From positions 1 through 52,562 of IMG/VR virus record IMGVR_UViG_3300046557_000850: a stretch of DNA of 52,562 nt; one strand, 5' to 3'. Each line of letters begins with the position of its first letter. Position 1 is the first letter of the stretch. This stretch comes from a virus. The notes under the pieces are model-generated. The model saw nothing but the letters and a program-made list of their open reading frames with translations. It did not search any database and was not told the DNA's origin. Shown here one piece after another: positions 1 through 52,562 of this stretch. The position numbers and the translations under genes were made by a program.

Positions 1-993
1 TCACTTCCTGGTGCCGATCTTCGATACTGCGCCGGCAAGATGCTCCGTCACCAGGTGCGCATAGCGCTTCGTTGACGCCGGTGTTTTGTGCCCGAGGACT
101 CCGCCGACGGTGTACAGGTCAACTCCCGCATTGATCATCTCAGAAGCCGCGCTGTGCCTCAGGTCGTGGAATCGCATCTCCGGGTATCCCACCTTCATGC
201 GAGTCTTGCGCCATTCGTATTTCAGTTTGTTCGCATTGATCGTGAACGGCACGCGGCGAGCGATGACTGCGATTTTCCGATGAATTGGCACAATGCGCGG
301 CCGCCCATTTTTCGTTGTCGCGAGTGAGAATCCGTCCCGCGTGACCCTGGCGCGCAAGATCTCGCTCAGTCGCATGCCTGAGTAGAACGCAACCCTGATA
401 GCCGCGCGAGCTTCACGGTGTGTGCACATCTTGGCCAGCATGAGCATTTCGCGTCGAATTTTATAGTCATGGCGTTCGTTGGCGATTTTCGGGATCACTA
501 GCTTCCCAGTCTCGTCGTGCTCGATCTTCCCTTTTGCGTAGGCGTATTTGATCGCGGCCCGGATGTACCCAATTGTGTTGCTGATGGTCTTGTCACTCAT
601 CGCCCTTTTCCGCCGACCCTCTCGATCGACGGTCGCGCGCATATAGCCGGTGAAATTCAGAGACCAATCGTAAAGCTTAAGGGCATCCTGATTTTCATAC
701 TCAGGGGCATACTTATCCAGCACGCGAATGCGCGTCTCAAGGTCTTTCCAATGGGCGCCCTCGTCCTCGATGTGGACTCGAACGCACTCCCCAATCGTTA
801 CGATCTGCTTCCTGACGCCAGTTTCTACCGCGTAGACCTCGGCGTCCCACGCCCGTCCGAGCTTGTCAGCTTCTGCCGCAGAAATTCCCGCAGGGAGGAG
901 TTTGGTTTTGCGGATACGCTTGTCCTCAATGATGCGTTCGAACGTCCAGCGGTAACGCCGGCGGCCGGCCTTTGTAATGGTTTCGATTGGCAT
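1..993 (-). CDS. int: Tyrosine-type phage integrase
   Basis: A 330-residue tyrosine recombinase that would catalyse integration and excision at attP/attB. The catalytic set is complete: R208 in SGMRLSEIL, H276 and R279 in FHDLRHSA, H302 in LGH, and the nucleophile Y311. Residues 1-60 look like an arm-type DNA-binding domain, and 65-170 like the SAM-like core-binding domain. It is the last gene of the leftward early operon and points out of the prophage, the usual place next to attL. The tRNA-selC fragment at the far end identifies the probable target. The start overlaps the upstream excisionase-like gene by 169 bases, which is long, but the N-terminal residues look genuinely coding. Confidence 0.96.
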   Translation of the reverse strand: MPIETITKAGRRRYRWTFERIIEDKRIRKTKLLPAGISAAEADKLGRAWDAEVYAVETGVRKQIVTIGECVRVHIEDEGAHWKDLETRIRVLDKYAPEYENQDALKLYDWSLNFTGYMRATVDREGRRKRAMSDKTISNTIGYIRAAIKYAYAKGKIEHDETGKLVIPKIANERHDYKIRREMLMLAKMCTHREARAAIRVAFYSGMRLSEILRARVTRDGFSLATTKNGRPRIVPIHRKIAVIARRVPFTINANKLKYEWRKTRMKVGYPEMRFHDLRHSAASEMINAGVDLYTVGGVLGHKTPASTKRYAHLVTEHLAGAVSKIGTRK

Positions 994-1178
994 GATGCGA
1001 GAAATTTATAGAGCGATTCGAGTTCGTAGACGTGCGTTTTGTGACCGAGTTTGTAGCGTTGGATGATCTCGCCGGCTCGGTCCATCCGGCTGATCGCGTA
1101 GCGGGGCACGCCAAGAATCTTGGCGGCCTCCGTTGCGCTTACTCGCTTGCCATTCGCAAGGTCCATTTCATACCCCAC
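825..1178 (-). CDS. Small helix-turn-helix protein, excisionase-like
   Basis: 117 residues. Residues 1-62 (through VSATEAAKILGVPRYAISRM and the following EIIQRYKLGHKTHVYELESLYKFL) look like a MerR/Xis-type winged helix-turn-helix, which suits a recombination directionality factor. It lies directly upstream of the integrase on the same strand, the classic xis-int order. The C-terminal 55 residues overlap the integrase start and are low in complexity (Ser, Arg, Thr), so only the N-terminal domain is convincing. It could instead be a plain transcriptional regulator of int. Confidence 0.6.
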   Translation of the reverse strand: MGYEMDLANGKRVSATEAAKILGVPRYAISRMDRAGEIIQRYKLGHKTHVYELESLYKFLASCQSKPLQRPAAGVTAGRSNASLRTSVSAKPNSSLREFLRQKLTSSDGRGTPRSTR

Positions 1179-1217
1179 TGTTTGCGCGTTATTTCTAGAA
1201 TTCGTTGTGCTGCTGCA

Positions 1218-1230
1218 GTCATGCTAGGAT
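1218..1230 (+). promoter_or_regulatory. Extended -10-like promoter motif, copy 1
   Basis: The 13-mer GTCATGCTAGGAT lies 27 bases upstream of the start at 1257. It contains TGCTAGGAT, a possible extended -10 (TGn followed by a degenerate hexamer). The same 13-mer recurs at 7020-7032 ahead of the only other rightward gene embedded in the leftward operon. The promoter role is inferred from this repetition and placement. Confidence 0.45.
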
Positions 1231-1256
1231 TGGCCGAACATAGCGCGGAGACTGCC

Positions 1257-1451
1257 ATGGCCACCTGTCCGTACTGCGATCAGATATTCACGCAACTCAC
1301 GATCGAACCCATGATCGGCCAAGTCCCTGTGGGACAGCAGTGGCGGTGCTTGGTCTTCAAATGTCCATGGTGCGACAAGGCGATAGGCGCAGACATCGAC
1401 TTGACGGCGGTTCGCCAAGATATTTTTGACGCCATCAATGCCCGCAGGTAG
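1257..1451 (+). CDS. Small zinc-ribbon protein
   Basis: 64 residues with two CxxC pairs (CPYC at 4-7 and CPWC at 36-39), probably one zinc-ribbon knuckle. The ATG at 1257 is preceded by GCGGAG at a good distance. It is transcribed rightward, against the surrounding early operon, from its own likely promoter at 1218-1230. Its function is unknown. Such isolated, oppositely oriented small genes in prophages are often expressed from the lysogen, but that is inference here. Confidence 0.6.
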   Translation: MATCPYCDQIFTQLTIEPMIGQVPVGQQWRCLVFKCPWCDKAIGADIDLTAVRQDIFDAINARR

Positions 1452-1471
1452 CGGCCTTTTCTGTGTGCGCG

Positions 1472-1849
1472 TCATCCCTCTCGCGCCTGCTGTTTAGCCA
1501 GAGCGGCGAGAAGGGTGGCGACCTCCCCGGGATTCTCATTGCGCCATTCTTGCCAGCTTTCGTCGGTCAGCTTCCATTTAATCCACTTCGAATGATCCGG
1601 CTTCGCGTCAAACGGCTTGCGGTGCTTAGCGCAGCGATCGCACAATTGCGGGCCGAACGCAGAACACGTGAGGTGCCGGCCGCAGAAGTAGAGGCCGCAG
1701 CCGCGCTCACCGCCGTACGGCTCGCCACCACAGACATACGCCAAGCCGCGATGGATCTCGGTATTGCAATCTGGGTGATCGCAGGTGGCCGGCACGCCGT
1801 AGCCGATGTCGCGATTCCAGTTGCTATCGAATCCGATGCTCCAGCCCAT
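1472..1849 (-). CDS. Conserved phage protein with Cys/His clusters
   Basis: 125 residues. The N-terminus (MGWSIGFDSNWNRDIGYGVP) is followed by several Cys/His pairs (CDHPDC, CGRHLTC, CDRCAKH), suggesting two structural zinc sites. The ATG at 1849 follows GGAGGCGCG and overlaps the stop of the upstream gene, implying translational coupling. A GTG one codon earlier is the alternative start. The function is not known. It resembles proteins I associate with early regions of Burkholderia phages, from memory and not from a search. Confidence 0.75.
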   Translation of the reverse strand: MGWSIGFDSNWNRDIGYGVPATCDHPDCNTEIHRGLAYVCGGEPYGGERGCGLYFCGRHLTCSAFGPQLCDRCAKHRKPFDAKPDHSKWIKWKLTDESWQEWRNENPGEVATLLAALAKQQAREG

Positions 1850-2790
1850 CACGCGCCTCCAGATAGGTGATCAGCGATCGCCTGCAGGCGATCCCAGCGC
1901 GGCTTGTCAGATTCGCTGCACGTGTTTCGCGACGACCCCAGAAAGGTTTGCTCGGCCTCAATGTCAGCGATCATCTTTGTGGTATCGGCCGGTTGCACTG
2001 CCTGCGTCGCCGCAGCTTGCGGGGATGCGGCGCGGGCCGAAACCAGCCGTTCTTTTTCTTCCACGCATGCGTTCGTTGCAAGATTGACGGCGGATAGCAT
2101 CAGGGCGTCAGTCAGGAAGCACAGATCATGCTCCGCGATAGCGCGCAGCGCGAACTTCGCGCCTTCGGCCCACGCGTCAACGTCGAGCCCCGCCGGCTCA
2201 CCGTCCAGCACCACGGCGGATTGCTCGCCACACTCCGTACATACGCTGTCCGAACGCACGTAGTCGTGCGCGCATGCCTCGCCAGCTTTCGCGGGCTGGG
2301 TGGACTGAGGGGCGGCTTCAAGTGCCGTCTTTGCGTCGGTCAGAACGTCGCGGACGACAGTGCTCTGCGTCCAGTGAGGCTCGCCTTCTTCGTCGCGCGT
2401 GCATCGCATCTGTTGGTCGCAGTGGAACAACTCGACGTAGAGGCGCCGGCACAGTTCGCGCCACGCCACCGACTCCCCCGATTGCGCTGGCGCGGCAGCT
2501 GAGGCGGCGAGCATGGCGCGGACGATGTGCATCCATTCGCCCTTGGGCTTCTCGCGGGCGATGTGATAAAGCTCGATCATGTCGGCTTTCGAAAGCGCTT
2601 CACGTTCGTTGCAATTCTCAACCGCCTCGGCAGGTTTGCTTGCAGATAGCAGGGCGATGGCGAAGTCAACGACCATAGCCCCGAATTCATTGCGGTCAAG
2701 GTATGTGCCGTTCGCGCGCTTCCAGACTTCGTTAATCTGCTCATATGTCGGTTGCATCATCGCTCCGAGCTGGTTAAAGGTGGATGTCAT
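1849..2790 (-). CDS. Hypothetical phage protein, 313 aa
   Basis: Soluble, mixed-charge protein with no recognised domain. Residues 12-60 form an amphipathic stretch (YEQINEVWKRANG onward), the middle is Ala-rich, and there is a Cys cluster near 170-185 (CAHDYVRSDSVCTECG) that may bind zinc. It is a middle gene of the leftward early operon, with four-base ATGA-type overlaps to both neighbours. The repetitive Ala/Pro linkers suggest a mosaic of short early-phage modules joined together. No function can be assigned. Confidence 0.7.
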   Translation of the reverse strand: MTSTFNQLGAMMQPTYEQINEVWKRANGTYLDRNEFGAMVVDFAIALLSASKPAEAVENCNEREALSKADMIELYHIAREKPKGEWMHIVRAMLAASAAAPAQSGESVAWRELCRRLYVELFHCDQQMRCTRDEEGEPHWTQSTVVRDVLTDAKTALEAAPQSTQPAKAGEACAHDYVRSDSVCTECGEQSAVVLDGEPAGLDVDAWAEGAKFALRAIAEHDLCFLTDALMLSAVNLATNACVEEKERLVSARAASPQAAATQAVQPADTTKMIADIEAEQTFLGSSRNTCSESDKPRWDRLQAIADHLSGGA

Positions 2791-3095
2791 TGCGGTGCCT
2801 CAATTCGATAGGCGCGGAAGTCTTCGCTGCCTGTCTCGATGTGTTCGAGATTTCCGACGCGGTTTGTCTTAAACATACCCATCGGCAAAAACACGCGCTC
2901 GAACTGTCCATGCCACTTTCCAAGATCGGTTAGCTCACCCTTGCTGAACCTTGTCGGCCCACACGCGCTGCAAAGGTGTTTGCCTTCTCGGTCTTTAATA
3001 CCAGTCCAGTCGAACCATTTGGCGGGAATACGTGGCTGCATTCCCAAAGCCGTGTTCTCGCAGCATCCGCAGTGCTGGCATTGGTAGAGGCTCAC
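2787..3095 (-). CDS. Small zinc-finger-like phage protein
   Basis: 102 residues beginning at a GTG that overlaps the upstream stop (GTGA). It has an N-terminal Cys cluster (CQHCGCC) and a second CSACG near residues 43-47, consistent with one four-Cys zinc site. The rest is polar with no membrane segment. It is part of the tightly packed leftward early operon. The function is unknown. Confidence 0.65.
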   Translation of the reverse strand: MSLYQCQHCGCCENTALGMQPRIPAKWFDWTGIKDREGKHLCSACGPTRFSKGELTDLGKWHGQFERVFLPMGMFKTNRVGNLEHIETGSEDFRAYRIEAPQ

Positions 3096-4102
3096 GATTT
3101 TTTCTCCGCGTCAGATGGAGCGGTAGCGGCGAGAGCGGATTCGCCGAGGTCATAGATCACGATTCCGCCGATTTCGAACTCGGTGCGCCAGATCCCATCC
3201 GCCGACCATTCATCATCATCGTGAATATCTTTCTTCACTGCGGCGCGGTAGTCTTCGTCGGCGTCAGCCGGGCTCGTGTAGATCATGCCGAGTACCGCAT
3301 CCAGAAGTTGCTCGCGCTCATTCACGTACGCGGCCTGCGGATGATCCGACTCGCCATAGCCGATGACGATGTAGCGTGCGGAATCCGCGTTCCCGGCGAG
3401 CACGGCATCGTCACCGCTGCGGGCGGCTAGGAGGTTGCGGAGTGCCCATTCGGCTTTTCCGGGTGCATCCATCGTGTAGCCGGGCCGGTCGTCGGGAAGT
3501 TCTTCGAGGAGATCCATTGCAGCGCAAACAGCATCGAAGTTGGTAGAGTCGATCACATGCATGCGCCCGTCATCGCCACAACCCTCCTCGCTGTCGTCTA
3601 GCGCGATGAAGGTCGCTCGCACCGCCTCGATAAGGCTCTTGATGATCGCGACTTGATCCGCCCGCACTGCCTCTGCCTGCTCGGCGGCAGTGGGAGCGAC
3701 GGGTGCGGCGTGGCGGATGATCTCGACGACCATTTCCACGGAATCGATCGGCAGGCCAATGCCGTGCGCCTCGCAGATTTGCACGACGCGGTCGTAGTCG
3801 ATGGGCGCCTGTGCTTCTTCCGTTTGCTCGCGCGCAATCTCCTGCGCGTCCCACGCATCCGCCATGGCGCCGTAGTCGGTGTCATCCCAAACTGCGCCGA
3901 TACCGCCGCACTCGGAACAGCCGCCGCCAAGGTCGCACTTGAGGATTGCGCTGAACGGGTAGTGCCCGACCGGGTGGCCGTCTTCGGTTTCGTGGCAGCC
4001 GTCGCAGGTGCGCCAGAAGCCGTCCCCGTTCTCCAGCACTTCGGCGACGCCCTCCAATTCGACGGGAGCGGTAAGCACTGCGTCTTTAGTGGTCTGATTC
4101 AT
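3092..4102 (-). CDS. Hypothetical acidic phage protein, 336 aa
   Basis: An acidic protein (many Asp and Glu) whose N-terminal third has a Cys-rich segment (TCDGCHETED and CDLGGGCSECGGIG) that could be a DnaJ-like zinc motif. Residues 200-336 contain repeated Asp-rich stretches. The ATG at 4102 has AGGA just upstream; the ATG at 4117 is in frame but lacks a ribosome site. It overlaps the next gene by four bases. It is likely an early accessory protein. No catalytic motif is visible. Confidence 0.65.
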   Translation of the reverse strand: MNQTTKDAVLTAPVELEGVAEVLENGDGFWRTCDGCHETEDGHPVGHYPFSAILKCDLGGGCSECGGIGAVWDDTDYGAMADAWDAQEIAREQTEEAQAPIDYDRVVQICEAHGIGLPIDSVEMVVEIIRHAAPVAPTAAEQAEAVRADQVAIIKSLIEAVRATFIALDDSEEGCGDDGRMHVIDSTNFDAVCAAMDLLEELPDDRPGYTMDAPGKAEWALRNLLAARSGDDAVLAGNADSARYIVIGYGESDHPQAAYVNEREQLLDAVLGMIYTSPADADEDYRAAVKKDIHDDDEWSADGIWRTEFEIGGIVIYDLGESALAATAPSDAEKKS

Positions 4103-4150
4103 GGTGTCCTCACTCATTGTTCGATTGCTTCGCGCGCTGCGCGGATGGGG

Positions 4151-5346
4151 TTAGGCGGCGAACAGGTCGCCTTGGGCAGCGGCGATCCGCTGCTGTTCGG
4201 TGACGGATGCAAGTTCGTGCGTAATGCGCGCGCGGGCAATGTCGACGTATTCCGGCGTCATATCGATGCCGATGAATCGAAACCCTTCGCGCATCGCAGC
4301 CTTGCCCGTGCTCCCGGACCCATGAACGGGTCCAGCACCAGCCCGCCTTGCGGCGCGACCAGGCGGCAGAGATACGCCATCAGGTCGGTTGGCTTTACCG
4401 TCGGATGGAAATTGCCGTTGCGTTCCTGCCAGTCGGCCGTTTCGCGATCGCGCATGGTTGCTTCGGTCTGCACGGCGGGCGTCTCGCTGCCGCCGACGCC
4501 TTCGTTGCGATCGGCGCGCGACGCCTTGGCGCAGTAGAAGAAGCGGGCTGCGGTGCCGGTGTCGAGTCGACGTGCGCCTGGCTTCATGGCGAAGTTCGTG
4601 CCGCCATTGCCGGAATACGTTCGCTCAGCACTCGGCTCCGCGTAGCGCATTGCGCCGTAGACGTTGGCGGTTTTCTTTTCGCCATTGGTCTTTGCATCGG
4701 CCATTTGGCCTGGCGCATCGGGGAATGCCTCGAGTACTTCATCCGAGCCGTCGTGGATCACATTCGCTGGCCAACGGCCGATCCCTTCACCAATACGGCA
4801 GCCGTAAATGTTCAGCGCGCCGGTACCGTGCTCCAGCACGTTTGCCAGCAGTGTGCCGACCATCGGTTTGCGCGCCATGCAGATCGGCTCGTGCGCCGGC
4901 TTGATCGCCGAGCCCCATCCAGCGTGCTCGCCGTGCAGGTTGCGCGACTTGGGGAACCCGCTGCCGTAGATCCACATGATTTGATCGCGCACTTCGAAAC
5001 CGGCATCCTCGATCGCGCAGGTCATGCGGTGATAGGTCCGCGATCCGGCGAAGGCCAACAGGTGTCCGCCCGGCTTGAGTACTCGCAGGCATTCAGCCCA
5101 AAGCTCGACACGTTGCGCAATGTCGCCGCCGTCCCATACCTTGCCCATGAATCCCTTGTCGCCGATGCGGTGCCGTCCGTGCGGCATGTCGGGATTGTTC
5201 GTTCGTGCGTGACCGCCGCGCGAAACTTGCGTCAGGTGGTACGGCGGGTCGGTAACGATGGCATCGATCGACGCATCACCCAGCGATCGCATAACTTCCA
5301 TGCAGTCACCTGTGTGAAGCTCGAACCGTTGCTGTTGCTCGCTCAT
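4151..5346 (-). CDS. DNA methyltransferase (beta class), interrupted by a frameshift
   Basis: The catalytic motif IV TDPPYHL is near residues 32-38 and the AdoMet-binding motif I (LDPFMG) is near the C-terminus. The order IV, recognition region, I is that of beta-class N6-adenine or N4-cytosine methyltransferases. The uninterrupted frame stops at 4258 and turns to nonsense after PFMG. Adding one base in the GGACCC run at 4317-4322 restores PFMGSGSTGKAAMREGF and a normal C-terminus ending at TAA 4153-4151. The intact gene would be 398 residues. As read, motif I is broken and the product probably inactive. The start at 5346 follows GAGGCGAGC. Confidence 0.88.
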
Positions 5347-5433
5347 GCTCGCCTCAATAGAAGGGTTTATTCGTGTGGCGCATAAGCGCCGTTTATTCGT
5401 TTTACAAATACTCGTTGCGCTTACAACCAGCGG

Positions 5434-6366
5434 CTATCCGGTCGGTGTCGCGATCTGCTTTCGCACTGCTGCAGCGGTCGCCTGCGAGCAGCCGAGGAAC
5501 TTCCGAATCTCGATCACGGTGGGTCGCAAAGTGCCGGCGGCGATCGCGGACACGACGCGGGTAACGTCGTCGGGCTGTTCGGTCGCCGGTGACTCAAGCG
5601 CTGCTACTGCGTTACTGGAATCCGTTACTTCTGTGACTGGTTCCGCGTGACTGCCTTGTGTGACGGGCGTTACCGCGATTTCAGTCATGACGGCGGTGCG
5701 CAGCGCGAGCAGCCAGGCGAAGCAGGCGACGGCTTCGAGCACACCAGCGAAGGCGAGCCCTGCAATCAGATCGGCGCGAGCAGCAGTTACGCCAAAGGCG
5801 GTCATTGCACCGGTCACCGGGTCAGCAAGCGCCGCGTCACGAGCGACAGTTGCGCGGTCCTGCGCGGTCTCGATCCGCACTGCCTCGGCCTTCTCGGTAT
5901 CCAGTGCTTCCAGCTTCGCGGCGAGCGTTGCGCGTTCAATGCGCAGGGCGGGGCACGGTTCAGCGCAGCGACGCTCCGTTACTCGCGCCAGTCGCGCTAC
6001 TACGCCGGCGCGGTCACTGGCGATAACGGTCAGGTCACGACCATGGGCGGTAACGACCGGCACCGCTGCGGCGCGCAGCTCGGCTGCATGACGGGAAGCC
6101 GTCACGAAGAAGACTGCATGCCCGTAGCAGGTGGCCGCAATGCATCCGATCCAGAGCAGGGCGCCGACGGCACGCACGCCCCAGCCATGCGACCGAACGA
6201 GCGCGGGCAGCAGATGGGCCGCGACGACCAGAACGACGCCGACAGCGACCCACAGCGCGCGCTCAGCGACGAATCCGCCGCGTTGCAGGCCTGCTTGAAT
6301 GGAGAGGCACGCTGCAGTAACGGTTGCTGCGACTGCGAGTGATGCCGGGAGAGCGCGCGTAGGCAT
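5434..6366 (-). CDS. Membrane protein with a C-terminal helix-turn-helix-like segment
   Basis: 310 residues. Three N-terminal hydrophobic segments (about 8-28, 36-60, 66-92) are followed by a coiled-coil-like Ala/Glu/Arg region (120-180), another hydrophobic segment (about 200-222) and a polar linker. The C-terminus (IEIRKFLGCSQATAAAVRKQ) resembles a helix-turn-helix. It is the second large gene of the early leftward block. A membrane-anchored DNA- or protein-binding role is possible but unproven. The Ala bias makes topology only approximate. Confidence 0.65.
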   Translation of the reverse strand: MPTRALPASLAVAATVTAACLSIQAGLQRGGFVAERALWVAVGVVLVVAAHLLPALVRSHGWGVRAVGALLWIGCIAATCYGHAVFFVTASRHAAELRAAAVPVVTAHGRDLTVIASDRAGVVARLARVTERRCAEPCPALRIERATLAAKLEALDTEKAEAVRIETAQDRATVARDAALADPVTGAMTAFGVTAARADLIAGLAFAGVLEAVACFAWLLALRTAVMTEIAVTPVTQGSHAEPVTEVTDSSNAVAALESPATEQPDDVTRVVSAIAAGTLRPTVIEIRKFLGCSQATAAAVRKQIATPTG

Positions 6367-6368
6367 AA

Positions 6369-6551
6369 TCAGTCGCGCTCCGTGCAGTCCAGAATGACGA
6401 GGCCTTGGCCGCCGGCCTGCACGTCAAATACGGATTCTTCGCATTCGGCCGATGTGCCCTCGTCGGACCAAGCCGTATCCGTGTAAGAGCAGATCACGAC
6501 GTGGTGGGGCGGGAACTTTCCCAGTTCCTCGATCAGTTCAGAGACGGTCAC
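6369..6551 (-). CDS. Small hypothetical phage protein, 60 aa
   Basis: It starts at a GTG (6551) that overlaps the TGA of the preceding gene (GTGA) and reads MTVSELIEELGKFPPHHVVI. The EELGKFPP motif followed by a short beta-rich, acidic stretch is common in small phage proteins. An in-frame open stretch continues upstream to 6914, but that longer frame crosses the C7 tract out of register, so the short form is preferred. Function unknown. Confidence 0.6.
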   Translation of the reverse strand: MTVSELIEELGKFPPHHVVICSYTDTAWSDEGTSAECEESVFDVQAGGQGLVILDCTERD

Positions 6552-6914
6552 GCTGCCTTCCTTGGGTCGTATTCGACCCAGGTGATGATCTCGGTGCCTT
6601 TGATCTTGCCGATCTTGGGCGAGCCCTTCTTGTCGAGCGAAACGCCGCGGCACTTGACGACATACCCCTCGTAGAGCTGGGTCGTTCGAGCGATGGAGAT
6701 CCACTCGTCGCAGAATTGGGGGGGCATCGAATGCGGCGGAAACCTGGACCGGCTTCATCGAAGCAAAGATCTCAGTGGCAACGTCTTCGACGCGCGCGCG
6801 ATACTCCGACTCGGTCGGCATGACCTTTGTCTTCGGGTCGCGGGTCGGGACTCGCTTTTCAGCGCGCTCACGCGCCACAAGCATCGACGATGCGAAAACA
6901 CAAAATGCACTCAT
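6548..6914 (-). CDS. Hypothetical phage protein split at a C7 tract
   Basis: The first part (6914 to about 6725) encodes a short hydrophobic N-terminus then TESEYRARVEDVATEIF and ends at AAFDAP. A run of seven C on the coding strand (6718-6724) then shifts the frame. In the other frame the text continues sensibly as QFCDEWISIARTTQLYEGYV through WVEYDPRKAA and stops at 6548, overlapping the GTG of the next gene. With six C the gene would be a clean 121-residue protein. Alternatively the second part could start alone at the ATG 6727. Slippage, mutation or assembly error are all possible. Confidence 0.6.
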
Positions 6915-7024
6915 GATTCACTCCTAGAGTCTTTGCGGCGCTCTTTGCTGAACAGAAGACCGAGACCGACGCCCGCGGCGGCAGCGCCCAATACCGCGAC
7001 AGCGAACCATTCGAGACCGGTCAT
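6911..7024 (-). CDS. Single-span membrane peptide, 37 aa
   Basis: The ATG at 7024 is preceded by a strong GGAGGGATCCTAGC ribosome site. The peptide is one transmembrane helix (LEWFAVAVLGAAAAGVGLGL) followed by a short basic and polar tail. Its stop overlaps the start of the next gene by four bases (ATGA), supporting translation. Its role is unknown. Confidence 0.6.
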   Translation of the reverse strand: MTGLEWFAVAVLGAAAAGVGLGLLFSKERRKDSRSES

Positions 7025-7032
7025 GCTAGGAT
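7020..7032 (+). promoter_or_regulatory. Extended -10-like promoter motif, copy 2
   Basis: A second exact copy of GTCATGCTAGGAT, 24 bases ahead of the rightward gene at 7056. Its CAT is also the complement of the start codon of the divergent 37-residue gene, so the element sits exactly at the divergence point. See the first copy at 1218-1230. Confidence 0.45.
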
Positions 7033-7055
7033 CCCTCCATCTATCGGGGGCGGTC

Positions 7056-7277
7056 ATGAGCGAACGAGTCATCCAAGACGGGAACCACGAATACAAGGTT
7101 GTCTCTATAGCTTTGACCGACGGCGGCTGGACGACCGCGATCATCCATATCGATCACGGTAGCCATCCGCCTAATGAGACCAGGCTGGATAGCAACCTCG
7201 AACATCCGACTGACGAGGAAGCGCTTGCTGCCGGTGAAATGGTCGTGACCGATATGTGTCGGCGACGCAACAACTAG
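7056..7277 (+). CDS. Small hypothetical protein on the opposite strand
   Basis: 73 residues: MSERVIQDGNHEYKVVSIAL, then a His/Asp-rich middle (IHIDHGSH) and a C-terminal acidic helix. The ATG at 7056 follows a GGGGG run that can act as ribosome site. It runs against the leftward operon and is preceded by the repeated 13-mer at 7020. It shares that layout with the gene at 1257, although the two proteins are unrelated. Confidence 0.55.
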   Translation: MSERVIQDGNHEYKVVSIALTDGGWTTAIIHIDHGSHPPNETRLDSNLEHPTDEEALAAGEMVVTDMCRRRNN

Positions 7278-7279
7278 CC

Positions 7280-7969
7280 TCACGGGGTGCTTCTCCTGAA
7301 CTCGACGACCCAGACCCACGGGTTGGCGTCCCACGAATCGGCGCCGTTGATCGATTCCCAAAGGCAGTGAAACGAACTGCGCGGCGAGTAAGTGCCATCT
7401 ACGCCGCTTCGGCCGTAGGTGCTCCAGAACCCGGCAGGCGTCTTGCCGATGCCTTCGGCAATCGCATCAGCTTCGCTGATGTCCTGCAAGCGCTCGACGC
7501 GCACGCCAGCGACTTCGAGCGTGATGCGGGATGCCCAGCGCGGCATGTGGATGGAAGGACGCCATGGTTCGCCGTCGCGCTCCTGGGTCGCTTGATACTC
7601 GACGCGGCGGCAGTACTCCTGATCCGGCACATATCGGGCGACGCCGAGTTCCATCGACTTGCCCGGCGGATTGATCTCGACAACGCCGCGCCACGTCTCG
7701 CGCACCCACAGACGGTCACCAACCGCGCCGTGCGGGCAGGGCAGCTGATAGTTCGTTTCGTCGCCGCGCAGCGCCCACCAGAATCCAGTATTGGGGTCTT
7801 CGAATCCCCAGCACGTGGGGTCGTTCCAGTCGGCTCCGTTTTTCGGGCCACCGCCAATGAATTCGATACCGCTGCGTTTCGTCACTGCCAAACGTCGCGT
7901 CTGCGTCTTGCTGCCGTCGAGCAGAGCGCGCACCATCGGGCCGCTGAAGAGGATCGGACGTTCTTTCAT
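7280..7969 (-). CDS. ASCH/PUA-like domain phage protein
   Basis: 229 residues starting MKERPILFSGPMVRALLDGS followed by KTQTRR, the typical opening of ASCH-type (PUA-like fold) phage proteins. Later motifs GDRLWVRETW and PRWASRITLEV also fit. ASCH domains are thought to bind RNA or modified nucleic acid; the role in phages is unsettled. The ATG overlaps the upstream stop (ATGA). A 20-residue upstream extension in frame is ignored because it overlaps the preceding gene. Confidence 0.75.
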   Translation of the reverse strand: MKERPILFSGPMVRALLDGSKTQTRRLAVTKRSGIEFIGGGPKNGADWNDPTCWGFEDPNTGFWWALRGDETNYQLPCPHGAVGDRLWVRETWRGVVEINPPGKSMELGVARYVPDQEYCRRVEYQATQERDGEPWRPSIHMPRWASRITLEVAGVRVERLQDISEADAIAEGIGKTPAGFWSTYGRSGVDGTYSPRSSFHCLWESINGADSWDANPWVWVVEFRRSTP

Positions 7970-9033
7970 GCTGCCGCCTTTGCCGCTACGATCGGCACGA
8001 CCTGATTCGGCTTTGCGTCCCAGCCGCACAACTCAGCTGCGATGAACTTGCCGGCCTTCGACTGATCGCGCGTGTATCCACTGAATCCCGCGCAGTGATA
8101 CATCTGGTGTTCCTCGTGCCAGACGTTGAACAGTTCCGGGTTCCCGGGAAAGAGGATGTCGCGCAAGACAGACGCCCGTTCGAAGTCCATCCGCTCGACG
8201 GCTTTCGCTAGTTCGCGCTCGAGGCGCTCGCGTTTCAGGCCAGCATTGCGCTTGATTCGCGGGTTCTCCGGGCACTTTGCGTACAACTCGAAGCATGCTT
8301 CGTTCGTGTAGTCGTACTGGCCCGTCACGACCCACCACATATTGTTAATGTTGTAGTGGGCAACGCCGGTGGCGATGCGCCCCTTGCGGTCGAAGAACCA
8401 CACGCGCTGACCGTGCTCCAGTTGCGCGCCGTCCGCGGACCTGCGGTTGTAGTCCATTGAGCCGTTCTTCTGCAGGTACGCCGGCCAGTCGCCCTTAAAG
8501 TGCCAGCTTTCAGCGTAGTGCTTGTGAATCCGCTCGATCGCAGTCTGCTCGAGCGGCTTGCGGTAGATGCTGCGCTTGTCGGCATCGAACTCATAGCCGG
8601 TGAAAACGCCGCACAGATAGTCCCGGATGCGCCGACGTGTGCGCTCCATCTCAATGCGGATCAGGTAGGGCATAAGCGCCTCCTGATTGAATTCGTATCG
8701 GCCACCATGATCCGGCCGCTCGGGCGCGTTCACGTTCTGGAACATGTCCAGCTCGATCGTGCCGCCACTCATCTTCAGGTCGGCGCGAAGGTTGCCTTTG
8801 CGCGCGTAACGGTTGTCTGGCCCTGTAAAGATGTGAGTGTTTGGCCCCACAGTCCAGCCGAGGCGGCGAAGGGTTTGAACTATGCGCGTGAACACATCTT
8901 TCTTGAATTGGCGCTCAAGCTGCTTTTGCTCGTTCCAGTTGCGGGAATGAACGCCTTCTTCGCGTACGAACAGGCCCGCATCTTGGAATGAGATGCGTCC
9001 CGTGCGTTCGATTCGACCTTTCGTCAGAGCCAT
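7966..9033 (-). CDS. Conserved phage protein with a UvrB/C-type (UVR) motif
   Basis: 355 residues from the ATG at 9033 (MALTKGRIERTG). Residues about 280-315 read ERELAKAVERMDFERASVLR, a good match to the short helical UVR motif used by UvrB, UvrC and Clp adaptors for protein contact. The rest is mixed and soluble, with an aromatic-rich centre (NMWWVVTGQYDYT). No nuclease motif is obvious. It may be a recombination or repair accessory protein, which is an inference from the UVR motif only. Confidence 0.65.
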   Translation of the reverse strand: MALTKGRIERTGRISFQDAGLFVREEGVHSRNWNEQKQLERQFKKDVFTRIVQTLRRLGWTVGPNTHIFTGPDNRYARKGNLRADLKMSGGTIELDMFQNVNAPERPDHGGRYEFNQEALMPYLIRIEMERTRRRIRDYLCGVFTGYEFDADKRSIYRKPLEQTAIERIHKHYAESWHFKGDWPAYLQKNGSMDYNRRSADGAQLEHGQRVWFFDRKGRIATGVAHYNINNMWWVVTGQYDYTNEACFELYAKCPENPRIKRNAGLKRERLERELAKAVERMDFERASVLRDILFPGNPELFNVWHEEHQMYHCAGFSGYTRDQSKAGKFIAAELCGWDAKPNQVVPIVAAKAAA

Positions 9034-9105
9034 GTCAGGTATCCAAAAAGAGTGGGCCGGGACAGCGCCCACGAGAGCCGCGGCTTGGGGCCGCAGGACC
9101 GAGAG

Positions 9106-9276
9106 CTAATCTCCGACGCGCGGATAGTGCGCATCGCATTCGTGTTCGAACTCAAACTCGCGCGGCAGGCGCGGATCGCGCTGGTCTGCCTGCTTTGCTA
9201 CTTGCACCATGCGGATCGCCGTAAAGGCCAGAAGAACGCACAGGACTGCTAAACACAGGATGATGTTCGAGACCAT
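9106..9276 (-). CDS. Small membrane protein, 56 aa
   Basis: It begins MVSNIILCLAVLCVLLAFTA, a single transmembrane segment or uncleaved signal anchor, then a charged tail (EFEFEHECDAHYPR). It lies in line between other small genes of the leftward operon, with no competing frame of better quality. Role unknown. Confidence 0.5.
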   Translation of the reverse strand: MVSNIILCLAVLCVLLAFTAIRMVQVAKQADQRDPRLPREFEFEHECDAHYPRVGD

Positions 9277-9294
9277 TGGTGAGCCTTTACGGGA

Positions 9295-9429
9295 TCAGGT
9301 GCAGCGCGACAGGCAGGTGAGGGCAGTACTCGCTCCCTGTTCATCCCATTGCTGCACGGTTGCACAGAGCAGAACGACAACCGCGAGGGCGGAGGTCGTC
9401 ACAGCCACGTATTTGACGAGAGCGAGCAT
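9295..9429 (-). CDS. Small membrane protein, 44 aa
   Basis: It starts at an ATG overlapping the TAA of the upstream gene (TAATG), which suggests coupled translation. The sequence MLALVKYVAVTTSALAVVVL forms one hydrophobic span, followed by a short tail with two Cys. It could be mistaken for noise by length, but the coupling and position support it. Confidence 0.5.
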   Translation of the reverse strand: MLALVKYVAVTTSALAVVVLLCATVQQWDEQGASTALTCLSRCT

Positions 9430-9638
9430 TACCATGCACCAAAGTAACGGCAGACGCCTTCGACGATGAACGGCGAGGCCGCGAGGATCGCGAAGCAGAG
9501 AAGCGGGCGCTTCGTCGTGCGGCGCGCGTACTGTTCCAGCTCTGCGTCGCTCATGCCGCCGTCGGCGAAATAGTCGATCTCGTTCGCGGGCCGCGTTGCT
9601 TCGGTGAATCGAGGTGCGGATACAGGCAGGGTGCTCAT
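9429..9638 (-). CDS. Small membrane-anchored hypothetical protein, 69 aa
   Basis: It starts at the ATG 9638 (MSTLPVSAPRFTEATRP) behind a GGGAGA ribosome site. The N-terminal half is polar with YFADGGMSDAELEQYARRTT, and the C-terminal 25 residues are hydrophobic (LLCFAILAASPFIVEGV), giving a tail-anchored topology. Function unknown. Confidence 0.55.
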   Translation of the reverse strand: MSTLPVSAPRFTEATRPANEIDYFADGGMSDAELEQYARRTTKRPLLCFAILAASPFIVEGVCRYFGAW

Positions 9639-9652
9639 CTCAATGTCTCCCG

Positions 9653-9829
9653 TCACCGCGGCAACACTTCTTTGCCGCGAGCGAAGGCGACCTGAATGCG
9701 CGCCTTCGGACAATGGGCCAGATCAGAGAGTGAGAGAACTACGACGGTTCGCCCGAGCTGCGCGACGAAACGGCAATGGCCGTCGAGGCTTTTGGTTGCA
9801 GCGCGATGCATGGCTTTTCTGACGTTCAT
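9653..9829 (-). CDS. First gene of the leftward operon, small basic protein
   Basis: 58 residues, strongly basic (many Arg, Lys and His), starting MNVRKAMHRAATKSLDGHCR behind TTGGAGTGAGAG. It is the first gene downstream of the leftward promoter, the place of the antiterminator N in lambda. N proteins are also small and Arg-rich, but nothing in the sequence proves the analogy. It could equally be a small DNA- or RNA-binding early protein. Confidence 0.5.
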   Translation of the reverse strand: MNVRKAMHRAATKSLDGHCRFVAQLGRTVVVLSLSDLAHCPKARIQVAFARGKEVLPR

Positions 9830-9947
9830 CTCTCACTCCAAGATTCTGGAAGGTGGTGAGATGCGCCCTAAGAACAGAGGACTTGTGGAAATCCGCTCAA
9901 CTTAGGGCACTTGTCACGCTGGCGCTGTCATCCAGCGCTTGAGATGA

Positions 9948-9977
9948 AGTATAGAAAAACTAGACAATAAAAGTCAA
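9948..9977 (-). promoter_or_regulatory. Leftward early promoter (PL-like)
   Basis: Read on the minus strand, a -35 TTGACT (9977-9972) is followed by 18 bases and a -10 TATACT (9953-9948), each 5 of 6 to consensus. Transcription would start near 9941 and run into the leftward operon. The -10 and -35 are each covered by one 17-bp operator. This mirrors the rightward promoter at 11248. Confidence 0.75.
9949..9965 (+). promoter_or_regulatory. Repressor operator, left site 1
   Basis: GTATAGAAAAACTAGAC is an imperfect palindrome with six-base half-sites separated by five bases. It overlaps the -10 of the leftward promoter. It matches the operator at 11259-11275 (on the other strand) at all half-site positions. 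Confidence 0.75.
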
Positions 9978-9989
9978 GAAAAACGAGAC
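9973..9989 (+). promoter_or_regulatory. Repressor operator, left site 2
   Basis: GTCAAGAAAAACGAGAC has the same 6-5-6 layout, 24 bases from left site 1, and overlaps the -35 of the leftward promoter. Its closest relative is the right site at 11236-11252. Confidence 0.7.
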
Positions 9990-10067
9990 TCGTGCATACG
10001 ATTTTTTTGCGAACATCCGGCTAGGCCTGCTTAGCGCCTATACCAAAACTGACCGTTGGGGGAAGGG

Positions 10068-10310
10068 ATGCTCGATTCTTGGGTGTTTCTGCTGCTCTTG
10101 CTTGTCGTTGGCGTGGCGATCCTGGTCGCTATTGCCCGATGGATTCGCGCTGTGGCGCTGTGGTACTGGCGCGTGGATGAGGGGATTGATCTGCTTCAGG
10201 AGATCCGCGACGAGCTGCGCGAACTTAATAGACGCGCTGATCGCGGTGATGGCGGGGATGTGCTTGAATTCCCGCGCCGAGCGACGCGGGATCGAATTGA
10301 GCCTAGGTGA
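10068..10310 (+). CDS. Small membrane protein with a cytoplasmic coiled coil
   Basis: 80 residues. A strong N-terminal transmembrane segment (SWVFLLLLLVVGVAILVAIA) is followed by an amphipathic helix (IDLLQEIRDELRELNRRAD) and a basic tail. The ATG at 10068 has an excellent GGGGGAAGGG site. It lies rightward between PL and the repressor, where lambdoid phages often keep exclusion genes (rex-like position). Superinfection exclusion or a membrane regulator is a guess from position and topology. Confidence 0.65.
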   Translation: MLDSWVFLLLLLVVGVAILVAIARWIRAVALWYWRVDEGIDLLQEIRDELRELNRRADRGDGGDVLEFPRRATRDRIEPR

Positions 10311-10326
10311 GGCCAAAGCCCCCACC

Positions 10327-11202
10327 CTAGTCTGGGCGCCACATTGACTGCTTTGCGATGCCAGCGACGTAGTGAATCTTGTCGATCTCGTCTTCGTGAA
10401 GCGTGATTTTGCCGTGGGCCTCGTTAATGGAGAGCAGGGTATAGCGGCCGGCAGATTTGTACGCCAGCTCTTTCACCATCACACGTCCATCTTTCGACTT
10501 CACCATGACTTCTTCGCCCGGCTGGATGGGGTGGTTTGGTTCGATGATTACGAACTCGCCGTGCTTGATACGTGGACGCATGGAGTCCCCCGAGCATTCG
10601 ATCGCGTAGGCATCCGGATCGGATGTCGGCCAGTCGATGTAACCATCCCCGTGTCCCACAGGGTATTCGACGTCGGCCCAATACCCGTTGTCGCCAAGTT
10701 GCGCCATTCCTACCACCGCTAGTCGCTTCCGCTTCCCGAGGCCTTTGGGGCGGAATTCATCGTTGTACTGGATAGCGACCTTTTTTTGACCCACACGGGC
10801 CAGCACCCAGGCGCTGTTGTAGCCAAAAACGGTCTGGAGCGTCACCGCGTCTTCGACGCTAATAGCGGAGCCTTTGAGCCAAGCTTCCACGGTCTCCGGT
10901 GAAATCTTGGCCTTGTCAGCAAAGGCGCCGCTGTCCATGCCTGTTTCCGTCAGCATTTCCTGCACACGCGTTGCGACGTCTTTACTGTCGAATGGGGTGG
11001 CGCTGGAAGTGCTCGGCTGAGAATCGGGCATCGGGCACTTAGTGACAACCGAAATCTCTTGAACCTGAGCATAGCTCGGCTCGTGCCTGCCGTTTTCCCA
11101 AGCAGACACGTTTCCTTTGGTCACACCGAGCTTTTCGCCGAGCTGCTCTTGTGTTAGGTCGGCTTTCTTGCGGGCAGACCGGATCCAGTTTCTCATTTCC
11201 AT
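10327..11202 (-). CDS. CI-like S24 phage repressor with two helix-turn-helix domains
   Basis: From the ATG at 11202 the protein has 291 residues. Residues 3-45 form an XRE helix-turn-helix (LTQEQLGEKLGVTKGNVSAW), and 80-132 look like a second XRE-type domain (SGAFADKAKISPETVEAWLK). The C-terminal half is an S24 peptidase: GDSM with Ser207 and a Lys near 244 in RVMVKELAY, as in LexA and lambda CI, implying RecA-stimulated self-cleavage. The frame is open up to 11316, but that part covers the operators, so the ATG at 11202 (or 11196) is the sensible start. Binding to the five 17-bp operators is inferred. Confidence 0.92.
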   Translation of the reverse strand: MEMRNWIRSARKKADLTQEQLGEKLGVTKGNVSAWENGRHEPSYAQVQEISVVTKCPMPDSQPSTSSATPFDSKDVATRVQEMLTETGMDSGAFADKAKISPETVEAWLKGSAISVEDAVTLQTVFGYNSAWVLARVGQKKVAIQYNDEFRPKGLGKRKRLAVVGMAQLGDNGYWADVEYPVGHGDGYIDWPTSDPDAYAIECSGDSMRPRIKHGEFVIIEPNHPIQPGEEVMVKSKDGRVMVKELAYKSAGRYTLLSINEAHGKITLHEDEIDKIHYVAGIAKQSMWRPD

Positions 11203-11211
11203 GGCGGCAGG

Positions 11212-11228
11212 GTATAGGAAATCTAAAC
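11212..11228 (+). promoter_or_regulatory. Repressor operator, right site 3
   Basis: GTATAGGAAATCTAAAC has the 6-5-6 layout. It lies 10 bases upstream of the repressor start codon. On the minus strand its CTATAC provides a -10-like TATACC, so this site overlaps the putative repressor maintenance promoter, as OR3 does in lambda. Confidence 0.65.
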
Positions 11229-11235
11229 GGTCTTG

Positions 11236-11252
11236 GTCTCGTTTTTCTTTAC
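11236..11252 (+). promoter_or_regulatory. Repressor operator, right site 2
   Basis: GTCTCGTTTTTCTTTAC is the reverse complement of GTAAAGAAAAACGAGAC. It lies 24 bases from right site 3 and overlaps the -35 of the rightward promoter. Confidence 0.7.
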
Positions 11253-11276
11253 TTTCAGGTCTAGTAAATCTATACT
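11248..11276 (+). promoter_or_regulatory. Rightward early promoter (PR-like)
   Basis: A -35 TTTACT (11248-11253), 17 bases, and a -10 TATACT (11271-11276). Transcription would begin near 11283 and the first gene starts at 11310. Operators 1 and 2 cover the -10 and -35, so repressor binding would block it. Confidence 0.75.
11259..11275 (+). promoter_or_regulatory. Repressor operator, right site 1
   Basis: GTCTAGTAAATCTATAC is the reverse complement of GTATAGATTTACTAGAC. It differs from left site 1 only in the three central bases of the spacer. It overlaps the -10 of the rightward promoter. Confidence 0.75.
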
Positions 11277-11309
11277 TGTCTTGAAGATCACTCATGACCT
11301 GACTCCCAA

Positions 11310-11624
11310 ATGGCAAAACACCCCATCGCGATCGCTGCAGAGCTTGTTGGCAGCTTCAAAAAGCTGGCTGACATCCTCGGCGTGACCAAGGGTGCTGTGC
11401 ACCAGTGGATGGGTATGGATCGCCAAGTCCCGATCGAACACTGTACGCCGATCGAACAGGCGACCAACCGTCAGGTAACGCGCCAGATGTTGCGGCCTGA
11501 TGACTGGCTTTCGATCTGGCCGGAACTGGCCGAATCCGACAGCGGCAAGGCCGCCTCGACGGATCGCGCGGCAGCTACTGATGATACACAGCCGCCCGCC
11601 GGCCAGCGGAGCAGGAAAAAATAG
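11310..11624 (+). CDS. Cro/YdaS-like DNA-binding protein
   Basis: 104 residues. Residues 12-65 read LVGSFKKLADILGVTKGAVH followed by QWMGMDRQVPIEHC, the pattern of the YdaS family, small helix-turn-helix proteins that act as Cro analogues in many prophages. The C-terminal 35 residues are polar and probably disordered. It is the first gene after the rightward promoter and divergent from the repressor, exactly the cro position. It would compete for the 17-bp operators. The ribosome site is weak. Confidence 0.85.
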   Translation: MAKHPIAIAAELVGSFKKLADILGVTKGAVHQWMGMDRQVPIEHCTPIEQATNRQVTRQMLRPDDWLSIWPELAESDSGKAASTDRAAATDDTQPPAGQRSRKK

Positions 11625-11650
11625 GAAAGTTGTCGTTCTCATGTAGTTGA

Positions 11651-11670
11651 AAGGGGTCTTAGGACCCCTT
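11651..11670 (+). terminator. Hairpin after cro (tR1-like position)
   Basis: AAGGGGTC and GACCCCTT form an 8-bp perfect stem with a TTAG loop. There is no strong U tract (CATTTGG follows), so it would be a weak or Rho-assisted terminator. CGTTCTCA, similar to a boxA, lies about 15 bases upstream. The position between cro and the CII-like gene is that of lambda tR1. Confidence 0.45.
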
Positions 11671-11739
11671 CATTTGGCGGCACGAGAAAGTAGTAATCCA
11701 AGTCGTAACCCGATGAATTTTTTCAACCGAGGTAACTAG

Positions 11740-12123
11740 ATGCAGACGCAACAAACGCCGCACAAGGCCGCTGCACATAGCCTTAGGCCGGAGCGTGACG
11801 CGCCGGCGCCGCGCTTTTTGCCTGATGAAGAGATCGCTGGCTGCGCGTCTTTTCGCGATGCCGTTTGGCTTGCCTGGGAAAACCGGGCGTGTCGAGGCAT
11901 GACGAAAAGAACGCTGGCGGAGTTGTGTGGCCTGTATGCGCCGCACGTCACCAACTTCGTGAACCCCCAGGCGTTTGATTCGAAGAGGAAGAAGCGGGCG
12001 GATTTGCCGGCAGAGAAGGTCGACGAGTTCGAGCGTGTAGTAGGCAATCGGGCGGTAAGCCAGTGGTTGGCAGACAGGACCGAATTGACCATTTTGGAAA
12101 GGATGATCGCCAACAAGAGGTGA
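11740..12123 (+). CDS. CII/YmfL-like phage regulator
   Basis: 127 residues. After a polar N-terminus, residues 37-75 form a helix-turn-helix (MTKRTLAELCGLYAPHVTNF), and the C-terminal FERVVGNRAVSQWLAD resembles the CGN..PLQWLA signature of the YmfL/CII group. It is the second gene of the rightward operon, the place of cII. The start follows a good GAGGTAAC site. It probably governs the lysis-lysogeny choice; its target is unknown. Confidence 0.7.
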   Translation: MQTQQTPHKAAAHSLRPERDAPAPRFLPDEEIAGCASFRDAVWLAWENRACRGMTKRTLAELCGLYAPHVTNFVNPQAFDSKRKKRADLPAEKVDEFERVVGNRAVSQWLADRTELTILERMIANKR

Positions 12124-12124
12124 T

Positions 12125-12307
12125 ATGGACGATGAGGTAGCACTCTCGAAAGTCCAGGGGGCATTCGAACAAGCAAAAAGCAAGGTCGGCAACGACGCTC
12201 ACAAACTACAGGAGGAGATCAGGAACTTAAGGACCGACGATCCAGTGCTGTTCGAGGCATTCAAGCATGTCGGACAGCTGATGGTGCAGGCAGAGCAGGG
12301 ACATTGA
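12125..12307 (+). CDS. Small acidic helical protein, 60 aa
   Basis: It begins one base after the previous stop, so is co-translated. Predicted to be all helix (VQGAFEQAKSKVGNDAHKLQ, then EEIRNLRTDDPVLFEAFKHV), with no membrane segment. Function unknown. A GC-rich hairpin without a U tract (about 12315-12338) follows it. Confidence 0.6.
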   Translation: MDDEVALSKVQGAFEQAKSKVGNDAHKLQEEIRNLRTDDPVLFEAFKHVGQLMVQAEQGH

Positions 12308-12418
12308 AGTAAAGCGCCGGTCAGACCGGCCGGCGCATCAAATGGGTTGAATCGACACATAAGCCACTTGCGAGCCAGGCGTCTTATGTTCCGATTTAGT
12401 ACTCCTACCGGAGCCCAT

Positions 12419-12730
12419 ATGGAAACGAGCTTTTACAGCGAACGCTCTGGCCGTCGCGTCGCCGAGACGCAGCAGGACGCGTATCACGGTTTGACCGTCA
12501 AGGAACTGTCCGCGAAACAACGGATGGTGTTGGACGCGTTCGAACATGGCCGTCCGCCGCTGACGCGCGAAGACATCGCCGCAATCACCAACCTGAAGCT
12601 GTGCAGCGTCTGCGGCCGCGTGCGCGAGTTGCTCGACGCCGGTCGTCTGGCGGTCGTCGGCGCGCGCAAGGATCTGGCTACGCAAACGAGCCAGCAGCTT
12701 CTTGCCATCACCACGAAGGTGGTCGCGTGA
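12419..12730 (+). CDS. Winged helix-type small phage protein
   Basis: 103 residues from the ATG 12419, which has CCGGAGC upstream. Residues 38-85 (LSAKQRMVLDAFEHGRPPLT, then REDIAAITNLKLCSVCGRVR) have the shape of a winged helix that reads out DNA, as in RecQ-mediated or MarR-like small phage proteins. It sits just before the replication genes. Role unknown; it could be a regulator or a replication accessory. Confidence 0.65.
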   Translation: METSFYSERSGRRVAETQQDAYHGLTVKELSAKQRMVLDAFEHGRPPLTREDIAAITNLKLCSVCGRVRELLDAGRLAVVGARKDLATQTSQQLLAITTKVVA

Positions 12731-12984
12731 GCCATCACCTCGTCAATCGGACCATGGATGTAAAGATCCCGGGCCTCCGCAAATGGGTGCTTTGCGTTCT
12801 TGCCCACAAGGCGCTCATGTCGTCCGGAGAAGTGGAAATTACGATGGCTGATCTCGCGGAGATCTGCTGTCTTTCGACTTCCTGCGTTCGCGACCACGTC
12901 AAGCATCTTCATCACGGTGGTCAAATCGACGCTCTGCTGCTGCGCAACAGTTGCGTCTATCGCATTCGCGTCAAGGTTGCTTGA
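12727..12984 (+). CDS. Second winged helix-type small protein
   Basis: 85 residues starting at a GTG that overlaps the previous stop (GTGA); an ATG at 12754 is the alternative. The sequence EVEITMADLAEICCLSTSCV followed by RDHVKHLHHGGQIDALLLR is a clear winged helix with a beta wing. It lies between another winged-helix gene and replication protein O, so the two may work as a pair. Function unknown. Confidence 0.65.
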   Translation: MSHHLVNRTMDVKIPGLRKWVLCVLAHKALMSSGEVEITMADLAEICCLSTSCVRDHVKHLHHGGQIDALLLRNSCVYRIRVKVA

Positions 12985-12985
12985 A

Positions 12986-14164
12986 ATGGCGCTCGCAGAA
13001 GTCATCCAGATGCCCGAACAGCCTCGCTCGGTCCAGGTCGAGGACGGGTTCACCCGCATCGCCCACGGGATCATGGAGGCGCTCGCGCTGGCTGATCTCG
13101 GCAAGCGCCATTACAAGATCATGCTGGTGATGTGCCGGCAGACCTACGGCTACAACAAGAAGGCCGATGAGGTAAGCCTGTCGCAGTTCCACGATAAGAC
13201 CGGCATTCTGCCGCCGAACGTCTCCACGGCGATCGACGAGCTGGTGGATATGCGCGTGCTGGTCAAGACGCCAGGTAAGTACGCAGCCTGCCTGGCTGTG
13301 AATAAGGCCTTCGCCCAGTGGACGGGCAAGGCCAAAGTGGATGTGTCGAAGGTCTGGGGTTATCAAAACAATAACAGCACTGTTATCGAAACGATCAGTG
13401 AGGGTTATCAAAACAATAACAGCACTGTTATCGAAACGATAACCACAAAAGACAACTCCAAAAGAAAAGACCAAAAGACAACTCCAAAAGAAAACCTTTC
13501 GCGCTCGCTTCGCGAACGCTTTGAGATTTTCTGGGCGGCATACCCGAAGAAGAAATCGAAGACCACGGCAGAGAAGGCATTTGCTAAACGCAACCCGGAC
13601 GAGCAGCTCTTTAACGACCTGATGGCAGGTCTTGAGCGTGCCAAGACTTCGGAGCAATGGCAAAACCCGCAGTTCATCCCGCACGCAGCTACGTGGCTGA
13701 ACGCTGGCGGCTGGATGGACGAGATTCAGACCGCTTACACCGACGACGAACTTGCCGTGATCCGGGCCTTCAACAAGGCGCTCGGGGAGCGTATCGGCGC
13801 GGTGGACGAGGCCGTCTTCGTTGAGGCGCGTGCCGGAGCAATCCGCGCGTTCCTCGGCAAGCTCGCTGCGGATCCTGAGGCGTGGACGCGGTATTTCCCG
13901 GCTGTGCGCGACAAGGTTGATCTGCCGCCGCACGCGGGCTTCGATTACCTGATCAGCCCGAAAGGCTACGGCGACGTGAAGGGGCGCATGCAACTCAAGC
14001 GCAATCCAGACGGTACCCGCGCGTCGGGCGATTGGGACAAGACCGCGAGCGGCATCAAGGCTAAAGCGACTGAGCTGGGCATCGCTTTCACCGATTTGGA
14101 CGTGGTGCCGGCCATTGCGGCCCGCGTCCGAGCCGCGCTCGCGAAGCAGGAGGGCGACGCATGA
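12986..14164 (+). CDS. Phage replication initiator, O-type
   Basis: 392 residues. Residues 12-115 match the N-terminal winged-helix domain of phage replication protein O (IAHGIMEALALADLGKRHYK, then QTYGYNKKADEVSLSQF). The middle (about 120-170) is a hydrophilic linker encoded by the iteron cluster and A-rich repeats. The C-terminal part has FWAAYPKKKSKTTAEKAF and PHAATWLNAGGW, common in phage and plasmid initiators. As in lambda, the origin appears to lie inside the gene. The start at 12986 is chosen because the longer frame overlaps the previous gene. No P-type helicase loader follows. Confidence 0.9.
   Translation: MALAEVIQMPEQPRSVQVEDGFTRIAHGIMEALALADLGKRHYKIMLVMCRQTYGYNKKADEVSLSQFHDKTGILPPNVSTAIDELVDMRVLVKTPGKYAACLAVNKAFAQWTGKAKVDVSKVWGYQNNNSTVIETISEGYQNNNSTVIETITTKDNSKRKDQKTTPKENLSRSLRERFEIFWAAYPKKKSKTTAEKAFAKRNPDEQLFNDLMAGLERAKTSEQWQNPQFIPHAATWLNAGGWMDEIQTAYTDDELAVIRAFNKALGERIGAVDEAVFVEARAGAIRAFLGKLAADPEAWTRYFPAVRDKVDLPPHAGFDYLISPKGYGDVKGRMQLKRNPDGTRASGDWDKTASGIKAKATELGIAFTDLDVVPAIAARVRAALAKQEGDA
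13359..13494 (+). other. Phage replication origin: four iterons plus an A-rich repeat region
   Basis: Four 17-bp palindromic units lie at 13359-13375, 13382-13398, 13404-13420 and 13427-13443. Units 1 and 3 are GTTATCAAAACAATAAC; unit 4 is GTTATCGAAACGATAAC and unit 2 is nearly the same. Spacing is 22-23 bases, about two helical turns, and the array is a 45-bp direct repeat that keeps frame. Immediately after comes a purine-rich, A-rich stretch with a 23-bp direct repeat (13446-13468 and 13472-13494, starting CAAAAGACAACTCC). This is the organisation of lambda ori. Confidence 0.85.
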
Positions 14165-14691
14165 CCAGCCGCTCAAACGCTCTCCGCTACCCGGAAGGAA
14201 CGACGAAGGTCGGCACTGCGAATGTGCGCGAGGAATCGTGTCTGACCATGACGACGGCGCAGCGGCGCATCTACGAGAAGACCGGCAACCCACCGCAGAC
14301 GGCCGCGCTCGACGATCCGCTTGACCCGTTCAGCCCGGCAGCCCTGACGCGCGCGGCCACGAAGAAGCCGTCCAAGTACCGCAACCAGAAGTGCGAAAGC
14401 GGCGGCATCAAGTTCGACAGCAAGCGGGAAATGATGCGCTGGCATGACCTGGTGCAGATGCAAGTGCGCGGCGAGATCAGCGAACTGGAATTGCAGGTGC
14501 CGTTCGTTCTGGCGCCGGCGGTGACCATCGCTGGCCGCAAGCGTCCCGCGCTGCGTTATGTCGCCGACTTCGTCTACGAGCAGGGCGGTGAGCAGGTGGT
14601 GGAAGACGTGAAGGGTCGAGTCACCGAGGGATACCGCATCAAACGTCACCTGATGGCCGCGCGCGGCATCACGATCAAGGAGGTCAAGTAA
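14161..14691 (+). CDS. DUF1064 family protein, predicted endonuclease
   Basis: 176 residues. The C-terminal 110 match DUF1064: KYRNQKCESGGIKFDSKREM, RYVADFVYEQGGEQVVEDVK and YRIKRHLMAA. The family has been linked to PD-(D/E)XK-type nucleases and Holliday-junction resolvases; the D and ExK of ADFVYE...VVEDVKG fit that core. The ATG overlaps the stop of O (ATGA). A downstream ATG (14248) could be the true start because the first 29 residues are poorly conserved in character. It probably processes recombination intermediates. Confidence 0.8.
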   Translation: MTSRSNALRYPEGTTKVGTANVREESCLTMTTAQRRIYEKTGNPPQTAALDDPLDPFSPAALTRAATKKPSKYRNQKCESGGIKFDSKREMMRWHDLVQMQVRGEISELELQVPFVLAPAVTIAGRKRPALRYVADFVYEQGGEQVVEDVKGRVTEGYRIKRHLMAARGITIKEVK

Positions 14692-15342
14692 ATGGCCGGA
14701 ATCAAATGGACTGACGAGGAAGATGCCGTGCTGGCTGAAATCTACAACGTCCGGAACATTGCCAAGCACATGCATCGATTGCCGAATCGCACGCTTCGCG
14801 GCGCGAAAGAGCGAGCTGCGCGTCTCGGCCTTGTGGAATTCAACACGCGCCGCTGGCCCGATCATGAAGAGGCCATCGTTCGCGACGCGTACGCAAATGG
14901 CACGCCGATTAAAGAGGTCGCGCGGATGCTCCCCCATCGTTCAGATCGGCAAATCCACTACTACGCCGCACGTATCGGCTTGCGCGGGCAGTTCAATGGC
15001 AAGACCGGTTCTACTTACTCGTGGGTGCGCGAGGCGGTCATCAAGCAACTTGACGGCGAGATTCCACTGACGATCACTGAGTTGGCCGAAAAGACTGGTG
15101 CGTCCGTCCCCGGGGTAAAGCATGTCCTGAGTGCAGGCCATGGAGTCATATTTTATATCGCCGATTGGGACCGCTTCGGATACGAGTTTGCATCCAAGTG
15201 GCTCAATGGGAAGAAAAAAGACGCCCCGAAGCCGCCGAAGAAAACCATGGCGGAGTCATGTAGGGACTGGCGCGCAAAGCAAAACGCACGCTCGGCGCCG
15301 TTTGACCCGTTCCGCACGCTCGTCGTCCAGGTGGCTGCATGA
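14692..15342 (+). CDS. DNA-binding protein with SANT/HTH-like repeats
   Basis: 216 residues. The first part (IKWTDEEDAVLAEIYNVRNI and RRWPDHEEAIVRDAYANGTP) contains two WxxxE-type helix-turn-helix repeats like those of small Myb/SANT-like phage proteins. A third possible helix-turn-helix follows (LTITELAEKTGASVPGVKHV). The C-terminus is basic. It is likely a sequence-specific DNA-binding protein of the early region. The target is unknown. Confidence 0.65.
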   Translation: MAGIKWTDEEDAVLAEIYNVRNIAKHMHRLPNRTLRGAKERAARLGLVEFNTRRWPDHEEAIVRDAYANGTPIKEVARMLPHRSDRQIHYYAARIGLRGQFNGKTGSTYSWVREAVIKQLDGEIPLTITELAEKTGASVPGVKHVLSAGHGVIFYIADWDRFGYEFASKWLNGKKKDAPKPPKKTMAESCRDWRAKQNARSAPFDPFRTLVVQVAA

Positions 15343-15710
15343 AGCTATATCTCGCTGGCCCGATGATGGGCTATCCCGAATTCAACAAGCCGGTATTCCG
15401 TGCCGAGGCCGCACGTCTGCGCGCGCTCGGGTTCGAGGTGGTCAATCCGGCCGAGTTGAATGAGGGGAATGACGGCGACTGGCTCGCGTGCATGCGCGTC
15501 GACATTGCCGCAATCATGACCGAGAAGTGCGACGGCATAGCGCTGCTCGAAGGCTGGGAGCAATCGCGCGGCGCGCCGATCGAGCATCGCTTGATGCGTG
15601 ATCTCGGCCTGCGCGTCATGTTGGCGCGTCACATCGTCGGGCTCGCTGGCGACCTGCCGGTGATCGCGCAAGCAGCTGTCGTCGAACTGATTGGCACGGA
15701 GGCGGCTTGA
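15339..15710 (+). CDS. DUF4406, nucleoside deoxyribosyltransferase-like
   Basis: 123 residues. The opening MKLYLAGPMMGYPEFNKPVF and CDGIALLEGWEQSRGAPIEH are the signature of DUF4406, which shares the fold of nucleoside 2-deoxyribosyltransferases (YAGP/YLAGP and the D/N-rich pocket). A role in nucleotide or base metabolism is likely; the substrate is not known. The ATG overlaps the previous stop. Confidence 0.85.
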   Translation: MKLYLAGPMMGYPEFNKPVFRAEAARLRALGFEVVNPAELNEGNDGDWLACMRVDIAAIMTEKCDGIALLEGWEQSRGAPIEHRLMRDLGLRVMLARHIVGLAGDLPVIAQAAVVELIGTEAA

Positions 15711-16153
15711 AGCGGTCGGCGCCGATGAAGCGCACCGGGTTCAAGCGGCCCGAGCCCGGCGCATTCAAAAAGCAGCTCGACCGCAACACGCAGACGCTGG
15801 TGCGCAAGAGCGCGATGAAGTCGAAGAAGAAGCGCGTCACAGTCGCCGACGGCTCGAAGTATCTCGCGGCGTGCCGCGGCGAGCCGTGCTACCTGAACGT
15901 GAAGTGTGCGCAGTGCGATTGGGCCGATCCGACGGTGGTGCCGTGCCACGACAACCGACTCAGCGCCGGGAAGGGTATGGGGCTCAAGGCGGATCACAAG
16001 CGGACGTTGCCGGGTTGCATGTTGTGTCACGCATGGCTCGATCAGGGTGCCGCGCCGCGCGACGAGAAATTCGCCCGGTTCGACGCGGGGTTTGCGCGCT
16101 GGGTTGTGCGGCGCGCTCGAAAGATGGGATTAGAAATGCAGGAGGCAGCTTGA
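15707..16153 (+). CDS. YbcO-like (DUF1364) putative nuclease
   Basis: 148 residues. A basic N-terminus is followed by KYLAACRGEPCYLNVKCAQC, PCHDN, GMGLKADHK and CMLCHAWLD, giving the Cys/His pattern of the DUF1364 (YbcO) family of small phage nucleases. It starts at a TTG that overlaps the previous stop (TTGA) with GGAGG before it; an ATG six codons later is the alternative. It lies among recombination-type genes, as nin-region nucleases do. Confidence 0.75.
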   Translation: MKRSAPMKRTGFKRPEPGAFKKQLDRNTQTLVRKSAMKSKKKRVTVADGSKYLAACRGEPCYLNVKCAQCDWADPTVVPCHDNRLSAGKGMGLKADHKRTLPGCMLCHAWLDQGAAPRDEKFARFDAGFARWVVRRARKMGLEMQEAA

Positions 16154-16884
16154 ACACACCTTATGTGAAACGGTTTCAGAGGAACGCGCAGGGCCGAGAC
16201 TTTGCCGTCGGCGACATCCACGGCTGTTTCAAGCTCTTGCAAACGGTGCTCGACAACAGCGGTTTTGATCCGGCGCGCGACCGGCTGTTCTCTGTTGGTG
16301 ACCTGGTCGACCGCGGCCCGGATTCAGAAGCGGCGCTCGAATGGCTCGCGAAGCCATGGTTCCACGCAGTGCAGGGCAATCACGAAGACATGGCGATCCG
16401 CTACGTGAACCCCGGTCAGCGTGACGCCGACCACTATCTGATGAACGGCGGCGCATGGCTTATCGGCATGCCGCCGCACGAGCAGAACGAATACGCGCTG
16501 GCGCTTGCCACATTGCCGTATGCGATCGAGGTTGAGACGGCGGGCGGGCTGGTGGGCATCGTTCACGCAGATGTTGCGGGCGCGACCTGGGCGGAGATGG
16601 TGGAGCGGTTCGCCAACGTTACAAGCAACAACAAGCTCAAGGCGATCACCAACCATTGCCTGTGGGATCGTCAGCGCGTCCAGTCCGAAGACGTATCAGG
16701 CGTGCCCGACGTTCGCGCCATGGTCGTGGGGCATACGCCGCTTAAACGTCCCGCGATCTTGGGCAACGTGTACCACATCGACACGGGCGCGGTGTTTCGC
16801 GACGGGTACTTCACGTTGCTCGACCTTGCCACGCTGGTGACTATCCCGCCGCGCGCCAAGGTGCTCACCTGGGAGGCAGCGTAA
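16150..16884 (+). CDS. Metallophosphoesterase, NinI-like Ser/Thr protein phosphatase
   Basis: 244 residues. It carries the standard metallophosphatase motifs GDIHGCF (about 20-26), GDLVDRG (about 47-53), GNHE (about 76-79), and later VHADV and GHTP. These bind two metal ions as in lambda phosphatase (NinI). It sits in the nin-like block upstream of Q, the same relative place as in lambda. It starts at a TTG with AGGAGG upstream, overlapping the previous stop (TTGA). The biological substrate is unknown. Confidence 0.92.
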   Translation: MNTPYVKRFQRNAQGRDFAVGDIHGCFKLLQTVLDNSGFDPARDRLFSVGDLVDRGPDSEAALEWLAKPWFHAVQGNHEDMAIRYVNPGQRDADHYLMNGGAWLIGMPPHEQNEYALALATLPYAIEVETAGGLVGIVHADVAGATWAEMVERFANVTSNNKLKAITNHCLWDRQRVQSEDVSGVPDVRAMVVGHTPLKRPAILGNVYHIDTGAVFRDGYFTLLDLATLVTIPPRAKVLTWEAA

Positions 16885-17204
16885 TGAAGGTGTTTTCGCA
16901 CATCGCGCTTAAGTCGACACGCTCGGTAGGTGGTCGACGAGCGTCGGTGTTCCGCAGCGGATGGTTCGACGTTGCGCGGCTGTATGGCCCAGTGCGCGAG
17001 TCACATGAACGCGGGACGCTCGGGCGCGGCTATATCTGGGCCGACATAGTGATTCCCGAAGAGGATCGCGAGCATCTATCCGTCGTGTTCAACGTGGACG
17101 GCACGATCCCCGTGCAGGTATGGGTGAACACGCATCGAAAGACGCTGGCGGCGTTTCTCGCCAGTGGTGATTCGGAATGGAACGTACGGGAGATGGGGTT
17201 ATGA
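16884..17204 (+). CDS. Hypothetical phage protein, 106 aa
   Basis: A soluble, mixed alpha/beta protein (SHIALKSTRSVGGRRASVF and HERGTLGRGYIWADIVIPEE). Its start overlaps the phosphatase stop (TAATG), so it is co-translated. It has no known motif. It overlaps the next small gene by four bases. Confidence 0.65.
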   Translation: MKVFSHIALKSTRSVGGRRASVFRSGWFDVARLYGPVRESHERGTLGRGYIWADIVIPEEDREHLSVVFNVDGTIPVQVWVNTHRKTLAAFLASGDSEWNVREMGL

Positions 17205-17326
17205 GCTGCCTATCGGTTGGGTTTTGGTTCGAGGCTGGCCGAGTGTTGTTCCGGGCCTCAGTCGTCGGTGTGATCGTCGCGTGCGTCGCGCTGTATTTCG
17301 GCTGGCTTGTCTGGAAGGCGCGGTGA
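17201..17326 (+). CDS. Small membrane protein, 41 aa
   Basis: It starts at an ATG overlapping the previous stop (ATGA). MSCLSVGFWFEAGRVLFRAS is followed by one strong transmembrane helix (VVGVIVACVALYFGWLVW) and a Lys-Ala-Arg end. Coupled translation supports it despite the length. Confidence 0.5.
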   Translation: MSCLSVGFWFEAGRVLFRASVVGVIVACVALYFGWLVWKAR

Positions 17327-17330
17327 TCAT

Positions 17331-17582
17331 ATGAGTGCACACGCCTACATCCAATACGCCGACGTGCCTGACGTCTTGACCGCGTCGAGCAGCCAGCACG
17401 TCGACAACGTCACGCAAGCAAAGGTCATCGCATTCGACGGGTGCCCACTCTGCGGGCATCTTGAAGTTTTGAGCGACAACCGCATTCAGATCGAGTTTCC
17501 GTGGCCGCATGCGCTTGAATTGCGTCATGCCTTGGGCGACTGGCTGAGCTATCACGGCATCAACTACACGGTGGTCAATTGA
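17331..17582 (+). CDS. Hypothetical phage protein, 83 aa
   Basis: It starts at the ATG 17331. It has a CPLCGHLEV knuckle near residue 38 and an otherwise polar sequence ending SYHGINYTVVN. There is only one CxxC pair, so a zinc site would need partners or a dimer. Early operon; function unknown. Confidence 0.6.
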   Translation: MSAHAYIQYADVPDVLTASSSQHVDNVTQAKVIAFDGCPLCGHLEVLSDNRIQIEFPWPHALELRHALGDWLSYHGINYTVVN

Positions 17583-17842
17583 GCACGACGACACGACTCA
17601 AAGGCGGCGAACTCGCCAAGCTGGCCGGCATGTGGTCGAACGAGCAGGCGTTCTGGGATTGGGTTGCACTTATCCAGGAAAACCCTTGTCACGGGCCCAG
17701 CCACGCTGCCGCATTCATCCGTGCTGTGTGTGGCGTCGAGAGCCGCGCGCTGCTCGATCATGACGCCTCGGCGCGCGCGAAGTTCGACCAGCACATCCGC
17801 AAGCCCTACGCGAAGTACCGTGCATCGGTGGGCTGTGTATGA
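17579..17842 (+). CDS. Hypothetical phage protein, 87 aa
   Basis: It starts at a TTG that overlaps the previous stop (TTGA). Sequence features are KGGELAKLAGMWSNEQAFWD and a basic C-terminus (HIRKPYAKYRASVG). Rich in Trp and aromatic residues, it resembles small nin-region proteins, but I cannot name a family. Confidence 0.55.
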   Translation: MSTTTRLKGGELAKLAGMWSNEQAFWDWVALIQENPCHGPSHAAAFIRAVCGVESRALLDHDASARAKFDQHIRKPYAKYRASVGCV

Positions 17843-18417
17843 GGATGGCCGATCAGCGCGATCCGATGATCATCGTGCAGGAGCGGCAAGACGCCACGTG
17901 CGCCGGATGCCGGGATTTGGACCGAGACTACACGCCTGGCTTTCGCAAGTTCACATGCCGCAAGGGCCAGCAGAAAGCGCAGCAAGACGTATTCAACATG
18001 ATTCGATGCACCAAATACCGCACGGGGGATAGATGGGCAATTTCCAGAACATGGAGCACCGACTGGACAACTGGGGCAGTACCGTGCGTTCTCCCAAGTT
18101 TCATAGCGGCGTCTGTGCTCAATGGGCGCGCTTGTGTGTCGCGCTGCGCGACGGCGCCAACGCGCCGGCCGCCGTCACGCCGGTCGAGAAAGACGGATGG
18201 TTGGTCGAGGCGGCATGGTCGTCGATGCCCGACCACGTATCGAAGTGGGTGCTCAAATACACCTACGTCTTGCGCATGTCGCCTGAGCAGGTGCAGACGA
18301 GAATGCGCAAGACGCATCGTGCCGTGTTGCGTGGCCGGAATTTCGATTTGGTGCTCGCAGAAGCCCACGCAGCTATTTCGAAGCGGATCTCGGCGATGTC
18401 GACGAACCATTTGTTGA
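17839..18417 (+). CDS. Small Cys-containing phage protein, reading on into the Q-like gene
   Basis: Only the first 65 or so codons look coding (ERQDATCAGCRDLDRDYTPG then FTCRKGQQKAQQDVFNMIRC). They hold a CxxC pair plus two Cys, a likely zinc site. The frame then continues over the Q-like gene in a Ser/Arg-rich shadow until 18417. One extra G in the G5 run (18023-18027) would place a TAG immediately before the ATG at 18033, a natural end. So either the tail is read through, or one base is missing. Treat residues beyond about 66 as unsupported. Confidence 0.5.
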   Translation: MRMADQRDPMIIVQERQDATCAGCRDLDRDYTPGFRKFTCRKGQQKAQQDVFNMIRCTKYRTGDRWAISRTWSTDWTTGAVPCVLPSFIAASVLNGRACVSRCATAPTRRPPSRRSRKTDGWSRRHGRRCPTTYRSGCSNTPTSCACRLSRCRRECARRIVPCCVAGISIWCSQKPTQLFRSGSRRCRRTIC

Positions 18418-18464
18418 AAAATATTTGGAAAGACGGTTGTAAACCCGAAAAAGTTGCTCTATGA
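18033..18464 (+). CDS. Late-gene antiterminator, Q-like
   Basis: 143 residues. HRLDNWGSTVRSPKFHSGVC at the start and a C-terminal region-4-like helix-turn-helix (WVLKYTYVLRMSPEQVQTRM, then KTHRAVLRGRNFDLVLAEAH) resemble the phage antitermination Q family. It is the last gene of the rightward early operon and is followed at once by a promoter and terminator, exactly the context of Q in lambda. The start ATG has GGGGGATAG before it. The identity is inferred from weak sequence likeness and strong context. Confidence 0.65.
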   Translation: MGNFQNMEHRLDNWGSTVRSPKFHSGVCAQWARLCVALRDGANAPAAVTPVEKDGWLVEAAWSSMPDHVSKWVLKYTYVLRMSPEQVQTRMRKTHRAVLRGRNFDLVLAEAHAAISKRISAMSTNHLLKNIWKDGCKPEKVAL

Positions 18465-18465
18465 T
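18437..18465 (+). promoter_or_regulatory. Late promoter (pR'-like)
   Basis: A -35 TTGTAA (18437-18442), 17 bases, and a -10 TATGAT (18460-18465), overlapping the end of the Q-like gene. Transcription would start near 18472. A terminator follows 70 bases later, as at lambda pR'-tR'. This would be the single start for the long late operon. Confidence 0.65.
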
Positions 18466-18540
18466 TGGCACTCGATTGCCGATTCCGCCTAGTGCGTGAG
18501 CTTTTGCTTCCCAGTTGGGAGGCGAAGCCGTCGGTAGAGA

Positions 18541-18573
18541 AAGCCCGCTAAGCGAAAGCCAGCGGGCTTTTTT
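18541..18573 (+). terminator. Intrinsic terminator after the late promoter (tR'-like)
   Basis: AAGCCCGCT and AGCGGGCTT form a 9-bp stem, followed by a T-rich tract (TTTTTTGTTTTT). It is placed where Q-dependent antitermination would be required for late expression. An extra stem (CTTCCCA with TGGGAGG, around 18508-18524) lies in the 70-base leader and could pause polymerase. Confidence 0.85.
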
Positions 18574-18951
18574 GTTTTTCCCGAGACAGATATACGGGGT
18601 GAGCCATGAAGCGATAAGCGGGACGATTGCCAAAGAAACGCTCAATCGCGAGCACGGCAAAACCTTTCACGATTTCACGAATACGGCTCTGTGTGAGCCA
18701 CAGCGACGCCTATAGGTGCTTGGGACTGGATTGAATTCCAGCGCACACGGCGCGTATATGTCGGGACCGCTCAAGGCCAACGGCGTCTGGCGCAATGCGA
18801 CCAGAGGGTAACGAGCCGCGAGCGGGTCTCAGTGCGCTTTTAGATGGGCGCCGCAACGCGTAGGTCGGCTACACAGAACACAGCCGTGCGACGTCAATCT
18901 AAGATCGCTTGTTCTCGCCTCATCTCCTCCACGATGCGAGTCGTTGGATTC
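18574..18951. other. Gene-poor leader of the late operon
   Basis: Between the terminator and the next hairpin I see no convincing coding frame, tRNA or known RNA. It contains ATTGAATTCCAG-type small hairpins, and a stretch about 18780-18900 with several short inverted repeats. It might hold a packaging-related element, a late small RNA or a decayed gene. Confidence 0.5.
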
Positions 18952-18976
18952 GCCCGCGCACTCGCGGGCTTTTTTA
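18952..18976 (+). terminator. Intrinsic terminator
   Basis: GCCCGCG, a CACT loop and CGCGGGC, followed by a run of T. It ends 12 bases before the start of the next gene. It is one of six such hairpins placed directly before a start codon within the late operon. Confidence 0.85.
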
Positions 18977-18988
18977 TTTGAGGCTTCG

Positions 18989-19675
18989 ATGGCGTCATTC
19001 GCGATCAGCGTTTCTGCTGACCTGCAGAAGTTGACACGGTCGCTCAGCCAGCTTGAAAAGCAGCAACTGCCATTCGCGACGGCCCAAGCGCTCACCGCCG
19101 TAGCCCGACGCGTGCAGGAAGCTGAGAAGAAGGCAATGCCGGAGGTCTTTGACAGGCCCACGCCGTTCACGGTCAATTCCGTTGCAGTGAAGGGCGCTCG
19201 CAAGACCAATCTCGAAGCGGTCGTGTTCATCAAGGACATCGCTGCGGCGTACCTCGCGCCGTATGAGTTCGGTGGCAACCACAAGCTGATCGGATCGGGC
19301 AAGACCTGGCTTAATCCGAAGGACATGACGTTGCTCAATCAGTACGGCAACTTCAGTCGCGTGGCGCTCAAACGCTTCGAGGGTCGACCGGATGTGTTCA
19401 TCGGCTCGGTCAAGACCAAGAGTGGCGAATCAATCGGTGGTGTATGGCAGCGACCTGCTGCGGTCCAAGCAGTGAAGACGCGCGGCAAGCGCGGCGTCGC
19501 ACTGCGCGGCATCAACAAGACAGGCCATCTCAAGCTGCTCGTTCGGTTCGGCGATGCCCGGCCTGTCAAGCAGCACCTGGAGTTCGGCGAGCGCGCGTTC
19601 GAGACGGTCGATGAGACCTTCGCCGAAGAATTCGACAAGGCGATGGCGATGGCTATCGCAACCGCGAAATTGTAG
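18989..19675 (+). CDS. Phage virion-associated protein, tail-completion-like
   Basis: 228 residues. ASFAISVSADLQKLTRSLSQ begins an N-terminal helical section, then beta-rich PTPFTVNSVAVKGARKTNLE and a long acidic C-terminal helix (VDETFAEEFDKAMAMAI). This pattern is reminiscent of HK97 gp10-type minor tail or neck proteins, but its position upstream of the terminase is unusual for that role. Homologues I recall in Burkholderia prophages are simply called phage protein. Identity is tentative. Confidence 0.55.
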   Translation: MASFAISVSADLQKLTRSLSQLEKQQLPFATAQALTAVARRVQEAEKKAMPEVFDRPTPFTVNSVAVKGARKTNLEAVVFIKDIAAAYLAPYEFGGNHKLIGSGKTWLNPKDMTLLNQYGNFSRVALKRFEGRPDVFIGSVKTKSGESIGGVWQRPAAVQAVKTRGKRGVALRGINKTGHLKLLVRFGDARPVKQHLEFGERAFETVDETFAEEFDKAMAMAIATAKL

Positions 19676-19679
19676 AGAC

Positions 19680-20306
19680 ATGGCACTCATCAAGTTGACT
19701 GGCAAACATGCTGTCGGGCAGCATGAGTTCGCGATCGTAGACGACGATATGGTTGCGGACCTGTCGCAATGGCGGTGGAAGGCTAAGCCGAACGGTAGTG
19801 GGTCTGGTGTGTATGCGGTACGCAATACGGTGCGCGACGGTAAGAATGTGACGCTGCGGATGCACCGAGTGGTGCTTGGCATGGATCACACAGACCCTCT
19901 CGAAGTCGACCACGACAACCACAACACCTTAGACAATCGCCGCACGAATCTTCGGCCGGCCACCCGTCAGCAGAACGCGCTGAATGCTCAATTTGTTGAT
20001 CGGTCAGTCTACTGCAAGCACTGCGGGGCGTCATTCAACAGGACCGTGGTGATCGCCTTCGCGAAGAAGGCTCTGGTCTGCGATAGTTGCCTGGCTACGT
20101 CGAAGAGAAAAGCACCATCATCGAAGGTCCACTTCGAGCAGTGCAAAGAATGCTCGTCGGCCTTCACCGCTAAGCGCTCAGGGGCTTTCTTCTGCTCAGA
20201 GGCGTGCCGATGTCGCAGCAAGCACAGGCGATGGGGGGTCCCCCCCGCCCTATCGAACACGGGGGCACTGCGCGCGCGCGATCTTTCTCTAGCTGCAAAC
20301 TTTTGA
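19680..20306 (+). CDS. HNH homing-type endonuclease with AP2-like fold
   Basis: 208 residues. LRMHRVVLGMDHTDPLEVDH, then DNHNTLDNRRTNLRPATRQQ, is the HNH/AP2 signature with H, D, N and H in place. The C-terminal half has two Cys-type zinc knuckles (YCKHCG...CDSC and QCKECS...FCSEAC). It lies immediately upstream of the putative cos region and terminase. HNH proteins next to terminase can assist packaging (HK97 gp74 type) or be free-standing homing enzymes. The last 25 residues cover a G6-T-C7 stretch, and a frameshift there cannot be excluded. Confidence 0.85.
   Translation: MALIKLTGKHAVGQHEFAIVDDDMVADLSQWRWKAKPNGSGSGVYAVRNTVRDGKNVTLRMHRVVLGMDHTDPLEVDHDNHNTLDNRRTNLRPATRQQNALNAQFVDRSVYCKHCGASFNRTVVIAFAKKALVCDSCLATSKRKAPSSKVHFEQCKECSSAFTAKRSGAFFCSEACRCRSKHRRWGVPPALSNTGALRARDLSLAANF
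20233..20280 (+). other. Candidate cos (DNA packaging) site
   Basis: Just upstream of the terminase small subunit there is a G6-T-C7 stretch (20233-20246), then CCCTATCGAACACGGGGG with C and G runs in opposite arms, then a CG-dinucleotide run. Such dyad, G/C-run sequences before terS resemble cos cleavage regions. There is no experimental anchor here; it is inferred from position and symmetry. Confidence 0.4.
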
Positions 20307-20310
20307 AATT

Positions 20311-20567
20311 TGGGTAACAGGTAACAAAACCAAGCGATGAATCAGAGCGAGTTCGCGGCACTTCACGATGTCAGTCGAAAGACCGTCACAAAGTGGAAGG
20401 AGCGCGGCTGGCTTGTGTTTGCGGGCGATGACATCGACGTCGATGCATCCAATGCGAATCTGAAAAGATACCGCCGCGACGGCGCGCCGGCTGTTACCCA
20501 AAGTGTTACCCAAGCGTCCAAGGGTAACAAACGCAAAACTGTTACCCAAGCAGCGAGCGAGGTAACA
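20311..20567. repeat. Seven copies of GGTAACA (either strand) at the terS start
   Basis: Copies lie at 20311-20319 (TGGGTAACA), 20320-20326, 20492-20500, 20504-20512, 20521-20529, 20540-20548 and 20561-20567. The middle ones make repeated Val-Thr-Gln in TerS. Two flank the terS start and five are inside the gene, like the R sites of lambda cosB that Nu1 binds. A role in terminase recognition is inferred. Confidence 0.6.
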
Positions 20568-20915
20568 CTCGCACCCGGAGAGAGCGCCGACGATGCCGCC
20601 GGCAGAATTCTCACCGGCGCTGTCGAGCTGCTCGACTTCGATAAAGCGCGCTGCTTCAAAGAGAATTATCTTGGGCTGAAAGCTCAGCTCGAATACGACC
20701 GCGATTCCGGTCTGGTGGTCGACGTCACCGAGGTGGCGAAGGCGGTCGGCGCCGAGTATGCGAAGGTCCGAACACGCCTGCTGTCTATTCCCGCGGAACA
20801 GGCCCCGCGTCTCCACCGGTGTAAGACGCCTGCCGAATTGCAGGACATGTTGCAGGAGATCATCACAGAAGCACTCGAAGAGCTAACCCGTGACGGAGCT
20901 GGCAACCCAACATAA
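20337..20915 (+). CDS. Terminase small subunit, Nu1-like
   Basis: 192 residues. Residues 1-60 form a winged helix-turn-helix for DNA recognition (MNQSEFAALHDVSRKTVTKW), as in Nu1. The middle is a VTQ-rich linker encoded by the GGTAACA repeats. The C-terminal part (CFKENYLGLKAQLEYDRDSG onward, to LQEIITEALEEL) is helical and would contact the large subunit. It overlaps the large-subunit gene by 26 bases. Confidence 0.88.
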   Translation: MNQSEFAALHDVSRKTVTKWKERGWLVFAGDDIDVDASNANLKRYRRDGAPAVTQSVTQASKGNKRKTVTQAASEVTLAPGESADDAAGRILTGAVELLDFDKARCFKENYLGLKAQLEYDRDSGLVVDVTEVAKAVGAEYAKVRTRLLSIPAEQAPRLHRCKTPAELQDMLQEIITEALEELTRDGAGNPT

Positions 20916-22905
20916 CGCGCGGCGCTATGCCCAAGGGCATGACGCGTTGTATGCGGGGCTGCTCGCCGCTCGCCGGGAAAACCTTCTTCCGCCGCCCAAG
21001 CTCACGTTGAGCGAATGGGCAGAGCGGTATGCGGTGCTTTCGCGCGAGACGAGCGCCCAGACGGGCCGCTTCCGTGCTTTCGGCTACCAGCGCGGCATGC
21101 TAGATGCCGTGACCGATCCTTCGGTCGAAAAGATCAGCGTCATGAAGTCGGCCCGTGTCGGCTACACGAAGCTGATGGACCATGCGGTCGGCTATTTCAT
21201 CCATCAGGATCCGTCGCCGATCCTCGTGGTTCAGCCCCGCGTGGAGGATGCGGAGAGTTATTCGAAGACGGAAATCGCGCCGATGCTGCGCGATACGCCG
21301 GTGCTTGCGGCAATCGCGGGCGACCAGAAGGCCAAGAACAGCGATCAGACGATCCTGGCCAAGACGTTCAGGAACGGCTCCAGTGTGACGCTGGTGGGCG
21401 CGAACAGTCCGGCCGGCTTCCGACGGATCACGTCTCGCGTCGTGATGTTCGACGAGGTCGATGCTTACCCCGTCGACGGGGCGGGTAATGAAGGCGATCA
21501 GATCGCGCTAGGCACGAAGCGGTCGGAGACCTTCTGGAATCGCAAAATTGTTCTCGGCTCGACGCCGACGGTCAAAGGCTATAGCCGGATCGAAAAGAGC
21601 TTCGCGGAGAGCGATCAGCGCTACTACTTCGTGAAGTGTCCGCACTGCGGCGAGCATCAGGTGCTCGAGTGGGGCGGCCCAGATACGCCGCACGGCATGA
21701 AGTGGGACAAGGACGAGCACGGCAATGGGTTGCCGGCCTCTGCCTACTACGTCTGCCGCCACAACGGCTGCATCATCCACGAGGTGGATAAGCCCGACAT
21801 GGTCGCGGGCGGCGAATGGCGTGCGACGAAGCCATTCAATGGGCACGCTGGTTTCCACATCTGGGCAGGCTACAGCCTGTTCCCGAATGCGTGCTGGGCT
21901 AACCTCGTCGCAGAGTGGTTGCGCGTCAAGGACGATCCGCTCGCGCGGCAGACGTTCATCAACCTCGTGCTCGGCGAGCCCTACGAGGATCGCGGCGATC
22001 GCGCTCTCAGTGAGGCCCGTCTCGCGGCCCGAACTGAAGTCTGGTCGGCAGAGGTGCCGGACGGTGCGGGTGTTCTCACTGCGGGGCTCGACGTTCAAGA
22101 TGACCGCGTTGAGGCGGAAACGATCGCCTGGGGGCATAACGAAGAAAGCTGGTCGGTCGACCATGCTGTGTTTGAAGGCGATCCGGAGAGCGCTGAATTG
22201 TGGGCGCGCGTCGACGCATACCTGAAGCGGATCTGGCGTCGCGCTGATGGTCGCGGATTCGAAGTCATGGCGGCATGTATCGACTCCGGCGGCCACCACA
22301 CGCAGAAGGTCTATGAGTTCGCGAAGGCGCGGCTCGGTAGGCGCGTGTGGGCGATCAAGGGTGAGTCGGCGCGCGGCGGTGCACGCTCGCCGGTGTGGCC
22401 GACGAAGCGACCTTCGTCGCGTACCAAGGCTACGTTTCGCCCGGTCATCATCGGTGTCAACGCAGCGAAGGACGTCATACGCGACCGGCTGCGGCGCGAG
22501 CCCGACGAAGAGAATGGTGTCGTGTCGTATCCCGCCGGGTACATGCACTTCCCCAGCGATCGCGACATCAACTATTTCGCGCAGCTTATCGCCGAACGGT
22601 CAGTTACGAAGATCGCGAACGGCCAGAAGTTTCGAGTCTGGGAATTGCCGCCGGGGCGCGCGAACGAGGCACTCGACATTCGCGTGTATGGATATGCCGC
22701 GCTGTGCGGGCTCATGCACATGGGCCTGAAGCTAAACCGACGCGTTGAGCAGGTGCGAGCCGATCCGAGTCACTTGATCGAGCCTGCGCCCGTTGAGCCG
22801 ACGGTGCAAGAGATCAGCGTTGTACGACCCCCGCGGCCTGATGGCCCGGTCATCAAGCAGGAAGCTGTCGCGAAGAAATCGCGGATTCGCCGGCTCGCCG
22901 GCTGA
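20890..22905 (+). CDS. Terminase large subunit, GpA family
   Basis: 671 residues, close to lambda gpA in length and order. The ATPase has KSARVGYTK (86-94) as its Walker A-like loop and VVMFDE (184-189) as Walker B. The C-terminal nuclease part contains AGLDVQDDRVEAETIAWG and ACIDSGGHHTQKVYEFAKAR. The protein cuts cos and drives DNA into the prohead at the portal. It starts at a GTG within the small-subunit gene. Confidence 0.97.
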   Translation: MTELATQHNARRYAQGHDALYAGLLAARRENLLPPPKLTLSEWAERYAVLSRETSAQTGRFRAFGYQRGMLDAVTDPSVEKISVMKSARVGYTKLMDHAVGYFIHQDPSPILVVQPRVEDAESYSKTEIAPMLRDTPVLAAIAGDQKAKNSDQTILAKTFRNGSSVTLVGANSPAGFRRITSRVVMFDEVDAYPVDGAGNEGDQIALGTKRSETFWNRKIVLGSTPTVKGYSRIEKSFAESDQRYYFVKCPHCGEHQVLEWGGPDTPHGMKWDKDEHGNGLPASAYYVCRHNGCIIHEVDKPDMVAGGEWRATKPFNGHAGFHIWAGYSLFPNACWANLVAEWLRVKDDPLARQTFINLVLGEPYEDRGDRALSEARLAARTEVWSAEVPDGAGVLTAGLDVQDDRVEAETIAWGHNEESWSVDHAVFEGDPESAELWARVDAYLKRIWRRADGRGFEVMAACIDSGGHHTQKVYEFAKARLGRRVWAIKGESARGGARSPVWPTKRPSSRTKATFRPVIIGVNAAKDVIRDRLRREPDEENGVVSYPAGYMHFPSDRDINYFAQLIAERSVTKIANGQKFRVWELPPGRANEALDIRVYGYAALCGLMHMGLKLNRRVEQVRADPSHLIEPAPVEPTVQEISVVRPPRPDGPVIKQEAVAKKSRIRRLAG

Positions 22906-22922
22906 CGAACTGGAGATTTACT

Positions 22923-23198
22923 TTGCCTTGCTTTGACCCGAACAGCAGCTTGCTGGCCGGAATGGATCAGACCGCGCTGCGTGCTTCCCTCGCGGAGGCG
23001 CAGCAGGTCTATATCCAGGTGAGCACCGGCGCTCAAGCCGAATCACTCTCGTACACGCAGGGCGACGGAACGCGGTCAGTGACGTACACGCGCGCGAATC
23101 TGGCGCAACTTGCCGCCGCAATTCAACTCATGCAGGCGCAGCTCGGCATCGTCAGAGCACCCCGCAAAGCACTTCGACTGACATTCTCAAGACGATGA
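22923..23198 (+). CDS. Head-tail joining protein, gpW family
   Basis: 91 residues from a TTG. From MDQTALRASLAEAQQVYIQV to TYTRANLAQLAAAIQLMQAQ it shows the alpha-beta-alpha pattern of lambda gpW, which stabilises packaged DNA in the head and makes the tail joining site. It stands between terminase and portal, as in lambda. It overlaps the portal start (ATGA). Confidence 0.88.
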   Translation: MPCFDPNSSLLAGMDQTALRASLAEAQQVYIQVSTGAQAESLSYTQGDGTRSVTYTRANLAQLAAAIQLMQAQLGIVRAPRKALRLTFSRR

Positions 23199-24850
23199 CC
23201 GAAACGAACGTACAGATCCTTGGCGCGAACGGCCAGCCGTTACCAGCGCGTGGGAGACGTGCGCTCGCGCTGAATAGTTCCGGCAGCGGCTTTGGCAGCC
23301 AGGTTGCCTATGACGCGGCCGACATGGGCGGCCAGCACATGCGCGACTGGCAGCCGTTTCTTTGGTCGCCGGACGGTGAACTCAATCCGTATCGCGACCG
23401 TATCGTGTCGCGCGTGCGCGATCTCGTGCGCAACGATGGATGGGCTTCGGCCGCAGTCACGCGCACGCTCGACAACGTCATCGGCGCGGACTTCCGCCCG
23501 ATCTCGAAGCCGGACTACCGCGCGCTGCAGGCGCAGACCGGCCTCAAGACATTCGATCACGTCTGGGCCGACGAATTTGGCCGCGCGATCGAGGCTGGCT
23601 GGCGCACGTGGTCGGAGGATCCCGGCCGTTTCTGCGACGCGCAGCGTAAGCTGACCATCCCGCAGATGATGCGCCTGGCGTTCCGCCACAAGATCGTCGA
23701 CGGCGACGCGCTCGGCATGCTCAGGTGGATGCCGAAGCGGCTGGAGAAGGGTGCGCGGTACGCGACGGTGCTCCAACTGATCGACCCCGATCGACTGTCG
23801 AACCCGCAGCAGAACTTCGACAAGCAGATCATGCGTGGCGGCGTCGAGATCGACGAAGACGGTGCGCCTGTCGCGTATCACATTCGCAAGGCGCACCAGG
23901 GCGATTGGTTCAGCGGTAATAAACAGGTCACGTGGGAGCGCATCCAAGCCGAGACGGATTGGGGGCGTCCGATCATCGTCCACGATTACGATTTCGATCG
24001 CGCTTCGCAGCACCGCGGCGGCGCCGGCATCCTCACGCCGGTCCTGCAGCGGTTGAAGATGCTGATCAAGTATGACGGCACGGAGCTCGATGCCGCGATC
24101 ATCAACGCGATTTTCGGCGCTTACGTCACCAGCCCGTTTGACAAGCAGCTTGTCGGCGAGGCGCTGGGCGACGGCGAAGAAGAGGCGGTGAATGGGTATC
24201 AGGATGCCCGAGCGGACTTCCACGACAAGAATGATTTGCGCCTTGGCGGTGCGCGTCTGCCGATCCTGTTCCCCGGCGAGCAGATCAACACGGTTGCAGC
24301 AACGAGACCGGCTGGCAACTTCGCCGAGTTCGAAAACGCCATGCTGCGCAACGTCGCGGCCGGTACTGGTATGTCTGCGCAGCAGATCAGCCAGAACTGG
24401 TCTGATGTGAATTACAGCTCGTACCGCGCGGCGGCGCTCGAGGCGTGGAAAACGTTCGATCGTCGCCGCAGCGACTTCGGGCGCGGCTTCGGAATGCCGA
24501 TTTACTCAGCGTTCATCGAAGAGGCCTTCGATGTCGATGAGTTGCCGCTGCCCGCCGGCGCCCCAGACTTCATGTCGGCTCGCGCGGCATATACGCGTGC
24601 GTGGTGGATTGGTCCGGGCCGCGGCTATGTCGATCCGCTCAAGGAGCGGCAAGGCCAGGCGCTGGGTATCGAGACCGGAATTTCCAGTCTCGAAGAGGAA
24701 ACCGCGCAGGCGACCGGTACCGATTGGCGTGACAACGCGGATCAGCGTGCGATCGAGGTCGAGTACTACAAGAACCGCGGCGTGCCGTTGCCGTCGACAC
24801 TGGCCGGCGCGCCGGCGCAGGAAGTCACTGAGGAACCGCAAGCGCAATGA
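23195..24850 (+). CDS. Portal protein, lambda gpB family
   Basis: 551 residues. Typical lambda-portal stretches include NPYRDRIVSRVRDLVRNDGW, RTLDNVIGADFRP, GWRTWSEDPGRFCDAQRKLT and SQNWSDVNYSSYRAAALEAW. It forms the dodecameric portal ring through which DNA passes. The C-terminal tail (EEETAQATGTDWRDNADQRA) is also family-like. It overlaps genes at both ends by four bases. Confidence 0.97.
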   Translation: MTETNVQILGANGQPLPARGRRALALNSSGSGFGSQVAYDAADMGGQHMRDWQPFLWSPDGELNPYRDRIVSRVRDLVRNDGWASAAVTRTLDNVIGADFRPISKPDYRALQAQTGLKTFDHVWADEFGRAIEAGWRTWSEDPGRFCDAQRKLTIPQMMRLAFRHKIVDGDALGMLRWMPKRLEKGARYATVLQLIDPDRLSNPQQNFDKQIMRGGVEIDEDGAPVAYHIRKAHQGDWFSGNKQVTWERIQAETDWGRPIIVHDYDFDRASQHRGGAGILTPVLQRLKMLIKYDGTELDAAIINAIFGAYVTSPFDKQLVGEALGDGEEEAVNGYQDARADFHDKNDLRLGGARLPILFPGEQINTVAATRPAGNFAEFENAMLRNVAAGTGMSAQQISQNWSDVNYSSYRAAALEAWKTFDRRRSDFGRGFGMPIYSAFIEEAFDVDELPLPAGAPDFMSARAAYTRAWWIGPGRGYVDPLKERQGQALGIETGISSLEEETAQATGTDWRDNADQRAIEVEYYKNRGVPLPSTLAGAPAQEVTEEPQAQ

Positions 24851-25731
24851 ACCACCTTCTACCGCGACTGGCGCAGCGTGTTTTCAACACGCCGCTAATG
24901 CTGCACCCGCGTAAGGCGGAAATCGTTCTGGCTGCGCTATCGGAGCGTCTCGGCATCGGCATGATCGGTCGGCTCGATGGGTCGACCGTCGCGCCGATGG
25001 CTATGGAAGACGATGACTACGGCTTCGCTGAGCCCGGCAACAATCCGCGAACCGGTTATGACATGGTCGGCCCGGTCGCAGTAATCCCGGTGCAGGGCAC
25101 GCTCGTGCAGAAGCTCGGCTCGCTGCGTCCATGGTCGGGTATGACCGGCTATGACGGCATCCGGCAGAACCTCTTCACCGCGCTCGACGACTCATCGGTG
25201 AAGGCGATTGTGCTCGACATCGACTCGCCCGGCGGTGAAGTCGCAGGATGTTTTGACCTCGTCGATACGATCCACGGCGCACGCGGCAACAAGCCGATCT
25301 GGGCGATCCTGAATGAGTCGGCGTACAGCGCCGCTTATGCGATTGCGAGCGCGACCGACAAGATCTATTTGCCGCGCACCGGCGGCGTCGGCAGCATTGG
25401 CGTGATCTGTGCGCATGTCGATATGTCCCAGGCACTCACGAGCGCCGGCATCAAGGTCACCTTCATCACCTACGGCGACGCGAAAGCGGACGGACACAGC
25501 GAGATTCCGCTATCGGAAGCTGCTCACACTCGTTTCAAGGCCGACATCACAGCTATGGGGGAACTGTTCGTAGATACAGTTGCCCGCAACAGGAATATCT
25601 CAGCCGCCACGGTTCGGGATACGCAGGCCGCGACGTTCATGGGCGACAAGGGTGTCGCGCTTGGGCTTGCGGACGAAGTGGCGGCGCCAGATGCCGCGTT
25701 TCGGGCGTTGATTCAGCAGATCTCCGCCTAA
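24847..25731 (+). CDS. Head maturation protease, S49 (SppA/gpC) type
   Basis: 294 residues. The oxyanion and substrate-binding motif DIDSPGGEVAG is at 124-134, and the catalytic Ser is probably 161 in NESAYSAAYAIASATDK. GGVGSIGVICAHVD also fits S49 peptidases. It would process portal, scaffold and itself during prohead assembly. It is followed by a scaffold gene, so here C and Nu3 are separate rather than nested as in lambda. Confidence 0.95.
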   Translation: MNHLLPRLAQRVFNTPLMLHPRKAEIVLAALSERLGIGMIGRLDGSTVAPMAMEDDDYGFAEPGNNPRTGYDMVGPVAVIPVQGTLVQKLGSLRPWSGMTGYDGIRQNLFTALDDSSVKAIVLDIDSPGGEVAGCFDLVDTIHGARGNKPIWAILNESAYSAAYAIASATDKIYLPRTGGVGSIGVICAHVDMSQALTSAGIKVTFITYGDAKADGHSEIPLSEAAHTRFKADITAMGELFVDTVARNRNISAATVRDTQAATFMGDKGVALGLADEVAAPDAAFRALIQQISA

Positions 25732-25754
25732 ACCACCTCCAAAGGACGTTACAC

Positions 25755-26381
25755 ATGAAGCTCTCGAAGCTCGCGAGCGCGATGCCGTTCGCCCATTTCC
25801 TCGGCATGCCCAGCGCGGCCGCGGCCAGTGCGGAAGAAGACGACAGCAAGCAGCGCGACGGCGAGTCCGACGACGACTACGCCAAGCGCATGGAAGAGAA
25901 GGACAAAGAGGAAGAGGCCGCGCGCAAGGCCGAAGAAGAGAAGGACAAGGAAAACGCACGGCGCGCTGATGAAGAAAGCGACGATGCCGACGCCGAAGCC
26001 GACGACAAGGACGACAAAGAAGAGGGCAAGCATGCCGGCCGCGCCGGTGCCGCTCGCCAGCGCGAGCGCGTGCGCTGCGCCGCGATCGTCGCAGAAGGCA
26101 TCAAGCTCGGGAGCGTCAAGCAGGCCTGCGCGCTCGCCTTCGACACGAAGATGACTGCCGCTCAAGCGATCGGCGTGCTGTCCGCGTCTGTGGCGGATCG
26201 CGCGACCGACACGCGGTCTGCTGCGGCCGCCGCGCCGGCGCCCCGCCGGGGCCCGTCGATCGACGAGCGCATGGCCAGGGTTGTGACGCCGAATCCCGGG
26301 GCCGAGACCCCGGAATCGGGCGCGCCGTCGACGGCAGAGCAAATCCTCGCGGCCGGCAAGCTTCGCCGCGGCGAAATTTAA
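25755..26381 (+). CDS. Capsid scaffolding protein (Nu3-like)
   Basis: 208 residues. After a short N-terminus, residues 25-100 are almost entirely Asp, Glu, Lys and Arg (EEDDSKQRDGESDDDYAKRM), a long charged helix. The C-terminal part is Ala/Pro-rich and ends STAEQILAAGKLRRGEI. Position between the protease and decoration protein, and the extreme charge, point to the internal scaffold. No sequence motif is diagnostic. Confidence 0.75.
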   Translation: MKLSKLASAMPFAHFLGMPSAAAASAEEDDSKQRDGESDDDYAKRMEEKDKEEEAARKAEEEKDKENARRADEESDDADAEADDKDDKEEGKHAGRAGAARQRERVRCAAIVAEGIKLGSVKQACALAFDTKMTAAQAIGVLSASVADRATDTRSAAAAAPAPRRGPSIDERMARVVTPNPGAETPESGAPSTAEQILAAGKLRRGEI

Positions 26382-26408
26382 ACCCTCCCCAATCACGGAG
26401 ATTCACAG

Positions 26409-26822
26409 ATGACTTTGACTGTCACCACGGTTGGGGAGAACCCCCAAGTGCCGTCCGTAACGGCACAAACCTTCGTACCGGATCAGCTGATCGCCGGTCC
26501 GAAGCAGATCGTCACTCGCAATGTGACGATCACCGGCGGCCCGTTTGTGCGCGGTACGGTGCTCGGCAAGATCACGGCAAGCGGTAAGTACACCGTCGCG
26601 CTGTCGGCTTCATCTGACGGCAGCCAGACGCCCACCGCGATTCTCGCCGACAACGCGGATGGGAGTGCGGCCGACGTTGTTGCCGGCGCGTTCCTCGAAG
26701 GCGAATTCAACATCAACGCAGTGACCCTCGGTACGGGTATCACGTCGACGGCGGCTCAGGACGCTCTTCGCCCCCTCGGCGTCCATCTGAAATCCTCGGT
26801 CTCGGCTGCTGACCCGAGCTAA
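26409..26822 (+). CDS. Head decoration protein, gpD-like
   Basis: 137 residues with the beta-rich pattern of the lambda D family (ITGGPFVRGTVLGKITASGK, then PTAILADNADGSAADVVAGA and FLEGEFNINAVTLGTG). It would form trimers on the capsid and stabilise it against DNA pressure. It lies directly before the major capsid gene, as in lambda. Confidence 0.93.
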   Translation: MTLTVTTVGENPQVPSVTAQTFVPDQLIAGPKQIVTRNVTITGGPFVRGTVLGKITASGKYTVALSASSDGSQTPTAILADNADGSAADVVAGAFLEGEFNINAVTLGTGITSTAAQDALRPLGVHLKSSVSAADPS

Positions 26823-26843
26823 TCGCAACCTGAACGGATGTGA

Positions 26844-26869
26844 AGCCCCGCCAACGAGCGGGGCTTTTT
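26844..26869 (+). terminator. Intrinsic terminator between decoration and capsid genes
   Basis: AGCCCCGC and GCGGGGCT with a CAACGA loop and five T. The next gene starts at 26898. It interrupts a virion operon, so must be bypassed by antitermination or be only partial. Confidence 0.85.
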
Positions 26870-26897
26870 CATTTGGGCTTACAACTCGGAGAGAGCA

Positions 26898-27944
26898 ATG
26901 CCCGGAAATCTGATTTACGACACCAACACCCTCATTCAGGTCGTCCAGAACCTGAAGCTGGCCCAAAGCTGGCTGCTGGACAAGTTCTTCACCAACATGA
27001 TTGCTGAAGACTCGGAATTCGTGTCGATCGACGTCGACGTCGGCAAGCGCCGCATGTCGCCGTTCTGCTCGCCGCTGGTCGAAGGCAAGCTGGTCGAGAG
27101 CCGTCGTTTCCAGACGAACACGTTCAAGCCGCCGTACATCAAGGACAAGCGCGCGCCGGATCTGCGCAAACCCGTCCGCCGCATGATCGGCGAGCGCATC
27201 GGCGGCAACTTCCCGCCGGAAGTGCGCGAGCAGATGAATCTGGAGTTCGAACTGAACGATCAGATCGACATGCTGACGCGACGTCTCGAATGGATGGCGG
27301 CGCAGGTGCTCCTGACGGGCACGCTGACCGTGTCCGGCGAAGGCTTCCCGACCACGGTGATCGACTTCGGCCGTGACGGCTCGCTGACCGTCGCTCTGAC
27401 GGGCGGCGCTCAGTGGACCGCCGCGAACATCACTGCCGGCACGGCAAATCCGACCGGCAACATCGAGACGTGGCAGACCCAGATCCTCAAGTCGTCCGGT
27501 GCGGTTGCAACCGACATCGTCTTCACGCCTAAGTCGTGGAACGGTTTCAAGTTGGACCCGGCACTGAAGGGCGCGATTCTGTTCCCGGCGCTCGGCGAAA
27601 ACGGCAATGTCGTTAATGTCGGTGCGCAGATTCAGCGCGGCGCGGTCTACAAGGGCCGGTGGGGTCAGTATGACCTGTGGCTCTACAACGACTGGTACGT
27701 CGACGACAACAACGTCGAGCAGCCGATGCTGCCCGACGGCTCGATGATTATGTCGGGCCCGGATCTGCAGGGTACTCGCGCGTTCGGCCAGATCGTCGAT
27801 CCGCAATTCAACTATGCGGCGCTGCCGTTTGCGCCGAAGACGTGGTTGAAGGAAGACCCGGCGCAACGCTTCCTCATGATGCAGTCCGCCCCCGTCATCA
27901 TCCCGAGCCGCGTGAATGCCGCGCTGGCCGCAACCGTCGCTTGA
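26898..27944 (+). CDS. Major capsid protein, lambda gpE family
   Basis: 348 residues with gpE features: a long N-terminal arm (LIQVVQNLKLAQSWLLDKFF), VSIDVDVGKRRMSPFCSPLV, KPPYIKDKRAPDLRKPVRRM, and the C-terminal QLRLMQS-type end (DPAQRFLMMQSAPVIIPSRV). HK97 fold. It is the main shell protein. The family assignment is firm from the whole pattern. Confidence 0.97.
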   Translation: MPGNLIYDTNTLIQVVQNLKLAQSWLLDKFFTNMIAEDSEFVSIDVDVGKRRMSPFCSPLVEGKLVESRRFQTNTFKPPYIKDKRAPDLRKPVRRMIGERIGGNFPPEVREQMNLEFELNDQIDMLTRRLEWMAAQVLLTGTLTVSGEGFPTTVIDFGRDGSLTVALTGGAQWTAANITAGTANPTGNIETWQTQILKSSGAVATDIVFTPKSWNGFKLDPALKGAILFPALGENGNVVNVGAQIQRGAVYKGRWGQYDLWLYNDWYVDDNNVEQPMLPDGSMIMSGPDLQGTRAFGQIVDPQFNYAALPFAPKTWLKEDPAQRFLMMQSAPVIIPSRVNAALAATVA

Positions 27945-27952
27945 GGTGATTA

Positions 27953-28189
27953 ATGGCTAGCGAAAAACTCATCGAAGCAGTCGTCGCGCGTGGGCGCACC
28001 CTCCACGACCAGTTGAAGCCGGACGAAGCGCCGGTGATCAAGAAGGCCGGTGAAACCGTGAAGCTTCCTGAGTCGGAAGTGAAGCGCCTGCGCGCGCTGG
28101 GCTTCCTTGTCCCCGAAAAGGTCGAGGAAGTCGCTGTCGAAGGCGCGCAGATCAGCGGCGGCCAGGTGTCGGTGACGCAATCGGAGTGA
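27953..28189 (+). CDS. Small head-module protein, 78 aa
   Basis: A charged protein (VVARGRTLHDQLKPDEAPVI, then LPESEVKRLRALGFLVPEKV). It lies after the capsid gene where lambda has FI, which delivers DNA-terminase to the prohead. There is no detectable FI likeness beyond the position and charge. FI-like function is possible but unproven. Confidence 0.6.
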   Translation: MASEKLIEAVVARGRTLHDQLKPDEAPVIKKAGETVKLPESEVKRLRALGFLVPEKVEEVAVEGAQISGGQVSVTQSE

Positions 28190-28192
28190 TCG

Positions 28193-28537
28193 ATGGATTG
28201 GGACGATGCCGTCGACGGCAAGATTCTCGGGCCGCTCATGAAAACGTTCGGCACCGAGATCGCGTATCAACCCGCTGTCGGCGCGCCGTTTCCGATTCAA
28301 GGGATCTACGACAAGGCCTTCTTCGGCGTTGATCCCACCACTGGCGACACGGTAGTCACGAATCAACCGACGGTCGGCGTGCAACTCTCGCAGTTCGCCG
28401 GCCGGGCTGATCCGCTGCAGGGCGACCAGCTCCTGATCACCAAACACGGTGAGCAGTGGGAGGTTCGCGAGGTTCATCTCGATGGACATGGCGCCGCGCG
28501 CTTGATGCTCAACGTACCGGGGCAAACCGATGTCTGA
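28193..28537 (+). CDS. Head-tail joining protein (FII-like)
   Basis: 114 residues. DAVDGKILGPLMKTFGTEIA, then IQGIYDKAFF and QGDQLLITKHGEQWEVREVH, is the pattern of phage head-tail attachment proteins (lambda FII/gp6-10 group), a small beta barrel with an extended loop. It is the last gene of the lambda-like head module, at the boundary with Mu-like tail genes. Confidence 0.75.
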   Translation: MDWDDAVDGKILGPLMKTFGTEIAYQPAVGAPFPIQGIYDKAFFGVDPTTGDTVVTNQPTVGVQLSQFAGRADPLQGDQLLITKHGEQWEVREVHLDGHGAARLMLNVPGQTDV

Positions 28538-29135
28538 TCCAACCGCGCGCGCTGAATACCGGGCGCTGCTATTGGCGGTGCTCGCAACTGTGCCCGGGAT
28601 CAAGCTGTATTCCCCTGGCGACTGGAACCAGCCGGCCGACAAGCTGCCTGCGTTGAAGGTGAGGCAGGGGAAGGACAGGAAGGAATCGGATGGCCGCAAT
28701 GGCCAGACGTCCTTTACGACCGTGACGGTGTTCGAGATGCGAGTCGAGGTTTCGGCGCTGTCGGGGCCTGCCGCACTTTTGGCGCTTGAAGGTTTTGCGG
28801 CAGACATTGAGGCCGCATTGTTCAAAAGCGCTCCTCTGCGCGCCAAGACGCAAAACTTTCCATTCATGGTCACCGAAACCGATGTGAGCGCCGAGGGCGC
28901 AACGCACGTCGGAACGATGTCTATCGCACTCGGCGTCGAAATGTTCGAGACGTTTTATCCGGACATCAATGCGCAGCTTGCGGAGATCGACCTGACCGCC
29001 GATCTGATCAATGTCGCCGATCCGAGTGGCACGTATTCCGATCCGCCGTTCCCAGATGCGGTGACACCCGCACCGCGAACGGCGGGGCCCGACGGCAGAG
29101 CCGAAGGCTTCGTCAAAGTCAATTTTTCTCAATAG
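28530..29135 (+). CDS. Tail terminator/completion-like protein
   Basis: 201 residues with a leading helix (ARAEYRALLLAVLATVPGIK), a beta-rich core including a stretch like the gpU/Mu gp37 tail terminator proteins, and a Pro-rich C-terminal end. It lies between the joining protein and the DUF2635/sheath genes, where contractile phages keep their tail-end gene. Family assignment is moderate. Confidence 0.6.
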   Translation: MSDPTARAEYRALLLAVLATVPGIKLYSPGDWNQPADKLPALKVRQGKDRKESDGRNGQTSFTTVTVFEMRVEVSALSGPAALLALEGFAADIEAALFKSAPLRAKTQNFPFMVTETDVSAEGATHVGTMSIALGVEMFETFYPDINAQLAEIDLTADLINVADPSGTYSDPPFPDAVTPAPRTAGPDGRAEGFVKVNFSQ

Positions 29136-29144
29136 GAGTGACGA

Positions 29145-29327
29145 ATGATCGTCAAACCTGCGCCGGGCCTGAAAGTGCGGCATCCGGTCACGAAGCAATT
29201 GCTGCCGCCCGAAGGCATCGAAGTGCCGGAAGACGACATTTTCTGGAACCGCGCTGTCAACGATGGTGACGTCGTGCGCGCAGATGCGACGGCTGCGGCC
29301 GCTGCGAAGTCCGGGAGCAACGCGTAA
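29145..29327 (+). CDS. DUF2635 protein (Mu gp38-like)
   Basis: 60 residues: APGLKVRHPVTKQLLPPEGI followed by VPEDDIFWNRAVNDGDVV. This is the DUF2635 pattern found directly before the sheath gene in Mu-like phages. The stop overlaps the start of the sheath gene (TAATG). Function unknown. Confidence 0.9.
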   Translation: MIVKPAPGLKVRHPVTKQLLPPEGIEVPEDDIFWNRAVNDGDVVRADATAAAAAKSGSNA

Positions 29328-30820
29328 TGACCATTCCATTCAAGCAGATTCCGCAGAGCATCCGCACGCCGTTGTTCTTTGCCGAAATCGACAATTCGCA
29401 CGCGAATACGTCGGTGGCGAACCAGCGCGCGCTGCTCATCGGTCCGATGACGTCGGCCGGCATCGCGACGCCGAACGTGCCGCTGATCTCGGCCGGTACC
29501 GGCGACGCGAACCAGCAGGCGGGCGCTAACTCGGTCCTCGCACTGATGACGGCGTCGTATCGGCAAAATGACCAGTTCGGCGAGCTGTGGTATCTGCCGC
29601 TCTCGGATGCGGCCGGCGCGGCCGCCGCAGTCGGCGCGATCGCCTTCACGTCGGCGCCGACCGCAAACGGCACCATTTCGCTGTACATCGCGGGCCAGCT
29701 CGTGACGGTCGCGGTGACCGCTGGCATGACGACGGCCCAAGTCGCGACCGCTCTCGCGGCGGCGATCAACCTGATCCCGGCGATGCCCGTCACCGCGAGC
29801 GTCACGACGAGCACGGTGACGCTGACGGCAGATAACAAAGGCCTCGTCGGCAACGACATCGATATTCGCTTCAACTATCAGGGTGCGCAGGCCGGCGAAG
29901 TGCTGCCGACGGGCCTTGCCGCGACTATCACGGCGATGACCGGCGGCGCAACGAACCCGACGCTCACGACCGCGCTCGGCAATCTGCTCGACATGCCGTT
30001 CGATTTCATCGCATGCGCATTCACGGATGTGACGTCGCTCGACGCACTGAAGTCGTTCCTGAACGATCAGACTGGCCGTTGGAGCTGGCAGCAACAGGTT
30101 TTCGGTCACGTCTTCTGCGCATACCGCAGCACGTGGGGCGGCCTGACGACGTTCGGCACCGCTCGGAACAACCAGCACGAATCGGTGATGGGTTTCAACG
30201 ACTCGCCGACGCCGGCGTGGCAATGGGCGGCGGCGCTCGCTGCCGTGACTGCAGTGAGCGTGCGCGCCGATCCGGGAATTCCGATGCAGACGGTCGCGCT
30301 CGCCGGCGTGTTGGCGCCCCCGCTGCAATCGCGCTTCAACCTGAGCCAGCGAAACACGCTGCTCTATGACGGCATCTCGACGTTTACGGTCGCGAGCGAC
30401 GGGACGGTGGCGATCGAAAACCTGATCACCAGCTACCAGTTGAATTCGTTCGGCCAGCCCGACAACAGCTACCTCGAAATCGAGACGATGTTCCTGCTGA
30501 CCTACGTGCTTCGCCGTTTGCGCACCATGGTGACGTCGAAATACGCGCGTGTGAAGCTGGCCGCGAACGGTACGCGATTCGCGCCGGGTTCCGGGATCGT
30601 GACGCCGAACATCATCAAGGCTGATCAGATCGCCGAATATCAGGCGATGGAATACGAAGGCTATGTGCAGGGCAGCGACATCTTTGCGCAGGCCATCGTG
30701 GTCGAGCAAAACGCGTCGAATCCGAATCGTGTCGACGTGCTGTGGCCGGGCACGCTGATCAACCAGCTGCGCATCTTCGCGTTGCTGGCGCAATTCCGGC
30801 TCTCGACCAGCCAGTCGTAA
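29327..30820 (+). CDS. Contractile tail sheath protein (Mu gpL-like)
   Basis: 497 residues. ITGAxxxP-type openings are replaced by FKQIPQSIRTPLFFAEIDNS, the Mu sheath form. NQRALLIGPMTSAGIA and the C-terminal assembly region (YLEIETMFLLTYVLRRLRTM, then PNRVDVLWPGTLINQLRIFA) are diagnostic. It shows that the virion is a myovirus, combining a lambda-type head with a Mu-type tail. Confidence 0.97.
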   Translation: MTIPFKQIPQSIRTPLFFAEIDNSHANTSVANQRALLIGPMTSAGIATPNVPLISAGTGDANQQAGANSVLALMTASYRQNDQFGELWYLPLSDAAGAAAAVGAIAFTSAPTANGTISLYIAGQLVTVAVTAGMTTAQVATALAAAINLIPAMPVTASVTTSTVTLTADNKGLVGNDIDIRFNYQGAQAGEVLPTGLAATITAMTGGATNPTLTTALGNLLDMPFDFIACAFTDVTSLDALKSFLNDQTGRWSWQQQVFGHVFCAYRSTWGGLTTFGTARNNQHESVMGFNDSPTPAWQWAAALAAVTAVSVRADPGIPMQTVALAGVLAPPLQSRFNLSQRNTLLYDGISTFTVASDGTVAIENLITSYQLNSFGQPDNSYLEIETMFLLTYVLRRLRTMVTSKYARVKLAANGTRFAPGSGIVTPNIIKADQIAEYQAMEYEGYVQGSDIFAQAIVVEQNASNPNRVDVLWPGTLINQLRIFALLAQFRLSTSQS

Positions 30821-30840
30821 CCATCCCCGTCAACGCTGTG

Positions 30841-30864
30841 CGCCGCCCGCTTGGGCGGCGTTTT
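30841..30864 (+). terminator. Intrinsic terminator between sheath and tube genes
   Basis: CGCCGCCC and GGGCGGCG with a GCTT loop, followed by TTTT. The tube gene begins 20 bases later. This sits inside an obligate tail operon, which makes antitermination likely. Confidence 0.8.
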
Positions 30865-30883
30865 CATTTGTGGAGAGCCAACG

Positions 30884-31258
30884 ATGGCTAACAACACGCC
30901 GTTCATCGCCGGCACCGCATACCTGACGGTAGACGGGGTGAACTATCAGCTCGAAGGTGAGTTGAAGTATGACGTCGGCACCGTGACGCGGGAGTCGCTG
31001 AGTGGCCAGGATACGGTGCACGGTTTCAGCGAAAAGCCGAAGCCGCCATCCATCTCCGCATCGATCCGCGACTCTGGCGGCCTGAGTCTCGCCGCGTTCA
31101 ACGCGATGCGCGGTCAGACGATCGTGCTGGAGCTCGCCAACGGCAAGACCGTGATCGGCCGCAACATGTGGACGGTCGAAGCGCAGGAAGTCGACACGAC
31201 CGAAGCCAAGTTCACTGCGCATTGGGAAGGACTCCAAGGCGCGGTCACGGAGAATTGA
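30884..31258 (+). CDS. Tail tube protein (Mu gpM-like)
   Basis: 124 residues. TAYLTVDGVNYQLEGELKYD, then SGQDTVHGFSEKPKPPSISA and GQTIVLELANGKTVIGRNMW, is typical of Mu-type tube proteins. Hexamers stack inside the sheath. It follows the sheath gene, as in Mu. Confidence 0.95.
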   Translation: MANNTPFIAGTAYLTVDGVNYQLEGELKYDVGTVTRESLSGQDTVHGFSEKPKPPSISASIRDSGGLSLAAFNAMRGQTIVLELANGKTVIGRNMWTVEAQEVDTTEAKFTAHWEGLQGAVTEN

Positions 31259-31261
31259 TCG

Positions 31262-31822
31262 ATGCAGGAAACCAAGACGATCGTTTTGCGCAAGCCGCTG
31301 ACGTACGGCAAGGGCGATTCGGCAAAAACGGTGACCGAGATCACGGTGCGCGAAGCGACGGCCGGCGAGTATGAGACCGCCGAAAAATCTGCCGGCCAGT
31401 TCGGCACGTCGATCGCGCTCATTGCGCTGCTCAGCGGCGCGCCGGTCGACGTGATCGACCAGATGTATGGCAGTCAGATCAACGAGGCGGAAGAATTCAT
31501 CGCTTCGTTCGGGCACGAGGCCGCCAATTTCCCGGCGGCAAGCGCCGAAGACATCGTGATCAATCTCGTGAAGCCGGTGTGCATCACGAAAGAGGACAGC
31601 CCGTTGAATCTGGCGTCTCTGAGCCTCTGTGAGCCGACGAACCAGCAAAACCGGAAGGCTTCGGCGGCCGGCGGTCCGTTCGCCGCAGCTATCGCTCGTA
31701 TCAGCCTGGTCGGCGGCTATCCGAAAAACGCCGTTCGCGCGCTCTGCGCTCGCGACTTCATGGCGGCCGTGGGCTACTTCAGCGGTTTTCAGGTTCGGCG
31801 ATCACCGGACTCGGACGACTGA
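31262..31822 (+). CDS. Tail assembly chaperone (Mu gp41-like), short form
   Basis: 186 residues: KTIVLRKPLTYGKGDSAKTV, then TEITVREATAGEYETAEKSA, typical of the Mu gp41/gpE family that binds the tape measure. It lies between tube and later tail genes. The last codons (after GYFSG) enter a non-conserved tail, and a TTTT at 31786-31789 allows a -1 shift into the downstream frame; see the long form. Confidence 0.9.
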   Translation: MQETKTIVLRKPLTYGKGDSAKTVTEITVREATAGEYETAEKSAGQFGTSIALIALLSGAPVDVIDQMYGSQINEAEEFIASFGHEAANFPAASAEDIVINLVKPVCITKEDSPLNLASLSLCEPTNQQNRKASAAGGPFAAAIARISLVGGYPKNAVRALCARDFMAAVGYFSGFQVRRSPDSDD

Positions 31823-31983
31823 TCGCCCAGTGCACCGACATGCCTGAAGGGTGGGACGACCGCCTCGACGAGTTGACCCACTTCATGCGTTGGGGGCCGG
31901 ACGTTGTCGAAGGCATGACTTTTACCGAGTCATTGCGTCGGCTCGAGCGAGCCAGGCGAATGAGAAAGCAGATGGGAGCCTGA
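31262..31983 (+). CDS. Tail assembly chaperone, long form by -1 ribosomal frameshift
   Basis: At GGT TTT CAG (31784-31792) the tRNA-Phe can slip back one base on TTTT. The -1 frame then reads SGSAITGLGRLIAQCTDMPE and WDDRLDELTHFMRWGPDVVE and ends at TGA 31981-31983, one base before the next gene starts. The extension is a coherent acidic, helical domain with no start codon or ribosome site of its own. Tail chaperone genes of many long-tailed phages, including Mu, make such frameshift fusions. The shift site is inferred from the text only. Confidence 0.75.
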
Positions 31984-31984
31984 C

Positions 31985-33412
31985 ATGAATATCGCCGGCG
32001 GCGCCGGCGCGGTGCTCGGCACGGCGTCCGGCATCACGAATCTGGCCAGTTCGCTCGCGGCGCGCCTCGGCGGCTCGGCGGCGTCGTATTTCGAACAGCT
32101 TCGCCCGGCATCATTTCGCGGAGTGTCGTTCGTTTCGCTCGGTGGCGAGAGCTCTTTCGGGCGCCGCAATGAGCTCCACGAATACCCCCAGCGCGACACG
32201 GTGTGGGTGGAGGATCTCGGGCGCCGCGGCCGCCGCATCCGGATTTACGGATTCGTGGTCGGCGACGATGTCATCGCGCAGCGTGACGTTCTGATCGCCG
32301 CATGCGAGACCGCCGGCGATGGCTCTCTGGTGCATCCGACGCTCGGGCAGCGCACCGTCAGCCTGATGGACTTCAGGTCGATCGAGCGCTGGGAGAAGGG
32401 CCGCTATTTCGAATTCCAGTTCGAATTCATCGAGGGCGGTCCGCGGACGTACCCGACGAGCGCAACGGCGACGACGCAGGCTGTCTCGAATGCGTTTGGC
32501 GGGTTGAATCTGGCCGCGGCTGCGGATTTCGCAAGAACGGCCAGCACCGCCATTTTGCAGGGCGCAGCCGTGCTCGGCGCGGCCGTTGATGCGACGGTCG
32601 GCTGGTACACCTACGCGAAGAATCTGGTTGGCGATGCGCGGAACCTGTTCAAGTTGTTGACGAACCTGCCCGGTGATTTCGGACGGTTCGCCGGAAGCGC
32701 GACGTTGCCCACATTCAGCCAGTACCCGAGCTCGTCCGTCGGGCAGTCCGGCGCGACCACGCAGAGTTTGATCGAGGCCGCGACCGCGGCGCGCGCTGCT
32801 GTTGCGACGGCGGCGGATACGATGGATGCGGCCGCGCGCTCCCTGGACGCATCGACGGTAGGGGATTTTTCGACTGCAGCACAGGGCGTAACGTCTGCGG
32901 TGCTTTCGGCGACAACGGACCCCTCCGACAGCATTCGCCTGCTTTCTTCGCTGGCTGGATTCACGCCGACCGGTGCGACGACGTCGTCGGTGATAGGCGC
33001 GGCGATGGGGCAGATGCAGGATGCTTGCGGCGACCTGTTTCGCCGCAGTGCGATCGCTTCTGTCGCGCTCGCGTCGTCGACGTATCAGCCGACGTCGAGC
33101 GATGACGCGACGAGCGTGCGCGATCAGGTGTCGGCGCTTCTCGACGCCGAGATCGACATCGCAGGCGACCAGGGCGAAGACGACACGTACGAGGCTCTGC
33201 GCACGCTGCGCGCGGCGGTGATCGCGGACTTGAATAAGCGCGGCGCGGCGCTGTCGTCGATCCGCACGTTCGGCTTTGCCGGCTCGATGCCGGTGCTGGT
33301 GCTTGCGAACCGGATTTACCGCGATCCGACGCGCGCGGACGACCTGACGACGCAGATTGACCCGATACACCCAGCGTTTTGCCCCAGCTCATTCAAGGCA
33401 CTCGCGAACTAG
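31985..33412 (+). CDS. DNA circularisation/tail protein (Mu gpN-like)
   Basis: 475 residues. The N-terminal 110 match the DNA circulation protein N domain: LRPASFRGVSFVSLGGESSF, then GRRNELHEYPQRDTVWVEDL and RRIRIYGFVVGDDVIAQRDV. Despite the name, these are baseplate-proximal tail proteins. The C-terminal part is long, Ala/Ser/Thr-rich. Unusually it comes before the tape-measure-like gene, not after it as in Mu. Confidence 0.92.
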   Translation: MNIAGGAGAVLGTASGITNLASSLAARLGGSAASYFEQLRPASFRGVSFVSLGGESSFGRRNELHEYPQRDTVWVEDLGRRGRRIRIYGFVVGDDVIAQRDVLIAACETAGDGSLVHPTLGQRTVSLMDFRSIERWEKGRYFEFQFEFIEGGPRTYPTSATATTQAVSNAFGGLNLAAAADFARTASTAILQGAAVLGAAVDATVGWYTYAKNLVGDARNLFKLLTNLPGDFGRFAGSATLPTFSQYPSSSVGQSGATTQSLIEAATAARAAVATAADTMDAAARSLDASTVGDFSTAAQGVTSAVLSATTDPSDSIRLLSSLAGFTPTGATTSSVIGAAMGQMQDACGDLFRRSAIASVALASSTYQPTSSDDATSVRDQVSALLDAEIDIAGDQGEDDTYEALRTLRAAVIADLNKRGAALSSIRTFGFAGSMPVLVLANRIYRDPTRADDLTTQIDPIHPAFCPSSFKALAN

Positions 33413-33422
33413 GCGCTGACCC

Positions 33423-34982
33423 ATGGCAAACAAGATTGCGATCTCGATCACGGCGAAGGACGCTGCATCGGGCCCAATCGGGAAGGTTCGATCGAGCATC
33501 GAGGGGCTTGGCAAGCAGATCCGCAGCAGCAAGATCGACAAGCTCGGCGACTCAATCAGCACGGGCCTCACGTCGAGCGGCGGCGCAATCTCCGCCATCA
33601 CGCGATTTGTGGGCGGCTCGGGGCTGATCACCGGAGCGGTCGCAGCGCTCGTTGGGAAGATGGCGCAGATCGAGTCGGAGTGGGCTTCGTCGGTGCGCTC
33701 CATGAGCAACCTCGGCACGAGGACAGGCCTTTCCACCCGTACGGCATATGGATTGCAGTATGCCGGCCGTCTGGCAGGCCTTTCGCCCGAGCAGGTGAAT
33801 GGTGGCGTGGAGCAGGTGCGCCAAACCTATAGCGACGCTATCAACAACCGGAATCCTGAGGCTCTGAAAAGGTTCCAGGCGGCAGGGATCTCGACGAATC
33901 CGGCGCAGCTGGAGTCCATCGAATCTGTGCTGACGAAGTTGGCCGCGTACGCGTCAGTCCTGCGTTCGCAGGGCAAATATGGCGGTGCGCAGAACTTTCT
34001 CGGCGCGGCTGGCGCCGGCCAACTTGTCGACTTTCTGGATCGCGGCCCGGCGCAGGTATCTGCTGACCTTCTCGCAGCGAAGAATTACATCCCGACGGAT
34101 GATGATATTCGGCGGGCGAAAGAGTATGCGGACGAGTCGGCCCGACTCAGCATCACGTATGACAGGCTCAAGACCACGATTCTCAGCGATCTTGAGCCAG
34201 CCCTAAACGGCTTGCTCAACGGCATCCAGTTTGGATTGGACGCCGCGAGCGGCCGGTCGCGGCCGGCGGCGGCGCCGGGCGATGAGAAAAATACGCAGCA
34301 GCGCCTGTGGGACGGATTCGAACGATTCGGGAACCGGCTGCGCGGCCGCGGCGATCAGACGATGGCGCAGTATCAGCAAAGTGGGTCGACGGGCGACGGC
34401 GCGCAGCAGGAAGCGGCTCGCTCGATGGTCCAGTGGTACGTGAATCACGGCCTCTCTCGGGAGCAGGCGATCGGCATGGCCGCAAACGCTGGCCGTGAGA
34501 GTGGCTTCGACGATCGTGCGGTTGGCGACAACGGCAAGGCCGTCGGGTTGTACCAGTGGCATCCGGATCGCCAGGCAGTCTACGAAAAAATGTTCGGACG
34601 GTCGCTCGCGCTTTCATCGCGGGAAGAGCAGATGGGCTTTTCCTTGTGGGAGTTGCAGCACACGGAATCGACTGCCGGACGTGCACTTCTTGATTCAAAT
34701 AGGGCGGATGACTCGGCGGCCAAGATCTCGTCCCTCTACGAACGCCCGAAAGATCCGAACGAAGCGTCGGTGCGTGCTGGTATCGCGCGCGACCTTGATA
34801 GCCAACTCAGCGAGGCCACCGGCACGCCAGGGAAGATGCGCATCGAGATCGTGCACAAGAATGCGCCCACCGGCACGAGCGTCAATGTGGAGTCTTCGCC
34901 GAACGTCGACACCACGCTGACGACGGACCGACAGCAAGCGCCCCTCGGCGATCAGTATGCATATTCACCAGGAAACTTCTAA
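33423..34982 (+). CDS. Tape measure protein with a lysozyme-like domain
   Basis: 519 residues. Residues 1-100 read like tape-measure N-termini (NKIAISITAKDAASGPIGKV) and hold a hydrophobic patch (62-80). Residues 332-425 match the phage tail lysozyme type (YVNHGLSREQAIGMAANAGR, then ESGFDDRAVGDNGKAVGLYQ), with E359 as the likely catalytic residue. It would set tail length and open peptidoglycan at ejection. At 519 residues it predicts a short tail compared with Mu. A virion lysozyme of tape-measure type is the alternative label. Confidence 0.78.
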   Translation: MANKIAISITAKDAASGPIGKVRSSIEGLGKQIRSSKIDKLGDSISTGLTSSGGAISAITRFVGGSGLITGAVAALVGKMAQIESEWASSVRSMSNLGTRTGLSTRTAYGLQYAGRLAGLSPEQVNGGVEQVRQTYSDAINNRNPEALKRFQAAGISTNPAQLESIESVLTKLAAYASVLRSQGKYGGAQNFLGAAGAGQLVDFLDRGPAQVSADLLAAKNYIPTDDDIRRAKEYADESARLSITYDRLKTTILSDLEPALNGLLNGIQFGLDAASGRSRPAAAPGDEKNTQQRLWDGFERFGNRLRGRGDQTMAQYQQSGSTGDGAQQEAARSMVQWYVNHGLSREQAIGMAANAGRESGFDDRAVGDNGKAVGLYQWHPDRQAVYEKMFGRSLALSSREEQMGFSLWELQHTESTAGRALLDSNRADDSAAKISSLYERPKDPNEASVRAGIARDLDSQLSEATGTPGKMRIEIVHKNAPTGTSVNVESSPNVDTTLTTDRQQAPLGDQYAYSPGNF

Positions 34983-36124
34983 TGCCGAGTGCAGACCGTA
35001 TCGTCGACAGTCTCGGGGCGAAGCCGGACGTCAACGAAGTGCGAGTGCTGCTGACGGATGACGGCTTGATGTTGACCGGCTGGAAGGCCGTGAGGATCTC
35101 CAGATCGATCGAGGTGGCGACATCTTCGTTTGAGTTGTCGTGTTCGGCAGATGCGAACACCCTGAAGCTGATTTCAAAGGAAGGAGCGCCGGTCAAGATT
35201 TCGATCGGCGATGACGTCGTCCTTTCTGGTTTCATCGAGACGATTGAGCAGACGCTGGCGCCGCGCGCGCACCTGATAACGCTCTCGGGTCGCGGCAAGC
35301 TCGCCGATCTGGTGGATTGCTCCTGCCGGATCGACAAGGTGAATGCGAACACGTCGCTCGCAGCGCTGTGCGCCGCGATCGCGACGCCGTATTCGGTGAA
35401 TGTCTTTGTGCCATCCAACGGCACGCAGGCGATTCTCGACAAGCTCCCCGTGCTGCCACGTCAGATCGTGAGCATCACCGAGACCGCGTGGGAGGTGATC
35501 GAGCGCTATGCGCGCTACTGCGGCATGCTGGTGTTCGAAAGCGAAGAGGGCGAACTGACGATTTCGACGGCCGGCACGGAACTCGGTGCATCAGGGATCG
35601 CGCTGGGGCAAAACGTCGAAGCGATCGTTTGCACGAAAAGCACGCTGGGGACATTCAGCACGTTCAATGCGGTGCTGAGCGCATACAGCGCCGGCGCGGA
35701 CGACGAAGGCGTCACAAATCTGCCGGTCGTCACAGTGGTGGCGAAGAGCAGTACGGGCCGATTGCGGCCGACGTACTTTGTCTCAGAGCAGAGCGCGACT
35801 GACCGACGATTCGTCGAGAAGCGCGTCAACTGGATGGCTTCACGGTCCTATGGCCGGTCGCGGCGCGTGCGTGTGCTGGTCGATAGCTGGCGCGATGCGA
35901 GCGGGTCGCCTTGGATTCCGAATACCAACTACCCGGTATCGGCCGAGACGGTCGGCATACCTGAAAACACCATTCTCCTGCTCGCCGAGGTGACGTTCAT
36001 CCTCGACAAGCTGGGGACTCATGCGGAATTGGTGTTCGGGCCGCGGCAAGGATTCTTGCCGGAACCGATCGCGCTCGACGTGTTGCCGATGGACGAATCG
36101 ACCCAAACAGGAACGCAGCAATAA
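34982..36124 (+). CDS. Baseplate hub protein (Mu gp44/late control D-like)
   Basis: 380 residues. VRISRSIEVATSSFELSCSA and VLSGFIETIEQTLAPRAHLI lead a beta-rich protein of the gpD/Mu P family, which forms the trimeric baseplate hub like T4 gp27. It overlaps the previous stop (ATG in TAATG) and the next gene starts at its last base. Confidence 0.95.
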   Translation: MPSADRIVDSLGAKPDVNEVRVLLTDDGLMLTGWKAVRISRSIEVATSSFELSCSADANTLKLISKEGAPVKISIGDDVVLSGFIETIEQTLAPRAHLITLSGRGKLADLVDCSCRIDKVNANTSLAALCAAIATPYSVNVFVPSNGTQAILDKLPVLPRQIVSITETAWEVIERYARYCGMLVFESEEGELTISTAGTELGASGIALGQNVEAIVCTKSTLGTFSTFNAVLSAYSAGADDEGVTNLPVVTVVAKSSTGRLRPTYFVSEQSATDRRFVEKRVNWMASRSYGRSRRVRVLVDSWRDASGSPWIPNTNYPVSAETVGIPENTILLLAEVTFILDKLGTHAELVFGPRQGFLPEPIALDVLPMDESTQTGTQQ

Positions 36125-36687
36125 TGCTCGACCAACTGAATCGACTGGCGCGCCGGATTCTTTTGCTGATGGCGCGTGGCTCGATCACGCTCGTCGATGA
36201 TACGAAGCCGGTGCAGCTGCTGCAGCTCCGCGTCAACGGGCTTGAGCTGATCCCGGATGTTCCACGCTTCGTCGAGTACGGGTTCACCTCGAACCCGCCG
36301 TCTGGTACGCAGGCTGTCGTAGCCTTGAAAAACGGGGATCGCAACGACGGTATCGTGATTGCAACGTCGAACGCAAAGTACCGCATGAAGGGTCTTGCGA
36401 CGGGCGAGGTTGCGATCTATGACGACAGCGGGCAGTCGGTGTATCTGTCGGCGTCGGGCATCGTCGTAAATGGCGGCGGCAAGCCGGTCGAGATCACGAA
36501 CACGCCTTCGATTCTCGCGGATACGCCGTTGCTCAAATGCACCGGCGACATTCTCGACAATTGCAACACGAACACTCGAACGGTCGCTGGTATGCGATCG
36601 GTCGCGAATGGCCACACCCATCCGATCACAAACGTACAGACCGGCAGCAGCACGATCAATTCGCAGCCGCCGACTCAACAGGAGTAG
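36124..36687 (+). CDS. Baseplate spike protein (Mu gp45-like)
   Basis: 187 residues. It contains PDVPRFVEYGFTSNPPSGTQ, VVALKNGDRNDGIVIATSNA and RMKGLATGEVAIYDDSGQSV, the OB-fold and beta-helix pattern of Mu gp45, which pierces the outer membrane. The C-terminus (NTNTRTVAGMRSVANGHTHP) has the HTH-type His cluster that binds iron at spike tips in this group. Confidence 0.93.
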   Translation: MLDQLNRLARRILLLMARGSITLVDDTKPVQLLQLRVNGLELIPDVPRFVEYGFTSNPPSGTQAVVALKNGDRNDGIVIATSNAKYRMKGLATGEVAIYDDSGQSVYLSASGIVVNGGGKPVEITNTPSILADTPLLKCTGDILDNCNTNTRTVAGMRSVANGHTHPITNVQTGSSTINSQPPTQQE

Positions 36688-36690
36688 GGA

Positions 36691-37137
36691 ATGTCGGACA
36701 TCTCGGTAATTTGGGACGTCGACAACAGCCGCGGCGACTGGATATTTGTTGCGCCGGCGCTGGTGACCGGAAACGATCTGCAAAGCGCGGTGCTGGTGAG
36801 CATCTTCACCGACCGACAGGCAAACGTCGATGACGCGATTCCGGATGGCACTGGCGATCCGCGAGGGTGGTGGGGCGACATCGGCGAAGACAAGCCGATC
36901 GGCTCGCGCCTCTGGCTGCTGGATCGCTCGAAGCAGACGCAGGAGGTGCTCAACAACGCGCGCGACTACATCATCGAGGCGCTTCAGTGGCTCGTCGATG
37001 ACGGTGTCGTCGCGAGCATTGACGTGCAGACGGAGTGGACGCGCGACACGTTTCTCGGTGCGCAGATCATTCTCTATCAACCGACGGGCCCGCAGATACC
37101 GCTGACGTACGCGTGGGCCTGGAACCAGCTCTCCTGA
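36691..37137 (+). CDS. Baseplate wedge protein (Mu gp46-like)
   Basis: 148 residues: DISVIWDVDNSRGDWIFVAP, then AVLVSIFTDRQANVDDAIPD and RGWWGDIGEDKPIGSRLWLL. This is the GP46 family, equivalent to T4 gp25, which nucleates sheath assembly. It keeps the Mu order between gp45 and gp47. Confidence 0.95.
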   Translation: MSDISVIWDVDNSRGDWIFVAPALVTGNDLQSAVLVSIFTDRQANVDDAIPDGTGDPRGWWGDIGEDKPIGSRLWLLDRSKQTQEVLNNARDYIIEALQWLVDDGVVASIDVQTEWTRDTFLGAQIILYQPTGPQIPLTYAWAWNQLS

Positions 37138-37138
37138 T

Positions 37139-38302
37139 ATGCCATTTCAAAGAAAGACGCTATCCACCCTGATTAGCGAGGTGGCCGCTGACATCGCGGC
37201 CTCGCTGCAAGGTGCCGATGCGCTGCTTCGCTTTGCCGTTCTGAAGATCATCGGCAAGATTCAGGCCGGCATGTCGAACATGCATATGGGCTATCTGGAT
37301 TGGATCGCCAAGCAGGCTGTCCCGTTCACCGCGGAGGATGAGTATCTGCAAGGTTGGGCGGCGCTGAAGAATGTCTATCTGAAGGCGGCTTCGTCTGCCG
37401 TGCTGCAGGTATCGTTCCCGGGCACCATCGGGAAGACGCTTGACATCGGTTTTCCGGTTGTTCGCGGAGATGGCGCCGCCTATACGACGAACGCGGTCGC
37501 CACGGTTGACAACACCGGATTCGTTTCCGTAGCTGTCACGGCTGATGTGGCTGGCGCTGCCGGCAATTCTGACGCCGGTACCGTGATGACGCTCGGCGCC
37601 TCGGCCGATGGAATTCAGTCGACCGGAAGTGTCGTAGCCACGGTTTCAAGCGGTGCCGACATCGAGACAAACGATGCGCTTCGCAGTCGAATGCTCGCGG
37701 CGTATCAGAGCACCCCCCAGGGCGGCGACGTCAATGACTATGTCGGGTGGGCTCTTGCTGTCGCTGGAGTTACGCGGGCCTGGTGCGCTCCTAACAATTT
37801 CGGCGCAGGGACGGTCGTCATCTACACGATGTGGGATGACGCCGAGGTGGCTCATGGTGGATTCCCGCAGGGGACCAATGGCGTTTCGCAGTTTGATAAG
37901 GGGCCCGGCGGAGTCCCGCGCGGGACGATAGCAACCGGGGACCAGCGTGTGGTTGCTGATTCGATCGTAAATGAGCAGCCGGTTACCGCGCTTGTGTACT
38001 CAGTGGCGCCGATTGCAAATAGCCTGACGTTCACGATTTCTGGGCTGACGTCTGCGTCGGCCGCTACGCGCGCAGCTATATCAGCTGCAATTTCCGACGT
38101 GTTCTTCCGGAATGGTGATCCACGGTCTGGAACAATAAATCGTTCCGACATCGAGTCGGCAATAGCGGCCATCTCGGGGACCAGCGGTTTCGTCATCACC
38201 CTCGTGCAGGGCGTGATCGGGGCGACCACCACCACTTATCCGGGAAACATCACAGGAAGCTTCGGATCTATTCCCGTGCTGACCAACATGCTCTACATCT
38301 GA
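37139..38302 (+). CDS. Baseplate J-like protein (Mu gp47-like)
   Basis: 387 residues. FQRKTLSTLISEVAADIAAS, then GYLDWIAKQAVPFTAEDEYL and GSVVATVSSGADIETNDALR with RMLAAYQSTPQGGDVNDYVG, is the standard Baseplate_J pattern. It forms the wedge with the gp46 and gp48 types. Confidence 0.96.
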   Translation: MPFQRKTLSTLISEVAADIAASLQGADALLRFAVLKIIGKIQAGMSNMHMGYLDWIAKQAVPFTAEDEYLQGWAALKNVYLKAASSAVLQVSFPGTIGKTLDIGFPVVRGDGAAYTTNAVATVDNTGFVSVAVTADVAGAAGNSDAGTVMTLGASADGIQSTGSVVATVSSGADIETNDALRSRMLAAYQSTPQGGDVNDYVGWALAVAGVTRAWCAPNNFGAGTVVIYTMWDDAEVAHGGFPQGTNGVSQFDKGPGGVPRGTIATGDQRVVADSIVNEQPVTALVYSVAPIANSLTFTISGLTSASAATRAAISAAISDVFFRNGDPRSGTINRSDIESAIAAISGTSGFVITLVQGVIGATTTTYPGNITGSFGSIPVLTNMLYI

Positions 38303-38309
38303 GGCCTGA

Positions 38310-38906
38310 ATGCTGGCACCCAACTTCACCGCAGCGAACTTTCTCGCTGCGATGCAGGCGTTGCTGCCGCGAGGTCGCGTGTGGCCACGCGACAGCGATG
38401 CCGTACAGACAAAAGTTCTATCAGGTCTTGCGCCAAGCTATGAACGCCAGACAGCTCGCGCGAACTATCTGCTGGTCGACGCGTTCCCTGCGACAACATA
38501 TGAATTGCTGCCCGAGTGGGAGTCCACGCTGGGACTGCCCGACCCATGTGCCGGCGCGGCACCAACCATACCGCAGCGGCGCAGCCAGGTTGTCGCGCGG
38601 TTCACTAATATCGGCGGCGCATCGATTCCGTACTTCGTCGGATTCGCGGCAAGCCTTGGTTACGTGGTGACGATCACCCAATTCACGCAGGCGCGTGCAG
38701 GGATGCTAAAGGCGGGAGATCCGTGCTGCGGATATGACTGGAATTTCGCCTGGAAGATCACTGCACCTTTGAGCACGGTCGTGCGCGCTGTCGCGGGTGC
38801 GATGGCGGCCGGTGACCCGCTGGCGGCGTGGGGCAACGCAGTACTCGAGTGCGAGTTCAAGGCGATTATGCCGGCGCACACGATTCCAATTTTTGCATAC
38901 GTATAA
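38310..38906 (+). CDS. DUF2313 tail protein (Mu gp48-like)
   Basis: 198 residues. LPRGRVWPRDSDAVQTKVLS, then TTYELLPEWESTLGLPDPCA and RRSQVVARFTNIGGASIPYF, matches DUF2313 (YmfQ/gp48), a wedge protein that links the baseplate to fibres. It precedes the fibre gene as in Mu. Confidence 0.95.
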   Translation: MLAPNFTAANFLAAMQALLPRGRVWPRDSDAVQTKVLSGLAPSYERQTARANYLLVDAFPATTYELLPEWESTLGLPDPCAGAAPTIPQRRSQVVARFTNIGGASIPYFVGFAASLGYVVTITQFTQARAGMLKAGDPCCGYDWNFAWKITAPLSTVVRAVAGAMAAGDPLAAWGNAVLECEFKAIMPAHTIPIFAYV

Positions 38907-38914
38907 GAGGCCAC

Positions 38915-39883
38915 ATGTTCCGAATTGACGACGCAACTGCGGCAACGTCTCTCCCGGCGCCGGAGGCAGCCGGCACTGAAGGCTACTTCACCGAAGGCAA
39001 TCCCACGGCTGGTACTCCTGCGACGAACGTGCGCGGATCGTGGTTAAACATGATTCAGGAAGAGTTGTGCGCGATCCTCGCGGCGGCCGGCATTACGCGC
39101 TCGAAGACCAGCTACAACCAGGTGAATGCAGCGCTGCAGAAGATGTATTCACCGGTGATTGGCTCTGCTCGCAAACTCGTAATGACTGTGACCGCAGCTT
39201 CGGCAGCGGCGACGCTGACGGCCGATGAGGTCGTCGTGGGCGCCGCACTGGGCGGACAGAAGTACATTCTTTCCAGCTTCAGCAAGACAATCAACCTCGC
39301 GACAACCGGCGCGGGCGGGATGGATACCGGTACGGCGCCCGTATCGGGCTATGTCGCGATTTATGCGATCTACAATCCGGCGACGGCTACAGCTGCACTG
39401 TTGGCCGCGAACGCAACGAGCGCGGTAGCGGGCAACGTGTACGGCGGGGCGAGTATGCCGGCCGGATACACTGCTAGTGCGCTGGTGTCGGTCGTGCCGA
39501 CGAATGCGAGCGGCCAGTTCGTTATATTCAAGCAACTCGACCGTTCAATCAAGATCGCCCAAGTCACCGCGTTTAGCACGACTACTGCGACCGGCAGCCC
39601 GACTAATCTTTCTATTAGCGGCGTAGTTCCTCCGAATGCGATCACGATCAGCGGGGCGCAGCAGGTCGGCACCAGTACAAATGCGGTTGTGAGCGGGCAA
39701 CTCTACTCCGACGCGTCGGGTGTTGGCAACGAGCCAAACATAGCAAATATTCCTGGCGCCGGGTCACAGATCACCGCCTTTAGAGATGTGTTTTTGGCGG
39801 CACAACAGACCGTCCGGTACGGGGTCTCCATTACGGCTGGCACGCTCAGTTATGTTCTCTTTATCACCGGATACACTTTCTGA
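38915..39883 (+). CDS. Tail fibre-type protein
   Basis: 322 residues. The first 70 (FRIDDATAATSLPAPEAAGT, then EGNPTAGTPATNVRGSWLNM and IQEELCAILAAAGI) are a common N-terminal fibre module that attaches to the baseplate. The rest is Ala/Thr/Ser/Gly-rich beta structure. It is likely a receptor-binding or fibre-base protein. The start at 38915 removes an overlapping upstream extension. Confidence 0.82.
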   Translation: MFRIDDATAATSLPAPEAAGTEGYFTEGNPTAGTPATNVRGSWLNMIQEELCAILAAAGITRSKTSYNQVNAALQKMYSPVIGSARKLVMTVTAASAAATLTADEVVVGAALGGQKYILSSFSKTINLATTGAGGMDTGTAPVSGYVAIYAIYNPATATAALLAANATSAVAGNVYGGASMPAGYTASALVSVVPTNASGQFVIFKQLDRSIKIAQVTAFSTTTATGSPTNLSISGVVPPNAITISGAQQVGTSTNAVVSGQLYSDASGVGNEPNIANIPGAGSQITAFRDVFLAAQQTVRYGVSITAGTLSYVLFITGYTF

Positions 39884-39884
39884 T

Positions 39885-40070
39885 ATGGCCACCTTGAACG
39901 TGCAATTCGCAGATTCGACAGAGCAAGTCATCAGCACTTACTTCGCAAGTCCGCAAGATCCAGTCGTATGGCAAAACCAGGGCACCGTGGAATCTACAGA
40001 TGCGCGATGGAAGGCGTTCGTCGATGCGCAACCATATCTTGTCCAGCAGGCCCTTCCTGCTGCTGACTAA
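39885..40070 (+). CDS. Small fibre-associated protein, 61 aa
   Basis: It starts two bases after the fibre stop and reads ATLNVQFADSTEQVISTYFA, then PQDPVVWQNQGTVESTDARW. Small proteins of this type follow fibre genes in many Burkholderia prophages. It may be a fibre chaperone or a minor tail component. Function uncertain. Confidence 0.65.
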   Translation: MATLNVQFADSTEQVISTYFASPQDPVVWQNQGTVESTDARWKAFVDAQPYLVQQALPAAD

Positions 40071-40142
40071 TGGTTGCCGTCACAGCGCCTGAGGATCGTT
40101 TCGACGTGGCAGCATCAGCGAAGATGCCGCCACTCGAGACTG

Positions 40143-41534
40143 CTAGTTAGTCTTGATCAAGTTTGGAAAACCAACGAGATCCCCGCGCAGAGGCGTCCCG
40201 TCAACATAGATGTTGAGATACTTTCCCGATTGATCAGCCCGCATGATTGTTCGCGCTTCGCCATCAGAGAATCGAACGCGCCGTCCCACTTGGAACTGCT
40301 TCAAATTCTCCTTCGTCGTCGTCACAAAAAATCCAGGGACTGTCCTTGCGATTCCGTGATCCCAGTTAGCATCTGTGAGATCAAATGCTGAGGTGGGGGG
40401 TGGAGCAATCTGGCTCGCGTTTACGTATCCGACTACGGCAAGAGGCAATGCTGAATATATAGCAATCATCGCGTAGGGCACTTTTCTCCCAATTCTCTTT
40501 TTGGGAGCCTCCTCGCCCATAAATGATGCCGAAGTGCGGAATGCGTTGATTGGCTTTTCGACGAAGAAGAAAATACCCAGGCCAAGTACGGCCGAAACGA
40601 CGGCGACCGCTGTCCCTAGGTTGAGGTGCTGGAAGATCTCAGGATTGCTGCCCGCAAGTGGTCGCAGGAACAGAAGAACAGGGAAGTGAAGAATATAGAG
40701 TGGATATGACAATTCACCGATCTGCCGGTCGAAGCGATTGGTCGCGGTGTAGCGAAACAGGACAGGAATCGCCATGCCAAAAAAGAGCAGGTGCCAGAAT
40801 GGCATCACCGTCTGTGAGAACGACAGAACGATTAGCGCCACGACGCCGACGAAGTAGCGCGGCTGAGCTGTAGGTCGGCTGAGGTGATACGCCAGGGCGC
40901 CTCCACCGAAGAATATGAACGACGCCGGGTAGAAGTAATAGTTGAACGAGTAGATGTCGCCCGACCGCAGATACGGCACCGGATCGAGCGGGAACTGCAG
41001 CACATTGATCGACAGCAGGTAGGCGCACCCGATCGCCACGAAAATGAATGTCTTCTTGGCGCTTTTCACCATGAACGGCGCGAGCAGGTAGAAGCCCAGC
41101 TCAACGGCAAGCGACCATGCTGGCGGATTCAGCGTCAGCGCAACAGGGTTCGCGCACTGTCCATCGATTGTCTTAACGCACACCAGATACGACAAGTCCT
41201 GCCCAAAGATAAAGGCGTTCTGAAAGATGAAGAACAGTTTGCCGGGCAGCGCGAGCGTTCTGAAGAAGTCGAATATCGCCTGGTGCGAGACCGCTACGGA
41301 GAGCACCAGGCCGATGTAATACGTTGGGAACAGGCGGAAAATTCGACTCTTGTAGAACAGGACCGGCGGGGTCGTCTTGTATTTTTCAGTCAACACCATC
41401 GCCATATAAAACCCGGAAATGATGAAGAAGAAATTCACGGCGTAAAAGGCGCCTATTCCCTTGAACCCCAATATTGTCGTGCCGGAATGTCCTGCCACAA
41501 CGGACAGGGCAAGGAAAAGTCTCAGAAGTCCCAT
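40143..41534 (-). CDS. Acyltransferase 3 family membrane protein (surface-modifying cargo)
   Basis: 463 residues with about ten transmembrane helices and acyltransferase-3 features: LRLFLALSVVAGHSGT (His near residue 16), YKSRIFRLFPTYYIGL, WSLAVELGFYLLAPF and FVEKPINAFR. The last 110 residues are periplasmic. Such enzymes O-acetylate LPS or other glycans. On the opposite strand right after the tail fibre, it is probably lysogenic-conversion cargo that alters the phage receptor. The gene looks AT-richer than its neighbours. The start is placed at 41534; the ribosome site is weak. Confidence 0.9.
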   Translation of the reverse strand: MGLLRLFLALSVVAGHSGTTILGFKGIGAFYAVNFFFIISGFYMAMVLTEKYKTTPPVLFYKSRIFRLFPTYYIGLVLSVAVSHQAIFDFFRTLALPGKLFFIFQNAFIFGQDLSYLVCVKTIDGQCANPVALTLNPPAWSLAVELGFYLLAPFMVKSAKKTFIFVAIGCAYLLSINVLQFPLDPVPYLRSGDIYSFNYYFYPASFIFFGGGALAYHLSRPTAQPRYFVGVVALIVLSFSQTVMPFWHLLFFGMAIPVLFRYTATNRFDRQIGELSYPLYILHFPVLLFLRPLAGSNPEIFQHLNLGTAVAVVSAVLGLGIFFFVEKPINAFRTSASFMGEEAPKKRIGRKVPYAMIAIYSALPLAVVGYVNASQIAPPPTSAFDLTDANWDHGIARTVPGFFVTTTKENLKQFQVGRRVRFSDGEARTIMRADQSGKYLNIYVDGTPLRGDLVGFPNLIKTN

Positions 41535-41668
41535 TTTTATTGGCTGTGCAAACCTGGCGGACACGCCATTTTCGCGGCGTCTCTCGATCCGCCTGGCGGG
41601 TTGTAAGGATGCGTGATGATACATCAGGTTTCGTAAGGACTGACTTTAGCCGGACCGCGTAATAGCAA

Positions 41669-42376
41669 TTACCACCGGTACCCAAGCGTAACCATGTGCG
41701 CCGCCCTGAATCCGAGTGGAACATTGCTGTTGCTGACGTTCTTCGACGGCGTGCTGATGTAGGTGTATCGCATCGTTACGCGCTTGTACGCGACGGATGC
41801 GCCGGCCACCCATGTGAGCTGTGGTTTAGGGTCGTGCGCCAGCGTCTCGACCGAGCCTTGCGGCCCCCATGGACTGGTGGCGGACACGACAGTCATGGTA
41901 GACGTCCACGTCCCCTTGAAGATGGCCGGGCCGCCCTCGACGCTGAAGCGCCAGTTGCCCACCTCGTAGTACGGTTCGATCGTCAGCGCGATTGCCTGGA
42001 GCGAGCCGCCCGTGTCGAAGTAGCGCATCGGTCCGCACGAGCCATTGCATGCCTTCGTCACCGGGTTGTAGCCACCGATGCCATTTGCATAGTCCGACGC
42101 ATCGGGTACGGCATCCCCCTGAATCTTGGCGGTGCCGAAATACATGTACGAGAGGTTCACGTCGACGCCAGGAATCCACGAGCCGCGCGAGTAGGGCAGA
42201 GCAGTGACACCCACGCCAATGCGGCCGGCGGGAACGCGAAGCTTCAGGTGATGGCTGAAACCATCCTGGTAGTACATCCCATCGCCCATTGCCGTGAAGT
42301 TCGTGGCACCGAGCCCGGCTTCAGCATGAAAGAACGATTCAGCGTGCGCACCCGCAGCGGCGCAGCCGAGCGACAT
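41669..42376 (-). CDS. Putative outer-membrane beta-barrel protein (cargo)
   Basis: 235 residues from the ATG 42376, two bases after the stop of the upstream regulator, so probably coupled. AAAGAHA before ESFF looks like a signal-peptidase site, but the leader from this ATG is only 12 residues, too short for a normal signal. The body has alternating polar/hydrophobic strands and ends AHMVTLGYRW, a C-terminal aromatic typical of outer-membrane barrels. A 5' frameshift or an unusual start may hide the true leader. Possibly another surface modifier. Confidence 0.65.
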   Translation of the reverse strand: MSLGCAAAGAHAESFFHAEAGLGATNFTAMGDGMYYQDGFSHHLKLRVPAGRIGVGVTALPYSRGSWIPGVDVNLSYMYFGTAKIQGDAVPDASDYANGIGGYNPVTKACNGSCGPMRYFDTGGSLQAIALTIEPYYEVGNWRFSVEGGPAIFKGTWTSTMTVVSATSPWGPQGSVETLAHDPKPQLTWVAGASVAYKRVTMRYTYISTPSKNVSNSNVPLGFRAAHMVTLGYRW

Positions 42377-42378
42377 CG

Positions 42379-42663
42379 CTACGGCTGCTGCTCTCCATCC
42401 GCCAAGTCGATGATGGCGCCGATCTCGCGACCGCGCGCATGTAGTTGCTCGACGCTGGTGATAGGGCCGTACATGAGCTGCCAGTTGGCCATGCCGTATA
42501 TCAGGACATGAAAGCCCATCTCGCGCTTGTCCTCGTCGGAAAGGTACTTGTGGAACTGCCGTCCCGTTGCGATGCCGAACATCCGGGCCATCTGAGTGTT
42601 CGTAAATGACAGTTGCTCTTTGAGGAGCCGAAGCCCTTGCTGAGGGGGTGCCTGATAGTGCAT
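42379..42663 (-). CDS. Small DNA-binding regulator of the cargo operon (paralogue of 47933-48190)
   Basis: 94 residues starting MHYQAPPQQGLRLLKEQLSF. The helical region TNTQMARMFGIATGRQFHKY is helix-turn-helix-like. It aligns end to end with the protein at 47933-48190: MKYNAP versus MHYQAP at the start, LFG..GGQQWRKY versus MFG..TGRQFHKY, and R(E)IGA.I at the end. This alignment fixes the start. It is expressed from the operator-containing promoter at 42767 and probably represses it. Confidence 0.72.
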   Translation of the reverse strand: MHYQAPPQQGLRLLKEQLSFTNTQMARMFGIATGRQFHKYLSDEDKREMGFHVLIYGMANWQLMYGPITSVEQLHARGREIGAIIDLADGEQQP

Positions 42664-42766
42664 GGGCGGCCGTTCCAATGGGATGCGCGAATGCGCGAAA
42701 AGTGAGTCGCATGGTAGTTCCTTTCGGAGTATCGGGCACAGCGAAGTGCGTAGCCCTGTGAAGTGA

Positions 42767-42794
42767 AGAATATCACCCCTAGGGTGATTGTCAA
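42767..42794 (-). promoter_or_regulatory. Cargo promoter with palindromic operator between -35 and -10
   Basis: On the minus strand, TTGACA (42794-42789, perfect -35), 16 bases, then TATTCT (42772-42767). The spacer is filled by the palindrome ATCACCCCTAGGGTGAT (42772-42788, 7-bp arms). An operator in this place would give tight repression, most simply by the regulator at 42379. Confidence 0.78.
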
Positions 42795-42818
42795 GCACCT
42801 AAAAACGATTCGACCAAC

Positions 42819-42841
42819 AGCCGCCTAGAGCGGCTTTTTTT
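42819..42841 (+). terminator. Intrinsic terminator before the lysis genes
   Basis: AGCCGC and GCGGCT with a CTAGA-type loop, then seven T. The next start codon is at 42856. Confidence 0.8.
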
Positions 42842-42855
42842 ACGCCCGGGGCCCA

Positions 42856-43215
42856 ATGGAAGCCAAAGACATGTTGACGATGCCCGATCCGGAGTTTCGC
42901 GCGCACGTTGTCGAATACCTTGTTGCGCACGACGCAGCAATTTCTGAAAACACCAAGGTCACGCGCAAGGTGGAGGCGACAGCCGATCAGGTCGCCGAGG
43001 ACACTGCACTTATTCGCAGCATTCTGAGCGACGTCGCTGCCGGCGCGCGGTTCATGTGTCGTCTCGCAGCTGCGTGGCGGTTCTTTCAGAGACAGGTGTT
43101 CATTCCCATCATCCTGCCGCTGCTCGGGCTCTACGGCTTCTGGTTCTACACCCAGTTCCATCGCTTCCCCGGCTGGTTGGCTGACTGCTTCAAATTCCTG
43201 ATGGCGGTGATATGA
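42856..43215 (+). CDS. Membrane protein upstream of the endolysin (possible holin)
   Basis: 119 residues. Residues 1-60 are polar and helical (PEFRAHVVEYLVAHDAAISE), and there is one strong transmembrane helix (FIPIILPLLGLYGFWFYTQF) plus a weaker C-terminal hydrophobic end (LADCFKFLMAVI). Its stop overlaps the endolysin start (ATGA). Position suggests a holin or antiholin, but the topology (large N-terminal soluble part) is unusual, and a better holin is found at 46526. Confidence 0.55.
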   Translation: MEAKDMLTMPDPEFRAHVVEYLVAHDAAISENTKVTRKVEATADQVAEDTALIRSILSDVAAGARFMCRLAAAWRFFQRQVFIPIILPLLGLYGFWFYTQFHRFPGWLADCFKFLMAVI

Positions 43216-43784
43216 ACCTGACGACCTCCATCATTGCGGCCGGCTGCGGCGCGACGCAGTTGCGGGCCGCGCAGTGGGTCCAGCCGATCCAGGCGGCATG
43301 CAATCGCTATCAGATCGTCGAGCCGCTGGATGTGGCCGCGTTTCTCGCGACCATAGGTGTCGAGTCTGTGTATCTCGGCTACACGCGCGAGATCTGGGGG
43401 CCGACGGCCGCGCAACGCGCGTATGAGCCGCCGTCAAAGAAGGCGGCAGAACTGGGCAATACGAAAGCCGGCGATGGTCGGCTTTTTTGTGGCCGCGGCC
43501 TCATCCAGATCACCGGTCGGCGCAACTACACGCTCGCGGCAGTCGGGCTCGACCTCGATCTCCTGAATCATCCGGAACTGCTCGAGCATCCGGCCGAGGC
43601 CGCGATGTCAGCGGCCTGGTACTGGTCGAGTCGAAAACTGGGGGTTCTGGCACTCGCCGGCAATTTTCTCGGTGTGTCGCGCGCGGTGAATATCGGCAGC
43701 GCAACTTCGAAGGCAATGCCGAACGGATGGATTGACAGGGCGGCGCTCTACGGCGCCGCAAAGAAGGTGCTGGGAATCGTCTAG
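43212..43784 (+). CDS. Endolysin, glycoside hydrolase family 19
   Basis: 190 residues. ATIGVESVYLGYTREIWGPT holds the catalytic Glu of GH19 enzymes, and GRGLIQITGRRNYTLAAVGL and LEHPAEAAMSAAWYWSSRKL are the standard substrate-cleft motifs. Family members cut peptidoglycan in phages. No signal or SAR sequence is seen, so export needs a holin. Confidence 0.95.
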   Translation: MNLTTSIIAAGCGATQLRAAQWVQPIQAACNRYQIVEPLDVAAFLATIGVESVYLGYTREIWGPTAAQRAYEPPSKKAAELGNTKAGDGRLFCGRGLIQITGRRNYTLAAVGLDLDLLNHPELLEHPAEAAMSAAWYWSSRKLGVLALAGNFLGVSRAVNIGSATSKAMPNGWIDRAALYGAAKKVLGIV

Positions 43785-43812
43785 CTGTAGCAAATCGTCT
43801 GTCACACGAGCA

Positions 43813-43833
43813 AGCCGCGCAGCGGCTTTTTTT
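43813..43833 (+). terminator. Intrinsic terminator after the endolysin
   Basis: AGCCGC and GCGGCT with a GCA loop and seven T. It has the same stem as the terminator at 42819. The next gene starts at 43851. Confidence 0.85.
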
Positions 43834-43850
43834 ACGCCTGAAGGAAATCA

Positions 43851-44264
43851 ATGGCCTCGAATCTCAAGTACAGTGCGGCGCTGAAAACATCGCAACAGAC
43901 GGCAATCTCGACCGCCGCAGGTGCGTCCGCCGTTCTCACCCTCTACAGCGGCACTCAGCCCGCGTCGCCTGATACGGCTGTGAGTTCCCAAGTGGCGCTC
44001 TCGACGCATACGTGCGCGGCAACGTTCGGCAGTGCTTCGGCTGGCGTGCTCACGGTGGGTGCGATCGGCAACGGCACCGGCACCGCGGGCGCGGGCGCCG
44101 GCACCGCGGCCACCTGGTATCGCCTCACGACCTCGGGCGGCACGGCTCTGGTTGACGGCACGGTGGGTACTTCTGGCGCCGACCTGAATCTCACCGGCAC
44201 GACCAGCATCGCTACGGGCCAGACGGTTTCCATCGCGTCGTGGACTCTGACCAACAGCAATTGA
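43851..44264 (+). CDS. Virion surface-type protein, 137 aa
   Basis: A Gly/Ala/Thr/Ser-rich protein (NLKYSAALKTSQQTAISTAA, then GAIGNGTGTAGAGAGTAATW). All-beta, no membrane segment. It belongs to the group of secreted-looking phage decoration or adhesion proteins that flank fibre-like genes. Together with the next two genes it forms a structural cluster inserted between endolysin and holin. Confidence 0.65.
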   Translation: MASNLKYSAALKTSQQTAISTAAGASAVLTLYSGTQPASPDTAVSSQVALSTHTCAATFGSASAGVLTVGAIGNGTGTAGAGAGTAATWYRLTTSGGTALVDGTVGTSGADLNLTGTTSIATGQTVSIASWTLTNSN

Positions 44265-44284
44265 TCTCGTAACCGGAGGCTCGC

Positions 44285-45775
44285 ATGGGAAGCCTATCCG
44301 GCTCCACTGCTGTAAATGCGGCCGTCGTCAACCTCAGTTCGCCAGCGCAGACCGACTGGATTCAGTTCCCGCAAAGCTGGACCGCCGTCAACCGCAAGAG
44401 TGGTGGTGGCTCGACAATCGGGCTGCCGACCGTTCTGGGGACGCATACCGGCGACGTGTTCAACGGTGCGCCGGCTGGCATCACCTGGACTGATGGCACG
44501 CCCGCGGCGAGTGGCACAGCGTCGGTCGATGGCATCTTTGCGCCTAGTATCGCTTCTGGGTCCGTGGGCGATGGTATTCAGCTCACGTTCCCTGCAGACA
44601 CCAACTCGCGCACGGTCGTGATCGCCTGGGGCGCGTTCTACGCCACAGCAAAGCTCGTCGCGACGCTTTCGGACGGCAGCGCAACGGCGGTGACGCACCA
44701 GCAGGCGGCGACTGGCGCGGACACGGCGAAGGGCTACCTGACGACGCTGACGTATAGCGCCAACTCAGCATCGCAGACGCTCACCATTGCGATGACGCTC
44801 ACGGCCGTCACTGCAAACCAGTACTCCAATATCACGCTGTCGGCGGCGAAATACCTGACGGCGGCGACGACGATAACTGGCTCGGGCGCATCGACGCAGG
44901 CACCCAACGTATCGTCGGCTTCAGGGGCGATCTCGATCGGCGGCTCCGCTGCAAGCGCGCAGGCCGCCAATGCTTCATCTGCATCCGGAGCGGTCAAGGT
45001 ATCCGGCGTAGGTGCATCCACTCAGGCGCCGAATATCAGCGCTGTTGTCGGCGCAGTCGTCGTGAGCGGCGCCGCGGCGTCGAACCAGGCACTCAACACT
45101 GATAGCGCGACTGGCTCTGTTCGGGTCTCCGGCTCAGGCGCGTCTTCGCAGTCGCCCAATGGCTCGGCCGCGTCTGGGTCGATTGCGGTCACTGGCACTG
45201 CGTCAAGCACGCAGGCGTCGAACGTCTCGAATGCTTCTGGCGCAATTGGCAACGTCGTTCAAGGGGCTGCCGCGAGCACTCAAGCACCGAACGTTTCTGC
45301 GGCATCCGGAAGCGTTGCCGTCTCGGGCTCGATCTCGTCGACGCAGGGCAAAAACGTGTCGGTGGGTGCTGGTGCTGTCGCTGTTGGCGGGGCGGCTGCG
45401 TCACTACAGGGCGCCAATGTCTCTGCGGCTTCGGGTTCGGTCGGCTGGCCGCCAATTACCGCCTCAGCAGCATCGACACAGGCGCGCAACGCCTCGGCCG
45501 CCGTTGGCGTGGTTCGCGTCACCGGCGCGGCGAGCGCCACGCAGCAGCCGGACGTCTCCAGCGCAGCCGGCAGCGTCACGAGCGGCATCGTCGGAAGCGC
45601 TGCGAGCGTACAGCAGGCGAACGTGAGTGCGGCAACAGCCTATGTGGTGCCGCTGACTATTGAGGCTGCCACGCTTGTCCCGGCATATGCCGAGAGCCGC
45701 ATTGTCGGTGTCACCGCTGAAGAGCGAATCTTGGCCGTGTATGCCGAGACCCGGATACTCGGCGCCGCTGCCTAA
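44285..45775 (+). CDS. Repeat-rich fibre-like protein
   Basis: 496 residues. Residues 1-195 are a beta-rich N-terminal domain (WIQFPQSWTAVNRKSGGGST). Residues 199-458 are twelve tandem copies of a 21-residue unit, consensus G.(A/S)ASTQAPNVSAASGSV.V. The C-terminus has AYAESRIVGVTAEERILAVY, a short three-fold motif typical of such proteins. It is likely a long thin surface or fibre protein. The copy number can vary by slippage, so it could change length between isolates. Confidence 0.75.
   Translation: MGSLSGSTAVNAAVVNLSSPAQTDWIQFPQSWTAVNRKSGGGSTIGLPTVLGTHTGDVFNGAPAGITWTDGTPAASGTASVDGIFAPSIASGSVGDGIQLTFPADTNSRTVVIAWGAFYATAKLVATLSDGSATAVTHQQAATGADTAKGYLTTLTYSANSASQTLTIAMTLTAVTANQYSNITLSAAKYLTAATTITGSGASTQAPNVSSASGAISIGGSAASAQAANASSASGAVKVSGVGASTQAPNISAVVGAVVVSGAAASNQALNTDSATGSVRVSGSGASSQSPNGSAASGSIAVTGTASSTQASNVSNASGAIGNVVQGAAASTQAPNVSAASGSVAVSGSISSTQGKNVSVGAGAVAVGGAAASLQGANVSAASGSVGWPPITASAASTQARNASAAVGVVRVTGAASATQQPDVSSAAGSVTSGIVGSAASVQQANVSAATAYVVPLTIEAATLVPAYAESRIVGVTAEERILAVYAETRILGAAA
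44879..45658 (+). repeat. Twelve tandem 21-residue (about 63-bp) coding repeats
   Basis: Units begin at residues 199, 220, 241, 262, 283, 304, 327, 348, 369, 393, 414 and 437 of the protein. Most are exactly 21 residues and a few carry 2-3 extra residues. At DNA level they are diverged, so the array is old or under selection for variety. Confidence 0.85.
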
Positions 45776-45789
45776 ACTCAGGAGCATGC

Positions 45790-46119
45790 ATGGCAGTTCA
45801 AACAACCATCCCTGTCATCGAGAAGGATCCATCAGCCTTCCTCGCATATGGGTTCGACCTTTCGGTGCCGTACACGCCGCAGGGGAAGCCGTATCTTGCG
45901 GCGGGCGAGACTGTCACGTCGCTAACTGTGACGGCCGACCCCGGCATCGACATCGCGTCCAGCGGCATCCATAGCAACCAGCTTGGCGTTGCCTCGCAGG
46001 TCGTCGCGTGGATTGGCGGCGGCACGTTGGCAGAGCAGTATCAGGTTCACTTTCTCTTCACGACCAGTCTAGGCAATCAGGACACCCGCACGCTCACGCT
46101 GAGTCTGGTTCAGAAGTAA
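45790..46119 (+). CDS. Virion surface-type protein, 109 aa
   Basis: AVQTTIPVIEKDPSAFLAYG, then LTVTADPGIDIASSGIHSNQ. All-beta, resembling small immunoglobulin-like or spike-decoration proteins found behind phage fibre genes. It is the third gene of the structural cluster. Function inferred from position only. Confidence 0.65.
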   Translation: MAVQTTIPVIEKDPSAFLAYGFDLSVPYTPQGKPYLAAGETVTSLTVTADPGIDIASSGIHSNQLGVASQVVAWIGGGTLAEQYQVHFLFTTSLGNQDTRTLTLSLVQK

Positions 46120-46140
46120 TTCCGTCCAACTCCATATGAG

Positions 46141-46163
46141 GCCCGCATGCGCGGGCTTTTTTT
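46141..46163 (+). terminator. Intrinsic terminator
   Basis: GCCCGC, an ATGC loop and GCGGGC, then seven T. The HNH gene starts at the very next base (46164). Confidence 0.85.
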
Positions 46164-46529
46164 ATGCCCATCGTCAAACACCTTATCGATGCTGCGAAAG
46201 GCAAGCATCCGATCACTGCTGCGCGCTCGGGTCATTGGCCAACGGTGCGCAAGCGGCATCTCGCGCTGCACCCGGTCTGCGAGGTGTGCGGCGGCAACGA
46301 GAAGCTGGAAGTGCATCACCGGCGGCCATTTCACCTGCACCCGGATCTCGAACTCGACCCGGCCAATCTCGTGACGCTCTGCGAATCGAAAAAGAGCGGG
46401 GTGAACTGTCATCTCTGGTTCGGCCATCTCGGCAATTTCCGTAGCTTCAACGTGGATGTCCTGCTCGATGCCGCGATCTGGCTGGGCAAGCTGAAGAGCC
46501 GCCCTCTCTCCGACAAGGAGCTGAAATGA
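46164..46529 (+). CDS. HNH endonuclease
   Basis: 121 residues: HPVCEVCGGNEKLEVHHRRP, then HPDLELDPANLVTLCE and CHLWFGHLG. The Cys pairs and HH...N...H residues of HNH nucleases are complete. It lies away from terminase among late genes, so could be a selfish homing gene or a DNA-processing enzyme. It starts straight after the terminator T tract, so its ribosome site lies in or before the hairpin. Confidence 0.88.
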   Translation: MPIVKHLIDAAKGKHPITAARSGHWPTVRKRHLALHPVCEVCGGNEKLEVHHRRPFHLHPDLELDPANLVTLCESKKSGVNCHLWFGHLGNFRSFNVDVLLDAAIWLGKLKSRPLSDKELK

Positions 46530-46738
46530 ATCAAACATCGAGCATGGTCACGGGCGGCGCCACCCTGACCGCGGCTTCGCTAGTGCCGCTGGTGCAATGG
46601 GCCGCAATGAGTTTCAAAGGGCCGATGCCGGCTGAAGTGCAATTGCTGGTTGCCGGCGCGATCGTGACCGTGGTCCACGCCGTGGGTAACGTGATTGCCG
46701 CACGTACGGCACCCAAGCCTCCCGCGGCGCCGCAATGA
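46526..46738 (+). CDS. Holin-like membrane protein
   Basis: 70 residues with two hydrophobic segments (about 12-30 and 40-60) joined by a short polar turn, and a Pro/Lys tail. Size and topology fit a class II holin. It is directly followed by two lipoprotein genes, as in phage lysis cassettes, although the endolysin is 3 kb upstream. It overlaps the previous stop (ATGA). Confidence 0.7.
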   Translation: MNQTSSMVTGGATLTAASLVPLVQWAAMSFKGPMPAEVQLLVAGAIVTVVHAVGNVIAARTAPKPPAAPQ

Positions 46739-46941
46739 TCCGCGTCGCCGCATGCCTGCTGCTAGGAGGCTGCACAGTCGTCGAGCATGTGCAGGTGATG
46801 CCGACGTTCGACAAGCAGCAAGAGATCGGCTGCTGCGTTATCTACGCGGAGCCAAATCCTCAAACCACGCTATCCGTCACGGTACAGAAGGCCGCCGACG
46901 AATCTCTGAAAGTCAAACTCGGCGCCAAGTGGCGCTTCTGA
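46735..46941 (+). CDS. Small lipoprotein
   Basis: 68 residues with a lipobox at MIRVAACLLLGGC (Cys 13). The mature part is short and not Pro-rich like typical Rz1. It could be an outer-membrane spanin subunit, given its place after the holin, or an exclusion lipoprotein. No partner inner-membrane spanin is recognised. Confidence 0.65.
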   Translation: MIRVAACLLLGGCTVVEHVQVMPTFDKQQEIGCCVIYAEPNPQTTLSVTVQKAADESLKVKLGAKWRF

Positions 46942-46968
46942 TTTCACCCACCTGAAGGAAACCTCGAA

Positions 46969-47415
46969 ATGAAAAAGCTCATGCTGCTTGCGGCAGGTCT
47001 TGTCGCGTCCCTCGCAATCCTGGCCGGCTGCACGGCCGCTCAACAGCAAACCATCGATGCGCTCGCGACGAACGCAAAGACGCAGGTCGCGCAGGCCTGC
47101 ACGATCGTTCAACCCGTTCTGCTCAACCTGAGCGCCTCGATCCCCGGGGATGCGAATCTCGCGCTGCTGGCCACCGACAATGGAAAGCTGTGTGCCGCAG
47201 TGGCCGCGCTCGACGCTACCACCGTCCAAAGCCTGATCAATACGGTGATCCCGCAGGCAATCGGGCTGGCCGTGCTGCTGCCGATCGATCCGGCTACGCA
47301 GACCTCGATCAAGATTGCTTTGGGTGCGGCTTCGCTGGCTCTGTCGAACTGGTTGCTGGTGTACGGCACGCCGGCGGCAACGGCTGCATCGGCACCGGTC
47401 GCGGCGAGTTCGTAA
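46969..47415 (+). CDS. Lipoprotein, 148 aa
   Basis: A clear signal and lipobox: MKKLMLLAAGLVASLAILAG followed by Cys 21. The rest is Ala/Leu-rich and helical, with a long hydrophobic stretch (GLAVLLPIDPATQTSIKIAL). Good ribosome site (GAAGGAAACC). Function unknown, perhaps superinfection related or part of lysis. It overlaps the next start (TAATG). Confidence 0.75.
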   Translation: MKKLMLLAAGLVASLAILAGCTAAQQQTIDALATNAKTQVAQACTIVQPVLLNLSASIPGDANLALLATDNGKLCAAVAALDATTVQSLINTVIPQAIGLAVLLPIDPATQTSIKIALGAASLALSNWLLVYGTPAATAASAPVAASS

Positions 47416-47843
47416 TGAGCAAGTTCCTGACTGACCTTCAGGTCAAGCCCGCCACCGGGAAGGACGACGGCCAGTGGGAACTGCTGGCCGATCTGGTCTA
47501 CCAGTCTGACGTTGCGGCAATGACGTTCACCGTGCCGGCGGGATTCATCACCAACTTTGCGTCGGTGCCCCGAATCCCGATCGTCTACGAGCTGGCCGGC
47601 GACACGGCGTCTAATGCGGCGGCCGTCCACGACTATCTGTACAGCACGCACATCGTGCCGCGCCCGGTAGCTGATGCGGTGCTGCGAGAAGCGTCAGATG
47701 TGACTGCCGTGCCGGATTGGCGACGGCAACTCATGTGGGCTGGCGTCCGCGTGTTCGGCTGGTTGTACTGGGGTAGTGCGGCGACGTCGACGAAGCCCGC
47801 CGCGGCGGCCGCCGTCACGCAGCCTGTTCCTGCGGATCAGTAA
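47415..47843 (+). CDS. DUF1353 protein
   Basis: 142 residues: TFTVPAGFITNFASVPRIPI, then AAAVHDYLYSTHIVPRPVAD and QLMWAGVRVFGWLYWG. This is DUF1353, a common late-phage family of unknown function, often near lysis or tail-fibre genes. It is the last gene of the late operon and is followed by a strong terminator. Confidence 0.92.
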   Translation: MSKFLTDLQVKPATGKDDGQWELLADLVYQSDVAAMTFTVPAGFITNFASVPRIPIVYELAGDTASNAAAVHDYLYSTHIVPRPVADAVLREASDVTAVPDWRRQLMWAGVRVFGWLYWGSAATSTKPAAAAAVTQPVPADQ

Positions 47844-47846
47844 AGC

Positions 47847-47879
47847 ACAACGGCGCCGCGTGATTCGCGGCGCCGTTGT
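47847..47879. terminator. Strong hairpin between convergent genes
   Basis: A perfect 14-bp stem (ACAACGGCGCCGCG) with a TGATT loop. It separates the rightward late operon from the leftward cargo block. There is a T-rich tail on the + side (CAGATTCTTTTCC). It probably stops late transcription at the prophage end. Confidence 0.85.
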
Positions 47880-47932
47880 CAGATTCTTTTCCTCACAGCC
47901 TAGGTGGCGCGTCCATAGCCGAATCCGGCAAC

Positions 47933-48190
47933 TCAGTCCATCTCAATATCCGCGCCAATCTCGCGCATTTTGGCGAGCACACGATCCAGTTCGTCGGGCT
48001 TCAATGCGAGCTTGGCCGCCCCGAAGAAAAGCATCTGAGGCGCCATCTCGCGCGGCTTCTCTCCACCTGTGTATTTGCGCCATTGCTGACCGCCGGCCAC
48101 GCCAAACAGATCGGCCATCTGCTCGCCAGTTTGCTCAAGCGTGTCTTTAAGGCGTCGGAAGTCTTCCGGCTTGGGAGCGTTGTATTTCAT
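47933..48190 (-). CDS. Small DNA-binding regulator, paralogue of 42379-42663
   Basis: 85 residues: MKYNAPKPEDFRRLKDTLEQ, then GEQMADLFGVAGGQQWRKYT and REIGADIEMD. It aligns over its full length with the regulator at 42379. The central part looks like a helix-turn-helix. It is the second gene of a leftward unit controlled by the promoter at 48433. A hairpin separates it from the first gene. Confidence 0.72.
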   Translation of the reverse strand: MKYNAPKPEDFRRLKDTLEQTGEQMADLFGVAGGQQWRKYTGGEKPREMAPQMLFFGAAKLALKPDELDRVLAKMREIGADIEMD

Positions 48191-48193
48191 GTG

Positions 48194-48214
48194 AAAAAGC
48201 CACCTTTCGGTGGC
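48194..48214 (-). terminator. Hairpin-T tract directly before the regulator start
   Basis: On the minus strand GCCACC, a GAAA tetraloop and GGTGGC are followed by TTTTT, and the ATG lies four bases later (48190). It is an intrinsic terminator by shape. It could attenuate expression of the regulator or, as an RNA hairpin, control its translation. Confidence 0.65.
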
Positions 48215-48222
48215 CCTCGGAC

Positions 48223-48381
48223 TTAGTTGAACAGGAACTTCGTGATGGTCATGATCGCGAGGATCAGGCCGCTGGCCCATACGAAGGGCATCCAGCGCGA
48301 TTCCAAGTTCAGCTTTTGCGTTTCCGCCATCAGCTTGGCGATTTCCGCTTCAGTCTTGACGATGTCCAAGGCCTTTTCCAT
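48223..48381 (-). CDS. Small membrane protein of the cargo unit, 52 aa
   Basis: The ATG at 48381 has a strong AAAGGAAGAAG site. MEKALDIVKTEAEIAKLMAE begins an amphipathic helix of about 28 residues, followed by one transmembrane helix (WMPFVWASGLILAIMTITKF). A membrane peptide in a repressor-controlled unit at a prophage end is typical of superinfection exclusion or toxin-like genes. This is inference. Confidence 0.68.
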   Translation of the reverse strand: MEKALDIVKTEAEIAKLMAETQKLNLESRWMPFVWASGLILAIMTITKFLFN

Positions 48382-48432
48382 TTCGCTTCTTCCTTTCGGG
48401 TTCGGGCTGCGCGATGTGCGCTACCTCTGAGA

Positions 48433-48463
48433 CGTATATTAGCACCAAAGGGGCTAATTGCAA
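48433..48463 (-). promoter_or_regulatory. Cargo promoter with palindromic operator, second copy
   Basis: On the minus strand TTGCAA (48463-48458) and, 16 bases on, TAATAT (48441-48436), or TATACG with 19. Between them is the 19-bp near-palindrome TTAGCACCAAAGGGGCTAA (48439-48457, 8-bp arms with one mismatch). Same architecture as 42767-42794. Confidence 0.68.
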
Positions 48464-48471
48464 CATGTATT

Positions 48472-48696
48472 TCACGTCACCCGAAACTTATTTTCTGCGC
48501 GCGATCCTCGCATCTGATCCGGCTCATCGTCCGCGCCAATAGCCCGCACCCAGTACACGCAACCCGCATCGGGATTGGCCTGGATCTGCACCCGGTCGCG
48601 CAGACATTTGCAGACCGAGCCGTCCGCGAGATCGCCACCCCAATGCTCGCAGCCGACGCAGGGTTTGGGGGTGCCGTAGGGGTTGGATAGGGACAT
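48472..48696 (-). CDS. Small Cys-rich protein under SOS control
   Basis: 74 residues from the ATG 48696 (MSLSNPYGTPKPCVGCEHWG). It has a CVGC pair, CKCL and a later Cys (DAGCVYW), likely binding one zinc ion. The C-terminus is charged. A -10-like TATACT and two LexA boxes lie directly upstream. The protein itself is not recognised; damage-linked control is the best hint. Confidence 0.65.
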   Translation of the reverse strand: MSLSNPYGTPKPCVGCEHWGGDLADGSVCKCLRDRVQIQANPDAGCVYWVRAIGADDEPDQMRGSRAENKFRVT

Positions 48697-48702
48697 GGCA
48701 TG

Positions 48703-48722
48703 TACTGTATAAACGTACAGTA
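48703..48722 (-). promoter_or_regulatory. LexA (SOS) box 1
   Basis: TACTGTATAAACGTACAGTA: CTG, ten bases, CAG, with TACTGTA and TACAGTA arms, very near the LexA consensus. It overlaps the -10 (TATACT on the minus strand, 48724-48719) 7 bases upstream of the start codon of the Cys-rich gene. Confidence 0.82.
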
Positions 48723-48770
48723 TAAGATAGCTTTCCGGGGTGTGGATTTTTCTGCCACAAACCCTCGAAT

Positions 48771-48790
48771 TACTGTTTGCATATACAGTA
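48771..48790 (-). promoter_or_regulatory. LexA (SOS) box 2
   Basis: TACTGTTTGCATATACAGTA: again CTG, ten bases, CAG. It lies 68 bases from box 1. Two good boxes in tandem suggest tight LexA control of the unit. Confidence 0.8.
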
Positions 48791-48862
48791 TTCGGCCATC
48801 CCGCAAACCCTTGTAACACCGTGCATCCTGCCAAATCGGCTGTATAAGCGCACAGGTGTTTC

Positions 48863-48929
48863 GGGCTTCAAACCCAGTTGAGGACGTCAGACGTTCTCAG
48901 GTCGGTTCGACTCCGGCTGCCTTCCGCCA
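48863..48929 (+). tRNA. selC: 3' fragment of selenocysteine tRNA gene (attR)
   Basis: From GGGCTTCAAACCCAG onward the sequence fits tRNA-Sec: the TTCAAA loop carries anticodon TCA, a long variable arm follows (AGGACGT pairing with ACGTTCT), then a T arm (GTCGG TTCGACT CCGGC) and an 8-base acceptor strand with GCCA. The 5' half (acceptor 5' strand, D arm) is missing. Upstream is phage sequence. This is the displaced 3' end at the right prophage boundary. The shared attachment core should lie in this stretch. Confidence 0.9.
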
Positions 48930-49324
48930 GCACGTTGATTGGTTGAAAAGCCGCGTGCGTGCGTGCTGTCGAGACTACACCTGAAGCGCTGATCGCACTG
49001 ATTCGCGCGCTCGGGGCAGAAGTATCGGGACATCTTGTCGAGTGTCGCCGTCGGATGAACCATCCCCAGATGCGGGTGCGGCGTAAAACTCGGACTGGTT
49101 TGTGCTGCAATTTCGAGGCTCTCCCGGTATTCGATCGGGCTGAGCGAGCCGAGTGAGACCTTGATCTGTTTTGCGTTGTACCCGCGGATGTAATAGTCAA
49201 GTACCTCAATAAATTGCTCAACGGTCGTAGCCCGCCAGTCCCGACCATCGAACAACTCTGTTTTCAACCGCCCGAAGAAACCTTCGCAAGCTGCATTGTC
49301 GGGCGAACATCCTTTACGTGACAT
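48887..49324 (-). pseudogene. IS3-family transposase OrfB, C-terminal remnant
   Basis: MSRKGCSPDNAACEGFFGRL, then FIEVLDYYIRGYNAKQIKVS and LSPIEYRESLEIAA, is the last part of an IS3/IS150-type integrase-fold transposase, including the final catalytic Glu (E in ACEGFFGRLK). The N-terminal catalytic parts are absent and the frame runs on beyond the usual end into the tRNA fragment. It is a dead remnant. It lies immediately outside attR, with the 5' end cut at 49324. Confidence 0.85.
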
Positions 49325-49327
49325 CGA

Positions 49328-49540
49328 GTGAACAAGCTTAAACGTGTTATTGCGCGAGTCAGAATTAGCGAGGCCAAGCGGCTTTTAATTCAAAACCAAA
49401 TGCAGCTATCGGAAATTGGCGATGCCCTCGGCTTTTCCTCGCCATCCGTCTTCTCTCGTTTCTTTTCAGATCAAGCTGGAATTTCACCATCGCGCTTTAA
49501 ATTTAACCATGTTGATGGTCGTTCAGTCTCGGGGAGTTAA
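49328..49540 (+). pseudogene. AraC-type regulator, C-terminal fragment
   Basis: RISEAKRLLIQNQMQLSEIG, then DALGFSSPSVFSRFFSDQAG and ISPSRFK, is the second helix-turn-helix of an AraC-family activator. The N-terminal domain and first helix-turn-helix are missing, and the transposase remnant abuts it. The fragment opens at a GTG with no ribosome site. It was probably truncated by IS insertion. Confidence 0.8.
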
Positions 49541-49944
49541 ACCAGGATTGTCCCCGATGATGGGGGTAATCGCAGCGCATGTGGATGCCTTGCCGCGATG
49601 TGGCGGCGGTATAAGAATGAGTGATAGATGTTGGTCCAAATTGACTGTCGCATCACATTGGCGCACAAGGCGAAGGCTCGAACTCGATTGATCGAACAGT
49701 CTTTCTTCTGATTGCGACAACATGTGGTTGAGGCGAAGAATGTCAGGCAAATCGAAGTCAGTTACGGTCAGGCCGCCTTCGGCTTGCACAGGGGCGACGT
49801 CTGAAGCGCGGGGGTCAATGCATCGGCACGTTGCAGCCAGCGAACGATGACAGCGGCGGATGCTGCTCAAGCTGGACGATTTCATGCCGATAAAGAGCCT
49901 GCACTTCCATTCGGCAAAACGATTTCATCACCCGGAACACTCAA
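49541..49944. other. No recognised gene
   Basis: A minus-strand open frame (49885-49523) is uninterrupted but its translation (RLNHMLSQSEERLFDQSSSS) resembles nothing I know and lacks a clear ribosome site. The stretch is probably decayed sequence left by the IS and prophage events. Confidence 0.4.
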
Positions 49945-50508
49945 ATGCAGAGACAACTACTGTCGATTCTTATCGTGGGCGCGAGCGCAGGCTTGTTCGG
50001 CGGATGCGCCGCCACGCTACAGACCCAGGACAATGCCCCTTCGGGTGAAAGGACATCTGAAGCAAGCATCGTCGTGCCACCTGCTTCGACTCATACAGTT
50101 GTTCTGCGCATGACCGGATCGAAGGTAGCCACGGCGTCGTCCGACTGGCCGCGGGTGCAGACGGAATGGCGGGAAGCCATGCAAGGTGCCTCAAGCCCGG
50201 GAGGACTTAACTTCATCGATGAAACCGCAGAAATGGCACTCCGGAGTAGGGCCGGCACAGTCGTGGATGTCTATGTTGACGACTACCACTTCGTCTCGCA
50301 AGGTGCACGGATCGCATTTGGAATCATGACAGGCAATGCCTTCATACGAGCCAAGGTGACTTTCCGCGATCTGCAGACTGACCAGGTGTTCGGGGAACGC
50401 TCCTACAACACCAAGTCTTCGGCATGGCAGGGCATCTTCGCACCGACTACCGACAGGCAGACCCGTGCCATCGTGGCTGATGTCGTGAAGCAGATTAATG
50501 CACGTTAG
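49945..50508 (+). CDS. DUF4410-family lipoprotein
   Basis: 187 residues. The signal and lipobox (MQRQLLSILIVGASAGLFGG then Cys 21) give an outer- or inner-membrane lipoprotein. The C-terminal RAKVTFRDLQTDQVFGERSY and TTDRQTRAIVADVVKQI fit DUF4410. It has host-like codon use and no phage context. Function unknown; it probably sits in the periplasm. Confidence 0.82.
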   Translation: MQRQLLSILIVGASAGLFGGCAATLQTQDNAPSGERTSEASIVVPPASTHTVVLRMTGSKVATASSDWPRVQTEWREAMQGASSPGGLNFIDETAEMALRSRAGTVVDVYVDDYHFVSQGARIAFGIMTGNAFIRAKVTFRDLQTDQVFGERSYNTKSSAWQGIFAPTTDRQTRAIVADVVKQINAR

Positions 50509-50773
50509 AGCATCGCGTGGCGGTCGGCCCCGAGACCTGTCTGTGTCGTCGTTTTTTTGCGCGGTCGAGCAATGTCGGAAGGCGCAGAAGGCGTCACGCC
50601 GACTGTAATGATGTCGGGGTCACGTCCGCTAACAGAACGAGCTTGAGGTGACCGCAGTTTTCACGAGGACACTACGCGCTCAAACCTCGCACTCGCCAGC
50701 GAGCCGTCAGCGTGACGCATTCGCCCGCAGTTTCGATGTAGTCTGATAGTCCAGAACGCCAATGGGAGGCCGT

Positions 50774-52303
50774 ATGGAACGGGAGCTGAAGCTTCGGATC
50801 AACATCGAAGATCTGGACCGGCTGCGTCACGCGCCATTGCTTGCACAATCGAAAAACGCAACCCAGCCTCCGAAGCTGCTGACGAGCACGTACTTCGATA
50901 CCCCGGAGCTGGCTTTCCACGGGGCTCATGCGTCGTTGCGAGTGCGCGCCGTCGGCGACAAGCGGCTCCAGACGTTGAAACTGGAGGGGGTGGGGCAGGC
51001 GGGGCTGTTCGACAGAGACGAGTTTGAGATGCCCGTCGACAGCGACGCGCCCAATCTGACGCTGCTGCACGACTCACTGCCCGCCAACACCGACTGTGGC
51101 AAGCTGGTTCGTGACGAGACCGTTGCCGGACGCTTAAAGCCCGTCTTCGTCACGCGGATCAATCGGTCCGCGATGCCGGTGTGCTTGCCGTCCGGCGACT
51201 TGATCGAGATCGCCCTCGACGAGGGGACCATCGACGCCGAACTGGCTTCAGTACAGATCACCGCGGTAGAACTCGAGTTGAAAGAGGGGCATCCGAAGTG
51301 TCTGTACAGCGTCGCGCTCGAGTTGCTTGAAACCGCACCGCTGTTCATCGATCGTTTGAGCAAGGCCGATCTTGGCTATGAGCTGCTGGTCGCGGAGCAC
51401 AGCGAGGCGGCTAGAGCTCAACCGGTGAAACTGAGCAAACGCGATTCGGTTGAGGACGCGTTCTGCACCATCGCGCGCAACTGCCTGGACCAGGTTCACG
51501 CAAACGAACGAGGCGTCGTGTCCGGTCACGATCCGTCGAGCGTACACCAGATGCGCGTGGGATTGCGTCGTTTGCGCTCGGCACTGGACCTGTTTGCGAA
51601 GGTGATTCCTTCTTATCACGGGCTTGATGACGAGCTGCGCTGGATCGCGTCGGAATTAGGCGCGGCGCGCGATTGGGAGGTACTCGCGGGATCGACGCTA
51701 GAACACGCAGGGACGAACGTGAACGCGGACGAAATCCTGCCTGTGCGGCAGGCGTCAGAGCAGATCGCCATCGATAACCGGCGGCGTGCCGCGGCCGGAG
51801 TCGAGTCGGTTCGCTACACGCGGCTGACGCTCCAGTTGGCGCTGTGGTTGAGCCGCAGAGGATGGCGAGACGGGATGTCCGACGAACAGAAGAAGGAGAT
51901 CGACACGCCGTGCAGCCAGTTCGCTTCGGATGTCTTGTTGCGTCGACACAGGAAGTTGGTCAAGCGAGGCAAGGGGCTCGCCGATCTCGACAATCACAGC
52001 CGTCATCGTGCGCGTATCGCGGCAAAGAAAGTCCGATACGCCACCGAGTTTTTCGCGTCGCTGTGTCCGAAGCAGGCCGTCCGGCATTACATCTCCGTAC
52101 TGACTGCGCTTCAGGATGATCTTGGCTGGCGTAACGATGCGGTCGTCGCCGATCAGCTTCTGAGGAAGCTGCCGCAAATATCGCCTGAGGCCGCCTCGGG
52201 CGCGGCGTTCGCACGCGGCTATCTTGCTTCACGCGTCACCTCCGATCGTCAGATATTGAAGAAGTTATGGAGGCGCTTCAGACGACTTTCGCCGCCACGT
52301 TGA
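50774..52303 (+). CDS. CYTH-CHAD domain protein
   Basis: 509 residues. Residues 1-205 are a CYTH (inorganic triphosphatase) tunnel: ERELKLRI at the start, then STYFDTPELAFHGAHASLRV and VELELKEGHP with the family's Lys, Arg and Glu lining. Residues 225-509 are a CHAD domain with conserved His (DPSSVHQMRVGLRRLRSALD and HRARIAAKKVRYATEFF), which binds polyphosphate. It likely hydrolyses triphosphate or polyphosphate at granules. The start at 50774 follows GGGAGG. Chromosomal gene. Confidence 0.95.
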   Translation: MERELKLRINIEDLDRLRHAPLLAQSKNATQPPKLLTSTYFDTPELAFHGAHASLRVRAVGDKRLQTLKLEGVGQAGLFDRDEFEMPVDSDAPNLTLLHDSLPANTDCGKLVRDETVAGRLKPVFVTRINRSAMPVCLPSGDLIEIALDEGTIDAELASVQITAVELELKEGHPKCLYSVALELLETAPLFIDRLSKADLGYELLVAEHSEAARAQPVKLSKRDSVEDAFCTIARNCLDQVHANERGVVSGHDPSSVHQMRVGLRRLRSALDLFAKVIPSYHGLDDELRWIASELGAARDWEVLAGSTLEHAGTNVNADEILPVRQASEQIAIDNRRRAAAGVESVRYTRLTLQLALWLSRRGWRDGMSDEQKKEIDTPCSQFASDVLLRRHRKLVKRGKGLADLDNHSRHRARIAAKKVRYATEFFASLCPKQAVRHYISVLTALQDDLGWRNDAVVADQLLRKLPQISPEAASGAAFARGYLASRVTSDRQILKKLWRRFRRLSPPR

Positions 52304-52343
52304 CCTGAGCGTGGGTTGCTAGCCGCCTTCATGCCATCGCGTG

Positions 52344-52562
52344 TCAGCTGCGAGCGCCACTGTCCGCAAGGCCGGCTAGCGCGTAACTCCCGTCGGTGCG
52401 GGCGGCGGCCTCACCGGAGAATGTCCGTTCACTGAACGCGATCAGTTTGAATCCCGAGCCGGCCATCCGTGGGACAGTGATGCCCCAGTGCCAGCCGCCA
52501 GCCTGCTGGAACACATGCAATTCGGCACCGGCTCGACTCTGTGACGCCTGAGAACCCTTCAT
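52344..52562 (-). CDS. Hypothetical protein, possibly cut by the window edge
   Basis: 72 residues from an ATG at the last base of the window. GAELHVFQQAGGWHWGITVP, then RMAGSGFKLIAFSERTFSGE, looks like a small all-beta protein. A start further right cannot be excluded. Function unknown. It is convergent with the CYTH-CHAD gene. Confidence 0.55.
   Translation of the reverse strand: MKGSQASQSRAGAELHVFQQAGGWHWGITVPRMAGSGFKLIAFSERTFSGEAAARTDGSYALAGLADSGARS

Follow-up and report, generated by a model that had tools for sequence, protein, structure and literature searches.

A putative lambda-type switch with five 17-bp operator sites that accompany the first HTH of a temperate-phage repressor

Genes and promoters of the immunity region

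The window, by which we mean the whole 52,562-nucleotide stretch of DNA analysed here (IMG/VR record IMGVR_UViG_3300046557_000850), derives from a Paraburkholderia-type temperate phage. Its immunity region contains the following features.

9948-9977, minus strand (leftward): promoter PL, TTGACT-18-TATACT, with 10 of 12 consensus matches
9949-9965, minus strand in the parts list, matched as plus: OL1, GTATAGAAAAACTAGAC, covering the PL -10; kept in relatives
9973-9989, minus strand in the parts list, matched as plus: OL2, GTCAAGAAAAACGAGAC, covering the PL -35
10068-10310, plus strand: 80-aa ORF, convergent with cI, in the variable slot between cI and PL
10327-11202, minus strand: cI-like repressor, 291 aa, with HTH1 (residues 7-58), a second HTH (about 73-135) and an S24 peptidase-type domain (about 160-288)
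11211-11240, minus strand: predicted PRM, with the -35 GAGACC (11240-11235) at OR2, a spacer of 18 and the -10 TATACC (11216-11211) in OR3
11212-11228, minus strand in the parts list, matched as plus: OR3, GTATAGGAAATCTAAAC, centred 18 bp 5' of the cI ATG
11236-11252, minus strand: OR2, GTAAAGAAAAACGAGAC, covering the PR -35 and centred 42 bp 5' of the cI ATG
11248-11276, plus strand (rightward): promoter PR, TTTACT-17-TATACT
11259-11275, minus strand: OR1, GTATAGATTTACTAGAC, covering the PR -10 and centred 65 bp 5' of the cI ATG
11310-11624, plus strand: cro-like gene, 104 aa, YdaS/P22_Cro family, with solved Cro relatives in the PDB
11740-12123, plus strand: 127-aa ORF in the cII position

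Residues 74-286 of the repressor can be aligned to CI proteins of the 933W type at about 35%, and the protein as a whole looks like an ordinary CI with an additional HTH at its front. By sequence, the closest solved phage-repressor relative of HTH1 is P22 C2 (Foldseek match 3jxb, rmsd 1.4); unlike the present protein, P22 C2 has no second HTH, and its operator sequence differs from the 17-bp sites described here. An AlphaFold model of the repressor (mean pLDDT 66.6), confident for both HTHs and part of the S24 domain, was used for fold order only. At the expected S24 self-cleavage site (residues 169-170), 37 residues before the catalytic-type Ser, the repressor carries Leu-Gly (QLGDNG) in place of lambda's Ala-Gly, and both residues are invariant in all aligned relatives. 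Self-cleavage may be altered, in which case induction may differ from the standard RecA route.

The divergent cro-like gene scored above the curated Pfam cutoffs for both YdaS_toxin (E=5.8e-21; 74.5 bits, cutoff 30) and P22_Cro (2.3e-7; 30.9 bits, cutoff 30.2), placing its product in the YdaS/P22_Cro family. The 80-aa ORF probably has one transmembrane helix and returned no match in a Pfam search; the 127-aa ORF had no Pfam, PHROG or NCBIfam family match. The slot that the 80-aa ORF occupies (9990-10326) resembles the rex slot of lambda, and the same slot in relatives (L005-L014) holds varying cargo, namely lipoprotein-like ORFs, an HTH protein, a DUF6941 protein or a DUF1828 protein.

Each of the promoters PL and PR has a site on its -10 and another on its -35, and either one is nearly an inverted copy of the other. 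Over 20 nt, 9970-9989 is 95% complementary to 11236-11255, and over 19 nt, 9947-9965 is 84% complementary to 11259-11277, in agreement with the mirrored left and right pairs described in the initial annotation. The -10 of the predicted PRM ends just ahead of the cI ATG, where a Shine-Dalgarno sequence is absent; the cI message is for that reason probably leaderless. The candidate PRM -35 is weak (3/6), as expected of an activated promoter. Its sequence and the sequences before the cI ATG in relatives, together with the analogy to lambda cI and to paaR2 of CP-933P (PMC8630535), would fit a CI-activated, leaderless promoter.

Five 17-bp sites in the window

A sequence scan of the window found all five sites exactly where the initial annotation had placed them, starting at 9949, 9973, 11212, 11236 and 11259. 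Start-to-start spacing was 24 on the left and 24 and 23 on the right, as claimed, with two sites lying on the -10 and -35 of the leftward promoter and three forming a right operator between cI and cro. The annotation had also described the five as the same palindrome, which was borne out in part: the outer GT..AC and the inner AG/CT bases are common to all five, but not all 12 arm bases are, and the sites at 9973 and 11236 are imperfect palindromes.

A loose pattern allowing up to three mismatches matched 26 times in the window, against 12.0 +/- 3.8 in shuffled sequence, and none of 100 shuffles reached 26. In leave-one-out scans every site was among the top five in 52.5 kb, the best non-site being far lower. 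For a test not trained on the window's own sites, and hence a fairer one, we built an independent matrix from 90 OR sites beside 30 distant repressors (HTH1 less than 72% identical), with the window excluded. With this matrix the same five sites ranked 1 to 5 in the window, with scores of 20.0, 20.0, 19.3, 13.3 and 13.2; the next-best position scored 10.1 and the maximum in the reversed window was 11.3. The two weak matches (13.2-13.3 versus 20) are OR2 and OL2, which may need cooperativity or may be Cro-biased. No third OL site resembling lambda OL3 was found near PL, and no further operator elsewhere in the phage scored above 10.7.

Since the promoter hexamers themselves lie inside OL1, OR1 and the -35 sites, the five sites might be a chance AT-rich similarity (TTGAC, TATAC) around two promoters. 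We consider this extremely unlikely: OR3 lies outside PR as well as PL, every site is conserved in its two halves whereas each promoter uses only one, and the rank test and the relatives go far beyond chance.

Conservation of the sites and their association with HTH1

Among close viral homologues of the repressor (65-92% identity), all ten carry the three OR sites and the OL pair, spaced 23/24 at OR and 24 at OL, with a weak OR2 in one of them (L013). A homologous phage with the same repressor but without the sites was sought in this set, and none was found. The gap between cI and OL, which holds differing cargo, is anywhere between about 0.1 and 1.6 kb. Three Paraburkholderia genomes likewise carry these sites. 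Conversely, a scan of viral contigs for nothing but the OL pair gave eight contigs, and seven of these had been identified before as encoding a homologous repressor. The eighth, L025, has all five sites beside a 111-aa HTH1 relative that matches residues 1-84 of the repressor only.

A search with HTH1 alone yielded 47 distinct loci with a recognisable OR set, which, being picked by palindrome score, are not an unbiased sample; their repressors range from 111 to 397 aa. Relative to the cI start, 42 of the OR2 centres lie at -42, four at -43 and one at -41, and an OL pair scoring above 20 is present in 42 of the 47 (null maximum 16.3). Among repressors with just one domain in common, the lambda OR geometry is kept to one or two bases. 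OR3 is poor in several relatives with short repressors. HTH1 relatives below about 50% identity often have no set at the expected positions (L131, L142, L157, L159-L171), indicating that the code does not span the whole superfamily. A family-wide genome search around the P. tuberum genome found an HTH1 relative in 13 of 398 genomes; the site counts given here are exclusive of these 13.

Conservation at OR could in principle reflect coding rather than operator function, the region encoding an N-terminal extension of the repressor. The cI frame is indeed open through OR1 in 44 of the 47 loci, frequently with an in-frame ATG upstream, and within the tandem-HTH group this ATG has a GGAG-type sequence just ahead of it. 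However, the same words recur at OL, outside that frame and at fixed spacing, and spacer codons freely change amino acids. The three closed frames belong to loci with sites shifted by one base, so that frame openness largely follows site phasing. We therefore rejected the coding explanation of OR as very unlikely.

The opposite arrangement to L025 is found in Paraburkholderia phage IPK, whose repressor keeps the second HTH and the S24 domain (49% identity from residue 59) behind a different N-terminus and has lost HTH1. IPK has none of the window's sites; its OR and OL show palindromes of the ATTACCGTACGGTAAT type instead. This operator set of its own lies at L021:3636-3691 and 5375-5416. L025, with HTH1 alone and the sites kept, and IPK, with HTH1 and the sites both lost, form a reciprocal natural swap. 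In computation, the sites are linked to HTH1, taken as residues 1-60, and not to the second HTH or the S24 domain. The two HTHs also differ in conservation: in twelve tandem repressors, residues 28-36 of HTH1 never change, whereas the second recognition helix has only V105, W108 and L109 as invariant positions, and this variability suggests that the second HTH reads no specific sequence. HTH1 (residues about 1-58) seemingly behaves as an exchangeable operator-reading module in front of differing C-terminal parts.

Within the family, operator sequence covaries with residue 29, at the start of the HTH1 recognition helix. Base 2 of the half-site is T in 226 cases and G in 12 beside the 40 distinct Lys29 repressors, and G in 35 cases and T in five beside the seven Arg29 repressors, so that Lys29 goes with GT and Arg29 with NG. 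Although two Lys29 repressors (L105 and L106) share about 76% identity with the main Arg29 group, their sites are of the GT type. No more than about two changes are required on the tree, which limits phylogenetic independence and makes the pairing of residue 29 with base 2 a strong lead, not proof. A 2005 study by Hall, Lefevre and Cordes, cited in PMC4997575, reportedly correlated Cro helices with operator half-sites. A broader reading is that HTH1 is a portable immunity module, travelling with its OR and OL operators and joined to C-terminal parts of unrelated kinds, be it a second HTH, S24 or no such part, with the -42 geometry kept and Lys29/Arg29 setting base 2 (T/G) as a readable code; we would put the odds of this a little above even.

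The same comparisons bear on whether the sites might be mainly operators of the Cro (YdaS-like) protein, with the CI-like protein binding elsewhere or through its second HTH. A YdaS/P22_Cro-type gene lies divergently next to OR in the listed relatives, and YdaS of CP-933P binds the equivalent region (PMC8630535). The sites nevertheless follow HTH1 of the repressor, and are lacking in IPK, which has the second HTH and S24; the cro-position gene of IPK also differs, so IPK by itself does not separate CI from Cro. Base 2 covaries with CI residue 29, whereas Cro recognition helices are not split alike, and the exposed positions of the second HTH helix vary among close homologues. We regard a primarily Cro-directed operator set as unlikely.

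A proposed switch and its relation to known systems

We favour the reading that the five sites are operators of a lambda-type genetic switch, recognised by HTH1 of the repressor, and assign it a probability of roughly nine in ten. The sites, their geometry, their overlap with promoters and their conservation are computational observations, whereas CI and Cro binding, PRM activation and the affinities of the sites are inferred. The repressor very probably binds the five sites to keep the phage dormant. In the proposed mechanism, CI-like dimers on OR1 and OR2 would silence rightward transcription from PR (cro onward), and dimers on OL1 and OL2 would silence leftward transcription from PL. CI on OR2, 42 bp 5' of the cI start, would contact RNA polymerase at PRM and sustain its own synthesis, a role that fits the -42 position although activation itself is predicted; occupancy of OR3 would close PRM. 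The YdaS/Cro-like protein would compete for the same sites, leading to lysis, and by analogy CI and Cro would show opposite preferences at these shared operators. Operator recognition would fall to the first HTH, and looping between OL and OR is plausible.

The layout closely resembles that of lambda. Measured from the A of the cI ATG (11202), the OR centres lie at 18, 42 and 65, compared with 19, 42 and 66 for the annotated operators of lambda (NC_001416), each within 1 bp. As in lambda, three spaced 17-bp sites lie between divergent cI and cro over PR and PRM, with OR1 and OR2 on PR; OL, on the leftward promoter, lies downstream of cI beyond a cargo slot; the repressor is CI-like, with HTH and S24 domains; and no Shine-Dalgarno sequence precedes cI. 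Unlike lambda, OL has two sites rather than three, Cro is of the YdaS/P22_Cro type, and the repressor has an extra HTH. The initial annotation had proposed that lambda OL/OR logic is reproduced with a different DNA code. The positions of the OR centres, the promoter overlap and the conservation in close and many distant relatives support that logic; the layout stands, but the two-site OL is not that of lambda, and the 3+2 arrangement is that of N15 and phiKO2 (PMC4997575). The difference in code was upheld, as the family matrix scored at best 7.0 in the lambda region.

Related switches share parts of this organisation. The immB region of N15/phiKO2 likewise counts exactly five operators, with three at OR and two at OL, but its sites are 16 bp with a T-A-N10-T-A motif, its repressor is without S24 catalytic residues, and Cro of phiKO2 binds OR3 only (PMC4997575). 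In prophage CP-933P of E. coli O157:H7, the footprints of PaaR2 and YdaS fall on operators that overlap, at PRM and PR; the two proteins also act on PL, and the paaR2 gene is leaderless (PMC8630535). Its half-site consensus starts GTTTAG, as does one OR3 half-site here; compared by description, it differs in that its repeats are 18 bp long with GTTTAGTAA half-sites, its OR comprises four inverted repeats and its OL three operators, and its repressor is the first gene of a toxin-antitoxin operon (PMC8630535). In the Rac prophage, racR is divergent from ydaS with three intergenic repeats, which are of the GCCTAA/TTAGGC type (PMC5700373). With a best family-matrix score of -4.6, the Rac intergenic region was rejected as a known example of the code.

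Six exact 17-mers had no match in the open-access literature, which was the scope of the search, subscription papers lying outside it. As far as the open-access literature shows, the operator code is unreported, while the layout is already known from lambda and N15/phiKO2. Rather than being confined to this phage, the code recurs in dozens of others. The immunity specificity predicted in the initial annotation accordingly holds for an immunity family and not for this phage uniquely, the code being common to a broad HTH family. These results provide a concrete operator code for a temperate-phage family, found in Paraburkholderia genomes and many viral contigs, for which we found no described switch, and they make immunity groups readable from sequence. 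The Lys29/GT and Arg29/NG repressors and the reciprocal domain swaps constitute a natural repressor-operator series for the study of how specificity evolves.

Two further observations concern translation starts. An in-frame ATG lies 93 nt 5' of the cI ATG (11295-11203, minus strand; likewise in L005-L014), and in most tandem-HTH relatives a GGAG-type sequence stands ahead of it. Translation from there on a PRE-type transcript could yield a longer repressor, although the coding evidence is weak. The cro ATG lies 7-8 nt past OR1 in many relatives (L066, L087, L105-L108, L114, L117, L133, L134), where cro may also be leaderless.

What the first reader, a model, noticed from the sequence alone, without database searches (positions are those of the whole stretch)
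48472..48790. Prophage-edge gene with two near-perfect LexA boxes
TACTGTATAAACGTACAGTA and TACTGTTTGCATATACAGTA lie 68 bases apart before a 74-residue Cys-rich protein of unknown function. The phage repressor appears to be S24-type and RecA-sensitive, so this gene would be co-induced with the phage but under host LexA. Candidate roles include an SOS-triggered antirepressor or lysis timer.
Basis: partly seen in the sequence, partly recalled or inferred. Interest (0 to 1): 0.72.

Follow-up and report, generated by a model that had tools for sequence, protein, structure and literature searches.

The report
SOS-switched phage gene beside LexA-marked attP
A small prophage gene is very likely switched on by the bacterium's DNA-damage response, and next to it the virus's DNA-integration site carries a conserved pair of the same damage-response switch motifs, which hints that the host's damage sensor may also gate the virus's exit from the chromosome.

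Summary
In detail: two near-consensus LexA boxes precede a 74-aa gene at a prophage edge. The boxes are two different things.

Box 1 (48703-48722) overlaps the -10 of the small gene. Such a box precedes 48 of 61 non-redundant homologues, in unrelated Burkholderiaceae phages, and matches host lexA operators. The gene is almost certainly SOS-induced.

Box 2 (48771-48790) does not belong to the gene. With box 3 it forms a pair exactly 67 bp apart in the attP P arm, between an integrase-arm-like repeat and the tRNA-Sec core. The pair recurs at 67-68 bp in related attP sites that target different tRNAs, with the small gene near or not, and the integrase on either side.

The 74-aa protein is a new four-cysteine family, possibly HiPIP-like (4Fe-4S). 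Its genes often neighbour SRAP (sharing the LexA box) or an ATP-dependent DNA ligase. This favours a phage DNA-damage accessory role over antirepressor or lysis timer; the window itself lacks SRAP and ligase.

Boldest reading not excluded: LexA bound at the attR P arm directly gates excision. Untested here: LexA binding, SOS induction, excision effects.

The parts
48472..48696 (-). 74-aa four-cysteine (CxxCEHW...C...GCxxWxRAxGxD) protein gene, stop included
   Evidence: ORF and translation; family alignments of 24 and 43 sequences with C13, C16, E17, C31, G45, C46, W49, R51, G54, D56 invariant
48703..48722 (-). Box 1: LexA operator of the small gene, overlapping its -10
   Evidence: homologous box in 48 of 61 non-redundant upstream regions; matrix score 23.0 against 18.0-24.4 for host lexA operators
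48719..48724 (-). Putative -10 hexamer TATACT, running into box 1
   Evidence: TATACTGT or TACACTGT at this place in 32 of 50 boxed loci; inference, no transcript mapped
48739..48756 (+). Integrase-arm-like repeat GGTGTGGATTTTTCTGCC of the P arm
   Evidence: same repeat beside box A in 19 att modules and on both sides of the core in 8 loci
48771..48790 (.).
   Evidence: exact in 18 of 19 arm-anchored viral modules and 8 of 10 genome modules
48838..48857 (.).
   Evidence: at 67 or 68 bp with 0 or 1 mismatch in 19 of 19 viral modules
48862..48929 (+). attR core: 3' part of tRNA-Sec from the anticodon loop to CCA
   Evidence: 81% match to an annotated tRNA-Sec in Pseudomonas phage pf8; the same core in L002, L097, L100
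1..993 (-). Tyrosine integrase whose C-terminal end faces the other (P') arm
   Evidence: Pfam Phage_integrase E 6.5e-18; 76% identical to the integrase of L002
10330..11316 (-). Phage repressor, HTH_3 plus Peptidase_S24

Best explanation
Two units abut here. (1) A single-gene SOS transcription unit: host LexA sits on box 1 over the -10 and blocks the 74-aa gene; after DNA damage RecA triggers LexA cleavage and the gene is transcribed. The product is a cytoplasmic metal-binding protein (four invariant Cys; HiPIP-like 4Fe-4S cluster or zinc) that most likely serves the phage during the damage response, as an accessory of DNA repair or processing, because relatives share their LexA box with a divergent SRAP gene or sit upstream of an ATP-dependent DNA ligase. 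(2) The P arm of the attachment site: arm repeat, box A, 51 bp, box B, tRNA-Sec core. Box A and box B are not operators of the gene but conserved parts of attP, positioned where regulatory proteins bind a P arm. Shown: boxes, spacing, conservation, gene context. Inferred: LexA occupancy, SOS induction, metal binding, repair role, function of A and B.
For: Box 1: exact CTGTN8ACAG within 110 bp upstream in 48 of 61 non-redundant regions (53 of 80 before removing near-duplicates) against about 0.01 expected from the loci's own box density; in 50 loci the box ends 0 to 18 nt before the first ATG/GTG in all but one (L085, 34 nt) and its left end overlaps TATACT/TACACT in 32; matrix from 14 host lexA operators: 38 promoter boxes mean 22.7, host operators 21.9. 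P arm: 67-bp pair pattern gives 15 viral stretches, 10 in attP-like settings, against 1 for a 61-bp control; arm-anchored scan: 19 modules of 27 stretches, box A exact in 18, box B within 1 mismatch in 19; two-arm scan that ignores the boxes: 8 of 8 stretches carry both; 3 of 299 Burkholderiaceae genomes, all three att modules, none for the reversed pattern. Repair context: SRAP divergent in 16 of 61 loci checked, DNA ligase downstream on the same strand within 2.4 kb in 18 of 61, not deduplicated. Metal fold: PDB profile best hit HiPIP E 0.035 (A2) and 0.31 (A3); Foldseek ranks 1-5 are all HiPIP-fold proteins (fold of the glycyl-radical subunits from passages of PMC12358834).
Against: 13 of 61 non-redundant upstream regions have no exact box: one has one mismatch (L002), several are fragments, and a whole clade (L026, L034, L035, L042 and near-copies) has another inverted repeat instead. 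The window itself carries neither SRAP nor ligase, so the repair role is borrowed from relatives. HiPIP evidence is weak one by one: Foldseek E 0.79, Z 2.5, model pLDDT 65, profile comparison P 0.026-0.04 at probability 1-2%; a second model was poor. No database family matched.
Confidence: 0.62

Rival explanations
1. Box A and box B are sites of another protein (a phage excisionase or the integrase, or a host bending protein) and only resemble LexA boxes; LexA plays no part at attP.
For: A and the reverse complement of B share an inner motif (about xCGYAxAY, read by eye) that promoter boxes and host lexA operators do not have; mean matrix scores 15.6 (A) and 13.2 (B) against 21.9 for host operators; window box B scores 9.7, below all 14 host operators. 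Position in the P arm is where excisionase and bending proteins bind in known phages (recalled). An IHF-like match (consensus recalled) with at most 2 mismatches lies between A and B in 9 of 22 modules.
Against: What is most conserved in 23 non-redundant modules is the LexA tetramers (mean majority frequency 0.93-0.96) rather than the inner eight bases (0.57-0.73) or the DNA between (0.56). The diverged module L101 keeps CTGT and ACAG in both boxes while most inner bases changed. Host lexA carries the same CTGTN8ACAG motif in 10 of 10 genomes tested.
Confidence: 0.45
2. The 74-aa protein is an SOS-induced antirepressor like GfoA/GftA of Gifsy phages, Tum of 186 or AntC of N15.
For: Small protein, single-gene unit outside the immunity region, under direct LexA control, as described for Gifsy antirepressors (passages of PMC3121763).
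Against: The Gifsy repressors are not cleaved on induction, whereas this phage's repressor has an S24 domain. The family spans unrelated phages (P2-like AP3; the window phage with lambda-type portal), sits in repair-gene neighbourhoods and has invariant Cys/Trp/Arg/Asp residues, more like a metal site than a fast-changing antirepressor (inference).
Confidence: 0.12
3. The gene is a lysogenic-conversion toxin or lysis timer released by SOS.
For: Autonomous SOS promoter at a prophage edge is a usual place for accessory genes (recalled); HicB-like genes lie downstream in two scanned neighbours.
Against: No lysis-family match; repair neighbours in many relatives.
Confidence: 0.1

Closest known systems
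LexA-controlled accessory genes of temperate phages (Gifsy gfoA/gftA, 186 tum, N15 antC)
   Same: Small phage gene, own LexA operator, outside the immunity region (PMC3121763 passages)
   Different: No family match found; four-Cys protein; repair-gene neighbours in relatives; repressor of this phage is of the S24 type
SRAP/HMCES-centred SOS gene neighbourhoods (PMC3765255)
   Same: SRAP, ATP-dependent ligase and small predicted zinc-chelating proteins occur together there (passages); here SRAP or ligase flank the four-Cys gene in many relatives
   Different: The phage family described here is not matched by any library searched; Ku, DinB and ImuB were not looked for
HiPIP-fold 4Fe-4S proteins, including small subunits of glycyl-radical enzymes
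   Same: C-x2-C-x13..15-C-x13..15-C followed by an aromatic residue; top structural and sequence hits
   Different: Similarity not significant alone; HiPIPs proper are exported (recalled)
P arm of tyrosine-recombinase attP sites (lambda type, recalled)
   Same: Arm repeat on both sides of a tRNA core, further sites between arm repeat and core
   Different: These further sites have the sequence of LexA boxes at fixed 67-68 bp spacing; no such case found in the papers searched

Membership tests
LexA (SOS) regulon gene | CTGTN8ACAG operator over or beside the promoter | tested here: met
   Box 1 over the putative -10, score as host lexA operators
LexA (SOS) regulon gene | Operator conserved in homologues | tested here: met
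   48 of 61 non-redundant upstream regions
LexA (SOS) regulon gene | LexA binding and induction by DNA damage | not testable with these tools
   needs footprint and RNA data
LexA-controlled antirepressor (Gifsy/Tum/AntC kind) | Direct LexA control outside the immunity region | tested here: met
   by sequence only: boxes at 48.7 kb, repressor at 10.3-11.3 kb
LexA-controlled antirepressor (Gifsy/Tum/AntC kind) | Binds and inactivates the phage repressor | not testable with these tools
   no experiment possible
LexA-controlled antirepressor (Gifsy/Tum/AntC kind) | Sequence relation to a known antirepressor | tested here: inconclusive
   no family match in Pfam, PHROGs, NCBIfam or PADLOC; not compared directly
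HiPIP (4Fe-4S) | Four Cys at CxxC...C...GWC spacing | tested here: inconclusive
   Cys spacing agrees, G-W-C is G-C here
HiPIP (4Fe-4S) | Significant profile or fold match | tested here: inconclusive
   E 0.035 and 0.31, hhalign P 0.026-0.04, Foldseek E 0.79, Z 2.5
Tyrosine-recombinase attP with P arm | Integrase gene, tRNA-fragment core, arm repeats | tested here: met
   integrase, tRNA-Sec fragment, arm repeat; the window's P' arm lies outside the record
Tyrosine-recombinase attP with P arm | Recombination at this site | not testable with these tools
   no empty site or reads examined

The most novel reading that the evidence does not exclude
LexA itself is a switch of site-specific recombination in a family of Burkholderiaceae phages. 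In the lysogen two LexA dimers sit 67 bp apart on the P arm of attR, between the integrase-arm site and the core, and lock excision (or, on infection, help integration); SOS cleavage of LexA frees the arm, so the prophage can be excised in step with repressor cleavage and with expression of the neighbouring SOS gene. The host's damage sensor would thus act on the recombination complex, not only on transcription.
Probability: 0.33. Interest if true: 0.87.

Novelty: new variant of a known kind. Interest (0 to 1): 0.62.

Why it matters
LexA is known as a repressor of transcription. A conserved pair of LexA-type boxes at fixed spacing inside attP, kept across different target tRNAs and gene arrangements, would make the question 'can the SOS repressor control prophage excision directly?' testable with a few mutants. 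The four-cysteine family is an unnamed, probably SOS-induced phage protein tied to SRAP and DNA ligase, a candidate Fe-S or zinc repair factor.

Tried and rejected
Double operator for the small gene: rejected, since box 2 pairs with box 3 in attP where the gene was not found nearby. Phage-repressor operator: unlikely, as the window has no other non-coding CTGTN8ACAG. Promoter of the integrase: rejected, since the integrase lies on either side of the module and points towards it. Known-family searches of the 74-aa protein gave nothing usable (Mug135_C at 0.012 in 2 of 24 members and YHYH at 0.02 in 1 of 24 taken as chance). Related integrases at 36-42% identity with downstream DNA (L108-L111, L113, Bordetella L148) have no box there; Bordetella IFTN2 (L149) has one box just before a tRNA core; L107 ends at the gene. 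IHF between A and B: matches in part of the modules only. A second structure model was too poor to use. Papers: no report of LexA at an att site in the held library; most were seen as listings only; passages were read in PMC3765255, PMC10710452, PMC5247547, PMC12358834 and PMC3121763. Neighbour scans covered 61 of the 82 homologue loci and, for the Pfam scans, used greedy ORFs.

Full report
Observation. The two boxes, the 74-aa gene and the prophage edge are as described. The exact core CTGTN8ACAG occurs 4 times in the window, 0.51 expected; three are here, at 48705, 48773 and 48840, and the fourth (25564) is inside an ORF. The third box ends 5 bp before DNA that matches the 3' part of tRNA-Sec, so the prophage ends at about 48862-48929. 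The window is a virus record of 52,562 bases that begins exactly at the integrase stop codon, so the other attachment arm is not held.

The gene. One viral scan with an alignment of four relatives gave 63 loci, and one genome scan gave 16 loci, all Paraburkholderia, Caballeronia or Burkholderia. With the window and two phage records, IPK and AP3, this makes 82 loci. C13, C16, E17, C31, G45, C46, W49, R51, G54 and D56 are invariant in 24 and in 43 aligned members. Pfam, NCBIfam, PHROGs and PADLOC have no usable match.

Box 1 is the gene's operator. Of 80 loci with upstream DNA, 53 carry an exact box within 110 bp; after removal of near-duplicates 48 of 61 do. The density of such boxes in all these loci, signal included, predicts about 0.01 per region. 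In 50 boxed loci the box runs into TATACT or TACACT in 32 and lies within 18 nt of the first ATG/GTG in 49. Host lexA genes have two such boxes in 10 of 10 genomes. On a matrix from 14 distinct host lexA operators the homologues' boxes score as the host's own (22.7 against 21.9; window box 1 23.0). Exceptions: L002 has one mismatch; fragments; and a clade (L026, L034, L035, L042 and copies) with a GGTAC...ACC inverted repeat in place of the box.

Box 2 belongs to attP. In L002 the same P arm (arm repeat, box, 67 bp, box, tRNA-Sec core) lies beside the integrase and the small gene is on the other side of the core, whereas in the window the P arm lies beside the small gene. Three scans of the viral collection test this. 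Scan 1, two exact boxes 67 bp apart: 15 stretches, 10 with arm repeat and att-like DNA, 5 in other DNA, apparently coding. The 61-bp control gave 1, a tandem palindromic repeat. Scan 2, arm repeat plus the first ACTGT only: 27 stretches, 19 att modules, 8 other DNA; box A exact in 18 of 19; box B at 67 (16) or 68 bp (3), exact in 11 and with one mismatch in 8. Scan 3, two arm repeats only, blind to the boxes: 8 stretches, all among those modules, all with both boxes, two of them with one mismatch in B. In genomes the pair occurs in 3 of 299 family members, all three att modules, none for the reversed pattern; the arm-anchored pattern occurs at 10 places in 9 of 144 genomes of the genus, box A exact in 8 of 10, box B exact in 6 and one mismatch in 3, and one module (L168) lacks box B and has a damaged box A. 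The cores are fragments of different tRNAs (tRNA-Sec, and others read by eye as Leu, Lys and a CAT-anticodon tRNA). The small gene was found near only some modules in the DNA held.

What binds A and B? In 23 non-redundant modules (one, L168, broken) the tetramers are far better conserved (0.93-0.96) than the inner eight bases (0.57-0.73) or the DNA between (0.56). That is what LexA would leave. Against it, A and reversed B share an inner motif, and they score lower than true operators (15.6 and 13.2; window box 2 19.2, box 3 9.7). I therefore leave LexA at attP as a serious but unproven reading. The held papers show no earlier report under the terms used.

What the protein may do. SRAP (SOS response associated peptidase) is divergent from the gene in 16 of 61 loci checked, with the LexA box between, and an ATP-dependent DNA ligase lies downstream on the same strand in 18 of 61 (not deduplicated; one locus, L079, has both). 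SRAP, ligase and small zinc-chelating proteins are known to share SOS neighbourhoods (PMC3765255 passages). The window has neither SRAP nor ligase. The best PDB profile hit is HiPIP (E 0.035 with A2, 0.31 with A3); the modest model (pLDDT 65) has HiPIP-fold proteins at Foldseek ranks 1-5, all with E above 0.7 (folds of the glycyl-radical subunits from PMC12358834 passages), Z 2.5; profile against host HiPIPs P 0.026-0.04. This is a lead for a 4Fe-4S site; zinc is the alternative.

Verdict. The unexpected result is the LexA-type pair inside attP.

Noticed in passing
window 47933-48381, minus strand: A 52-aa and a 115-aa HTH-like protein gene follow the small gene, with their own promoter-like inverted repeat (read by eye); the same pair lies by the integrase of Bordetella phage IFTN8 (L148), and the 115-aa protein recurs in many loci.
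   Followed up: partly
L026, L034, L035, L042, L045, L050, about 100 bp upstream of the small gene: A clade without LexA box has a conserved inverted repeat (GGTAC...ACC) there, perhaps another regulator's operator.
   Followed up: partly
L149, 65 bp after the integrase stop; L003 2082-2097: Single CTGTN8ACAG boxes also lie between integrase and tRNA-like DNA in Bordetella phage IFTN2 and Paraburkholderia phage IPK, whose att arms look different.
   Followed up: partly
window 25562-25581: A good LexA-like box (score 19.1) inside the ORF 24847-25731.
   Followed up: no
L053-L069, L004: In many Burkholderia phage loci SRAP and the four-Cys gene are divergent and share one LexA box, next to a cos end in the P2-like phage AP3.
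   Followed up: partly
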